Shown one piece after another: positions 1-33,938 of a stretch of 33,938 nt of DNA. Within the stretch, counting starts at the first letter, position 1. Each line of letters opens with the position of its first letter. The position numbers and the translations under genes are program-made. The notes under the pieces were generated by a model. It was not told the origin of the DNA, did no database searches, and saw only the letters and a program-made list of their open reading frames with translations. Source of the stretch: a virus; the IMG/VR virus record IMGVR_UViG_3300022752_000008, positions 1 to 33,938 of that record; one strand, 5' to 3'.

Positions 1-127
1 ACACATTGCCCTGTGGACAACTGCAAAGTGCCTGCAGATTGAGCAAAATTGCTGTAGTTATCCACAAAAAAGTTAACATAATGAACATCGTGTTAAACCG
101 ATTATGTAAGGCTCATGTAAGAAAGCA
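1..127. repeat. Terminal direct repeat, left copy (circular contig overlap)
   Basis: These 127 bases are identical to 33812-33938. The length matches the largest k-mer used by common short-read assemblers, so the simplest reading is that the contig is a closed circle of 33,811 bp printed with its overlap. A headful-packaging phage, as the Sf6-like TerS implies, gives exactly this result. A true 127-bp terminal repeat is less likely, because the sequence lies in the gap between terS and terL. Confidence 0.93.
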
Positions 128-261
128 TATAAATCAATGACTTACAGATGCATCGGCCTGTGGATAACTTTGACGCTGGCCGCGGCTGGCGCGGCGGCGC
201 TGACCCCCCCCTTGCTCGCGGCGGCGGGGGCGGCTGTAGCTGCACCTAAACACATATCGCC
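1..261. promoter_or_regulatory. terS-terL intergenic region: candidate origin with clustered DnaA boxes
   Basis: No convincing gene lies here. It holds a perfect DnaA box TTATCCACA at 58-66 (+), a perfect inverted box TGTGGATAA at 159-167, and a one-mismatch box TGTGGACAA at 12-20. A further perfect box sits at 33785-33793, 19 bp before the junction. Between the two inverted boxes lies an AT-rich stretch (about 66-140) with inverted repeats ACATAAT/ATTATGT (76-82, 101-107) and GTTAACA/TGTTAAA (72-78, 91-97), and two direct ATGTAAG copies (104-110, 115-121). Bases 175-240 switch to very GC-rich sequence with C8 and G5 runs that could pair. This resembles a DnaA-dependent origin with an unwinding element; a pac site could also lie here. 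Confidence 0.55.
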
Positions 262-1743
262 ATGAGCAACCCTAACCCCACCCCCCTGCCCCCCACTGCG
301 AAAAAGCCTGTGCCGAAAAAAAATTCTGAGGATTTGGTGGCGAATAACCCATTTGTCGAATTCGTCAAACTCTACAAAAATAACCCTGTGCTCTTTGTCA
401 AGGAGGTGTTGAACACCAACCCTGATCCTTGGCAAGTGGAGTTCTTGAACCACATCGCCGCCGGCAACCGCCGCATCTCAGTACGCAGCGGCCATGGCGT
501 AGGCAAATCAACGGCGTCGGCTTGGGCGATGATTTGGTACTTGTTTCTGCGTTTTCCTGTCAAGGTGGTGGTCACAGCGCCGACCAGCAGCCAGCTCTAT
601 GACGCCTTATTTGCGGAGGTCAAGCGTTGGGTTAAGGTGCTGCCGCCAATGCTGTTTGACCAGTTGGAGGTAAAGCAAGACCGCATCGAGGTGAAAGACG
701 CCAACGAAGAGGCGTTTATCTCGGCTAGGACAAGCCGCGCCGAGCAGCCCGAGGCGCTTCAAGGCGTCCACAGCGACAACGTGATGCTGGTGGCTGACGA
801 GGCGTCTGGTGTGCCTGAGAAAGTGTTTGAGGCCGCATCAGGTTCTATGTCTGGTCACAACGCCGTGACGTTGTTGCTGGGCAACCCTGTACGCTCCAGC
901 GGTTTCTTCTATGACACCCATAATCGATTGGCGGGTGACTGGGTGACCATGCGCGTGTCTTGCTCTGACTCACCGCGGGTATCTGAGGCTTACATTGAGG
1001 AAATGAAAGCGCGGTACGGCGAGGAGTCCAACGCCTACCGCATCCGCGTCTTGGGCGAATTCCCAAGGAGTGATGAAGATACTGTGATCCCCATGGAGTT
1101 ACTGGACTTGGCAATGAATCGGGACGTTGAGGCGAGTCCTTATGCGCCACTGGTATGGGGATTGGACGTTGCGCGGTTTGGATCTGACCGATCTGCACTG
1201 TGCAAGAGGCGAGGTAACGCTGTGACTGAGCCTATCAAGACTTGGAAGAATCTCGACCTGATGCAGTTGACTGGTGCGGTGGTGGCTGAATTTGAGGCGT
1301 TGGCTCCAAGCGACAGGCCAGAGGAGATACTGGTTGACTCCATTGGATTGGGCGCTGGCGTGGTGGATCGGTTGAAAGAATTGAATCTTCCAGCTCGCGG
1401 CATCAACGTGTCAGAGTCACCGGCCATGGGCGGTACTTACAGGAATCTGAAAGCCGAGCTTTGGTACAAGGCCAAGGCGTGGCTTGAGCAGCGGGACTGT
1501 AAGTTGCCCAAAGATGAGCTGCTGGTGGCTGAATTGGCGACTGTGAGATATATGTTTACAAGCAACGGCAAGATTCAGATTGAGAGCAAGGATGACATCA
1601 AGAAGCGTGGATTGGCGTCACCTGATAAGGCTGATGCGTTTTGCTTGACATTCGCATCAGATGCGGTAATTGGCATGATGGGGTCAAAGTCAAGTGCCAA
1701 ATGGAATCAGCCGTTGAAAAGAAACCTCTCAAGGGTTGCATAA
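262..1743 (+). CDS. terL: Terminase large subunit (ATPase and nuclease)
   Basis: Packaging motor that pumps DNA through the portal into the prohead and cuts the concatemer. The ATPase half shows Walker A SGHGVGKST (residues 76-84), Walker B VMLVADEA (174-181, with D179 and E180) and a coupling-motif-like GNP (207-209). The RNase H-like nuclease half has GLDVARFGSD (D302), ILVDSIGLG (D359) and SPDKADAF (D455/D458), the expected three acidic positions. At 493 aa it has normal TerL length. The ATG at 262 has no clear Shine-Dalgarno sequence but no better start exists. terS lies upstream across the contig junction, after a gap of about 264 bp carrying DnaA boxes. The function is secure; the subfamily is not assigned. 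Confidence 0.95.
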   Translation: MSNPNPTPLPPTAKKPVPKKNSEDLVANNPFVEFVKLYKNNPVLFVKEVLNTNPDPWQVEFLNHIAAGNRRISVRSGHGVGKSTASAWAMIWYLFLRFPVKVVVTAPTSSQLYDALFAEVKRWVKVLPPMLFDQLEVKQDRIEVKDANEEAFISARTSRAEQPEALQGVHSDNVMLVADEASGVPEKVFEAASGSMSGHNAVTLLLGNPVRSSGFFYDTHNRLAGDWVTMRVSCSDSPRVSEAYIEEMKARYGEESNAYRIRVLGEFPRSDEDTVIPMELLDLAMNRDVEASPYAPLVWGLDVARFGSDRSALCKRRGNAVTEPIKTWKNLDLMQLTGAVVAEFEALAPSDRPEEILVDSIGLGAGVVDRLKELNLPARGINVSESPAMGGTYRNLKAELWYKAKAWLEQRDCKLPKDELLVAELATVRYMFTSNGKIQIESKDDIKKRGLASPDKADAFCLTFASDAVIGMMGSKSSAKWNQPLKRNLSRVA

Positions 1744-1772
1744 TTCGATAATTCTTTAAAGGAGTAATTGCG

Positions 1773-1940
1773 ATGATGAAGAAAACCAAAACCGAGAAAA
1801 AGATTTCCAAGGTTTACAACGAGTTCAAAGCTGGCAAGCTGCACTCAGGCAAAGGTGGTCCTATCGTTAAGAGCAAGGCGCAGGGCTTAGCTATTGCTTT
1901 GAGTTCTGCTGGTGTGAAACCTAAAAAGGCGATGAAATAA
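1773..1940 (+). CDS. Small basic protein, DUF6496 type (55 aa)
   Basis: A 55-residue Lys-rich protein with AAAGGAG 8 nt before the ATG (1758-1764); a second ATG follows at once. The core KVYNEFKAGKLHSGKGG followed by KSKAQGLAIALS matches the DUF6496 pattern as I recall it: an EFK-G-LHSG segment, then a run ending in AIALS. The function of the family is unknown. The strong positive charge suggests nucleic-acid contact, which is inference. Its stop overlaps the next start (TAATG at 1938-1942). It sits between terL and portal with two other small basic proteins. Confidence 0.85.
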   Translation: MMKKTKTEKKISKVYNEFKAGKLHSGKGGPIVKSKAQGLAIALSSAGVKPKKAMK

Positions 1941-2455
1941 TGGCTACTATGCAACGCACCATGGATCAAGCCATGGATCAACAGCCTGGTTATCAGGATG
2001 GCGGCGCAAGCTGCCCTGCACCTACTCAGGACATCACGCTAAATCTGAAGAATCGCGCTAAGGCGATCACTTCAGCGGCCTATGGTCCTGAGAATCCTAA
2101 TTTGCCCAATGATGCTTTTTGGAAAAAGAAAGCTGACCAGTGGGATGTGACAGTGGATGACGCCAAGCAAAGCCGTTGCGGTAACTGTGCAGCGTTCAAT
2201 GTGTCTGACAAGTTGAAGCAGTGCATTGCTGACGGCATTGGCAATGAGGCTGATCCTTGGGGGACTATCAAGCTGGCCGACTTGGGTTATTGCGAAATCT
2301 TTGACTTCAAATGCGCCGCAAGCCGTACTTGCGATGCGTGGGTAGTTGGCGGTCCTAACACTGGTGAGGAAGATGGAGGAATGGATGCGGAAACGTCAGA
2401 TCATGAGCCTGAATCCTTACTCACAATCAAGATTGGTGGACACAATGGCGACTAA
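1940..2455 (+). CDS. Cysteine-rich protein with HiPIP-like Cys spacing
   Basis: A 171-aa protein of unknown function. Seven cysteines lie at 25, 80, 83, 95, 118, 125 and 131. The segment CGNCAAFN (80-87), C95, then GYCEIF (116-121) resembles high-potential iron-sulfur proteins, where C-x2-C, C and G-W-C bind a 4Fe-4S cluster. Here C125 and C131 (followed by DAW) are additional. The N-terminus is Met/Gln-rich (MQRTMDQAMDQQ) and the C-terminus (140-171) is acidic and probably disordered. Start and stop both overlap neighbours (1940, and 2445-2455), so it is translationally coupled in the terL-portal operon. A zinc-binding structural role is the main alternative. Metal binding is inferred from residue spacing only. 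Confidence 0.8.
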   Translation: MATMQRTMDQAMDQQPGYQDGGASCPAPTQDITLNLKNRAKAITSAAYGPENPNLPNDAFWKKKADQWDVTVDDAKQSRCGNCAAFNVSDKLKQCIADGIGNEADPWGTIKLADLGYCEIFDFKCAASRTCDAWVVGGPNTGEEDGGMDAETSDHEPESLLTIKIGGHNGD

Positions 2456-2609
2456 ACCTGGCCTCTATGCCAACATCCATGCCAAGCAAGCGCGTATCAA
2501 GGCAGGCTCTGGCGAGAAGATGAACAAGGTTGGCAGTAAGGCTGCGCCGTCTGCTGCTGACTTCAAGTTGGCTGCAAAGACGGCTAAGAAGCCAAAGTCA
2601 AAGAAGTGA
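2445..2609 (+). CDS. Small basic phage protein (54 aa)
   Basis: A 54-aa Lys/Ala-rich protein beginning MATKPGLYANIHAKQARI, followed by AGSGEKM and a KVGSKAAPSAADF segment. I recognise this as a small protein frequent in environmental phages, of unknown function. The ATG at 2445 is chosen because the family starts with GLYANI; the frame stays open further upstream but that part is shadow sequence of the preceding gene. It overlaps the preceding gene by 11 bp, and its stop overlaps the GTG of the next gene. High positive charge suggests nucleic-acid contact (inference). Confidence 0.85.
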   Translation: MATKPGLYANIHAKQARIKAGSGEKMNKVGSKAAPSAADFKLAAKTAKKPKSKK

Positions 2610-3304
2610 TCTCACCGATTTGCATCAGCACAGTACACGGCAAAGGTTTGCGGGTGATGCTCACAAGCATTGCCGAGTACTGTCCCGAAGTGCCTGTCTA
2701 TTTGCGAGGTCCAGAGTCCATTATTGGCGGCTATGACGCTGATCTGAAGATCTTTGGTGCTCCGCACAATTTTGGTGATGACTACAACGATGTTATTGAC
2801 AAGGCATTTGCCGATGGCTTTGACTCTGTTGTTTGCGCCAATGATGACATTGTCTTGACCCCCACCAGCTACAGGTATCTGATGGAGGATGTATCTCAAT
2901 TGATACACGAAACTGGCGAGCCAGTGGGTTGGGTGGCTGCGCGTTGCGATGCCGCAAGGCCAGTACAGAACATTCGCAGCAATCCATTTAATCAAGATTT
3001 GTATTATTTCAAATATCCATACGAGGATTCCATCATGCCGATGGAATGTCCAAGCCCGATATTTGCTTGGATTGGCAAAGATGCGTGGGAAGTGCAGAAG
3101 TTCCCGCCACTTAATTGGTACTCGGATGATGTGCATTGCGAAGACTTGCGTGCGGCGGGTTTCCACCATTACTTGTCGCGGTCTTATGTCCACCACATTG
3201 GCAGCCAGACTATTGGCATGGACGGCAACAAGTTGATCCAGCAGTCAGTGCCATGGATTAGAAAGAATAGACCAAAATACGCATCCGACTGGTTTAGTTC
3301 TTAA
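2606..3304 (+). CDS. Glycosyltransferase-like protein (GT-A/GT2 type)
   Basis: A 232-aa protein with a GT-A-like plan. It has an N-terminal beta strand (ICISTVHGKG), an acidic NDDI at residues 79-82 in the place of the metal-binding DxD, then SPIFAWIG, and near the end YSDDVHCEDLRAAGF with a final HHIGS, typical of GT2 acceptor-side and metal-binding histidines. Substrate and sugar are not predictable. The GTG start at 2606 overlaps the previous stop. The position between terL and portal is unusual for a glycosyltransferase and suggests modification of virion protein or of the host surface. A second, unrelated glycosyltransferase-like gene lies at 8403. Confidence 0.7.
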   Translation: MISPICISTVHGKGLRVMLTSIAEYCPEVPVYLRGPESIIGGYDADLKIFGAPHNFGDDYNDVIDKAFADGFDSVVCANDDIVLTPTSYRYLMEDVSQLIHETGEPVGWVAARCDAARPVQNIRSNPFNQDLYYFKYPYEDSIMPMECPSPIFAWIGKDAWEVQKFPPLNWYSDDVHCEDLRAAGFHHYLSRSYVHHIGSQTIGMDGNKLIQQSVPWIRKNRPKYASDWFSS

Positions 3305-3315
3305 GGAATTTCAAC

Positions 3316-3612
3316 ATGAAAACACCCGCATGGCAGCGTAGTGAGGGAAAGAATCCAAAAGGCGGCCTAAATGCCAAGGGACGCGCCAGCGCCAAGGCAG
3401 AGGGCATGAATCTGAAAGCGCCAGTTAAGAGTGGCGACAATCCGCGCAGGGCATCATTCCTTGCGAGAATGGGCAATATGCCAGGCCCAGAGATGAAAGA
3501 CGGCGAGCCAACGCGCTTGCTGCTGAGTTTAAAAGCGTGGGGCGCATCCAGCAAAGAGGATGCAAGATCCAAGGCCAAAGCAATATCTGCAAGAAATAAG
3601 GCGAAAAAATGA
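3316..3612 (+). CDS. DUF6321-type small basic protein
   Basis: A 98-aa protein with the hallmarks of DUF6321: TPAWQRSEGKNPKGGLNAKG (3-22), then KSGDNPRRASFLARMGNMPG (38-57), GEPTRLLLSLKAWGASSKED, and a Lys/Ala-rich end. No enzyme motif is seen; the family function is unknown. The sequence is strongly basic and may bind DNA or act in head assembly, since it regularly sits next to terminase and portal genes. AAGGA precedes the ATG (3304-3308). Its stop overlaps the portal start (ATGA, 3609-3612), giving coupled translation. Confidence 0.88.
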   Translation: MKTPAWQRSEGKNPKGGLNAKGRASAKAEGMNLKAPVKSGDNPRRASFLARMGNMPGPEMKDGEPTRLLLSLKAWGASSKEDARSKAKAISARNKAKK

Positions 3613-5810
3613 GCGAATTACCTATCACCACCGACATTGGCGCAATTGAGCCAATGGATGACACCGAGTTGCAGGGAATTGTCTCTGGCGAGTTGGAGGA
3701 CGCTGTCAGTTACATCGACTCTGATGTGTCACCAATCCGCGCCAAGGGTACTGAGTATTACCGAGGTGATCCCTTTGGAAATGAGGAAGATGGCCGTTCT
3801 CAGGTAGTGGCGATGGAGGTGCGCGACACTGTTAGCGCCATGATGCCAAGCCTGATGAAAGTATTTTTCAGCTCTGAGAATGTGGTGGAGTATGTGCCAC
3901 GTGGACCAGAAGATGTCGCTGGCGCACAGCAGGCGACAGATTACGCCAACTATATATTCAGCGCCGATAACAATGGTTTTATGACCACCTATGCGTTGTT
4001 CAAGGACTCGCTGGTGCGCAAGTGCGGCATTGCCAAGTATTGGTGGGAAGAGAACGAAGAAGTCAAGATCGAAGAATATTCTGGCCTCGATGACCAGACT
4101 GTGCAAATCCTGATGCAAGAGGATGCAGAGGTAAAGATCGTGGTCAGTTACCCTGATCCATCGATGCCGATGCCGATGCAGCAACCACAAGTTGATCCTG
4201 CTACTGGCCTGCCCATGCAGATCCCTCAACCCATGTTGCATGACGTTCAAATCAAGCGAAACACCAAAGATGGCCGTATCCGCATCATGGCTGTACCTCC
4301 CGAGGAGCTGGTGCTGGATCGCAGGGCGAGATCGTTTGATGATGCTGGCATCATTGCCCACCGCCAAATGGCGACAGTCTCTGACCTGATCGGTATGGGA
4401 TATGACCAGGATGAAATTGAAGAGAACATATCCAGCACCGACTTAGATAGCAATGACGAGTATTTGGCGCGTCAGCCTTTGTCCACCACCATGGGCGCAG
4501 GCGACAGTCTGAATCCCATGCAGCGCAGGGTTTTGTATATCGAAGCATATATGCGCGTGGACTATGACGGCGATGGCATCCCCGAGTTGCGGAAGATTTG
4601 CTGCATGGGTTCGGGTTACACCATGGTGCGGAATTTACCCGCCAGCTATATCCCATTTGTGGACTTTCCCTGCGATCCCGAGCCACACACCTCGCCTTTG
4701 GAAGCGATGTCGATTTTTGACATCACGCATGACATCCAAGAGATCAAGTCCGAAATCATGCGTAATACGCTGGATTCGCTGGCTCAGTCTATCCACCCGC
4801 GTACAGCGGTGGTTGAGGGTCAGGTCAACATTGATGATGTGCTGAACAACGAGACTGGCGCAATTATCCGCATGAGAGCGCCAGGCATGGTGCATCCATT
4901 CAGCTCGCCATTTGTTGGACAGGCCGCATTCCCCATGCTCGACTACATGGATCAGATGCGCGAAGACCGCACTGGCATGAGCAAGGCGGCGATGGGCTTA
5001 GACCCTGACGCGTTGCAGTCGACCACCAAGGCGGCGGTGGCTGCCACAGTCAGCGCCAGCAGTCAAAGGCTTGAGCTGCAAGCTCGCATCTTGGCCGAGG
5101 GTATGAAAAAGCTCTTCAAGGGCATTCTGTACCTGATGACCACACACCAAGACAAGCCACGCATGGTGCGTTTGCGTAACGAGTGGGTGCAGATAGATCC
5201 TCGCGCATGGGACGCCAACATGGATGTCAATGTCAACATTGGCCTTGGTAATGGCGACTTGGGTGAGCGTATGCAAGGCTTAACCATGATCGCTGGCAAG
5301 CAAGAGCAGATCATGCAGCAGTTTGGCTTGTCCAATCCTGTGGTGACACCCGCCATGTACATCCGCACTATCCAAAAGATTGTGGAATTGTCAGGATTCA
5401 AGGACGCATCAAGTTACTTCCAAGCCCTACCTGCTGACTTTCAGATGCCTCAATCTACGCCAAAGCCAACACCTGAAGAAGTATTGGCGCAAGTGCAGGC
5501 GCAGTCGATCCAAGCTGACATTCAGAAAAAGGCTGCCGAGCTGGAATTGAAGCGCGAGCAGATGGTCAGAGATGACGATTATCGAAGAGATCAATTGGCG
5601 CAGGACTTAATGCTCAAGAAGTATGAACTTGAGTTAAAGTACGGCACACAAATTAGCACTGCTGAGATTGATGCTGGGCAGGCAATGGACAGAGAGGCGA
5701 TGCAACAGCAGACGGCTCTTGTGCAAAGTGCGGTGCAAGCCGCCAACCAAGTACAAGCGCCGCCAGTTGAGCAAGTGCCACCCATCAACCTTAGTGGAAT
5801 GGTTCAATGA
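3609..5810 (+). CDS. Portal protein (P22-like, podovirus type)
   Basis: A 733-aa protein forming the dodecameric ring at the head vertex: the DNA channel, and docking site for terminase and adaptor. The N-terminal VSPIRAKGTEYYRGDPFG, then RSQVVAMEVRDTVSAMMPSL and MKVFFSSENVVEY, and the middle PFVDFPCDPEPHTSPLEAMS are typical of large P22-type portals in environmental podoviruses. The last 110 residues are Gln/Ala-rich and predicted coiled coil (about 625-705), like the barrel of P22 portal. The length fits this class (about 700-770 aa). It overlaps DUF6321 upstream and the 86-aa gene downstream by 4 bp each. Confidence 0.92.
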   Translation: MSELPITTDIGAIEPMDDTELQGIVSGELEDAVSYIDSDVSPIRAKGTEYYRGDPFGNEEDGRSQVVAMEVRDTVSAMMPSLMKVFFSSENVVEYVPRGPEDVAGAQQATDYANYIFSADNNGFMTTYALFKDSLVRKCGIAKYWWEENEEVKIEEYSGLDDQTVQILMQEDAEVKIVVSYPDPSMPMPMQQPQVDPATGLPMQIPQPMLHDVQIKRNTKDGRIRIMAVPPEELVLDRRARSFDDAGIIAHRQMATVSDLIGMGYDQDEIEENISSTDLDSNDEYLARQPLSTTMGAGDSLNPMQRRVLYIEAYMRVDYDGDGIPELRKICCMGSGYTMVRNLPASYIPFVDFPCDPEPHTSPLEAMSIFDITHDIQEIKSEIMRNTLDSLAQSIHPRTAVVEGQVNIDDVLNNETGAIIRMRAPGMVHPFSSPFVGQAAFPMLDYMDQMREDRTGMSKAAMGLDPDALQSTTKAAVAATVSASSQRLELQARILAEGMKKLFKGILYLMTTHQDKPRMVRLRNEWVQIDPRAWDANMDVNVNIGLGNGDLGERMQGLTMIAGKQEQIMQQFGLSNPVVTPAMYIRTIQKIVELSGFKDASSYFQALPADFQMPQSTPKPTPEEVLAQVQAQSIQADIQKKAAELELKREQMVRDDDYRRDQLAQDLMLKKYELELKYGTQISTAEIDAGQAMDREAMQQQTALVQSAVQAANQVQAPPVEQVPPINLSGMVQ

Positions 5811-6067
5811 ACGAAGACGCAGTACGAAAAGGTCAAAAGGCTCACCAGTTAGCCAATGACGAGGTCTTTTCGGCGGTATTGGAAAAGATGAAAAATGACC
5901 AGTATTGGATTTTTGAGTCTACTAAACCCGAAGAAACCGCCAAGCGCGAGATCGCCTGGTCAATGCTGAAGGCTATTGAAAACTTTCGCATTGAGATCAC
6001 CAAGATGGTGGACAACGGCAAGGTGGCACAGCGTGCCATTGAACGCGCAACCAAAAATATCGTTTAA
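5807..6067 (+). CDS. Small helical protein between portal and scaffold (86 aa)
   Basis: I recognise no family. The 86-aa sequence is charged and predicted all-helical, with two amphipathic stretches (about 6-30 and 42-83) and no cysteine or transmembrane segment. The start overlaps the portal stop (ATGA), so it is translated with portal and probably matters in head assembly. It could be a small internal or scaffold-helper protein; this is inferred from position only. Confidence 0.75.
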   Translation: MNEDAVRKGQKAHQLANDEVFSAVLEKMKNDQYWIFESTKPEETAKREIAWSMLKAIENFRIEITKMVDNGKVAQRAIERATKNIV

Positions 6068-6081
6068 TTAGGAAATAGACC

Positions 6082-7074
6082 ATGCAAACAGTAGCACCAA
6101 CGCCAGCAGGCAGTGCAGTACAAGGTCCAATGAATGTGGCTGAAGCAGCCAATGCACTTGCAGGATTACTGCCCGATGAGGGACAACAGGAAGACGGCGA
6201 GGCGCAGTTGCCCGAAGAGGGCGCGGCGGTAGAAGAAGAGTTGTCAGCAGATGCAGACGCGGCTGATGATGAAACCGATGCCGAACAATCCGAGTTAGAT
6301 GAAGACACCGAGGAGCAAGAACAGCCACAAGTCTTCTCCGTCAAAGTTGACGGAAAAGAAGTCGAGGTGACGCTGGACGAACTTCAAAAGGGATATTCAA
6401 GGACTCAGGATTACACACGCAAAACGCAGCAAATCGCCGAGGTGCGAAAGCAAACCGAAGCTGAGTTGCAGGCAGTGCGTGCCGAGCGTGAGCAATACGC
6501 TCAGTTATTGAGTGCGTTGGAGGCACAGGTTCAACAAGTGGCGCAGCCAAACATTGATTGGGATCGTCTTTATCAGGAAGACCCTATTGAGTGGGTACGG
6601 CAGCGCGAGGTGATGCGCGAAAACCAAGAGAAGTCGGCGGCTATTCAAAGTGAACAGCAACGACTGGCTCAGTTATCGCAGCAGGAGCAAGCACAGTTCA
6701 TGCAGCAGAGATTGCAGCAGGAACAAGAGGCTTTATTGGCGGCCATCCCTGATTGGAAAGACGCCAAGAAAGCTCAAGCTGAAAAGGCTTTGCTTGTTGA
6801 GTTCGGTCAAAAGATCGGATTCACGCCAGACGAGTTGAAGAGTGTGGTGGATCACAGGGCGGTCTTGATGTTGCGTAAGGCAGCGTTATACGACCAGATG
6901 ATGTCCAAGAGGGGCAACATCAAGCCAGTGACGAACAACGGCCCTCGGCCTGCCAAGCCTGGTGCAGCAGGAAGAGTCTCAAATACGACTGAAGCAGTTC
7001 GCGCACAACAGCGCGTCGCTAAAACTGGCCGTGTCGATGATGCGGCCAATGCAATCTTCCAACTTTTGAAATAA
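6082..7074 (+). CDS. Scaffolding protein
   Basis: A 330-aa protein with the usual scaffold architecture: a disordered, strongly acidic segment (about 29-95, rich in E/D), a short globular part (VFSVKVDGKEVEVTLDELQKGYSRTQDY within 104-131), a long Gln/Glu-rich coiled coil (about 135-225), and a basic C-terminal tail (about 280-320) that would contact capsid protein. It lies directly before the major capsid gene, as scaffolds do. TAGGAAA precedes the ATG by 8 nt. No protease domain was seen, so proteolytic removal during maturation cannot be inferred. Confidence 0.88.
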   Translation: MQTVAPTPAGSAVQGPMNVAEAANALAGLLPDEGQQEDGEAQLPEEGAAVEEELSADADAADDETDAEQSELDEDTEEQEQPQVFSVKVDGKEVEVTLDELQKGYSRTQDYTRKTQQIAEVRKQTEAELQAVRAEREQYAQLLSALEAQVQQVAQPNIDWDRLYQEDPIEWVRQREVMRENQEKSAAIQSEQQRLAQLSQQEQAQFMQQRLQQEQEALLAAIPDWKDAKKAQAEKALLVEFGQKIGFTPDELKSVVDHRAVLMLRKAALYDQMMSKRGNIKPVTNNGPRPAKPGAAGRVSNTTEAVRAQQRVAKTGRVDDAANAIFQLLK

Positions 7075-7089
7075 GGAATAAATCATGGC
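7072..7089 (+). promoter_or_regulatory. Stop-RBS-start cassette of the major capsid gene
   Basis: TAAGGAATAAATCATGGC contains the scaffold stop codon, the AAGGA ribosome binding site and the capsid start. The identical 18 bases recur at 9871-9888 before another structural gene, suggesting a matched high-expression initiation signal. Confidence 0.6.
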
Positions 7090-8047
7090 TATCGTAACGA
7101 ACACATTTACAACCTATAGTGCTAAAGGCATTCGGGAAGATCTTTCAAATGTAATAACTAATATTGCACCGGAAGAAACACCATACTCTTCAAATATTGG
7201 CCGCGAAAGCGTCTCCAATACTTTGTTTGAATGGCAGACAGATACATTGGACTCTGCTGCTGCTAACGCACAGCTTGAGGGTGATGATGTAACTTTTAAC
7301 TCAGTGACCGCTACTGTTCGCTTGACCAACTATGCTCAGATTTCACGCAAGACTATTGTCTTGTCGAACACTGAAGAAGTTGTCAACAAAGCAGGCCGCC
7401 GTTCTGAGTTGGCCTATCAGATCGCCAAGCGCGGTTCTGAATTGAAGCGTGACCAAGAGTTTGTGATGTTGAACGGCGGCATTGCTGTTGCCGGTAACAC
7501 CACCACAGCTCGCGTGACTGCCTCTTTGCAGGCTTACATCAAGACCAACGTGGACTATGACACCACCAACGGCGTAAATCCTAGCTACACCACCCTGCCT
7601 AACTCAGCTCGTACTGACGGCACTGTGCGTACTTTTACTGAAACCATTCTCAAGAATGTGATTCAAAAGGTATGGACACAAGGCGGCACACCTAAGATTT
7701 TGATGGTTGGTCCAGTCAACAAGCAGCGCGTGTCAGGTTTCTCTGGCATCGCATCAGCTCGTTACAACATCAATGGCGGTGATCGTCCTGCAACTATCAT
7801 CGGGGCCGCCGACATCTACGTCAGCGACTTCGGCCAAGTGCAGGTGGTTCCCAATAGATTCCAACGCGAGCGTGACGCTTGGGTGATCGATCCTGAGTAC
7901 GCAAAAATGACTGTCCTGCGTCCTTACCAACAAACTGAGTTGGCGAAGACTGGTGACGCCGAGAAGCGTATGCTTTTGGTCGAATGGGGCCACAAGGTAT
8001 TGGCAGAAAACGCACATGGTCTGGCAGCAGACTTGGTAACTTCTTAA
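7085..8047 (+). CDS. Major capsid protein (SU10-type, HK97 fold)
   Basis: A 320-aa protein matching the phiEco32/SU10 major head family (formerly DUF5309). The start FTTYSAKGIREDLSNVITNI, then APEETPYSS, FEWQTDTL, and the middle NYAQISRKTIVLSNTEE are diagnostic. The C-terminal part has WVIDPEYAKM and LRPYQQTELAKTGDAEKRML, the usual P-domain end of this family. The start is supported by AAGGA 8 nt upstream. An intrinsic terminator lies 17 bp after the stop, so the gene ends a transcript segment; capsid genes often sit before such a partial stop. Confidence 0.94.
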   Translation: MAIVTNTFTTYSAKGIREDLSNVITNIAPEETPYSSNIGRESVSNTLFEWQTDTLDSAAANAQLEGDDVTFNSVTATVRLTNYAQISRKTIVLSNTEEVVNKAGRRSELAYQIAKRGSELKRDQEFVMLNGGIAVAGNTTTARVTASLQAYIKTNVDYDTTNGVNPSYTTLPNSARTDGTVRTFTETILKNVIQKVWTQGGTPKILMVGPVNKQRVSGFSGIASARYNINGGDRPATIIGAADIYVSDFGQVQVVPNRFQRERDAWVIDPEYAKMTVLRPYQQTELAKTGDAEKRMLLVEWGHKVLAENAHGLAADLVTS

Positions 8048-8063
8048 TCGAAGCAAAGGAAGA

Positions 8064-8089
8064 GGGGGGGAGCAATCCCCCCTTTTTTT
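8064..8089 (+). terminator. Intrinsic terminator after the capsid gene
   Basis: A six-base stem GGGGGG (8065-8070) and CCCCCC (8077-8082) with loop AGCAAT, followed by seven T residues (8083-8089). It is a strong factor-independent terminator on the + strand. The next start codon (8092) follows after only 2 nt. Confidence 0.9.
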
Positions 8090-8091
8090 AC

Positions 8092-8406
8092 ATGGAAAAA
8101 AGAATATTCAGCGAAGACAAAGATCAGGGCATCACACGCTACTGGCACTACAACCCTGAGACTGATGAGGCAACGATTCAGACGCAACAGGATGTGACTG
8201 ACATCATTGAAGAGAATAAGCAAGAGTTCAATATGGTGGACGAGCGTGCTGGCTGGAAAGGTGAGTTTCACCGCGTTGCAAGCATCCCAATGTCTATATA
8301 TGCAAAGCTTCAATCAGAGGGCAAACTGGATGACCAGGAATATATGAGGCGCTGGCTTAATGATCCAGAGAATAGATTTTTTCGAGTACGACCAGGACAA
8401 GTATGA
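8092..8406 (+). CDS. Conserved phage protein downstream of capsid (104 aa)
   Basis: I recognise no named family; similar proteins follow the capsid gene in other podoviruses, as far as I recall. The sequence opens MEKRIFSEDKDQGITRYWHY and ends RRWLNDPENRFFRVRPGQV, an alpha/beta protein without signal or membrane segment. The start at 8092 is chosen because the open frame upstream runs through the capsid gene and terminator. No ribosome binding site is available, since the T-tract of the terminator sits against the ATG. The stop overlaps the next gene (ATGA). Confidence 0.75.
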   Translation: MEKRIFSEDKDQGITRYWHYNPETDEATIQTQQDVTDIIEENKQEFNMVDERAGWKGEFHRVASIPMSIYAKLQSEGKLDDQEYMRRWLNDPENRFFRVRPGQV

Positions 8407-9059
8407 AATACATTGCAGTATGCACACCAGCGCGTGACATGGTTCACACCATGTTTACCTATGATCTTGTCAACATGGTGGCTAATCACACATTGAACAC
8501 CAATGATGCCATCAGCTTGAAAATATCGCAGGGAACGCTTATCGCCAATCAACGAGCTGAATTGTGCCTAGACGCGATGCGTGAAAAATGCACCCATGTG
8601 CTTTTTATTGATTCTGATATGCGGTTTCCGCATGACATGATTGAGCGTTTGCTGCAACATGACTTGGACATTGTGGCTACCAACTGCGCCAGACGCCGTA
8701 TGCCAACAGGACCAACTGCACAGATTTACAAAGAAAATGGCGAGCGTGAGCTGGTATATACGATGCCCGAATCAACTGGCCTGCAAGAGGTTGGATCGGT
8801 TGGCATGGGCGTGATGCTGATCAAGGCCAATGTCTTTGCAAAGTTGGCCGAGCCTTGGTTTGAGACTCCATGGCGGCATGACAAGCGTGGGTACATTGGC
8901 GAGGATGTTTTCTTCTGTAAGAAAGCCAGAGATGCAGGCTTTAAGATATGGATTGATCACGATGTGAGCAAGGAAATCGGCCACATTGGGATGTTTGAAT
9001 TCAAGCATGACCATACTTGGGTGATGCGTGAAGTCCAAGAAACTGAAAAGGTTACCTGA
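8403..9059 (+). CDS. Glycosyltransferase-like protein, DxD type
   Basis: A 218-aa GT-A-fold candidate. HVLFIDSDMRFPHDMIERLL (65-84) contains the DSD (D70, D72) metal-sugar-nucleotide site. IVATNCARRRMPTGP follows in the position seen in GT2-like phage enzymes, then VGSVGMGVMLIKANVF, GYIGEDVFFCKKARDAGF and a terminal HIG. It sits between capsid and head-tail adaptor genes, overlapping both neighbours by 1-4 bp, so it is made together with virion proteins. Glycosylation of capsid or fibre protein is a reasonable inference. The donor sugar is unknown. Confidence 0.75.
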   Translation: MKYIAVCTPARDMVHTMFTYDLVNMVANHTLNTNDAISLKISQGTLIANQRAELCLDAMREKCTHVLFIDSDMRFPHDMIERLLQHDLDIVATNCARRRMPTGPTAQIYKENGERELVYTMPESTGLQEVGSVGMGVMLIKANVFAKLAEPWFETPWRHDKRGYIGEDVFFCKKARDAGFKIWIDHDVSKEIGHIGMFEFKHDHTWVMREVQETEKVT

Positions 9060-9688
9060 TGGCACTCACGACTTATGCGGAGCTGAAGACCTCGGTTGGC
9101 GACTGGCTCAACCGCACTGATTTGGCGACTGCAATTTCAGACTTTGTCAGCTTGGCAGAGGCTCAGATTGAGCGCCAGTTGCGTACACGCCAAATGATTG
9201 TGCGTGCCAATGCGACATTTGCGGCTGCTGCTGAATATGGCACAGTGCCTGATGACTTCTTAGAAGTCAAAGCCATCAAGATCAATACCAATCCAGTCAC
9301 CAACCTTACATTCCAAACCATTGACGCAATGGACTCTCTGTCGAATACGACATATTTGTCCAGTGGCAAGCCTTTGTACTTCAGCATTGTTGGCGGCCAA
9401 ATCAGACTGCTTCCAATCCCTGATGGCGCATACACCGCAGAGCTGGTGTATTACGCAAAGTTGGCTAAGTTATCAAATACGAATACAACCAACTGGCTGC
9501 TGACTCAAGCGCCTGATGTGTATTTGTATGGTTCACTCTTACAGGCTGCGCCATATCTACAAGACGATGCGAGAATACCTGTATGGTCATCGCTGTATCA
9601 GGCAGGACTAGATCAATTGCAGATTGCAGATGATCGTGGTTCTACATCCGGCGGCGCAATTATGTCAAGAGCAAGGACATTTGGATGA
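9059..9688 (+). CDS. Head-tail adaptor (SU10 adaptor-like)
   Basis: A 209-aa protein beginning MALTTYAELKTSVGDWLNR, then ISDFVSLAEAQIERQLRTR, a pattern of helical adaptors (SU10 adaptor / T7 gp11 class) that bind below the portal ring. The middle has IPDGAYTAELVYYAKLAKLS and the C-terminal helical part YLYGSLLQAAPYLQDDARI, both typical of this family. It follows portal, scaffold and capsid genes in order. It overlaps the upstream stop by 1 bp (TGATG) and the next gene by 4 bp. Confidence 0.85.
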   Translation: MALTTYAELKTSVGDWLNRTDLATAISDFVSLAEAQIERQLRTRQMIVRANATFAAAAEYGTVPDDFLEVKAIKINTNPVTNLTFQTIDAMDSLSNTTYLSSGKPLYFSIVGGQIRLLPIPDGAYTAELVYYAKLAKLSNTNTTNWLLTQAPDVYLYGSLLQAAPYLQDDARIPVWSSLYQAGLDQLQIADDRGSTSGGAIMSRARTFG

Positions 9689-9873
9689 TAGTTACCACCA
9701 CCAAAGGCGAGATGGATGACTCATTGCTTGAGAAGCGTGAGGGTTCATTGGAGAACGATACCGAGACAACGAGCTGGGTAGAGTATTGGCTTGCTGGTGA
9801 GATGGTGCATCGATCTGTCCATATGGCGCTCAAGCGTGGTGTTTTTGCTGATGGCATCAGTCAACAAATTTAA
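9685..9873 (+). CDS. Small conserved virion-module protein (62 aa)
   Basis: A 62-aa acidic protein (MIVTTTKGEMDDSLLEKREG...). No family or motif is recognised. Predicted mixed beta/helix; the conserved-looking end is YWLAGEMVHRSVHMALKRGV. It overlaps the adaptor stop (ATGA). Its own stop codon is part of the repeated stop-RBS-start cassette at 9871-9888. Position suggests a role in head or neck completion. Confidence 0.7.
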   Translation: MIVTTTKGEMDDSLLEKREGSLENDTETTSWVEYWLAGEMVHRSVHMALKRGVFADGISQQI

Positions 9874-9888
9874 GGAATAAATCATGGC
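9871..9888 (+). promoter_or_regulatory. Second copy of the stop-RBS-start cassette
   Basis: Identical in all 18 bases to 7072-7089 at the capsid start. It gives this gene the same ribosome binding site and spacing as the major capsid protein, suggesting high translation. Confidence 0.55.
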
Positions 9889-10339
9889 CAATACGCAAGC
9901 AATGTGTACAAGTTTCAAAGGCGAGCTGCTTGTCGGCCACCATAATTTTGGCACTGGCGTAGTACGCGCTGCCACTACAGCAGACACTTTTAAGGCTGCT
10001 CTGTACTTGGCATCTGCCACTGTCAATGCGTCCACCACAGCCTACAGTTCTACAGGCGAGGTGACAGGCACAGGCTACACCGCAGGCGGTGTCACAGTTA
10101 CTTTTGGAACTGCGCCAAGCACCAGTGGCACTACAGCCTTTGTGACTCCCAGCGCCAGCATCAGCTACAGCTCTGTCACCCTATCTACAGCCTTTGACGC
10201 GGTCTTGATCTATAACTCGACTCAGTCAAACAAGGCAGTCAGCGTCCACACATTTGGCAGTCAGACAGTGACTGCTGGAACATTCACGCTGACCATGCCG
10301 ACCAATGATGCAAGCACTGGCCTGATCAGGCTGGCTTAA
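9884..10339 (+). CDS. Abundant virion protein candidate (decoration or tail, 151 aa)
   Basis: A 151-aa Thr/Ser/Ala-rich, predicted all-beta protein. It starts MANTQAMCTSFKGELLVGHH, then FKAALYLASATVNASTTAY and TGEVTGTGYTAGGVTVTFG, and ends FTLTMPTNDASTGLIRLA. I recognise this as a common protein of phage structural modules with no settled function. The ribosome binding site matches that of the capsid gene exactly, pointing to a high copy number in the particle. A decoration, head-fibre or tail-tip protein would all fit. Confidence 0.75.
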   Translation: MANTQAMCTSFKGELLVGHHNFGTGVVRAATTADTFKAALYLASATVNASTTAYSSTGEVTGTGYTAGGVTVTFGTAPSTSGTTAFVTPSASISYSSVTLSTAFDAVLIYNSTQSNKAVSVHTFGSQTVTAGTFTLTMPTNDASTGLIRLA

Positions 10340-10354
10340 CCAAGGGGCAGCGGC

Positions 10355-11179
10355 ATGGCTGCTTATGGTACTGGTCTATATGGCAGGGGCAATTATGGAA
10401 TTGGCCTTGTTGTTGCCAATGGTAACCAGGCGACTGGTGCTGTTGGAACTCTATTAGCCAGCATATCAATCCAAGAAGATGGGACTATTGCCACAGGCAA
10501 TGTAGGAACAGTCACAACTTCCCGCGTTGTTGCACTTACTGGAAACGCATCAACGCTATCAATTGGTACTGTTAGCCCAGTAAATACAATTGCTGAAGAT
10601 GGTAATTCTTCCACTCTATCAGTTGGTTCTGTTACCCAATCTAGAACTATTGTGTTATCAGGTAATGCAGCCACTTGCGCTGTTGACTCAGTCCTAGCAA
10701 CATCAACCAAAGCAGTTACAGGCAATGCGTCTAGCCTGGCAGTTGGTACTGTTGCACCATCAAGATCAATTGCTGAAGATGGAAATTCATCAACTTTATC
10801 AATTGGCTCTGTTGGTCTGACAAGCACCAAAGCAATTACAGGAAATGCTACTACTGGTGCTGTTGGCACAATGTCGGCAGAAGTTATATCGTTCCAAGCT
10901 ATTACTGGCGTTGCAGGAACTGGAGTTGCTGGAACTGCTTCTAATGTCATATCCATAGGCATAACAGGCGTTCAGTCTGTTTGCTCAATTCAGTCTATGA
11001 CTAGACTTGGATGGGGTGCTTATCCAAACAATGACGAGACATGGTCAAAGCAATCAGATACGGCAGAGACATGGACATCCATATCTCCAACCACAAATGG
11101 TTGGGGAGCAGTTTCAGATACGTCAGAAAGTTGGACTGATTTGTCGGACAATTCAATCACTTGGCAAGAGGCCGCATAG
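10355..11179 (+). CDS. Repetitive fibre-like structural protein (20-residue repeats)
   Basis: A 274-aa protein. After a Tyr/Gly-rich start ([14 protein letters not shown], 4-17), eight uninterrupted repeats of exactly 20 residues run from 23 to 182, with unit pattern G-N-x-x-T-x-x-V/I-G-T/S-V, each turning on Gly-Asn. Two degenerate units follow to about 217. The C-terminal 55 residues carry Trp motifs ([31 protein letters not shown]). A beta-solenoid or fibre shaft with a Trp-rich tip is the natural reading. AAGGGG precedes the ATG by 9 nt. It lies between a decoration-type protein and a receptor-binding candidate. Exact virion location is unknown. Confidence 0.75.
10421..10900 (+). repeat. 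60-bp tandem repeats coding for eight 20-aa units
   Basis: Eight in-frame units of 60 bp, diverged in sequence but constant in length. Units starting at residues 83 and 143 are most alike ([13 protein letters not shown] against [13 protein letters not shown]), hinting at a 180-bp higher-order duplication. Confidence 0.75.
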
Positions 11180-11190
11180 GAGTTTTCAGC

Positions 11191-12348
11191 ATGGCAGATA
11201 CCACCACCACAAACCTATTGTTGACAAAGCCCGAGGTTGGCGCGTCAACAGACACATGGGGTACGAAGATTAATACCGATCTTGACTTGATTGATGCAAA
11301 ATTTACAAGCAATCTATTAAGCGCTTCAGCCAATGGAGTCACAGGCTTCAAGAACCGCATCATCAATGGTGCAATGGTGATTGACCAAAGGAATGCGGGG
11401 GCGAGTGTTACTCCTACTGCTTCAGCATATACACTTGATAGATGGATTGCGGCAGTTTCACAATCCAGTAAATTTTCTGTTCAACAAAGTTCTACTTCTA
11501 CTACTGGGTTTAAAAATAGCCTGTTGATAACTTCTCTATCAGCTTATTCAGTTCTTGCTGGTGATTATTTTGATATTGACCAAAGAATTGAAGGTTTTAA
11601 TGTTGCAGATTTAGAGTGGGGAACAGCAAATGCACAAACAGTTACTTTGTCTTTTTGGGTACGCAGTTCATTAACTGGGACATTTGGAGGGTCTTTACAA
11701 AATTCAGCAGGCAATAGGTCTTATCCATTTACATACACAATTAGTTCAGCAAATACATTTGAACAAAAAACAATCACAATAACTGGAGATACCACTGGAA
11801 CATGGCTTACAACAAACGGCATTGGATTGCGTGTAAGTTTTGGTATTGGGGTTGGCTCTACTTATAGCGGAACTGCTGGCTCTTGGTCAGCAAATAACTA
11901 TCTTTCAGCCACAGGCGCAACCAGCGTAGTCGGCACAAACGGCGCTACTTTCTACATCACAGGCGTACAGCTAGAAAAAGGCTCAACAGCAACGTCATTT
12001 GATTACAGACCATACGGCACTGAGTTGGTTTTGTGTCAGAGGTATTTTTGGAGTCCTAATTTTGCGGTTGGTGCTTCTACTTATGTAGGTATTGTAAATA
12101 CCTCAAGTTCTGGATTAGTTAGTATTCCGCATCCAGTTGTTATGCGAGCCGCACCAACAGTAACTTATTCTGGAACATTTTCAATGGATGATGGCTCTAC
12201 AGGCGCAACCAGTAGTTCAGTTACTACAAATGCCGCAGGCGTAAATACTATTCGTCCATATTTTCAAAGCATATCACCAGTATTAGTGACAGGAAGATGT
12301 ATGTCTTTGACTTCAGGCGGAACAATGTTAATTTCAGCGGAGCTATAA
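11191..12348 (+). CDS. Tail fibre / receptor-binding protein candidate
   Basis: A 385-aa protein with a phage-fibre opening ([20 protein letters not shown], then [18 protein letters not shown]). At 55-70 comes [16 protein letters not shown] followed by YTLDRW, the signature of a beta-sandwich, carbohydrate-binding-like module seen in many tail proteins. The module ends with [20 protein letters not shown] and a beta-rich C-terminal region (300-385). The ATG at 11191 is preferred because AGGAG lies 8 nt upstream (11178-11182); the frame opens earlier but overlaps the previous gene. This is the best candidate for host recognition. Codon usage in 11440-11800 looks more AT-rich than its neighbours, as often seen in exchanged fibre segments. 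Confidence 0.8.
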
Positions 12349-12519
12349 ATGTACAAAGAAATAAAAGACCAAATTTATCATAGGGTATGTTGCATTTTAC
12401 GATTACAAGACAATGCAAACATCCCAACAGACCCCGCCAACACCGACTACCAAGCCTACCTTGCATGGGTTGCAGAGGGCAACACACCAGAGCCTGCTGA
12501 TGAGGTGACAAGTGGATAA
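12349..12519 (+). CDS. Small fibre-associated protein, XkdW-like (56 aa)
   Basis: A 56-aa ORF starting 1 nt after the fibre stop. The C-terminal half [18 protein letters not shown] with a following TPEPAD is a pattern common at the ends of small phage proteins downstream of tail fibres. It may be a fibre chaperone or attachment protein; no function is proven. It overlaps the next gene's GTG start by 8 bp. Confidence 0.75.
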
Positions 12520-12733
12520 CCAGCAGCTCTTCAACCTGGTTATTGGTGTCGCTGGATTCTTGGCGGCATACGTCATTAACTCCATGACCCGCACAATACA
12601 AAAGCTGGAGGACAAGGTCAACGAATTACCTCACAGCTATGTGCAAAAGGATGACTACCGATCTGACATTGCTGAGATCAAGGCCATCTTGAAGCAGATC
12701 TTTGACAAACTAGACAGCAAGCAAGACAAATGA
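12512..12733 (+). CDS. Small membrane protein with coiled coil (73 aa)
   Basis: A 73-aa protein starting at GTG. One transmembrane helix (about 6-25, [19 protein letters not shown]) is followed by a charged helical segment (27-40) and a second helix (49-70, [16 protein letters not shown]), all predicted cytoplasmic or periplasmic coiled coil. It precedes two more single-span membrane proteins, a holin and an endolysin, so a role in lysis (antiholin, spanin-like or pinholin) is plausible. No lipobox is present. A GTG start follows from the position of the first hydrophobic helix. Confidence 0.7.
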
Positions 12734-12734
12734 T

Positions 12735-13274
12735 GTGGACCCATTCACCGCCGCCCTAGCTGCTATTAGTGCAATTAAGTCAGGCGTTGCGCTTTATAAG
12801 GACATAAAGCAAACAGGCGGTGAGCTGGCAAAGATCACAAAAGAGATTTCGGGTTTCATAGGTCAGTTTTTTGAGGCGCATGAAGAGGTAAAGAAGCAAG
12901 CAGAGGAAATAAAGAAAAATCCTCCAAAAACAAAATCCCTCAAGTCGCAGGCTCTTGACAATGTCTTCAACCAAATCGAATTGGAGAGACAGTCAGTTGA
13001 GTTAAGAGAATTCCTGATCTATCAAGTTGATCCAGCATTGGGTGCAGTGTGGTCAAGGTTTGAAGAAGAGTATGCAAGACTCAATGAGGAGCAAGAAAAG
13101 GAAAGGCTAGAACAGGAAGCAAAGGACAGGGTGGTGGCATGGCAACGAAGAAAAATGCTAAACCAACTACAAGACAGGGCGTTAGTAATAGCAGCAGTGA
13201 TGATCGTTTTTATATACCTCCAGCTCCTATTCCTAGCAATCCACCAAATGAAAGTAATGAGATGGGATTCATAA
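12735..13274 (+). CDS. Helical protein with C-terminal membrane anchor (179 aa)
   Basis: A 179-aa protein starting at GTG (MDPFTAALAAISAIKSGV). Long helices cover 24-98; a coiled coil rich in Glu/Arg (107-140) runs into one transmembrane helix at 149-169 (ALVIAAVMIVFIYLQLLFLA) with a short tail. No catalytic motif is seen. Topology would leave a long soluble domain on one side of the inner membrane, as for an i-spanin turned round, or an anchored regulator of the holin. It lies in the lysis cassette, and its last 136 bp overlap the next gene in another frame. Confidence 0.75.
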   Translation: MDPFTAALAAISAIKSGVALYKDIKQTGGELAKITKEISGFIGQFFEAHEEVKKQAEEIKKNPPKTKSLKSQALDNVFNQIELERQSVELREFLIYQVDPALGAVWSRFEEEYARLNEEQEKERLEQEAKDRVVAWQRRKMLNQLQDRALVIAAVMIVFIYLQLLFLAIHQMKVMRWDS

Positions 13275-13423
13275 TCGCATTTATCTCAATGGTGGTTGTT
13301 TTTGGCCTGCTTTTACCCATCATTGGCGCTATGTACTTGGATATCCTTGAAACGAAGAGAGAAACAAAGCAACAGCAAGAGCAAGTTAAACGATTGATAA
13401 ATAAGGTGGAGAAAAAGGAATGA
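13139..13423 (+). CDS. Single-span membrane protein overlapping its neighbour (94 aa)
   Basis: A 94-aa ORF beginning inside the preceding gene in the +2 frame. Residues 1-41 are hydrophilic and Pro/Ser-rich (FYIPPAPIPSNPPNES), then a transmembrane helix (43-66, FIIAFISMVVVFGLLLPIIG), then a charged coiled coil (68-94). An alternative ATG at 13262 would give 53 aa and almost no overlap. The long start has an AGGG-type site 9 nt upstream and a protein-like N-terminus. Nested lysis genes recall Rz/Rz1, but there is no lipobox. Probable partner of the holin; uncertain. Confidence 0.6.
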   Translation: MATKKNAKPTTRQGVSNSSSDDRFYIPPAPIPSNPPNESNEMGFIIAFISMVVVFGLLLPIIGAMYLDILETKRETKQQQEQVKRLINKVEKKE

Positions 13424-13929
13424 TTCCAATTGTTGCGTCACTGCTTGGCACATTAGCCCAAAACGGCTTAGGTTTACTCTCTAGCGCAATACAGGCCAAG
13501 GGTAAAGAGGTTGTGGAGAACACTCTTGGGGTCAAGATTCCAGACGCACCTACCCCTGAAGATGTTAGCAAACTTAGACAGCTTCAATTCGACCATGAAG
13601 AAAATTTATTGGCGCTTGGCATTGAAAAGGCAAAGCTAGAGCTGGCCGAGCTTGATCTGTTGGCAAAGGCTGCTCAGTCTGACGCTGACAACATCACAGA
13701 TCGCTGGCAGGCTGATATGTCCAGCGACAGTTGGCTATCCAAGAACATTCGGCCTATGTCTCTTATAGCCATCTTTCTAGGCTACTTCTTGTTTGCCATG
13801 ATGTCTGCCTTTGGTTACAACGCAAACGAGTCCTATGTCACTCTGTTGGGAAATTGGGGTATGTTGATCATGGGCGCATACTTTGGTGGCCGTACAGTTG
13901 AGAAGCTGGCAGAAATGAGGAAGAAATGA
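13420..13929 (+). CDS. Holin, GTA 3TM type
   Basis: A 169-aa protein of the gene-transfer-agent three-transmembrane holin family. The central motif DRWQADMSSDSWLSKNIRP (94-112) is the family hallmark. Hydrophobic helices lie at about 2-20, 113-132 and 138-156, ending with the conserved YFGGRTVEK (154-162). It would form lesions in the inner membrane to let the endolysin reach the wall. It overlaps upstream and downstream genes by 4 bp (ATGA at both ends), coupling it to the peptidase that follows. Confidence 0.92.
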   Translation: MIPIVASLLGTLAQNGLGLLSSAIQAKGKEVVENTLGVKIPDAPTPEDVSKLRQLQFDHEENLLALGIEKAKLELAELDLLAKAAQSDADNITDRWQADMSSDSWLSKNIRPMSLIAIFLGYFLFAMMSAFGYNANESYVTLLGNWGMLIMGAYFGGRTVEKLAEMRKK

Positions 13930-14264
13930 GCTTAAACACCGAACAGGCTGCATTCCTACTGGATATGTGCAAACTGATCCAATACGCCACCGACCAAGGC
14001 TTTATGGTGACTGGCGGTGAATTGGCGCGTACACCAGAACAACAGGCTATCTATTTCAAAACTGGCCGTAGCAAGACCATGAACTCCATCCACTTAAAGC
14101 GTTGCGCCATCGATCTGAATTTTTTCAAGGATGGCAAGATCATTTGGGATAAGTCAACCATTGCACCACTTGGCGCGTTTTGGGAAAGTCTGCATCCAAA
14201 GAATCGTTGGGGCGGTAACTTCTCCAATTTGGTGGATTGTCCACACTTTGAGAGAAACGTCTAA
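13926..14264 (+). CDS. Endolysin, M15 D-Ala-D-Ala carboxypeptidase / endopeptidase type
   Basis: A 112-aa peptidoglycan peptidase of the VanY/M15 group. NSIHLKRCAIDLNFF (53-67) contains the SxHxxxxAxD zinc signature (H56, D63), and DCPHFE (104-109) holds the second metal-binding histidine (H107) near the C-terminus. GGELARTPEQQ (30-40) matches the family's R-T-x-x-Q-Q segment. There is no signal peptide or SAR anchor, so release depends on the holin directly upstream (4-bp overlap). Cleaves peptide cross-bridges or stems of peptidoglycan in related enzymes. Length fits single-domain M15 endolysins. Confidence 0.9.
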   Translation: MSLNTEQAAFLLDMCKLIQYATDQGFMVTGGELARTPEQQAIYFKTGRSKTMNSIHLKRCAIDLNFFKDGKIIWDKSTIAPLGAFWESLHPKNRWGGNFSNLVDCPHFERNV

Positions 14265-14929
14265 TGGCACTTAACCTTGGTCAGCAGATAAGCACACCAG
14301 CGCAGCCAAACCTTGGTACGCCTGCGCCTGCCTATGACCAAGGATTCTTTGGTACGTCATTTGGCGGCTTGAATGCTTACTTCACCAAGCTGACGGCCAT
14401 ATTTGCGGCGCTCTTTGGTCAGCGTGGTGGCAAGTACATCAACGCGCCATATGGGGCGTTTCAAGATGGCACAGATCAGACGGCGGCCAACACCACCACA
14501 GCCTACGCCATCACATTTAACACCACCGACTTCAGCAATGGCGTTACTTTGTCGAATTCGTCAAGACTTAATGTGTCTCAGGCTGGCTTATACAACTTGC
14601 AATTCAGTATCCAGTTTATAAATACCACCAATGCATCTCAAGATGTTGATGTGTGGTTTCGCAAGAACGGCACAAACATTGACAAATCAAACAGCAGATT
14701 TGGCTTTGCGCCAAGGAAAGGTGTTGGCGACCCATATCACACCATTGCCGCGCTGAACTTTTTTGTAAGCCTGTCGGCCAATGACTATGTGGAGATCATG
14801 TGGCGGCCAACAGATGTTGGCGTCAGTATTGAGCATTACGCGGCTAGCAGCTCACCGACTAGGCCAGTAGTGCCATCAGTCATTGCCACACTTTCTTTTG
14901 TGTCCAATCTGTCAACAGAAACAGCATAA
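14264..14929 (+). CDS. Beta-jelly-roll (C1q-like) virion protein candidate
   Basis: A 221-aa protein. After a Gln/Pro-rich N-terminus (1-60), residues 61-215 look like a C1q/TNF-like beta sandwich. Visible signs are YGAFQDGTDQTAANTTTAYA, SRLNVSQAGLYNLQFSIQF, WFRKNGTNIDKS, SANDYVEIMWRP and the closing PSVIATLSFVS. Such domains are common trimeric tips on phage heads and tails. It starts on the endolysin stop (1-bp overlap). The C-terminal jelly roll could bind sugars or host surface; it may be a head fibre. The fold call is from pattern only. Confidence 0.7.
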   Translation: MALNLGQQISTPAQPNLGTPAPAYDQGFFGTSFGGLNAYFTKLTAIFAALFGQRGGKYINAPYGAFQDGTDQTAANTTTAYAITFNTTDFSNGVTLSNSSRLNVSQAGLYNLQFSIQFINTTNASQDVDVWFRKNGTNIDKSNSRFGFAPRKGVGDPYHTIAALNFFVSLSANDYVEIMWRPTDVGVSIEHYAASSSPTRPVVPSVIATLSFVSNLSTETA

Positions 14930-14936
14930 TTCAGTT

Positions 14937-16418
14937 ATGGCACTCATACCTCTCAAAATCCCACCTGGCGTGTACCGCAACGGCACTGAATACCAGTCTG
15001 CTGGGCGGTGGTTTGACGCCAACTTGGTACGCTGGTTTGAGAACACTCTCAGACCGATTGGCGGCTGGCGCAAACGTTCCAGCAGCCAGATGACAGGATC
15101 ATGCCGAGGTTTATTGACTTGGCGGGACAATAGTGGAGATAGGTGGATTGCTGCCGGTACACATTCCAAGCTCTACGCCATGAACGAGGCTGGCACGCTC
15201 AAGGAAATTACGCCATCAGGATTCACTGCTGGACAATCTGATGCAATCATCAAAACTGGCTATGGATATTCGACTTATGGTAACTATGCCTATGGTGTGG
15301 CGCGTCCTGATAACGGCACAGTAACACCAGCAACAACTTGGAGCTTAGACACTTGGGGCGAGTATCTGATTGGCTGCTCTGATTCTGACGGCAAGCTCTA
15401 TGAGTGGCAGTTGGGATTCTCAACGCCAACGCTGGCTGCAGCCATCACCAACGCGCCAACAGGATGCCAAGCTGTGATGTCCACCGCAGAACGCTTTGTC
15501 TTTGCCTTGGGAGCATCCAGCAACCCTAGACTGGTGAAATGGTGCGATCAAGAAAACAATACTGTATGGACGGCAGCGGCAACCAATCAGGCGGGTGACT
15601 TTGAATTGCAGACAGTTGGCGCTTTAAAGGCTGGAAAAAAGGTTCGCGGCATCAATTTATTGTTTACTGATGTTGATGTACATACCGCCACCTATGTCGG
15701 TTTGCCTTATGTGTACTCATTTGAAAAGGCTGGATCAGGCTGTGGATTGATCTCCTCTCAAGCTGTGGCGGCCATCGACACTGCCGCCATGTGGATGTCT
15801 ACATCAGGATTTTGGATGTTTGACGGCTATGTCAAGCCTTTACCATGTGATGTGTCGGATTATGTGTATCAGAATCTGAACTACAACCAAGCAAGCAAGG
15901 TGTACGCTGTACATAACTCCAAGTATGGCGAGATTTGGTGGTTCTACCCATCAAGCGCCAGCAATGAAGTTGACTCATATGTCATCTATAACTATCGAGA
16001 GGGCCATTGGAATATTGGCTCACTGTCTCGCACAGCAGGAACTGACAGGGGCGTGTATTTGAATCCTTTGATGGTGTCATCTGACGGCTACATTTATGAG
16101 CATGAGGTTGGTTACGCCTACGATGGTGGCTCTGTCTATGCTGAGTCTGGACCATATGAGATTGGAATTGGTGAAAACATCATGTCGGTGCGTCAGGTAA
16201 TACCCGATGAGCAGACTTTGGGTGAGGTTCAGATCAGCTTCAAGTCTAGGATGTATCCGACATCAACTGAGACAAGCCATGGTCCATATCCAGCGTCACA
16301 GCCTACCGATGTGCGGTTTGCTGGCCGTCAGGTAAAGATCAGGTATACCGGCGCAGTGTTGGAGGATTGGCGCGTTGGCGTCAACCGAGTTGATACTGTA
16401 ACGATGGGTAAGCGTTGA
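14937..16418 (+). CDS. Tail hub / nozzle candidate, beta-propeller-like (493 aa)
   Basis: A 493-aa protein beginning MALIPLKIPPGVYRNGTEYQ and RWFDANLVRWFENTLRPIGG. I recognise it as a conserved large protein of environmental podoviruses. Repeated beta motifs with Trp/Gly turns, such as GLLTWRDNSGDRWIAAGTHS, LYAMNE, LYEWQLGF and IWWFYPSS, suggest a propeller, resembling P22 gp10-type tail hub or stabilisation proteins. The start at 14937 is chosen because the frame before it lies inside the previous gene. It is followed directly by a GNAT-like gene and the ejection proteins. A nozzle role is inferred from place and size. Confidence 0.7.
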   Translation: MALIPLKIPPGVYRNGTEYQSAGRWFDANLVRWFENTLRPIGGWRKRSSSQMTGSCRGLLTWRDNSGDRWIAAGTHSKLYAMNEAGTLKEITPSGFTAGQSDAIIKTGYGYSTYGNYAYGVARPDNGTVTPATTWSLDTWGEYLIGCSDSDGKLYEWQLGFSTPTLAAAITNAPTGCQAVMSTAERFVFALGASSNPRLVKWCDQENNTVWTAAATNQAGDFELQTVGALKAGKKVRGINLLFTDVDVHTATYVGLPYVYSFEKAGSGCGLISSQAVAAIDTAAMWMSTSGFWMFDGYVKPLPCDVSDYVYQNLNYNQASKVYAVHNSKYGEIWWFYPSSASNEVDSYVIYNYREGHWNIGSLSRTAGTDRGVYLNPLMVSSDGYIYEHEVGYAYDGGSVYAESGPYEIGIGENIMSVRQVIPDEQTLGEVQISFKSRMYPTSTETSHGPYPASQPTDVRFAGRQVKIRYTGAVLEDWRVGVNRVDTVTMGKR

Positions 16419-16783
16419 CAAACGAAGAGGATTTGGAGAGGCTGCGCCATCATGTGGAGGCGGCACTAGAATACTCTGGTGGAACACATGGAATTGAGGA
16501 CATTGCAGAGGGACTCAAAACAGGCAGATTTCAACTGTGGCCTGCTGATGACTCTGTGGTGGTGACTGAGATCATTGTCTACCCGCGACTCAAGAATTTG
16601 CACTTCTTTCTTGCTGGCGGCGACCTAGATGAACTCCGATTGATGCGACCTTTGATCGAATCGTGGGGTAAGAGCATGGGTTGCACGCGAGTGTCTTTAG
16701 CTGGCCGTGAGGGTTGGGCAAAGACATTTTTAAGAGATGAGGGTTACAAGCCAAAGTGGTTTGTATTAAGCAAGGACTTATAA
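16415..16783 (+). CDS. GNAT-like phage protein (122 aa)
   Basis: A 122-aa protein starting at TTG over the previous stop. The sequence has an alpha/beta pattern of a small acetyltransferase-like fold. IEDIAEGLKTGRFQLWPADD (26-45) is followed by VVVTEIIVYP, LHFFLAGGDLDELRLM and a closing GCTRVSLAGREGWAKTFLRD with GYKPKWFVLSKDL. The last segment fits the GNAT beta5-alpha4 end (R-x-G-W, GY-P). The acetyl-CoA loop is not clear, so it may be an inactive structural relative. It lies among virion genes, where such proteins are common but unexplained. Confidence 0.65.
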   Translation: MTNEEDLERLRHHVEAALEYSGGTHGIEDIAEGLKTGRFQLWPADDSVVVTEIIVYPRLKNLHFFLAGGDLDELRLMRPLIESWGKSMGCTRVSLAGREGWAKTFLRDEGYKPKWFVLSKDL

Positions 16784-17977
16784 ATGGCATACGAAGATTT
16801 TTTAGCGAGTCAGAGGTGGACTAATTTGCCACCGCCAAATATTGGCCCTTTGCCGCCAAAAAGTGTTGGTCTTTTATCGCCAGAAGTAAATCTCTATCAG
16901 CAGATCATGTCGCAGATGCAGCAAACTGAGCAAGCACCAAAAGGTTTGCTTGATGCTACTGGTGGTTATAACCCTGCAATTTATGATGTCACGCCAGAAC
17001 AGAATCAGGCAGTTACAAAATTAAATGAGGGATTAAGTAGATTTGGCGGTGGTGGTGGTAGTTCTAGTGTTGCTGCACAGCAAGCAGCCGCACAAGCGGC
17101 ATTGGCGCAGATGACTCCAGGTGAGCAAGCTGCACTTAATGCGATGGCTATTCCAAATTTGGTTAATTTAATGCTTCCATTCCCTGTAAAAGTATTGATG
17201 AATGTGATGGGTATCGATGCGCCTGGTACTACCTCAAGCGGCGGCGTCAGCTCCACCAGCGGAAGTCCAATGGCTGGCATTGCCAGCAAGGGTAATGTTG
17301 GGCAAGTTGCCAACGCCACCACAACTGCTGGTCTTGCTATTGGCAATGCTATTGGCGCTGGTGTTGGCGGTATTGGTACATCGCCTGGCACTACCGGCGG
17401 TGGGTTGGCAGGCATGGGAAGTGGCGCAGCAGGAGTTGCCGCCACAGCAGCCGCCACAGGTAGTGGTATGGGTGGCATTGGAGGTGGTGGCTCAAGTGGT
17501 GGCAGCGGCGGTGGTGTCGGTGGTGCATCAGGTATGGGCGGCATGGGTACAGGAGCAGCAGGCGCAGCCGCATCAGCAGCTGCTGGAGGCGGCAGTAGCG
17601 GCGGCAGTAGCGGTGGCGGTGGAGGCGGTGGTGGAGGCGGCGGTGGTTGTTGCTTCATCATGCTGGAAGCTCGCTATGGTGACGGCACTATGGATGCTGT
17701 TGTTCGCAGATACCGCGATGAGAAGATCACCAACCACAACAAGCGTGGCTACTACAAGTTGGCTGAAGTCTTTGTGCCACTTATGCGCCAATCCAAGCTA
17801 TTCAAATTCATGGTGGCTAAGACATTTGCTGATCCTCTTGTCTCTTACGGCAAGTGGCACTATGGGCAAAATAAGCATGGCTGGATATTCAAGCCAATTG
17901 AGAAATTTTGGATGAAAGTTTTCAATGTGTTGGGAAGCGACACAAAATTTATTCGTGAAAACGGCGAAACAATTTAA
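16784..17977 (+). CDS. Virion protein with Gly-rich linker and C-terminal CFI-type domain
   Basis: A 397-aa protein in three parts. Residues 1-90 are Pro/Gln-rich; about 90-150 are helical, ending in a hydrophobic stretch NLVNLMLPFPVKVLMNVMG. A low-complexity Gly/Ala/Ser linker covers about 150-288 and ends in a run of Gly. The C-terminal 109 residues start CCFIMLEARYGDGTMDAVVR (289-308) followed by RYRDEKI and RGYYKLAEVFVPLMRQS. This resembles the CFIATAAYGS-type domain of unknown function found after flexible linkers in bacterial and phage proteins. It could be an internal or tail-tip protein. Role unknown; the position is just before the ejection genes. Confidence 0.7.
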   Translation: MAYEDFLASQRWTNLPPPNIGPLPPKSVGLLSPEVNLYQQIMSQMQQTEQAPKGLLDATGGYNPAIYDVTPEQNQAVTKLNEGLSRFGGGGGSSSVAAQQAAAQAALAQMTPGEQAALNAMAIPNLVNLMLPFPVKVLMNVMGIDAPGTTSSGGVSSTSGSPMAGIASKGNVGQVANATTTAGLAIGNAIGAGVGGIGTSPGTTGGGLAGMGSGAAGVAATAAATGSGMGGIGGGGSSGGSGGGVGGASGMGGMGTGAAGAAASAAAGGGSSGGSSGGGGGGGGGGGGCCFIMLEARYGDGTMDAVVRRYRDEKITNHNKRGYYKLAEVFVPLMRQSKLFKFMVAKTFADPLVSYGKWHYGQNKHGWIFKPIEKFWMKVFNVLGSDTKFIRENGETI

Positions 17978-17987
17978 GGGGAATAGC

Positions 17988-18821
17988 ATGAGTAAAGGTG
18001 GCGGTGGCGGTGGAACACAAACAATAACGCAATCAATTGATCCTCAGATCAAAGAGGCATATCTCAAAAATCTTGAGCAGGCAAAGAGCGTTGCTGCTGG
18101 CCTTGGCGTACAGGAATTTGCTGGTTTCAATCCTTTATATCAACAAGGTGAAGAGCAGCTTGTAAACATTGGACAGCGAATAAACAAATTAAGCGACCTT
18201 GGACTCACTCCATTTACTGGAGCTGATATTCAGCAGTTTATGAATCCATATGAGCAACAAGTTATTCAAGGAACATTGGGTGATATTGAGCAATCTCGCC
18301 AAATGGCTGGACTACAAAATGCACAACAGGCAACAGCAGCTAAAGCGTTTGGAGGCTCGCGCTACGGCGTCCAGCAGTCACTGACAGATCAGGCTGCACT
18401 TGCACAGGCAGCCAAGACAGCGGCGCAGATGCGTCAGGCTGGTTATGGTCAGGCTACACAGACAGCATTGAGTGCCAGAAATTTAGGGTTGCAAGGCGCT
18501 CAGTTGGGATTACAAGGAGCGCAGTTAGGATTGCAAGGAGCGCAGTCCGTCATGGGTGCTGGAAGTGCTAGACAACAGCTTGAGCAGGCAAGACTCGATG
18601 CAGCTCGCAATATCGGTTTGCAAAAACTCGGTGTCGCGCAAAGTGCATTGACTGGTCAGCCTGCAAATATTGGCAGCACAACTACTCAGCCAATATATCG
18701 AAATCAAGGTGCTGGCGTTTTGGGGGGTGCTTTGGCTGGAGCGCAATTAGGTTCAATTGTTCCTGGTATTGGTACAGGCATCGGCGCAGGCATTGGTGGT
18801 CTGCTTGGATTACTGGGGTAA
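17988..18821 (+). CDS. Ejection (internal virion) protein candidate, 277 aa
   Basis: A 277-aa protein starting MSKGGGGGGTQTITQSIDPQ with AAGGGGA upstream (17976-17982). Helical, Gln/Ala-rich middle (about 30-225) with a seven-residue tandem repeat LGLQGAQ at about 168-188. The C-terminus (about 242-277, GVLGGALAGAQLGSIVPGIG and onward) is Gly-rich and hydrophobic, like a glycine zipper that could insert in membranes. First and smallest of three consecutive ejection-type proteins (277, 461, 698 aa), an arrangement like P22 gp7, gp20 and gp16. Assignment is by architecture and order, not motif. Confidence 0.7.
   Translation: MSKGGGGGGTQTITQSIDPQIKEAYLKNLEQAKSVAAGLGVQEFAGFNPLYQQGEEQLVNIGQRINKLSDLGLTPFTGADIQQFMNPYEQQVIQGTLGDIEQSRQMAGLQNAQQATAAKAFGGSRYGVQQSLTDQAALAQAAKTAAQMRQAGYGQATQTALSARNLGLQGAQLGLQGAQLGLQGAQSVMGAGSARQQLEQARLDAARNIGLQKLGVAQSALTGQPANIGSTTTQPIYRNQGAGVLGGALAGAQLGSIVPGIGTGIGAGIGGLLGLLG
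18489..18545 (+). repeat. 21-bp tandem repeats in the ejection gene
   Basis: Two full copies (18489-18509, 18510-18530) and a partial third (18531-18545) of a 21-bp unit around TTGCAAGGAGCGCAGTTAGGA code for (L)GLQGAQ heptads. In-frame and nearly identical, so copy number could change by slippage. Confidence 0.75.
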
Positions 18822-18824
18822 AAA

Positions 18825-20210
18825 ATGGCAACATTTGCAGAGTTATATAACGCAATACCTGGTCCTACTGGTTATCAGCCATTAGCACCATCACCAGCAT
18901 CATCACCAATGGATTTTGGTGGCTTACTCTTTGGCGGCATGGATGGTGGCTTGAGCGAGTATCTGACAGATGCACAGCGCCAAGCAATGCAACGCCAAGC
19001 GATGCTGTCAGCGGCGGCTGCACTGCTTAAATCAAGCGGCAGAAGCACCACACCAGTTTCTCTTGGTCAAGCACTCGGACAAGGCTTAGAGGCTGGCGCC
19101 GCAGGCTATCAGCAGGCGCAGCAGGGTGCTTTGGCTCAGTTGATGACCAAGCAAAAGCTGGATGAAGCAAAACGCGCACAGCAGGCTCAGTTGGCCTATC
19201 AAAACTATTTGACTGGTCAGCCTACAGTTGGTGCAGAGATAACGCCAGAACAGGCTATTTCAGCGCCTGGCATGGCGCTTGGCCCAACGCAAGAGCGTGC
19301 CGCCATGATTGGTCAGCCTGCACCTAGTATGGCTCCCAGTGGAATGTCGAATTTGACACGCGAACAGCGCATGATGCTGTCGGCATTGCCTGCTGAAAAG
19401 GGTATACCTGAGATGCTGAAGCTGACTCAGCCAACAGAGAAAGCAAGGCTGCTTTCCGAACTTGGAATGAAACCGACATTGGAAAACTTGCGACTGCTTG
19501 AAAAGCCAGAGGCTGATCCTGAGAAGATCAAGATTCTCAAAGCACTTGGCATGGATGTGAATTTGAATAATTTGCGTCAACTGGATAAACCTGAATCTGC
19601 TCCCAATGAGGTGCAGTTGCTGCAAGCTGCTGGCGTACCAGTGACATTTGAGAATATCGTCAAGTTAAAAAGATCAGGCGCAACCAACGTCAATGTTGAC
19701 ACTGGTCAAAAGGGTTTTGAGAACAAGATGTCGGCCAAGAAGACATTCATGTCTGAGCCAATCTATAAAGACTTCAACGACATGAAGTCAGCATATGGTC
19801 AGGTGCTGACAGCTTTGGATCAAGGTTCACCAATTGGTGATGTGGCTGGCGCTACCAAGGTGATGAAACTGCTCGACCCTGGCTCTGTTGTGCGTGAGTC
19901 TGAATTGGGTATTGCGATGGCGGCATCAGGCCGTATGGATCGCCTGAAATACTATTTCAGCAATTGGGCATCAGGTGAGAAACTTACACCAACACAGCGT
20001 GAAGACTTCAAAAACTTATCAAATGAGCTGTACGCGGCTGCTGGACAGGCTTATAACCAAAAGCGTGGCGAGTATCTTGACTTTGGTACAAGCACTGGCG
20101 TTGATCTGAATACTGCACTTGGTGCGCCGGCAAAGTTGCCATCAATTGTCAGAGCGCCTGGCGCAAACGCTCCACAACGCAAACCATTAGCAGACATCTT
20201 CAAACGATAA
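18825..20210 (+). CDS. Ejection (internal virion) protein candidate, 461 aa
   Basis: A 461-aa, mostly helical protein. N-terminal 1-45 is Pro/Gly-rich. 50-125 is Gln/Ala-rich helix. Three helical repeats of 28 residues lie at 207-234, 235-262 and 263-290 (pattern LLxxLGM-x5-NL-x-x-L-x-KPE), with a degenerate fourth before them. The C-terminal domain (about 300-430) has PGSVVRESELGIAMAASGRM and LTPTQREDFKNLSNELYAAA, segments I associate with internal virion or tail proteins of podoviruses. Starts 3 nt after the previous stop. Likely ejected with the genome to help DNA cross the periplasm. Confidence 0.7.
   Translation: MATFAELYNAIPGPTGYQPLAPSPASSPMDFGGLLFGGMDGGLSEYLTDAQRQAMQRQAMLSAAAALLKSSGRSTTPVSLGQALGQGLEAGAAGYQQAQQGALAQLMTKQKLDEAKRAQQAQLAYQNYLTGQPTVGAEITPEQAISAPGMALGPTQERAAMIGQPAPSMAPSGMSNLTREQRMMLSALPAEKGIPEMLKLTQPTEKARLLSELGMKPTLENLRLLEKPEADPEKIKILKALGMDVNLNNLRQLDKPESAPNEVQLLQAAGVPVTFENIVKLKRSGATNVNVDTGQKGFENKMSAKKTFMSEPIYKDFNDMKSAYGQVLTALDQGSPIGDVAGATKVMKLLDPGSVVRESELGIAMAASGRMDRLKYYFSNWASGEKLTPTQREDFKNLSNELYAAAGQAYNQKRGEYLDFGTSTGVDLNTALGAPAKLPSIVRAPGANAPQRKPLADIFKR
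19443..19694 (+). repeat. 84-bp coding repeats (28-aa helical units)
   Basis: Three consecutive units of 28 residues, each with L-L-x-x-L/A-G-M/V at its start and N-L/I-x-x-L then KPE (first two). DNA has diverged, so the repeat is seen at protein level only. Confidence 0.65.
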
Positions 20211-20219
20211 GGCGCAATC

Positions 20220-22316
20220 ATGGACGATCTAAGAAAACAGATTGATGCGGCAAGGAAAGAGGGATACCAAGATGATGAGATCATGGGTTATCTGTCGGCA
20301 CTACCTGGTGTAGATACTCAGATCAAGACCGCCATTGAGAACAACTACACGCCATCAGAGGTATTGAAGTTCTTGTCTGAACGTAAATCACCTGCCTATG
20401 AAGCTGGTGCAAAGAAGTCACAGATGGAAAAAGGATTCTTGGCGGCCATGCAGGGTCCGACAATGGGTTTCTATGATGAGATTGCTGCCGCTGTTGCAGC
20501 ACCAGTAAAAGCCATCACTGAGGGCGTTCCACTGTCTCAGGCATACCAAGAGCAACGCGACATCCTACGCGGAGCTGCTGAGTCCTATTCAAAAGAAAAC
20601 CCATATACATCTATGGGATTGCAGGCAGCTGCCACATTGCCAACATTGGCAATTGGCGCACCAGCAAGAGTTGGACAAGCTATCAACCGAGGCATTGTGA
20701 CGCCTGCTATGGAGGCCATATCTCCACGGCTGGCACAGTTTCAACGCTACCTGACGCAAGCACCCGCAGCAGGCCAAGTCATGGGTATGGGGCAGCGCAT
20801 GGCGCAGGCTGGTGCTACTGGCTTGGGTTATGGCATGGTTGGCGGTCTTGGTACATCCGAGGGAGAAACCATTGCCGACATCAGCAAAGATGTTGCAAGA
20901 GGCGGTGTAGTTGGCGGTGTGGTAGGTCCAATATCTCAGCCAGTCATGTCGGTGCTTGGCGCTGGTGGCCGTCAGATTGCCGCGAGAGTGTCACCCGCAA
21001 GAGCTGAAACCTATGCACAGCAAAAGGTGGCCGAGGCTTTACTGCGAGACACACCACCCGATCTGCTTGAAAGCGCATTGACTATGTCGCAGGCTCGCAT
21101 GGGCAAGCTCGGTACAGAGGCTCGCATTGCTGACGTAGGTGGTGCGAATATGCGCCAATTGTTGGACACCATTGCAACGCTGCCAGGCGAAACAAAACAA
21201 GCCTTGGAGCGTGCCATCAGGGAGCGTCAAGCTGGACGCGCTGGCCGTCTTGTGACTGCCGCTGATACAGCTTTAGGCACTCAAGGCGCACAGTTCCAGC
21301 AGAGCATTGATAACTTCAGCGAGATGCGCCGCATGGAGTCGCGTCCTTTCTATAACGTCATTGACCAAGCAGTGGTGCAAGTTGATGATAAATTGATGAA
21401 ATTGTTGAAGCGTTCAGAGTCATCGCACAGTGCTGCCGAATTGCTGTACCGCACAAAGACTGGTCAGACAATTGATCTGTCAAAGTTGCAGGCAGGCCAG
21501 CGTGTGCCAATGAATGTGCTGGACACATTGAAGCAGTCTTTGTATGACTCAGCTCAAAGTCTCAAGCGATCAGGCGCAAATCAGCAGGCCAATGCCTATG
21601 ATGATGTGCGCCAAGAGTTGATCAAGACATTGAGCGATAAGTCGCCAAGGATTGGTGGGAAGTCTGCCTACGCTCAAGCGATGGAGAAGTGGGCAGGACC
21701 ATCACAGATGATGGATGCTGCCGAGCTTGGACGCAAAGCCATGACTGGGGACATTGTCAACTTCCAACAGGAATTGCGCGGCTTGACTGATTCTGAGTTG
21801 GCTGCATTCAGCGTTGGCGCTTTGCAGGCTCTACGTCAAAAGACAGGCACAGAGGCTGGACAGACATCATTGCTGAAGATGTGGAAAGAGCCAGCAACGC
21901 AAGAGCGACTCAAGGCTGTATTCGGTAAGGACTACCGAGAGTTTGCGGCAGCGGTTGCAAGAGAAGCTCGCCTTAAAGGTTTTGAGTCTGCTGGCCGTGG
22001 ATCGCAGACAGCGGCACGAGCTGCTGGCATGGCCGATCTTGATGTCGCACCAGTGATGCAGGCAGGGCAGGCGGTTGCCACAGGCAATGTGCCTGGCATG
22101 GTTACATCAGCATCCAATCTCTTTGGCCGAGTCCAAACGCCAGAGGCTGTACGCAACCAAATGGGGCGTATCCTGCTCTCCCGCGAACAACAGAAACTGC
22201 TTGATCTATCCGAGTCAATTCGCAGATTGAACGAGGCACGTTCACGCGCTGCTGGAGCTGGTGGTTATATCGGTGGACAAACTGGAATAATCGGTTCTAA
22301 CCTCGCAGGACAATAA
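20220..22316 (+). CDS. Large ejection (internal virion) protein candidate, 698 aa
   Basis: A 698-aa Ala/Gln/Arg-rich helical protein, the largest of the ejection set. The N-terminus (MDDLRKQIDAARKEGYQDDE) contains short UBA-like helices. Residues about 65-110 are amphipathic (FLAAMQGPTMGFYDEIAAAV). 195-250 are Gly-rich and hydrophobic (GATGLGYGMVGGLG, GGVVGGVVGPI), suited to membrane contact. The remainder is long helices (270-690). No lytic transglycosylase motif is visible. Size and gene order fit P22 gp16-type or T7 gp16-like internal proteins without the enzymatic domain. The starting ATG follows the upstream stop by 9 nt. Confidence 0.7.
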   Translation: MDDLRKQIDAARKEGYQDDEIMGYLSALPGVDTQIKTAIENNYTPSEVLKFLSERKSPAYEAGAKKSQMEKGFLAAMQGPTMGFYDEIAAAVAAPVKAITEGVPLSQAYQEQRDILRGAAESYSKENPYTSMGLQAAATLPTLAIGAPARVGQAINRGIVTPAMEAISPRLAQFQRYLTQAPAAGQVMGMGQRMAQAGATGLGYGMVGGLGTSEGETIADISKDVARGGVVGGVVGPISQPVMSVLGAGGRQIAARVSPARAETYAQQKVAEALLRDTPPDLLESALTMSQARMGKLGTEARIADVGGANMRQLLDTIATLPGETKQALERAIRERQAGRAGRLVTAADTALGTQGAQFQQSIDNFSEMRRMESRPFYNVIDQAVVQVDDKLMKLLKRSESSHSAAELLYRTKTGQTIDLSKLQAGQRVPMNVLDTLKQSLYDSAQSLKRSGANQQANAYDDVRQELIKTLSDKSPRIGGKSAYAQAMEKWAGPSQMMDAAELGRKAMTGDIVNFQQELRGLTDSELAAFSVGALQALRQKTGTEAGQTSLLKMWKEPATQERLKAVFGKDYREFAAAVAREARLKGFESAGRGSQTAARAAGMADLDVAPVMQAGQAVATGNVPGMVTSASNLFGRVQTPEAVRNQMGRILLSREQQKLLDLSESIRRLNEARSRAAGAGGYIGGQTGIIGSNLAGQ

Positions 22317-22319
22317 ACC

Positions 22320-23699
22320 ATGGCTACTCAATTCACAGGCTTACTTGGCGATGTCCTTGGGTATATGCAAGACCCAAACAGGACGCAGGCGCTGCAAGGC
22401 ATTGGCGGTTTGCTTCAGTCTGGACTTACATCAATAGATGAGTCACAAGAGAAGTTTCGTGAGCTGCAAAAACGCGCATTTGGAGATAGAAAAAATCCAA
22501 TGAAAGTGACAAATCAGGCGGCATTTGATCAGCTCACAGAGATGACCATGTCAGGTCCAATGGCGTTTGCGCCTGTTGGAATGACCAAAAAGATGGCTAC
22601 TGTGATGAATCCAGAGAGAATTGCTTTTCCTGATATTTACAAAAATCCTAGAGAATTGGTTCAGGAAGCTGCAAGTCGTGTTGCGCCAGAAGATCCTTTG
22701 CTTAAACAATTATTTAATGTTTCAAGACAAGATTTGTTTGATATTTCTCAGCAAGGCACACGCGCTGGCAATATCACTGATGCGCCATTTAAAACTGCAA
22801 AAAATCCTAAAGGTGCTGCTCATGCACAACAGGTAATGAATCCACGCAATGTACAGCGTTTGCAAGACATTGTGGCCGAAGCAAAGCAACAGCCTGAGTT
22901 ATACAAAGGCATGGCATCTTGGTACACCATGGACCCGCTGTACAAGCGATTTGTGGATATTTATGGTCCTGATCGCGCTATCGGTGAATACAACAAATTT
23001 AATACGCTAACAGGTATGGCAAGTCCTGGCAGCGAAGTTCTTACAGAGTTGAATCGCGGCACTGCTGCCAACATGATGGATACGCTTGGTCGTTTTGAAG
23101 ACTTTAGAAAATTTGGCGGTGTATCTGAATTTAAGCGTGGCGCAGACTTCCCGCCTGAATTGGCTGGCGTGATTGGTCATCCATATCACAGCACTGCACA
23201 AGCCGGTCCGATGGGTAAGTATCTTGCAAGCGGTTTGCTTGAAATGGATTCAGCCAAAGTACCAAGCTACATTGTTGCGTCTGGTGTGCCAGAGACAGGC
23301 TTTCAAACAAGATTTGCTGTTGGTGACGCACATTTTTCAAGACTTCTTGGGTTGCCAGATGTACGCGGAGCAACTACCAAAAAGGGAGTACCAACAATAC
23401 CAAAAGCTAGCGCTTCTGTGCCTGAGATGGTATCAATTGCACCATTTTTTAGACAGAAAATTGCCCAACCAATGGGTATTGAGGCAGTGCCTGCACAAGC
23501 TGTTATTTGGGGTGCAGGATCAGGCGCTACAGGCGTTACTTCACCAATTGGCGCACCAAAGCTAGAGCTATTGGCGCAACAGATTGGCGAAACCGCAAGA
23601 CGATTGGGTGTTTCTCCTGAAACAGCGCGAGACATGATTATCAGAGGTCAGACCTATGCTGGCGGCTTGTCCAAAGGTGGTTTGCTTTTAGATGATTGA
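22320..23699 (+). CDS. Virion-module protein of unknown function (459 aa)
   Basis: I do not assign a family. The 459-aa protein starts MATQFTGLLGDVLGYMQDPN, with a helical N-terminal part like the ejection proteins. A mixed central region has WYTMDPLYKRFVDIYGPDRA and LTGMASPGSEVLTELNRGTA, and FAVGDAHFSRLLGLPDVRGA follows. Near the end FRQKIAQPMGIEAVPAQAVI and GSGATGVTSPIGAPKLELLA form a well-ordered domain. It ends the long + strand structural run, so may be carried in the particle as an effector rather than a building block. It starts 3 nt after the previous stop. Its last 46 bp overlap a convergent minus-strand gene. Confidence 0.65.
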   Translation: MATQFTGLLGDVLGYMQDPNRTQALQGIGGLLQSGLTSIDESQEKFRELQKRAFGDRKNPMKVTNQAAFDQLTEMTMSGPMAFAPVGMTKKMATVMNPERIAFPDIYKNPRELVQEAASRVAPEDPLLKQLFNVSRQDLFDISQQGTRAGNITDAPFKTAKNPKGAAHAQQVMNPRNVQRLQDIVAEAKQQPELYKGMASWYTMDPLYKRFVDIYGPDRAIGEYNKFNTLTGMASPGSEVLTELNRGTAANMMDTLGRFEDFRKFGGVSEFKRGADFPPELAGVIGHPYHSTAQAGPMGKYLASGLLEMDSAKVPSYIVASGVPETGFQTRFAVGDAHFSRLLGLPDVRGATTKKGVPTIPKASASVPEMVSIAPFFRQKIAQPMGIEAVPAQAVIWGAGSGATGVTSPIGAPKLELLAQQIGETARRLGVSPETARDMIIRGQTYAGGLSKGGLLLDD

Positions 23700-23827
23700 T
23701 CGTCAAGCCAGTCGATGATCCAGCCAATTGCTTCTTGAGCAGTTGGTATTTCACCTGATGCAGCCTCGACTTCATCGGCCTGTTCAAGCATTTCATTGAG
23801 GAATTTTTTCAGTTTCTCTTTATCCAT
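23654..23827 (-). CDS. Small helical acidic protein (57 aa)
   Basis: A 57-aa protein (MDKEKLKKFLNEMLEQADEV...) with two predicted amphipathic helices and an ending WIIDWLDDQSSKSKPP. No family recognised. GGAG lies 7 nt before the ATG at 23827 on the minus strand, better than any start further upstream. It overlaps the winged-helix gene by 8 bp and so is co-transcribed; it may be a partner or antagonist of that regulator. Its 3' end runs 46 bp into the convergent structural gene. Confidence 0.65.
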   Translation of the reverse strand: MDKEKLKKFLNEMLEQADEVEAASGEIPTAQEAIGWIIDWLDDQSSKSKPPLDKPPA

Positions 23828-24194
23828 TTGCTTCTCCAAACAGCGCAGCCACCAGCGGATCGCGCTTGATCTTCCACTTCTTTGCTCTTTCCTTTGCCAT
23901 GCGAAAAGCATGATCGTCTAAGGACTCTTTGGCTCGCCAGCGTTTGAGCCTCTCTTGCGCCGTCAGAGGTTTAGGCTTGACGGCATCAGTGCCTATCCCA
24001 TGCCGGTACACGGCCACCATCACATTGCCTGATCTGCGCCACTCTTGGATGTGGACAACGCCTTGCACTCGCAACTTGTTGATAATGATCTGAGCTGACC
24101 TCTCTGTGCAAAACACCTTGGCGGCCACCTCTGGCGCAGTGCATCCAACGCGCTGTAAAAGGGAGACAATGCGGGGTAGGCGAACAGATTTCAT
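23820..24194 (-). CDS. Winged-helix DNA-binding regulator (124 aa)
   Basis: A 124-aa basic protein. Residues 1-66 form a winged helix: RIVSLLQRVGCTAPEVAAKV and CTERSAQIIINKLRVQGVVH give the helix-turn-helix (about 19-45), and IQEWRRSGNVMVAVYR the beta wing. The C-terminal part (75-115) is Lys/Arg-rich helical (ERLKRWRAKESLDDHAF). Expressed from a promoter whose -10 is only 6 nt before the start codon, so the message is probably leaderless. An operator-like dyad lies between -35 and -10. Probably represses its own promoter and the divergent + strand group. A phage switch function is inferred. Confidence 0.75.
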   Translation of the reverse strand: MKSVRLPRIVSLLQRVGCTAPEVAAKVFCTERSAQIIINKLRVQGVVHIQEWRRSGNVMVAVYRHGIGTDAVKPKPLTAQERLKRWRAKESLDDHAFRMAKERAKKWKIKRDPLVAALFGEANG

Positions 24195-24197
24195 TCA

Positions 24198-24234
24198 AAT
24201 ATTGTAAATGACTATGTAGTCAAGGGTCAATATT
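24198..24234 (-). promoter_or_regulatory. Divergent control region: minus-strand promoter inside nested inverted repeats
   Basis: Read on the minus strand: -35 TTGACC (24230-24225), 18-nt spacer, -10 TACAAT (24206-24201), both 5 of 6 to the sigma-70 consensus. Within the spacer is a perfect dyad GACTA-TG-TAGTC (24210-24221). Outer arms AATATTG (24198-24204) and CAATATT (24228-24234) are also exactly inverted, overlapping the -10 and -35. This looks like a repressor operator covering the promoter. Confidence 0.7.
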
Positions 24235-24271
24235 CTTCTTTTTGTCATCTTTTTATGTGTTAATCCACTAC

Positions 24272-24643
24272 ATGAAGAATGTGCCAGATATTGATCAGGC
24301 GAAAGAGTTTCATGGCTACCTGATGAAGTGGCAGGAAATATTATCTTTGGGCGATTGGCGCATAGAGAGAGTTAACAAGATCGCCAAGGATGCAATGGCG
24401 TCAGTTGAGTTTGATGCACCAGCAAGGCTTGCGAGCTACAGGCTGGGGTCATTTGGCGGTGAAGAGATAAACAGCGCTAGCCTTGAGATGACGGCGCTGC
24501 ATGAGTGTTTGCATATCCTTTTACACGACCTTGTTGAGACAACGGCAGACAGGAATTCGACAGAAGAACAGCGAGAAATGGCCGAACACAGGGTTATCAA
24601 TTTGCTTGAAAAACTTCTACTGAAAGAAAATCATGGGCGGTAA
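24272..24643 (+). CDS. HExxH zinc-metalloprotein candidate (123 aa)
   Basis: A 123-aa protein. FHGYLMKWQEILSLGDWRIE (12-31) opens a compact domain. MTALHECLHILLHDLVETT contains HECLH, a clean HExxH zinc-peptidase motif, followed by an acidic helix AEHRVINLLEKLLL that could supply the third ligand. Gene size and W-Q-E-x-L-x-L-x-D-W-R-I start match a phage family I recognise only as hypothetical or metallopeptidase-like. Target unknown; cleavage of a host factor or regulator is possible. First gene of a + strand group divergent from the winged-helix repressor; overlaps the next gene by 11 bp. ATG 24272 is preferred over an upstream TTG. Confidence 0.7.
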   Translation: MKNVPDIDQAKEFHGYLMKWQEILSLGDWRIERVNKIAKDAMASVEFDAPARLASYRLGSFGGEEINSASLEMTALHECLHILLHDLVETTADRNSTEEQREMAEHRVINLLEKLLLKENHGR

Positions 24644-25598
24644 AGCGGTTTACAGCGATCAAGAATTCATCGAGCTTTGGAAAACGCATGAGTCAGGCAA
24701 AGAAATGGCAAAAGCCATTGGCATGGACCTACGCAATATTCTGCGGCGCAAAAACAATATAGAAAATAGATACGGCATTGCCTTACATCAAAAATCAAAT
24801 CTAAATAAGATGATTGCAAAGCCGAATAATTCGGCTCGCAAAGAATTGGGGATTGAGAATGGCGTTGTTCTTGTTTTTAGTGATGCTCACTTTTGGCCTG
24901 GCATCCACACGACAGCGTACAAGGGACTTCTTTGGGCGATTAAAGAGTTTCAACCAAAGGCTGTCATTGCCAATGGAGATGTATTTGATGGCGCTTCTAT
25001 CTCTCGCTATCCTCGCATTGGATGGGATTCAACACCATCAGTAATCCAAGAGTTAAAAGCCTGCGAGATTGCTTTAGGTGAGATTGAGGATACCGCCAAG
25101 AAAGCAAGACACAATGTCAAACTGGTGTGGACACTTGGCAACCATGATGCACGCTTTGAAAACAGATTGGCCGCCAATGCGCCGCAATATGAGTTTGTCA
25201 AAGGCTTTACCCTAAAGGATCACTTCCCAACATGGGAGCCATGCTGGAGCTGCTGGCCGACTGAGAATGTAACCATCAAGCATCGCTGGAAAGGCGGTGT
25301 ACACGCTACACACAACAATACTGTCAATGCCGGTGTGAGTATCGTTACAGGCCATTTGCACAGCCTTAAGGTGACACCATTTGCCGATTACAACGGCAAC
25401 CGATTTGGCGTTGATACAGGCACGCTGGCAGAGACTGATGGACCTCAATTCATGAACTATCTAGAAGACTCGCCAACCAACTGGAGGTCAGGCTTTGCGG
25501 TGCTGACGTTCCATGAGGGAAAGCTGCTATGGCCAGAACTGGTCCACAAGTGGGGTGAAAATCAAATTGAATTTAGGGGAAAAGTTTATGACATCTGA
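24633..25598 (+). CDS. Calcineurin-like metallophosphoesterase with N-terminal HTH-like part
   Basis: A 321-aa protein. Residues 75-310 carry the complete phosphoesterase motif set: FSDAHFWP (D84, H86), NGDVFDG (D116), LGNHDARFENR (N170, H171, D172), GVHATH (H224/H227) and GHLHSLK (H241, H243). These bind two metal ions in nucleases such as SbcD/Mre11 and in phosphatases. N-terminal 5-50 (EFIELWKTHESGKEMAKAIG, NILRRKNNIENRYGI) looks like a helix-turn-helix, which suggests DNA binding. DNA processing is a likely role but phosphatase activity cannot be excluded. It overlaps both neighbours by 11 bp. Confidence 0.88.
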   Translation: MGGKAVYSDQEFIELWKTHESGKEMAKAIGMDLRNILRRKNNIENRYGIALHQKSNLNKMIAKPNNSARKELGIENGVVLVFSDAHFWPGIHTTAYKGLLWAIKEFQPKAVIANGDVFDGASISRYPRIGWDSTPSVIQELKACEIALGEIEDTAKKARHNVKLVWTLGNHDARFENRLAANAPQYEFVKGFTLKDHFPTWEPCWSCWPTENVTIKHRWKGGVHATHNNTVNAGVSIVTGHLHSLKVTPFADYNGNRFGVDTGTLAETDGPQFMNYLEDSPTNWRSGFAVLTFHEGKLLWPELVHKWGENQIEFRGKVYDI

Positions 25599-25803
25599 TT
25601 TGATAAGTTATCTCAAGTCTGAGATAAAAGAATTGCATACCATCTTGCATGAGACTCAACTTGAATTGGCTAGGGCTAATGAAAGGCTCAACCGCCGATC
25701 TGAGCCACTAAGCGATGAGCGTATATACATCTTGTACACACGCAGCCTAGACTGGCGCCAACTGGCAAGAGATATTGAAGCAGATCACGATATAAATGTC
25801 TAG
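25588..25803 (+). CDS. Small coiled-coil protein (71 aa)
   Basis: A 71-aa protein. Residues 2-37 are predicted coiled coil (LISYLKSEIKELHTILHETQ, LELARANERL). The C-terminal part SDERIYILYTRSLDWRQLAR may be a small helical hairpin. No named family. AGGGGA lies upstream of the ATG (25575-25580), and the start overlaps the phosphoesterase stop by 11 bp. The stop overlaps the next gene by 8 bp, so it is part of the same transcript. Confidence 0.75.
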   Translation: MTSDLISYLKSEIKELHTILHETQLELARANERLNRRSEPLSDERIYILYTRSLDWRQLARDIEADHDINV

Positions 25804-25939
25804 TTGGCTAATTGCACTTGTTGGACTTATATATCTAGGAATTGGCATAGATCAGATAAATAAAGGCCAATTTTGGATGGGCTTTACATTCATAGGATAT
25901 TCGTTTAGCAATGTCGGCCTGTACATGATGGCCAAATAA
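25796..25939 (+). CDS. Small two-helix membrane protein (47 aa)
   Basis: A 47-aa ORF: MSSWLIALVGLIYLGIGIDQ, a short polar turn (INKGQ), then WMGFTFIGYSFSNVGLYMMA, K. Two transmembrane helices with a tight loop. I recognise this as a very common tiny membrane protein in environmental phages, of unknown function. It overlaps the coiled-coil gene by 8 bp. It ends the + strand group, 2 bp before the convergent terminator. Confidence 0.8.
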   Translation: MSSWLIALVGLIYLGIGIDQINKGQFWMGFTFIGYSFSNVGLYMMAK

Positions 25940-25962
25940 AAAAGGGGGTTATTAGCCCCCTT
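25938..25962 (-). terminator. Intrinsic terminator of the minus-strand acidic gene
   Basis: Stem AAGGGGG (25942-25948) / CCCCCTT (25956-25962), 7-nt loop. On the minus strand the stem is followed by TTTTTT (25943-25938), a proper U tract. On the + strand only two T residues follow, so it acts mainly on minus-strand transcripts. It lies 6 bp after the stop of the acidic gene. Confidence 0.85.
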
Positions 25963-25967
25963 ACCTA

Positions 25968-26255
25968 TCACTCAATGCGTTCCCACACTGTCCCGTCTTC
26001 AGCGTAGTACCAGTCACCGATTTCGTACTCTTCATCTTCTTCAACTTCTTCAATTTCGTAGTCTTCAACTTCTTCATCGCACTGGTTTAATTCGTACTCC
26101 TCTGTTACGTCATAGTCAACGCACCATCCATGGTCTTTTTGGAATTCGATAAATTCTTGGATGATTGCGATCTTGTCAAAGTCATTTGTTTCAATGGTCA
26201 CTTTTTCGTTTGATGACCAGTCATACTCGCCAACTTCAATTTCAATTTTGTACAT
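25968..26255 (-). CDS. Highly acidic 95-aa protein, DNA-mimic candidate
   Basis: A 95-aa protein with about 35 Asp/Glu against 5 Lys/Arg (net near -30). Residues 1-40 (MYKIEIEVGEYDWSSNEKVT, IIQEFIEFQK) look like a beta-beta-alpha fold; 45-80 are nearly all acidic with regularly placed Tyr (YDVTEEYELNQCDEEVEDYE, then IEEVEEDEEYEIGDWYYAED). Size and charge are like phage DNA mimics (Ocr, ArdA-like, Gam inhibitors), but no homology is claimed. AAAGGAG stands 8 nt before the ATG at 26255. The gene has its own promoter (26287-26315) and terminator (25938-25962). Probably expressed strongly and early. An anti-restriction or anti-nuclease role is inference. Confidence 0.8.
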   Translation of the reverse strand: MYKIEIEVGEYDWSSNEKVTIETNDFDKIAIIQEFIEFQKDHGWCVDYDVTEEYELNQCDEEVEDYEIEEVEEDEEYEIGDWYYAEDGTVWERIE

Positions 26256-26286
26256 ATTAAAAACTCCTTTAATGGCACGATTGCCA

Positions 26287-26315
26287 ATTAAAATCCTATC
26301 GCCAAATTGTGACAA
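26287..26315 (-). promoter_or_regulatory. Sigma-70-type promoter of the acidic gene
   Basis: Minus strand: -35 TTGTCA (26315-26310), 17-nt spacer, -10 TTTAAT (26292-26287), each 5 of 6 to consensus. Just downstream, around the expected start of transcription, a dyad TGGCA-N4-TGCCA (26273-26286) could be an operator or 5' hairpin. Confidence 0.7.
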
Positions 26316-26321
26316 GTGCAA

Positions 26322-26510
26322 TTATGAATTTTGCTTGCTAGGCTTGGCATGAGAGTAAACAGTCACTTGCTGTTTAGACTCAAGTCCTATCTTGGCCTGC
26401 GCTGCCTGACCCCATGCTCTACCTTGCGCTATTTGGCGCATTTCCTTGTCTCTTGTCCAGATTGATGCTGTTCCGTCACGCCAGTCAAACGCGTTCTTTT
26501 TCTCATTCAT
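26322..26510 (-). CDS. Small basic protein (62 aa)
   Basis: A 62-aa protein (MNEKKNAFDWRDGTASIWTR...), Gln/Ala/Lys-rich, with a helical centre (EMRQIAQGRAWGQAAQAKIG). No family recognised. AAGGTGA 7 nt before the start; the ATG overlaps the preceding stop (ATGA, 26507-26510). Last gene of the chained minus-strand operon. Confidence 0.65.
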   Translation of the reverse strand: MNEKKNAFDWRDGTASIWTRDKEMRQIAQGRAWGQAAQAKIGLESKQQVTVYSHAKPSKQNS

Positions 26511-26665
26511 TTGTTATTCACCTTAATTTCTTTCTGAATGCCTGCACTCATTTGCAGGAACATCCGCATCCACTTGACACCGCCAAGCCTTACATACTCG
26601 GCGTACTCTGATTGGGTAAGGCGCAGCGTGATGGCGCGTCCCAGTTCTGTCTTCTCTTTCATCAT
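26507..26665 (-). CDS. Small ribbon-helix-helix-like or regulatory protein (52 aa)
   Basis: A 52-aa ORF: MMKEKTELGRAITLRLTQSE, then YAEYVRLGGVKWMRMFLQMS and a basic tail. A beta strand (AITLRLT) followed by two helices, the second with LGGVKWMR, resembles short CopG/Arc-type DNA-binding proteins. GAGG precedes the two alternative ATGs (26665, 26662). ATGA overlaps on both ends. A DNA-binding role is likely but unproven. Confidence 0.65.
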   Translation of the reverse strand: MMKEKTELGRAITLRLTQSEYAEYVRLGGVKWMRMFLQMSAGIQKEIKVNNK

Positions 26666-26769
26666 TCAACCTCAAAATTTAAAAGTACCCACACAAAGCA
26701 AAACAGCGTGATGATCATCACTGCCATGCCAAACAATGCCATCAAGAAAAAGATTATTGCGGTTTGCAT
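26662..26769 (-). CDS. Micro membrane protein (35 aa)
   Basis: A 35-aa ORF: MQTAIIFFLMALFGMAVMII, then TLFCFVWVLLNFEVE. Almost entirely one long hydrophobic helix (4-31). GAGG lies 7 nt upstream of the ATG; the start is inside the preceding ORF (16-bp overlap) and the stop overlaps the next start (ATGA). Coupling on both sides supports it being translated. It may act on the host membrane or membrane proteins. Confidence 0.6.
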   Translation of the reverse strand: MQTAIIFFLMALFGMAVMIITLFCFVWVLLNFEVE

Positions 26770-26864
26770 GGCTTGGCCTCACTTGGTGGTGTCCAGCCAA
26801 AGCGCCGCCAAGTGGCCTGCACATCAACAGGCTTGGGGGGTGGTGGTGTAGGTATTGGATTCAT
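26754..26864 (-). CDS. Micro protein, Pro-rich (36 aa)
   Basis: A 36-aa ORF: MNPIPTPPPPKPVDVQATWR, then RFGWTPPSEAKPCKPQ. Pro-rich start followed by WRRFGWTPPSE. It overlaps the upstream stop (ATGA, 26861-26864) and the membrane micro-gene by 16 bp. No clear ribosome binding site, so it would rely on coupling. No family recognised. Confidence 0.5.
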   Translation of the reverse strand: MNPIPTPPPPKPVDVQATWRRFGWTPPSEAKPCKPQ

Positions 26865-27130
26865 TTTTGCACCGCCAGTAGTTCCATCTCAGCGTCTTTG
26901 AGGCGGTCTTGGATGCACTTCATTTCGTAGTCAAGCTGATCGATTTGGCGTTGCATACGCTCGCGGGTGAATCTCTCAGCGTGCGCCCATCCAATGATTG
27001 CGCCACAGTGAACTGCTTTGTTGATGAGTTGCACCATCTCGGCGCGAGTCATCATGCCAATGGCAGTCTCTTTGGGGGGTGAGAGGCGCAGCACCTCGGC
27101 GTCTATTTCGTCTTGCATCTTCTTAGACAT
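26861..27130 (-). CDS. Coiled-coil protein (89 aa)
   Basis: An 89-aa protein. 1-45 are helical (MQDEIDAEVLRLSPP, MMTRAEMVQLINKAV); 50-88 form a coiled coil (ERFTRERMQRQIDQLDYEMK, CIQDRLKDAEMELL). AAGGAG stands 6 nt before the ATG at 27130, which is preferred to the earlier ATG at 27172. Overlaps the upstream gene by 8 bp and the next by 4. No family recognised. Confidence 0.7.
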   Translation of the reverse strand: MSKKMQDEIDAEVLRLSPPKETAIGMMTRAEMVQLINKAVHCGAIIGWAHAERFTRERMQRQIDQLDYEMKCIQDRLKDAEMELLAVQK

Positions 27131-27377
27131 GGATGTCTCCTTGGGGTTGAGGGGTTGACCAGGCTTGCACAAGCAGGGTGGCGTTATAGGGGATTGGCGT
27201 CACAGTTGACACAAACAGACCTTTTCCGCGCTGCTTGCGACCCCATGCGTCTACGGCATTGGCGTTCTTTAAGTCACCGCGCTTGACGGCAGCGTACACC
27301 TTGGAACGCTCAAAGCCGCCATCCTCCAACTCGGCCATGCTGCGCGGTTCTTGGCAAAAGTCTTGGAGATCAGTCAT
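27123..27377 (-). CDS. Small winged-helix-like protein (84 aa)
   Basis: An 84-aa protein. SMAELEDGGFERSKVYAAVK (13-32) is a plausible helix-turn-helix and RGDLKNANAVDAWGRKQRGK followed by GLFVS fits a wing. This resembles small phage or plasmid winged-helix proteins I have seen only as hypothetical. The ATG at 27377 overlaps the upstream stop (ATGA). A DNA-binding regulator of early genes is likely. Confidence 0.7.
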   Translation of the reverse strand: MTDLQDFCQEPRSMAELEDGGFERSKVYAAVKRGDLKNANAVDAWGRKQRGKGLFVSTVTPIPYNATLLVQAWSTPQPQGDIHV

Positions 27378-27511
27378 GATGACCACCATGCGGCGAGTAA
27401 GAGGGCAAAGCCAACGCCGATAGCGATGGCCACAAGGAAGTCAAGGGCAGAGTCAGCGCGGCGCTCTAAGCGCCTTGCTTGCTCCATGTAGGGGTGTTGG
27501 GTGTGGTTCAT
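27374..27511 (-). CDS. Micro membrane protein, first gene of the minus-strand operon (45 aa)
   Basis: A 45-aa ORF: MNHTQHPYMEQARRLERRAD, then SALDFLVAIAIGVGFALLLA and AWWSS. Basic soluble N-terminus and one C-terminal transmembrane helix (22-42). AAAGGAG lies 8 nt upstream, an excellent site, and the promoter-operator follows. Its stop overlaps the next start (ATGA). Confidence 0.7.
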   Translation of the reverse strand: MNHTQHPYMEQARRLERRADSALDFLVAIAIGVGFALLLAAWWSS

Positions 27512-27542
27512 TTCAAAGTCTCCTTTAATTGATGACAGAATA

Positions 27543-27571
27543 ATCATATCACTTTTGATATTGCTATCAAA
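27543..27571 (-). promoter_or_regulatory. Promoter-operator of the minus-strand micro-gene operon
   Basis: Minus strand: -35 TTGATA (27570-27565), 16-nt spacer, -10 TATGAT (27548-27543). A perfect 18-bp dyad TTTGATA-TTGC-TATCAAA (27554-27571) covers the -35 element, so a bound protein would block RNA polymerase. The Cro-like protein encoded at 27719 or the operon's own wHTH are possible ligands. Confidence 0.7.
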
Positions 27572-27615
27572 TACCTTTCAATTTACTCAACTATTATTCC
27601 TGTAAACTTAGCATT

Positions 27616-27672
27616 GGCGGTTTTACTGCCAGTTGCCTTTGGGGGGTCAGCGTGAGTTGATCCCCTTTTTTT
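27616..27672 (+). terminator. Tandem hairpins with U tract (attenuator or small-RNA end)
   Basis: First hairpin GGCGGT-TTT-ACTGCC (27616-27630, one G-U pair). Second: GGGGGTCA (27642-27649) pairing with TGATCCCC (27658-27665), one G-U pair, 8-nt loop, then seven T (27666-27672). This is a good intrinsic terminator for + strand RNA, but there is no + strand gene upstream before the convergent terminator at 25938. It may end a short RNA or protect the replication operon from read-through. Confidence 0.7.
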
Positions 27673-27681
27673 ATCTTAAAC

Positions 27682-27711
27682 TTGACCATCTCCACAATTT
27701 ATGGTTAACAT
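27682..27711 (+). promoter_or_regulatory. Candidate promoter of the replication operon
   Basis: -35 TTGACC (27682-27687), 18-nt spacer, -10 TAACAT (27706-27711, 4 of 6). The start codon at 27719 lies 7 nt after the -10, so the transcript would be leaderless or nearly so. The -35 and spacer length match the promoter at 24201-24230. Confidence 0.5.
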
Positions 27712-27718
27712 ACTCCAC

Positions 27719-27958
27719 ATGAAAACGATTTCACAAGAAGCACTTCACGCCATACGGCACAAAGTCGAATGCGCTGGCTACAAGATGTCTGATGTCTGCC
27801 GCGTTGCGGAGATTGATCAGGCGCAGGTATCCCGCTGGATGTCGGGGACCACAGAGCCATTGTATGGATCAGTAATGCGCTTGGATCAGGCTGCCGATGC
27901 GCTGGTATCAGCTCGCCTCACAGTCCTTAACAAAGCCATGGAGGATGCCGTCAAATGA
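27719..27958 (+). CDS. Cro-like helix-turn-helix regulator (79 aa)
   Basis: A 79-aa protein. YKMSDVCRVAEIDQAQVSRW (21-40) is a clear helix-turn-helix with Q-A-Q-V-S-R-W as recognition helix; then MSGTTEPLYGSVMRLDQAAD. Small single-domain Cro/CI-like repressor. The ATG at 27719 is preferred to the one at 27701, which overlaps the candidate -10. It heads the replication operon (4-bp overlap with the resolvase gene). It is the best candidate to bind the dyad at 27554-27571. Confidence 0.8.
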   Translation: MKTISQEALHAIRHKVECAGYKMSDVCRVAEIDQAQVSRWMSGTTEPLYGSVMRLDQAADALVSARLTVLNKAMEDAVK

Positions 27959-28440
27959 GTACATTCAAACCGCGCAGAATCATTGGCATTGACGTAGGGC
28001 TGAATGGCGCAATTGCCATGATGCAGGGCGAAACCCTGACAGGCATTTTCGATATGCCCACAGTCACTTTGGATCGCAACGGCAAAGCCAAGCGCCAAAT
28101 CAGCATTCCTGAGTTAATTGAGATCCTCGACAACTTCAAGCCCGATGAGGCGTACATCGAAAAGGTCTTTGCAATGTCAGGCCAGGGCGTTACCAGCGTA
28201 TTCAGCTTTGGGCGCAGCCTTGGTGCGATTGAGGGTGTGATCGCCGCGAGATCCATCAAGTCCACTCTGATCACGCCACAGACATGGCAAAAGGCGATGG
28301 GCGTGACAGGCGGCAAGGACGGCGCAAGGGCGCGTGCCATGGAGCTGTTTCCTTGGAACGTGGACTACTTCAAGCGTAAGAAAGATGATGGCCGAGCAGA
28401 TGCGGCGCTCATTGCTTGTTGGGGACTTAGACATGGATGA
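27955..28440 (+). CDS. RuvC-like Holliday junction resolvase
   Basis: A 161-aa protein of the RuvC family in the RNase H fold. The start IIGIDVGLNGAIAMM has the first catalytic Asp (D13); EAYIEKVFAM carries E69; the end KKDDGRADAALIACWGL carries D145/D149, in the D-x-x-D arrangement of RuvC. GVTSVFSFGRSLGAIEG and TWQKAMGVTGGKDGARARAM match the substrate-binding central part. It resolves branched recombination or replication intermediates, needed to debranch concatemers before packaging. Overlaps its neighbours by 4 and 8 bp. Confidence 0.9.
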   Translation: MSTFKPRRIIGIDVGLNGAIAMMQGETLTGIFDMPTVTLDRNGKAKRQISIPELIEILDNFKPDEAYIEKVFAMSGQGVTSVFSFGRSLGAIEGVIAARSIKSTLITPQTWQKAMGVTGGKDGARARAMELFPWNVDYFKRKKDDGRADAALIACWGLRHG

Positions 28441-28633
28441 CAAAGAACGAAACACATTGAGAGATCACATTGTTTGGCTTGGCTCGCAGCTTGAGTACCA
28501 GCGCCAAATCAACAAAGCAAACACCGAATTCCTAAAACGCTTGGTGCATCCCGAGGACTTGGGATTCTCGGTAAGCAACGAGGTTCGCCAAATTGCTTAC
28601 TCACTACTGATCAACAACCAAATAGAAAAATGA
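28433..28633 (+). CDS. Small helical protein of the replication operon (66 aa)
   Basis: A 66-aa protein (MDDKERNTLRDHIVWLGSQL...) with a coiled-coil-like segment (EYQRQINKANTEFLKRL) and helical end. No family recognised. The ATG at 28433 is inside the resolvase end (8-bp overlap), and its stop overlaps the nuclease start (ATGA, 28630-28633). It could be an accessory subunit of one of these enzymes; inferred from coupling only. Confidence 0.7.
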   Translation: MDDKERNTLRDHIVWLGSQLEYQRQINKANTEFLKRLVHPEDLGFSVSNEVRQIAYSLLINNQIEK

Positions 28634-29736
28634 AAAACCAACCCTTAAAACTCAGGCCGTCATCCGCATCACGCTGGATCGCCTGCCCTGCCAGCGCCAG
28701 ACTGTCAACGCTTGTGCCTTATCAGGAATCAGGCGAGGCAGCAAAGATCGGCACAGCCATACACGCGCTGGCCGAGACTTGCTTTCAGCTCGACACCGAC
28801 CCTATGAAGTTTGTCGGCCAAGTGGTTGAGGGCATCACAATGACTGAAGAGAATTGCGAGTTTGCCTTGGAACACTTGCAGGCGATATGGGCGATTCAAG
28901 ATGAGCTTGGGTCTGTCAAGGTGGAGCAGCTCTTCAAGCTCTACCAAACGCCACAGTTCTCGCTACAAGGCACTGCCGATGTCGTTGGCATATCTCAGGA
29001 CAAGCTGATCATTGCCGACCTTAAAACAGGGCGTGGCTATGTGGACGCTGACAGCGAACAGATGAAAATCTATGCGCTTGGTGCGCTGATGCACAGCAGC
29101 CACAAGCCTAAAGAAGTCGAGTTCCAAATCATCCAGCCACACCATGGTGAGAAGCGCATACACCGCATGAGCGTGGACGAGTTGGGCGTATGGGAGACAG
29201 AAGTCTTATTGCCGGCCATCAATGAGGCTGTGAGCGATGCACCGCGTTATGCGCCATCAGAGCAAGCCTGCCAGTGGTGTCCAGCAAAGCATATTTGCTC
29301 TGCACAGAAAGAGCAGTTCGATATCGTGGCGGCGCAACCCGACATCACCCTCATGTCAAAAGAGGACATCAAAGAGGTGATGCTGACTCTCACGCCGGCA
29401 CAAATCAGCGCCATCCTTGATCGCGCACCAATGGTTGAGAAGTTCATTGAGGCCGTAAAAGATCACGCCACCAAGCAAATGGAGGCTGGCGCCGTACTAC
29501 CTGGCTGGCAGCTCCAACCCAAACGCGCCTCACGCAAATGGATTGATTCCAATCAAGCGCGTCAAGCTCTTACTGACGCAGGACTTACAGACTCTCAAAT
29601 TTTTGAGACTGAACTAATTTCTCCTACGGCGGCTGAAAAGCTACTGCCAAAGGAACAAAGAGTTATCTTGGACGCATTGACGGCCAAGGTATCGAGTGGA
29701 CTCACCCTTGCGAGAGATCGCAGCTTGAGTCAATAA
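28630..29736 (+). CDS. Cas4/RecB-like PD-(D/E)XK nuclease with Fe-S cysteines (DUF2800 type)
   Basis: A 368-aa protein. The nuclease core shows GTAIHALAE (H45), LQGTADVVG (D117), IIADLKTGRGYVD (D130, K132) and SEQMKIYALGAL (Q144, Y148), the full RecB/Cas4 motif set. Cysteine 19 (WIACPAS) and C214, C217 and C223 (EQACQWCPAKHICS) are placed as in Cas4 and AddB, where four cysteines hold a 4Fe-4S cluster. The C-terminal third (240-368) is a helical extension. DUF2800 phage proteins have this plan. Probably an exonuclease working with the SSB-like protein that follows, in recombination or DNA degradation. Confidence 0.92.
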   Translation: MKNQPLKLRPSSASRWIACPASARLSTLVPYQESGEAAKIGTAIHALAETCFQLDTDPMKFVGQVVEGITMTEENCEFALEHLQAIWAIQDELGSVKVEQLFKLYQTPQFSLQGTADVVGISQDKLIIADLKTGRGYVDADSEQMKIYALGALMHSSHKPKEVEFQIIQPHHGEKRIHRMSVDELGVWETEVLLPAINEAVSDAPRYAPSEQACQWCPAKHICSAQKEQFDIVAAQPDITLMSKEDIKEVMLTLTPAQISAILDRAPMVEKFIEAVKDHATKQMEAGAVLPGWQLQPKRASRKWIDSNQARQALTDAGLTDSQIFETELISPTAAEKLLPKEQRVILDALTAKVSSGLTLARDRSLSQ

Positions 29737-29771
29737 TGCAACCCCTGTAACTTTTGAAAGCGAAACGCAAA

Positions 29772-30374
29772 ATGCTAAATCTCTCTTCTGGCGGCGGTAA
29801 TGGAAACTACATCCGCTTCTCACCCCAAGCCAACGCTTGGACAAACAACCTCGGCGAGGAAATCCAACTCAAAAAGGTAGTCTTTGACATCGATGCTGTA
29901 CAAACAGGCTGGCTCGCACTTGGTGTTGGTCTGCGCGATTGGCAACCCGATGCAGAGCTTGGCCGTAAAGGTCCACAGCCTACACCTGACCACAAACGCG
30001 GTTTCATCGTCACTCTTTACAACAAGGAGATCGGGACTTGTGAGTGGTCATCAAGTGGCGTAGGTCCGAACATGGGACTCGAGAAGCTCTACACAGACTG
30101 CGCCGCACAGCGTGCCGCCAATGCAGGTAAGTTGCCTGTGCTGGAGTACACCGGCAGCAAGTTGGAGAAGATAGGCAAAGGCACAACACGCATACCCAAC
30201 TTCACTATTGTGAGTTGGATTGACAAGCCTGCTGGCATGGGGCAGAGCGATGCTGAGTACACCGCGCAAGTGGCTGCGCCACCAACGCCAGCTCCCAAAA
30301 CTGTTGCTGCACCAGCTCCCGCGCCTGCGAAGTCAGCTATGGCGCAGGCTGTTGAAGATGACGAAATGTTTTAA
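29772..30374 (+). CDS. Single-strand DNA-binding-like protein (200 aa)
   Basis: A 200-aa protein. Beta-rich core (residues about 1-150): NYIRFSPQANAWTNNLGEEI, VVFDIDAVQTGWLALGVGLR, DHKRGFIVTLYNKEIG and a final NFTIVSWIDKP. Then a Pro/Ala linker (165-185) and an acidic tail ending EDDEMF, the usual C-terminal tip of SSB proteins that contacts partner enzymes. I recognise it as a phage SSB-type family next to the Cas4-like nuclease. The ATG at 29772 has only a weak ribosome binding site; a TTG lies 18 nt upstream. An intrinsic terminator follows 16 bp after the stop. Confidence 0.7.
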   Translation: MLNLSSGGGNGNYIRFSPQANAWTNNLGEEIQLKKVVFDIDAVQTGWLALGVGLRDWQPDAELGRKGPQPTPDHKRGFIVTLYNKEIGTCEWSSSGVGPNMGLEKLYTDCAAQRAANAGKLPVLEYTGSKLEKIGKGTTRIPNFTIVSWIDKPAGMGQSDAEYTAQVAAPPTPAPKTVAAPAPAPAKSAMAQAVEDDEMF

Positions 30375-30390
30375 CTGAAAGCTAGTAAGC

Positions 30391-30420
30391 GCCGAGGTGT
30401 AACAGCCTCGGCTTTTTTTT
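30391..30420 (+). terminator. Intrinsic terminator after the SSB-like gene
   Basis: Stem GCCGAGG (30391-30397) / CCTCGGC (30406-30412), 8-nt loop TGTAACAG, followed by eight T residues (30413-30420). Strong factor-independent signal. It divides the recombination genes from the primase-helicase gene. Confidence 0.92.
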
Positions 30421-30444
30421 CCTCTAAAAAATGGCAGCATATAA

Positions 30445-32487
30445 ATGCAAGCAGAACAAATAGCCAAAACGCTCGGCAACGCGAAAAGAGCAAATGGTCA
30501 GTGGGTAGCATCATGCCCAGTACCGAGTCACGGCAAAGGCAACGGCGACAAGAATCCAAGTCTCAGCATCCACATCGGAGATGACGGCAAACCCTTATTT
30601 CATTGCCACGGCGGGTGCTCTCAGGAAGAGGTATTCAACACCATCAAGGATAGAAACTTGCTTCCCGAGCTGGAAGAGCGACCCGACCCTCTCGCCAACA
30701 TCAAGCCATTACCCAAAGTCGAGTTTCAGCAAGAGTGGCAGTACCAAGACGAAGACCGCGTCACAGTTTTCGTCAAGCACCGGCTGCGCGTAGGGGAAAC
30801 CGGCAAAACCTATCGGCTCTACAAAGTAGATACAGATGGAAAACGCTACCCAACACTTGGCGATGCACGAATAGTCCCCTACAAGTTACCCGAATTGCTG
30901 GACGCGAAGACCGCGGGAAGAATCATCTATCTCGCTGAGGGCGAAAAGGCGGTGGACGCCTTAATGAGTCTTGGCGTGGTGGCCACAACAGCACACAGTG
31001 GCGCAGGGCATTGGCCAGACGCCATCACCGAATACTTTGCTGGCGCCAATGTGGTGATCCTGCCTGACAACGATCTGAGTGGCTGGAGTTACGCTCGCAA
31101 GGCAGCAGAAGCCATCCTGCCCATCGCCAAGGCGCTCAAGGTAGTTGACCTCGGCCTGCAGGGGCAAGGCGATGACGCCTATGAGTTCATTGAGGCAGGC
31201 GGCGGCAGAGCAGAGCTGGCAGCGTTGGTCAAGGCAGCGCCAAAAATCAATAGTGTTGACGATGTAACGATGCCCGAAAGACTTCAGGCGATTCAACCGA
31301 ATGCGGCAATTGATGTGCCGCCACCACAAGTAGAGGACATCGCCAAAGAATTTGCGCCAGACCCACCAAAAGAAGCACCAAAGCCAACCAAGACCATAAA
31401 GATTGAATCTTGGGACACCATTCAGGATGAGCCAGTCGAGTGGCTGATTGAGGGTGTCATCCCCAAAGGATCATTCACGGCGTTGTATGGACCGCCTGGG
31501 AGCTTCAAGAGCTTCATAGCCCTAGACATTGCCGAGGCCATCGCCACAGGGCGCACATGGATGGGCAGGGAGGTTAAGCAGACTGGTGCAGTGCTGTACT
31601 TGGCCGGCGAGGGATTTGGCGGTATTGGAGCCAGGATCAAAGCCTGCAAGCTTTACCACCAGACTCAAGACGGCGCACCGATCTACATCGTCAGACACCA
31701 GCTCAACCTCAGATCAAGTGCTGAGGACTTCAACGCCTTAATGCTGGCAGTCGTACAGCTGGTGGAGCAGACAGGCTTGGAGTTCAGCTTAGCCATCGTG
31801 GATACCTTAGCTAGAGCTTTCGGCGGCGGCAACGAGAATAGCTCAGAAGACATGGGTGCATTCATCACTGCCATGGGAAAGGTCCAAGAATTCCTCAACT
31901 GCGCCTTGATGGTGCTGCATCACAGCGGCAAGGACGCCGCCAAAGGACTGCGCGGTCATTCATCACTGCTTGGCGCAGTGGATACAGAGCTGGAATTACT
32001 CAGGTTTGACGAGCAAATGAAAGGCGTGCTCACCATCAGTAAGCAAAAGGATGGCGCAGATAACGAGCGATTTGGCTTTGAGATGGTGGAGGTTGAGATT
32101 AGGCCAGCAGGACTCGGACTGAGCGAGCCAGTCGTTAGCTTGGCAGTTCAAGCCAGCGACTCAGCCGTCAACGAAATACCCAAAAAGGCAGGCAAGAGCA
32201 ACGCGGGGAGTGGCAAGAATCAGCGACTGGCGATGCAATGTCTAGAGCGAATGGTCAAAGAGCATGGAGCGCCAAAGTACATCGATGGTTTACAACGTCA
32301 TGCCATCAGATTGGAGCAGTGGAGGCAGGAATTGTGGTCCAAGATGGGGTGTACTGATGAGGATAAAAGCTCATTCAAGATGGCGTGGAAGCGTGCCAAG
32401 GACGACTTGCAGAAGTCAGGCGAGGGCGATATTAGGGACGATTATGTGTGGTTGCAGCACAAACCGATGGGATTTGAAGCTGTATGA
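30445..32487 (+). CDS. Fused primase-helicase (zinc finger, TOPRIM, RepA-like AAA)
   Basis: A 680-aa replication enzyme. A zinc ribbon has C24 (VASCPVPSHGKG), H29, C54 and C58 (LFHCHGGCSQ). TOPRIM primase: IIYLAEGEKAVDALMSLGVV (E165) and VVILPDNDLSGW (D208, D210). The RepA/AAA_25 helicase part has Walker A GPPGSFKS (349-356), LYLAGEG, Walker B SLAIVDTLARAFGGG (D453), LMVLHHSGKDA and LLGAVDTELEL. The C-terminal 100 residues are basic and helical. It primes and unwinds the replication fork; no phage DNA polymerase was found, so it must work with the host replisome. The start has no clear Shine-Dalgarno sequence. Confidence 0.93.
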   Translation: MQAEQIAKTLGNAKRANGQWVASCPVPSHGKGNGDKNPSLSIHIGDDGKPLFHCHGGCSQEEVFNTIKDRNLLPELEERPDPLANIKPLPKVEFQQEWQYQDEDRVTVFVKHRLRVGETGKTYRLYKVDTDGKRYPTLGDARIVPYKLPELLDAKTAGRIIYLAEGEKAVDALMSLGVVATTAHSGAGHWPDAITEYFAGANVVILPDNDLSGWSYARKAAEAILPIAKALKVVDLGLQGQGDDAYEFIEAGGGRAELAALVKAAPKINSVDDVTMPERLQAIQPNAAIDVPPPQVEDIAKEFAPDPPKEAPKPTKTIKIESWDTIQDEPVEWLIEGVIPKGSFTALYGPPGSFKSFIALDIAEAIATGRTWMGREVKQTGAVLYLAGEGFGGIGARIKACKLYHQTQDGAPIYIVRHQLNLRSSAEDFNALMLAVVQLVEQTGLEFSLAIVDTLARAFGGGNENSSEDMGAFITAMGKVQEFLNCALMVLHHSGKDAAKGLRGHSSLLGAVDTELELLRFDEQMKGVLTISKQKDGADNERFGFEMVEVEIRPAGLGLSEPVVSLAVQASDSAVNEIPKKAGKSNAGSGKNQRLAMQCLERMVKEHGAPKYIDGLQRHAIRLEQWRQELWSKMGCTDEDKSSFKMAWKRAKDDLQKSGEGDIRDDYVWLQHKPMGFEAV

Positions 32488-32492
32488 ATAAA

Positions 32493-32606
32493 CAGGTAAC
32501 AAGTAACAAACAGGTAACAAACGTAACTTGTTTGTTCCGTACAGGTAACAAGTAACAAACCGAGAGTCTAGAACTCGGAGGTTTGTTACCACTGTATGTT
32601 ACCAAG
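32493..32606. repeat. Iteron-like GTAACA repeat cluster (second origin candidate)
   Basis: Two perfect 19-bp copies of CAGGTAACAAGTAACAAAC (32493-32511 and 32542-32560, 49 bp apart). A shorter copy CAGGTAACAAACGTAAC starts at 32511. GTTTGTTACC (32581-32590) is an exact inverse of GGTAACAAAC (32513-32522), and another GTTACC occurs at 32598-32603. A hairpin CCGAG/CTCGG (32560-32564, 32574-32578) lies between. All of it lies in the 144-bp gap after the primase-helicase gene. Such repeats next to a RepA-like helicase resemble replication iterons; a regulator binding site is the alternative. Confidence 0.75.
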
Positions 32607-32631
32607 TTGCACCAAAACAGGGAGAAACGAA

Positions 32632-33312
32632 ATGGCGACAAAAAGAACATCGAATAAGCATCCAGTGGTGGAGCAACCAAGTCCAAAGGCAGACGCTTGG
32701 ACGATTCATGTGCAATCGAAACTGGTGGAGTTGGAGTCGGTAAAGGTTGCCAGCGATAGGAAATGGGGAGAAAACCGACTGAATACTTTGGTAAGCAGTG
32801 AGCTGAGAGAGAAATTTTGGATTCAGAACAGCAGACTGCATCAGGCGATGGAGTCCAAAGATCAGGCGAAGTTCGATTCCAGCGTGGCGGGAATGATCAG
32901 GGCGTATGGCGTGCTGGATCAATGGGCAACCGAAGAGGGGTTAGAGCCAGCATCAGCCATTCCTCGGATTGAGTGGGAAATGCAAAATGGTCAGACCATG
33001 GTCATCGTCAGAACAGTCAATGAAGCAGTTGCAATTCAGACTCAGCGTCAGGACCTATCGAATCACCACATCTGGTCAATGCAGGAGATCGAGGTACTGA
33101 TGGCCGATGAGGGAGTTCAACAGATGATTAAGCTCAAAGCTCTTGTGCCAACAGCTCAATTGACAAAGTTCAAAAAGATAGGTGGCGAAACAGGCTTTGA
33201 TGACTTTGAAAACGATCTGACATTCAGCGACAATGACACCATGGAATACAAATTCAATTCCGAACAGGCAGAAAGGTTCAAGAATGGACAAAATCAACGA
33301 GATCATGGGTAA
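32632..33312 (+). CDS. Unknown protein between replication and packaging genes (226 aa)
   Basis: A 226-aa protein with no recognised family. Residues 1-25 are basic and disordered. 26-115 are helical (WTIHVQSKLVELESVKVASD, ENRLNTLVSSELREKFWI, GMIRAYGVLDQWATEEGLEP). 120-200 are mixed (RIEWEMQNGQTMVIVRTVNE, HHIWSMQEIEVLMADEGVQQ), with an acidic end. The ATG at 32632 is preferred over 32596 because GGGAG lies 7 nt upstream and the earlier start falls in the repeat cluster. It overlaps the micro-gene at 33284 by 29 bp. May link replication to packaging; inferred from position only. Confidence 0.75.
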   Translation: MATKRTSNKHPVVEQPSPKADAWTIHVQSKLVELESVKVASDRKWGENRLNTLVSSELREKFWIQNSRLHQAMESKDQAKFDSSVAGMIRAYGVLDQWATEEGLEPASAIPRIEWEMQNGQTMVIVRTVNEAVAIQTQRQDLSNHHIWSMQEIEVLMADEGVQQMIKLKALVPTAQLTKFKKIGGETGFDDFENDLTFSDNDTMEYKFNSEQAERFKNGQNQRDHG

Positions 33313-33373
33313 GGTAGTGGATATGGTCAAAACGGCTGTAGAACGGCTTAAAACGGCTTTTAGGAGGGTTTAA
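33284..33373 (+). CDS. Amphipathic micro-peptide before terS (29 aa)
   Basis: A 29-aa ORF: MDKINEIMGKVVDMVKTAVE then RLKTAFRRV, predicted as a single amphipathic basic helix. AAAGG lies 8 nt upstream; it overlaps the previous gene by 29 bp and ends 3 bp before terS. Its last third is the phased AACGGCT repeat, so the coding potential may be incidental to a DNA site. Uncertain. Confidence 0.4.
   Translation: MDKINEIMGKVVDMVKTAVERLKTAFRRV
33331..33358 (+). repeat. Three helically phased AACGGCT repeats ahead of terS
   Basis: AACGGCT at 33331-33337, 33342-33348 and 33352-33358, with starts 11 and 10 bp apart, so all three lie on one face of the helix. They end 18 bp before the terS start. A binding site for TerS (pac) or a regulator is possible. 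Confidence 0.6.
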
Positions 33374-33376
33374 ACG

Positions 33377-33808
33377 ATGCCAGGCACGCCAAAGCGCAGA
33401 AAAGATGTCGCTTTTCTCAATGAGATGCCAGAAGAGATGATCTTCAGCATGGTTGAAAGCGGTAAAAGCATTGCCGACATTTGCATCAGCTTGGGTATCA
33501 GCAAGCGTGCGCTAGATGATTGGATCGAGGAAAACGATCACGGTGCTATGATTACGCGCGCGCGCACGCGTGCTGCCGACCTGATGGCTTGTGACACTAT
33601 CAAGATCGCCGACAGCATGGCCGACAGCAATCCGCAGCGCGATGTCCAGCGCATCCGCACGCGCCAGTGGCTGGCCGAAAGGTGGGATCAGAAAACTTAT
33701 GGTCTACAAAAGGCGCAACAAATCAACATCAATGTGCAGGACTTACGCATGGCGGCGCTGCGCCATGTCGAGGTGATCGATGACTTATCCACAGAAAAAA
33801 GCCAATGA
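33377..33808 (+). CDS. terS: Terminase small subunit (Sf6/P22-like)
   Basis: A 143-aa protein resembling Sf6 gp1. The N-terminal helix-turn-helix has EEMIFSMVESGKSIADICIS (19-38), LGISKRALDDWIEEN, then RARTRAADLM. The middle DTIKIADSMADSNPQRDVQR and the C-terminal RTRQWLAERWDQKTYGLQKA (95-114) match the Sf6 oligomerisation part (R-x-R-Q-W-L-A-x-R-W-x-x-K-x-Y-G). It recognises pac on the concatemer and starts headful packaging with TerL. AGGAGG stands 9 nt before the ATG (33362-33367). A perfect DnaA box TTATCCACA (33785-33793) lies inside its last codons. terL follows after the contig junction. Confidence 0.9.
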   Translation: MPGTPKRRKDVAFLNEMPEEMIFSMVESGKSIADICISLGISKRALDDWIEENDHGAMITRARTRAADLMACDTIKIADSMADSNPQRDVQRIRTRQWLAERWDQKTYGLQKAQQININVQDLRMAALRHVEVIDDLSTEKSQ

Positions 33809-33811
33809 TGC

Positions 33812-33938
33812 ACACATTGCCCTGTGGACAACTGCAAAGTGCCTGCAGATTGAGCAAAATTGCTGTAGTTATCCACAAAAAAGTTAACATAATGAACATC
33901 GTGTTAAACCGATTATGTAAGGCTCATGTAAGAAAGCA
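33812..33938. repeat. Terminal direct repeat, right copy
   Basis: Exact copy of bases 1-127. Joining the ends puts terS (ending at 33808) about 260 bp upstream of terL (starting at 262), which is the usual gene order. This supports a circular or circularly permuted molecule. Confidence 0.93.

Follow-up and report, generated by a model that had tools for sequence, protein, structure and literature searches.

Organization of the locus

The window, by which is meant the whole stretch of 33,938 nucleotides of viral DNA analysed here, is a closed circle; its first and last 127 bases are identical, and removal of this overlap gives 33,811 bp. Three perfect DnaA boxes, all TTATCCACA, and one TTGTCCACA are found on this circle within a span of 194 bp, which begins in the 3′-terminal part of terS and ends 95 bp short of terL; their strand order is + − + −. 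The initial annotation had described three perfect boxes and one variant here, and its coordinates are all exact on the closed circle. A further perfect match at 33869 is the site at 58 counted again, because the ends of the window overlap by 127 bp. The genes and sites are as follows:

30445..32487, + strand: RepA-like primase-helicase (AAA_25), the constant neighbour of the array
32596..33312 (start probably 32632), + strand: gene of unknown family between the primase-helicase and the array, kept in groups A and D
33377..33808, + strand: terS, Sf6-like terminase small subunit, an exchangeable neighbour
33785..33793, + strand: DnaA box 1, TTATCCACA, within the 3′-end of terS
12..20, − strand: DnaA box 2, TTGTCCACA, duplicated in the end overlap at 33823–33831; TTATCCACA or TTATGCACA in relatives
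55..144, no strand: AT-rich segment of low stability, candidate DNA-unwinding element (from stability ranking)
58..66, + strand: DnaA box 3, TTATCCACA, recurring at 33869–33877 in the end overlap
73..97, no strand: invariant 25-bp block TTAACATAATGAACATCGTGTTAAA, with the inverted repeat TTAACA..TGTTAA inside
132..144, + strand: IHF consensus AATCAATGACTTA (WATCAANNNNTTR), the sole + strand copy in the circle
159..167, − strand: DnaA box 4, TTATCCACA on that strand
262..1743, + strand: terL, terminase large subunit, an exchangeable neighbour

A search of the whole window reveals no perfect DnaA box outside the array, and the looser motif TTWTNCACA, a genome-wide count of which had been proposed in the initial annotation, is found beyond it only at 12640 and 24105. 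By chance 0.28 perfect boxes are expected in the window; the observed count was reached in 0/100 shuffles, and two or more perfect boxes inside 194 bp occurred in 0/300 simulated genomes, so that the cluster is beyond chance, as had been claimed. Calculated at 10.5 bp per turn, boxes on the same strand are separated by whole turns of the helix (boxes 1–3, 84 bp or 8.0 turns; boxes 2–4, 147 bp or 14.0 turns).

Boxes 3 and 4 (58–66 and 159–167) are indeed oriented towards each other, with AT-rich DNA between them; among the non-overlapping 90-bp stretches of the circle, that starting at position 55 is the fourth least stable. A low-stability segment adjoining the boxes, a feature expected of an origin, is thus present. 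An unwinding segment which flanks the boxes is usual in bacteria but not found in all plasmid origins. In the array the boxes stand on both sides of the AT-rich stretch, an arrangement which by analogy resembles two-cluster or plasmid origins, whereas in bacterial origins this stretch is described as flanking the box cluster (PMC4285127).

The phage had been described as possessing a primase-helicase and no DNA polymerase, in agreement with which the RepA-like AAA_25 gene is present and no polymerase gene was recognised among the ORFs scanned in the window. Nor was an initiator gene recognised among these ORFs, or a dnaA gene in the phage. The product of 32596–33312 exhibits no Pfam match above the cut-off and no PDB relative, and its only relatives are uncharacterised phage proteins; its predicted structure is a model of moderate quality with no informative match. 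As a guess, it could possibly be an accessory initiation protein which aids loading or reads the 25-bp block.

Conservation of the sites

At least three boxes (with at most one mismatch) are found at the equivalent position in 69/69 TerL relatives from IMG/VR whose upstream sequence extends for at least 300 bp, a count made among kin and hence not one of independent samples. Lack of conservation in close relatives had been named as grounds for rejecting the origin; the boxes are conserved. Beyond the array hardly any perfect box occurs, either in these 69 loci or in longer records of the family searched whole. The codons TTA-TCC-ACA, which form box 1 within terS, are invariant in 46/46 non-redundant lineages while the adjoining codons vary, and in the 33 four-box lineages all substitutions (29/29) fall at box positions 1, 3 and 5. 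In E. coli the consensus is TTWTNCACA, in which position 5 is free; TTGTCCACA is the strong DnaA box in Mycobacterium and Streptomyces (PMC5043019, PMC4285127).

One clade carries 11 bp extra between boxes 1 and 2, approximately one helical turn, with phase preserved. In oriC a whole-turn change in box spacing is tolerated and a partial turn is not (PMC4285127). Helical phasing of the boxes, an expected feature of DnaA origins, is accordingly present both in the 84- and 147-bp spacings and in this insertion. In L051 a box at a shifted position stands in for box 4, and in L051 and the L063 group boxes have been lost and then regained nearby; they therefore evolve as binding sites do. Together the data support conservation of the boxes as real binding sites, predicted to be those of host DnaA.

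At a fixed offset, 33/46 relatives have a perfect IHF consensus, and the 25-bp block likewise keeps a fixed offset across relatives. A scan of IMG/VR for this block returned 99 stretches, and DnaA boxes adjoin it in 80/80 of those that were readable. The block is a candidate unwinding site or a candidate site for a phage protein.

Linkage to the replication module

The genes with which the array is inherited were examined in 60 contigs obtained by a primase-helicase profile search, each with at least 1.6 kb downstream of that gene. All 60 possess a cluster of three or more boxes 1.15–1.54 kb downstream of the primase-helicase gene, although they span three different terminase types, in one of which the cassette is inverted. 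By comparison, in a control set of 80 contigs fetched by related TerL the cluster is found in only four and beside terL in none; terS was found in three of these four, and there the cluster lies approximately 1 kb upstream of it. This difference indicates that the array belongs to the replication module. The rule of linkage covers relatives whose primase-helicase is at least 51% identical, since all those tested were 51% identical or closer; being related, these contigs are not independent samples.

Group D (L236, L237, L243, L250 and L268) carries the block, the boxes and the IHF site next to a very different terminase, the IHF consensus lying 10–11 bp, or one helical turn, farther from the 25-bp block. 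Where these contigs reach, identity to the window is 51–52% for the primase-helicase, 68% for RuvC and 52–53% for the exonuclease, and further genes of the replication module are shared. The primase-helicase of L440 is 88% identical to that of the window, versus 31% for TerL and 23% for TerS; the cassette is retained with its orientation reversed relative to the genes. L440 is a natural recombinant. The cassette of L429 is inverted as well. The gene downstream of the array is terL in group A, another terS in group D and another terL in L440.

Judged from sequence, then, the cassette is co-inherited with the replication genes and not with the packaging genes that flank the array. Exchange of the terminases does not separate it from the replication genes, whichever way round it lies, and in this it behaves as an origin would. 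The initial annotation had placed the origin inside the packaging operon; the position between terS and terL is correct but incidental, the constant neighbour being the replication module. In the Manatee Spring phage MW202879 (locus L195; TerL 67%), two perfect boxes are found at 3059 and 3179, 120 bp apart; they sit just downstream of repA, which matches the expectation that boxes follow the replication gene.

Other regions of the window

The initial annotation had proposed looking for a minimum of cumulative GC skew near 0–200. In 6/6 genomes the detrended minimum lies instead 2.0–3.1 kb upstream of box 1, with no change of sign there, and GC skew does not pinpoint the array. An AT-rich gap of 311 bp (27390–27700) separates leftward from rightward genes beside a small ORF (27701–27958), which is helix-turn-helix-like by eye. 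It is probably an early control region, and this intergenic sequence at 27.4–27.7 kb is the main alternative place for an origin. Long glycine-rich simple repeats at 17400–17650 are coding and lie within ORF 16784–17977.

Just before terL is a conserved GC-rich block (200–246; CCCCCCC..GGCGGGGGCGG..GCACC), which resembles the annotated right end of the direct terminal repeat (357 bp) in Sinorhizobium phage phiM5 (..GGGGGCAGCGCATATATC followed by TGCACC). The contigs of several relatives begin at 218–289, that of L009 with CTGCACC. It is possible that a terminal repeat encloses the DnaA array; alternatively, strain variation at 218–289 could be the cause of these contig starts. A hairpin considered in the GC-rich block was rejected, its stability being no greater than that of shuffles.

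Occurrence in other phages

The cassette, which is small, conserved and similar in appearance to a bacterial replication origin, occurs in a family of uncultured water-borne phages. A BLAST search with the cassette against phages and plasmids gave no match, and cultured phages whose terminases are related (phiM5, Pelagibacter HTVC027P and HTVC023P, Streptomyces FlowerPower and Manuel, and others) showed no array in the parts read. A search for relatives in bacterial genomes that might point to the host found no close one. Few papers in the literature searched name DnaA boxes together with phage genomes; in a Pseudomonas phage such boxes were predicted by software only (PMC11512268).

Scanning for three spaced DnaA boxes reveals dense arrays in further uncultured phages (L089, L102, L129, L149, L176, L111, L138, L091 and others), some with more than 20 boxes, often 11 bp apart. 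Where a box in these phages has a single mismatch, it is mostly at position 3 or 5, and several of these arrays adjoin terminase genes of different families. The presence of dense DnaA arrays in several unrelated groups suggests that a strategy of replicating from a host-DnaA origin, if real, arose more than once.

Interpretation of the array

Its position between terS and terL, the GC-rich block and the clustering of contig starts near terL are the reasons why the array was seriously weighed as a packaging start site, at which the repeats would bind TerS, IHF would act as in lambda cosB and the likeness to DnaA boxes would be coincidental. The resemblance of the block at 200–246 to the phiM5 repeat end, and the arrays of unrelated phages, which likewise lie near terminase genes, are in keeping with such a site. 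A pac or cos site, however, is expected to be co-inherited with its own terminase, whereas this array persists when TerS and TerL are swapped for others, is mostly absent from TerL relatives and is absent from phiM5; moreover, other groups that retain the array lack the GC-rich block. The packaging reading was dropped on the grounds that terminase exchange left the array in place, and is now barely credible. That the array serves the terminase and late genes as a promoter or operator responsive to DnaA we regard as very unlikely. DnaA is known to regulate transcription, and in the window the array is directly upstream of terL, but a scan of the array region for sigma-70 promoters and terminators found nothing (no sigma-70-like promoter in 1–600), the downstream gene varies among group A, group D and L440, and the cassette is reversed in L440 and L429.

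The array has the same types of parts, boxes and an IHF consensus, as datA and DARS2, and might by this token be an element which gathers host DnaA and either titrates it or alters its nucleotide state, such that host initiation is blocked or tuned. A datA or DARS element would be expected to stimulate ATP hydrolysis or nucleotide exchange on DnaA. Such a DnaA-control element requires neither the strict linkage to the primase-helicase across terminase exchanges nor an AT-rich segment containing an invariant block of 25 bp, which makes it an unlikely explanation. Co-inheritance with the primase-helicase across terminase exchange fits an origin and not a packaging element or a terminase promoter.

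We therefore favour, with a probability of about 0.78, the reading that the region from approximately 33785 round to 167 is the replication origin of the phage and uses host DnaA and IHF together with the phage primase-helicase. This reading rests on the observed sites, which are conserved, helically phased and linked to the replication genes. The distance of the skew minimum from the array, the AT-rich stretch lying inside the array and the second AT-rich region at 27.4–27.7 kb speak against it. A host-DnaA-dependent origin had been proposed in the initial annotation, and conservation of the boxes, the IHF consensus with the AT-rich segment and co-inheritance with the primase-helicase lend it support. 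Occupancy by DnaA and IHF, melting, helicase loading and the start of synthesis are steps which we infer. Host DnaA would bind the boxes of the array and IHF would introduce a bend between the last box and the AT-rich stretch, whereupon the DnaA complex would open the latter (approximately 55–144, including the 25-bp block). The phage primase-helicase, whose gene ends approximately 1.3 kb upstream, would enter the opened DNA, and host polymerase would copy the phage genome; the latter is proposed because no polymerase was recognised in the phage.

We lean slightly towards the broader proposal that, in widespread aquatic tailed phages without their own initiator, a host-DnaA/IHF origin cassette and a RepA-like primase-helicase travel together, with exchange of the terminases that surround the cassette. 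If true, replication of these phages would depend directly on the state of host DnaA, tying infection to the host's own initiation control without a phage initiator. It would also provide a clear hypothesis for how replication starts in phages without a polymerase, and a sequence signature for locating origins in uncultured phage genomes.

Comparison with known systems

Many of the well-studied phages encode an initiator themselves, such as the O and P proteins of lambda. Lambda uses these proteins instead of DnaA (PMC5043065); its ori is, like the array, a phage origin linked to replication genes, and differs in depending on O and P where the array would depend on DnaA. At the datA locus DnaA boxes are clustered together with a binding site for IHF; DARS2 depends on IHF and Fis in the vicinity of its three core boxes (PMC4245941). 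Both share DnaA boxes and an IHF site with the array; unlike it, they are chromosomal control sites, neither origins nor linked to a helicase-primase.

In the iteron plasmid origins of pSC101 and R6K gamma, DnaA boxes and a DNA-bending protein, IHF or another, act together at the AT-rich site that opens (PMC5043065). With these and P1 oriR the array has in common DnaA boxes and a site for a bending protein at an AT-rich segment. They require, however, a plasmid Rep protein on iterons, whereas the array has a single 25-bp block and no repeat series, and no Rep match was found among the scanned ORFs. DnaA-dependent origins occur on chromosomes and plasmids, and P1 oriR is one in which DnaA boxes are combined with Rep iterons. 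Unlike bacterial oriC of the E. coli type, the array has only four strong boxes, has its AT-rich stretch between them, and resides in a phage that has a primase-helicase of its own and no recognised dnaA gene; it shares with oriC TTATCCACA boxes in both orientations, an IHF consensus, an AT-rich segment and helically phased spacing in which a change of one turn is tolerated.
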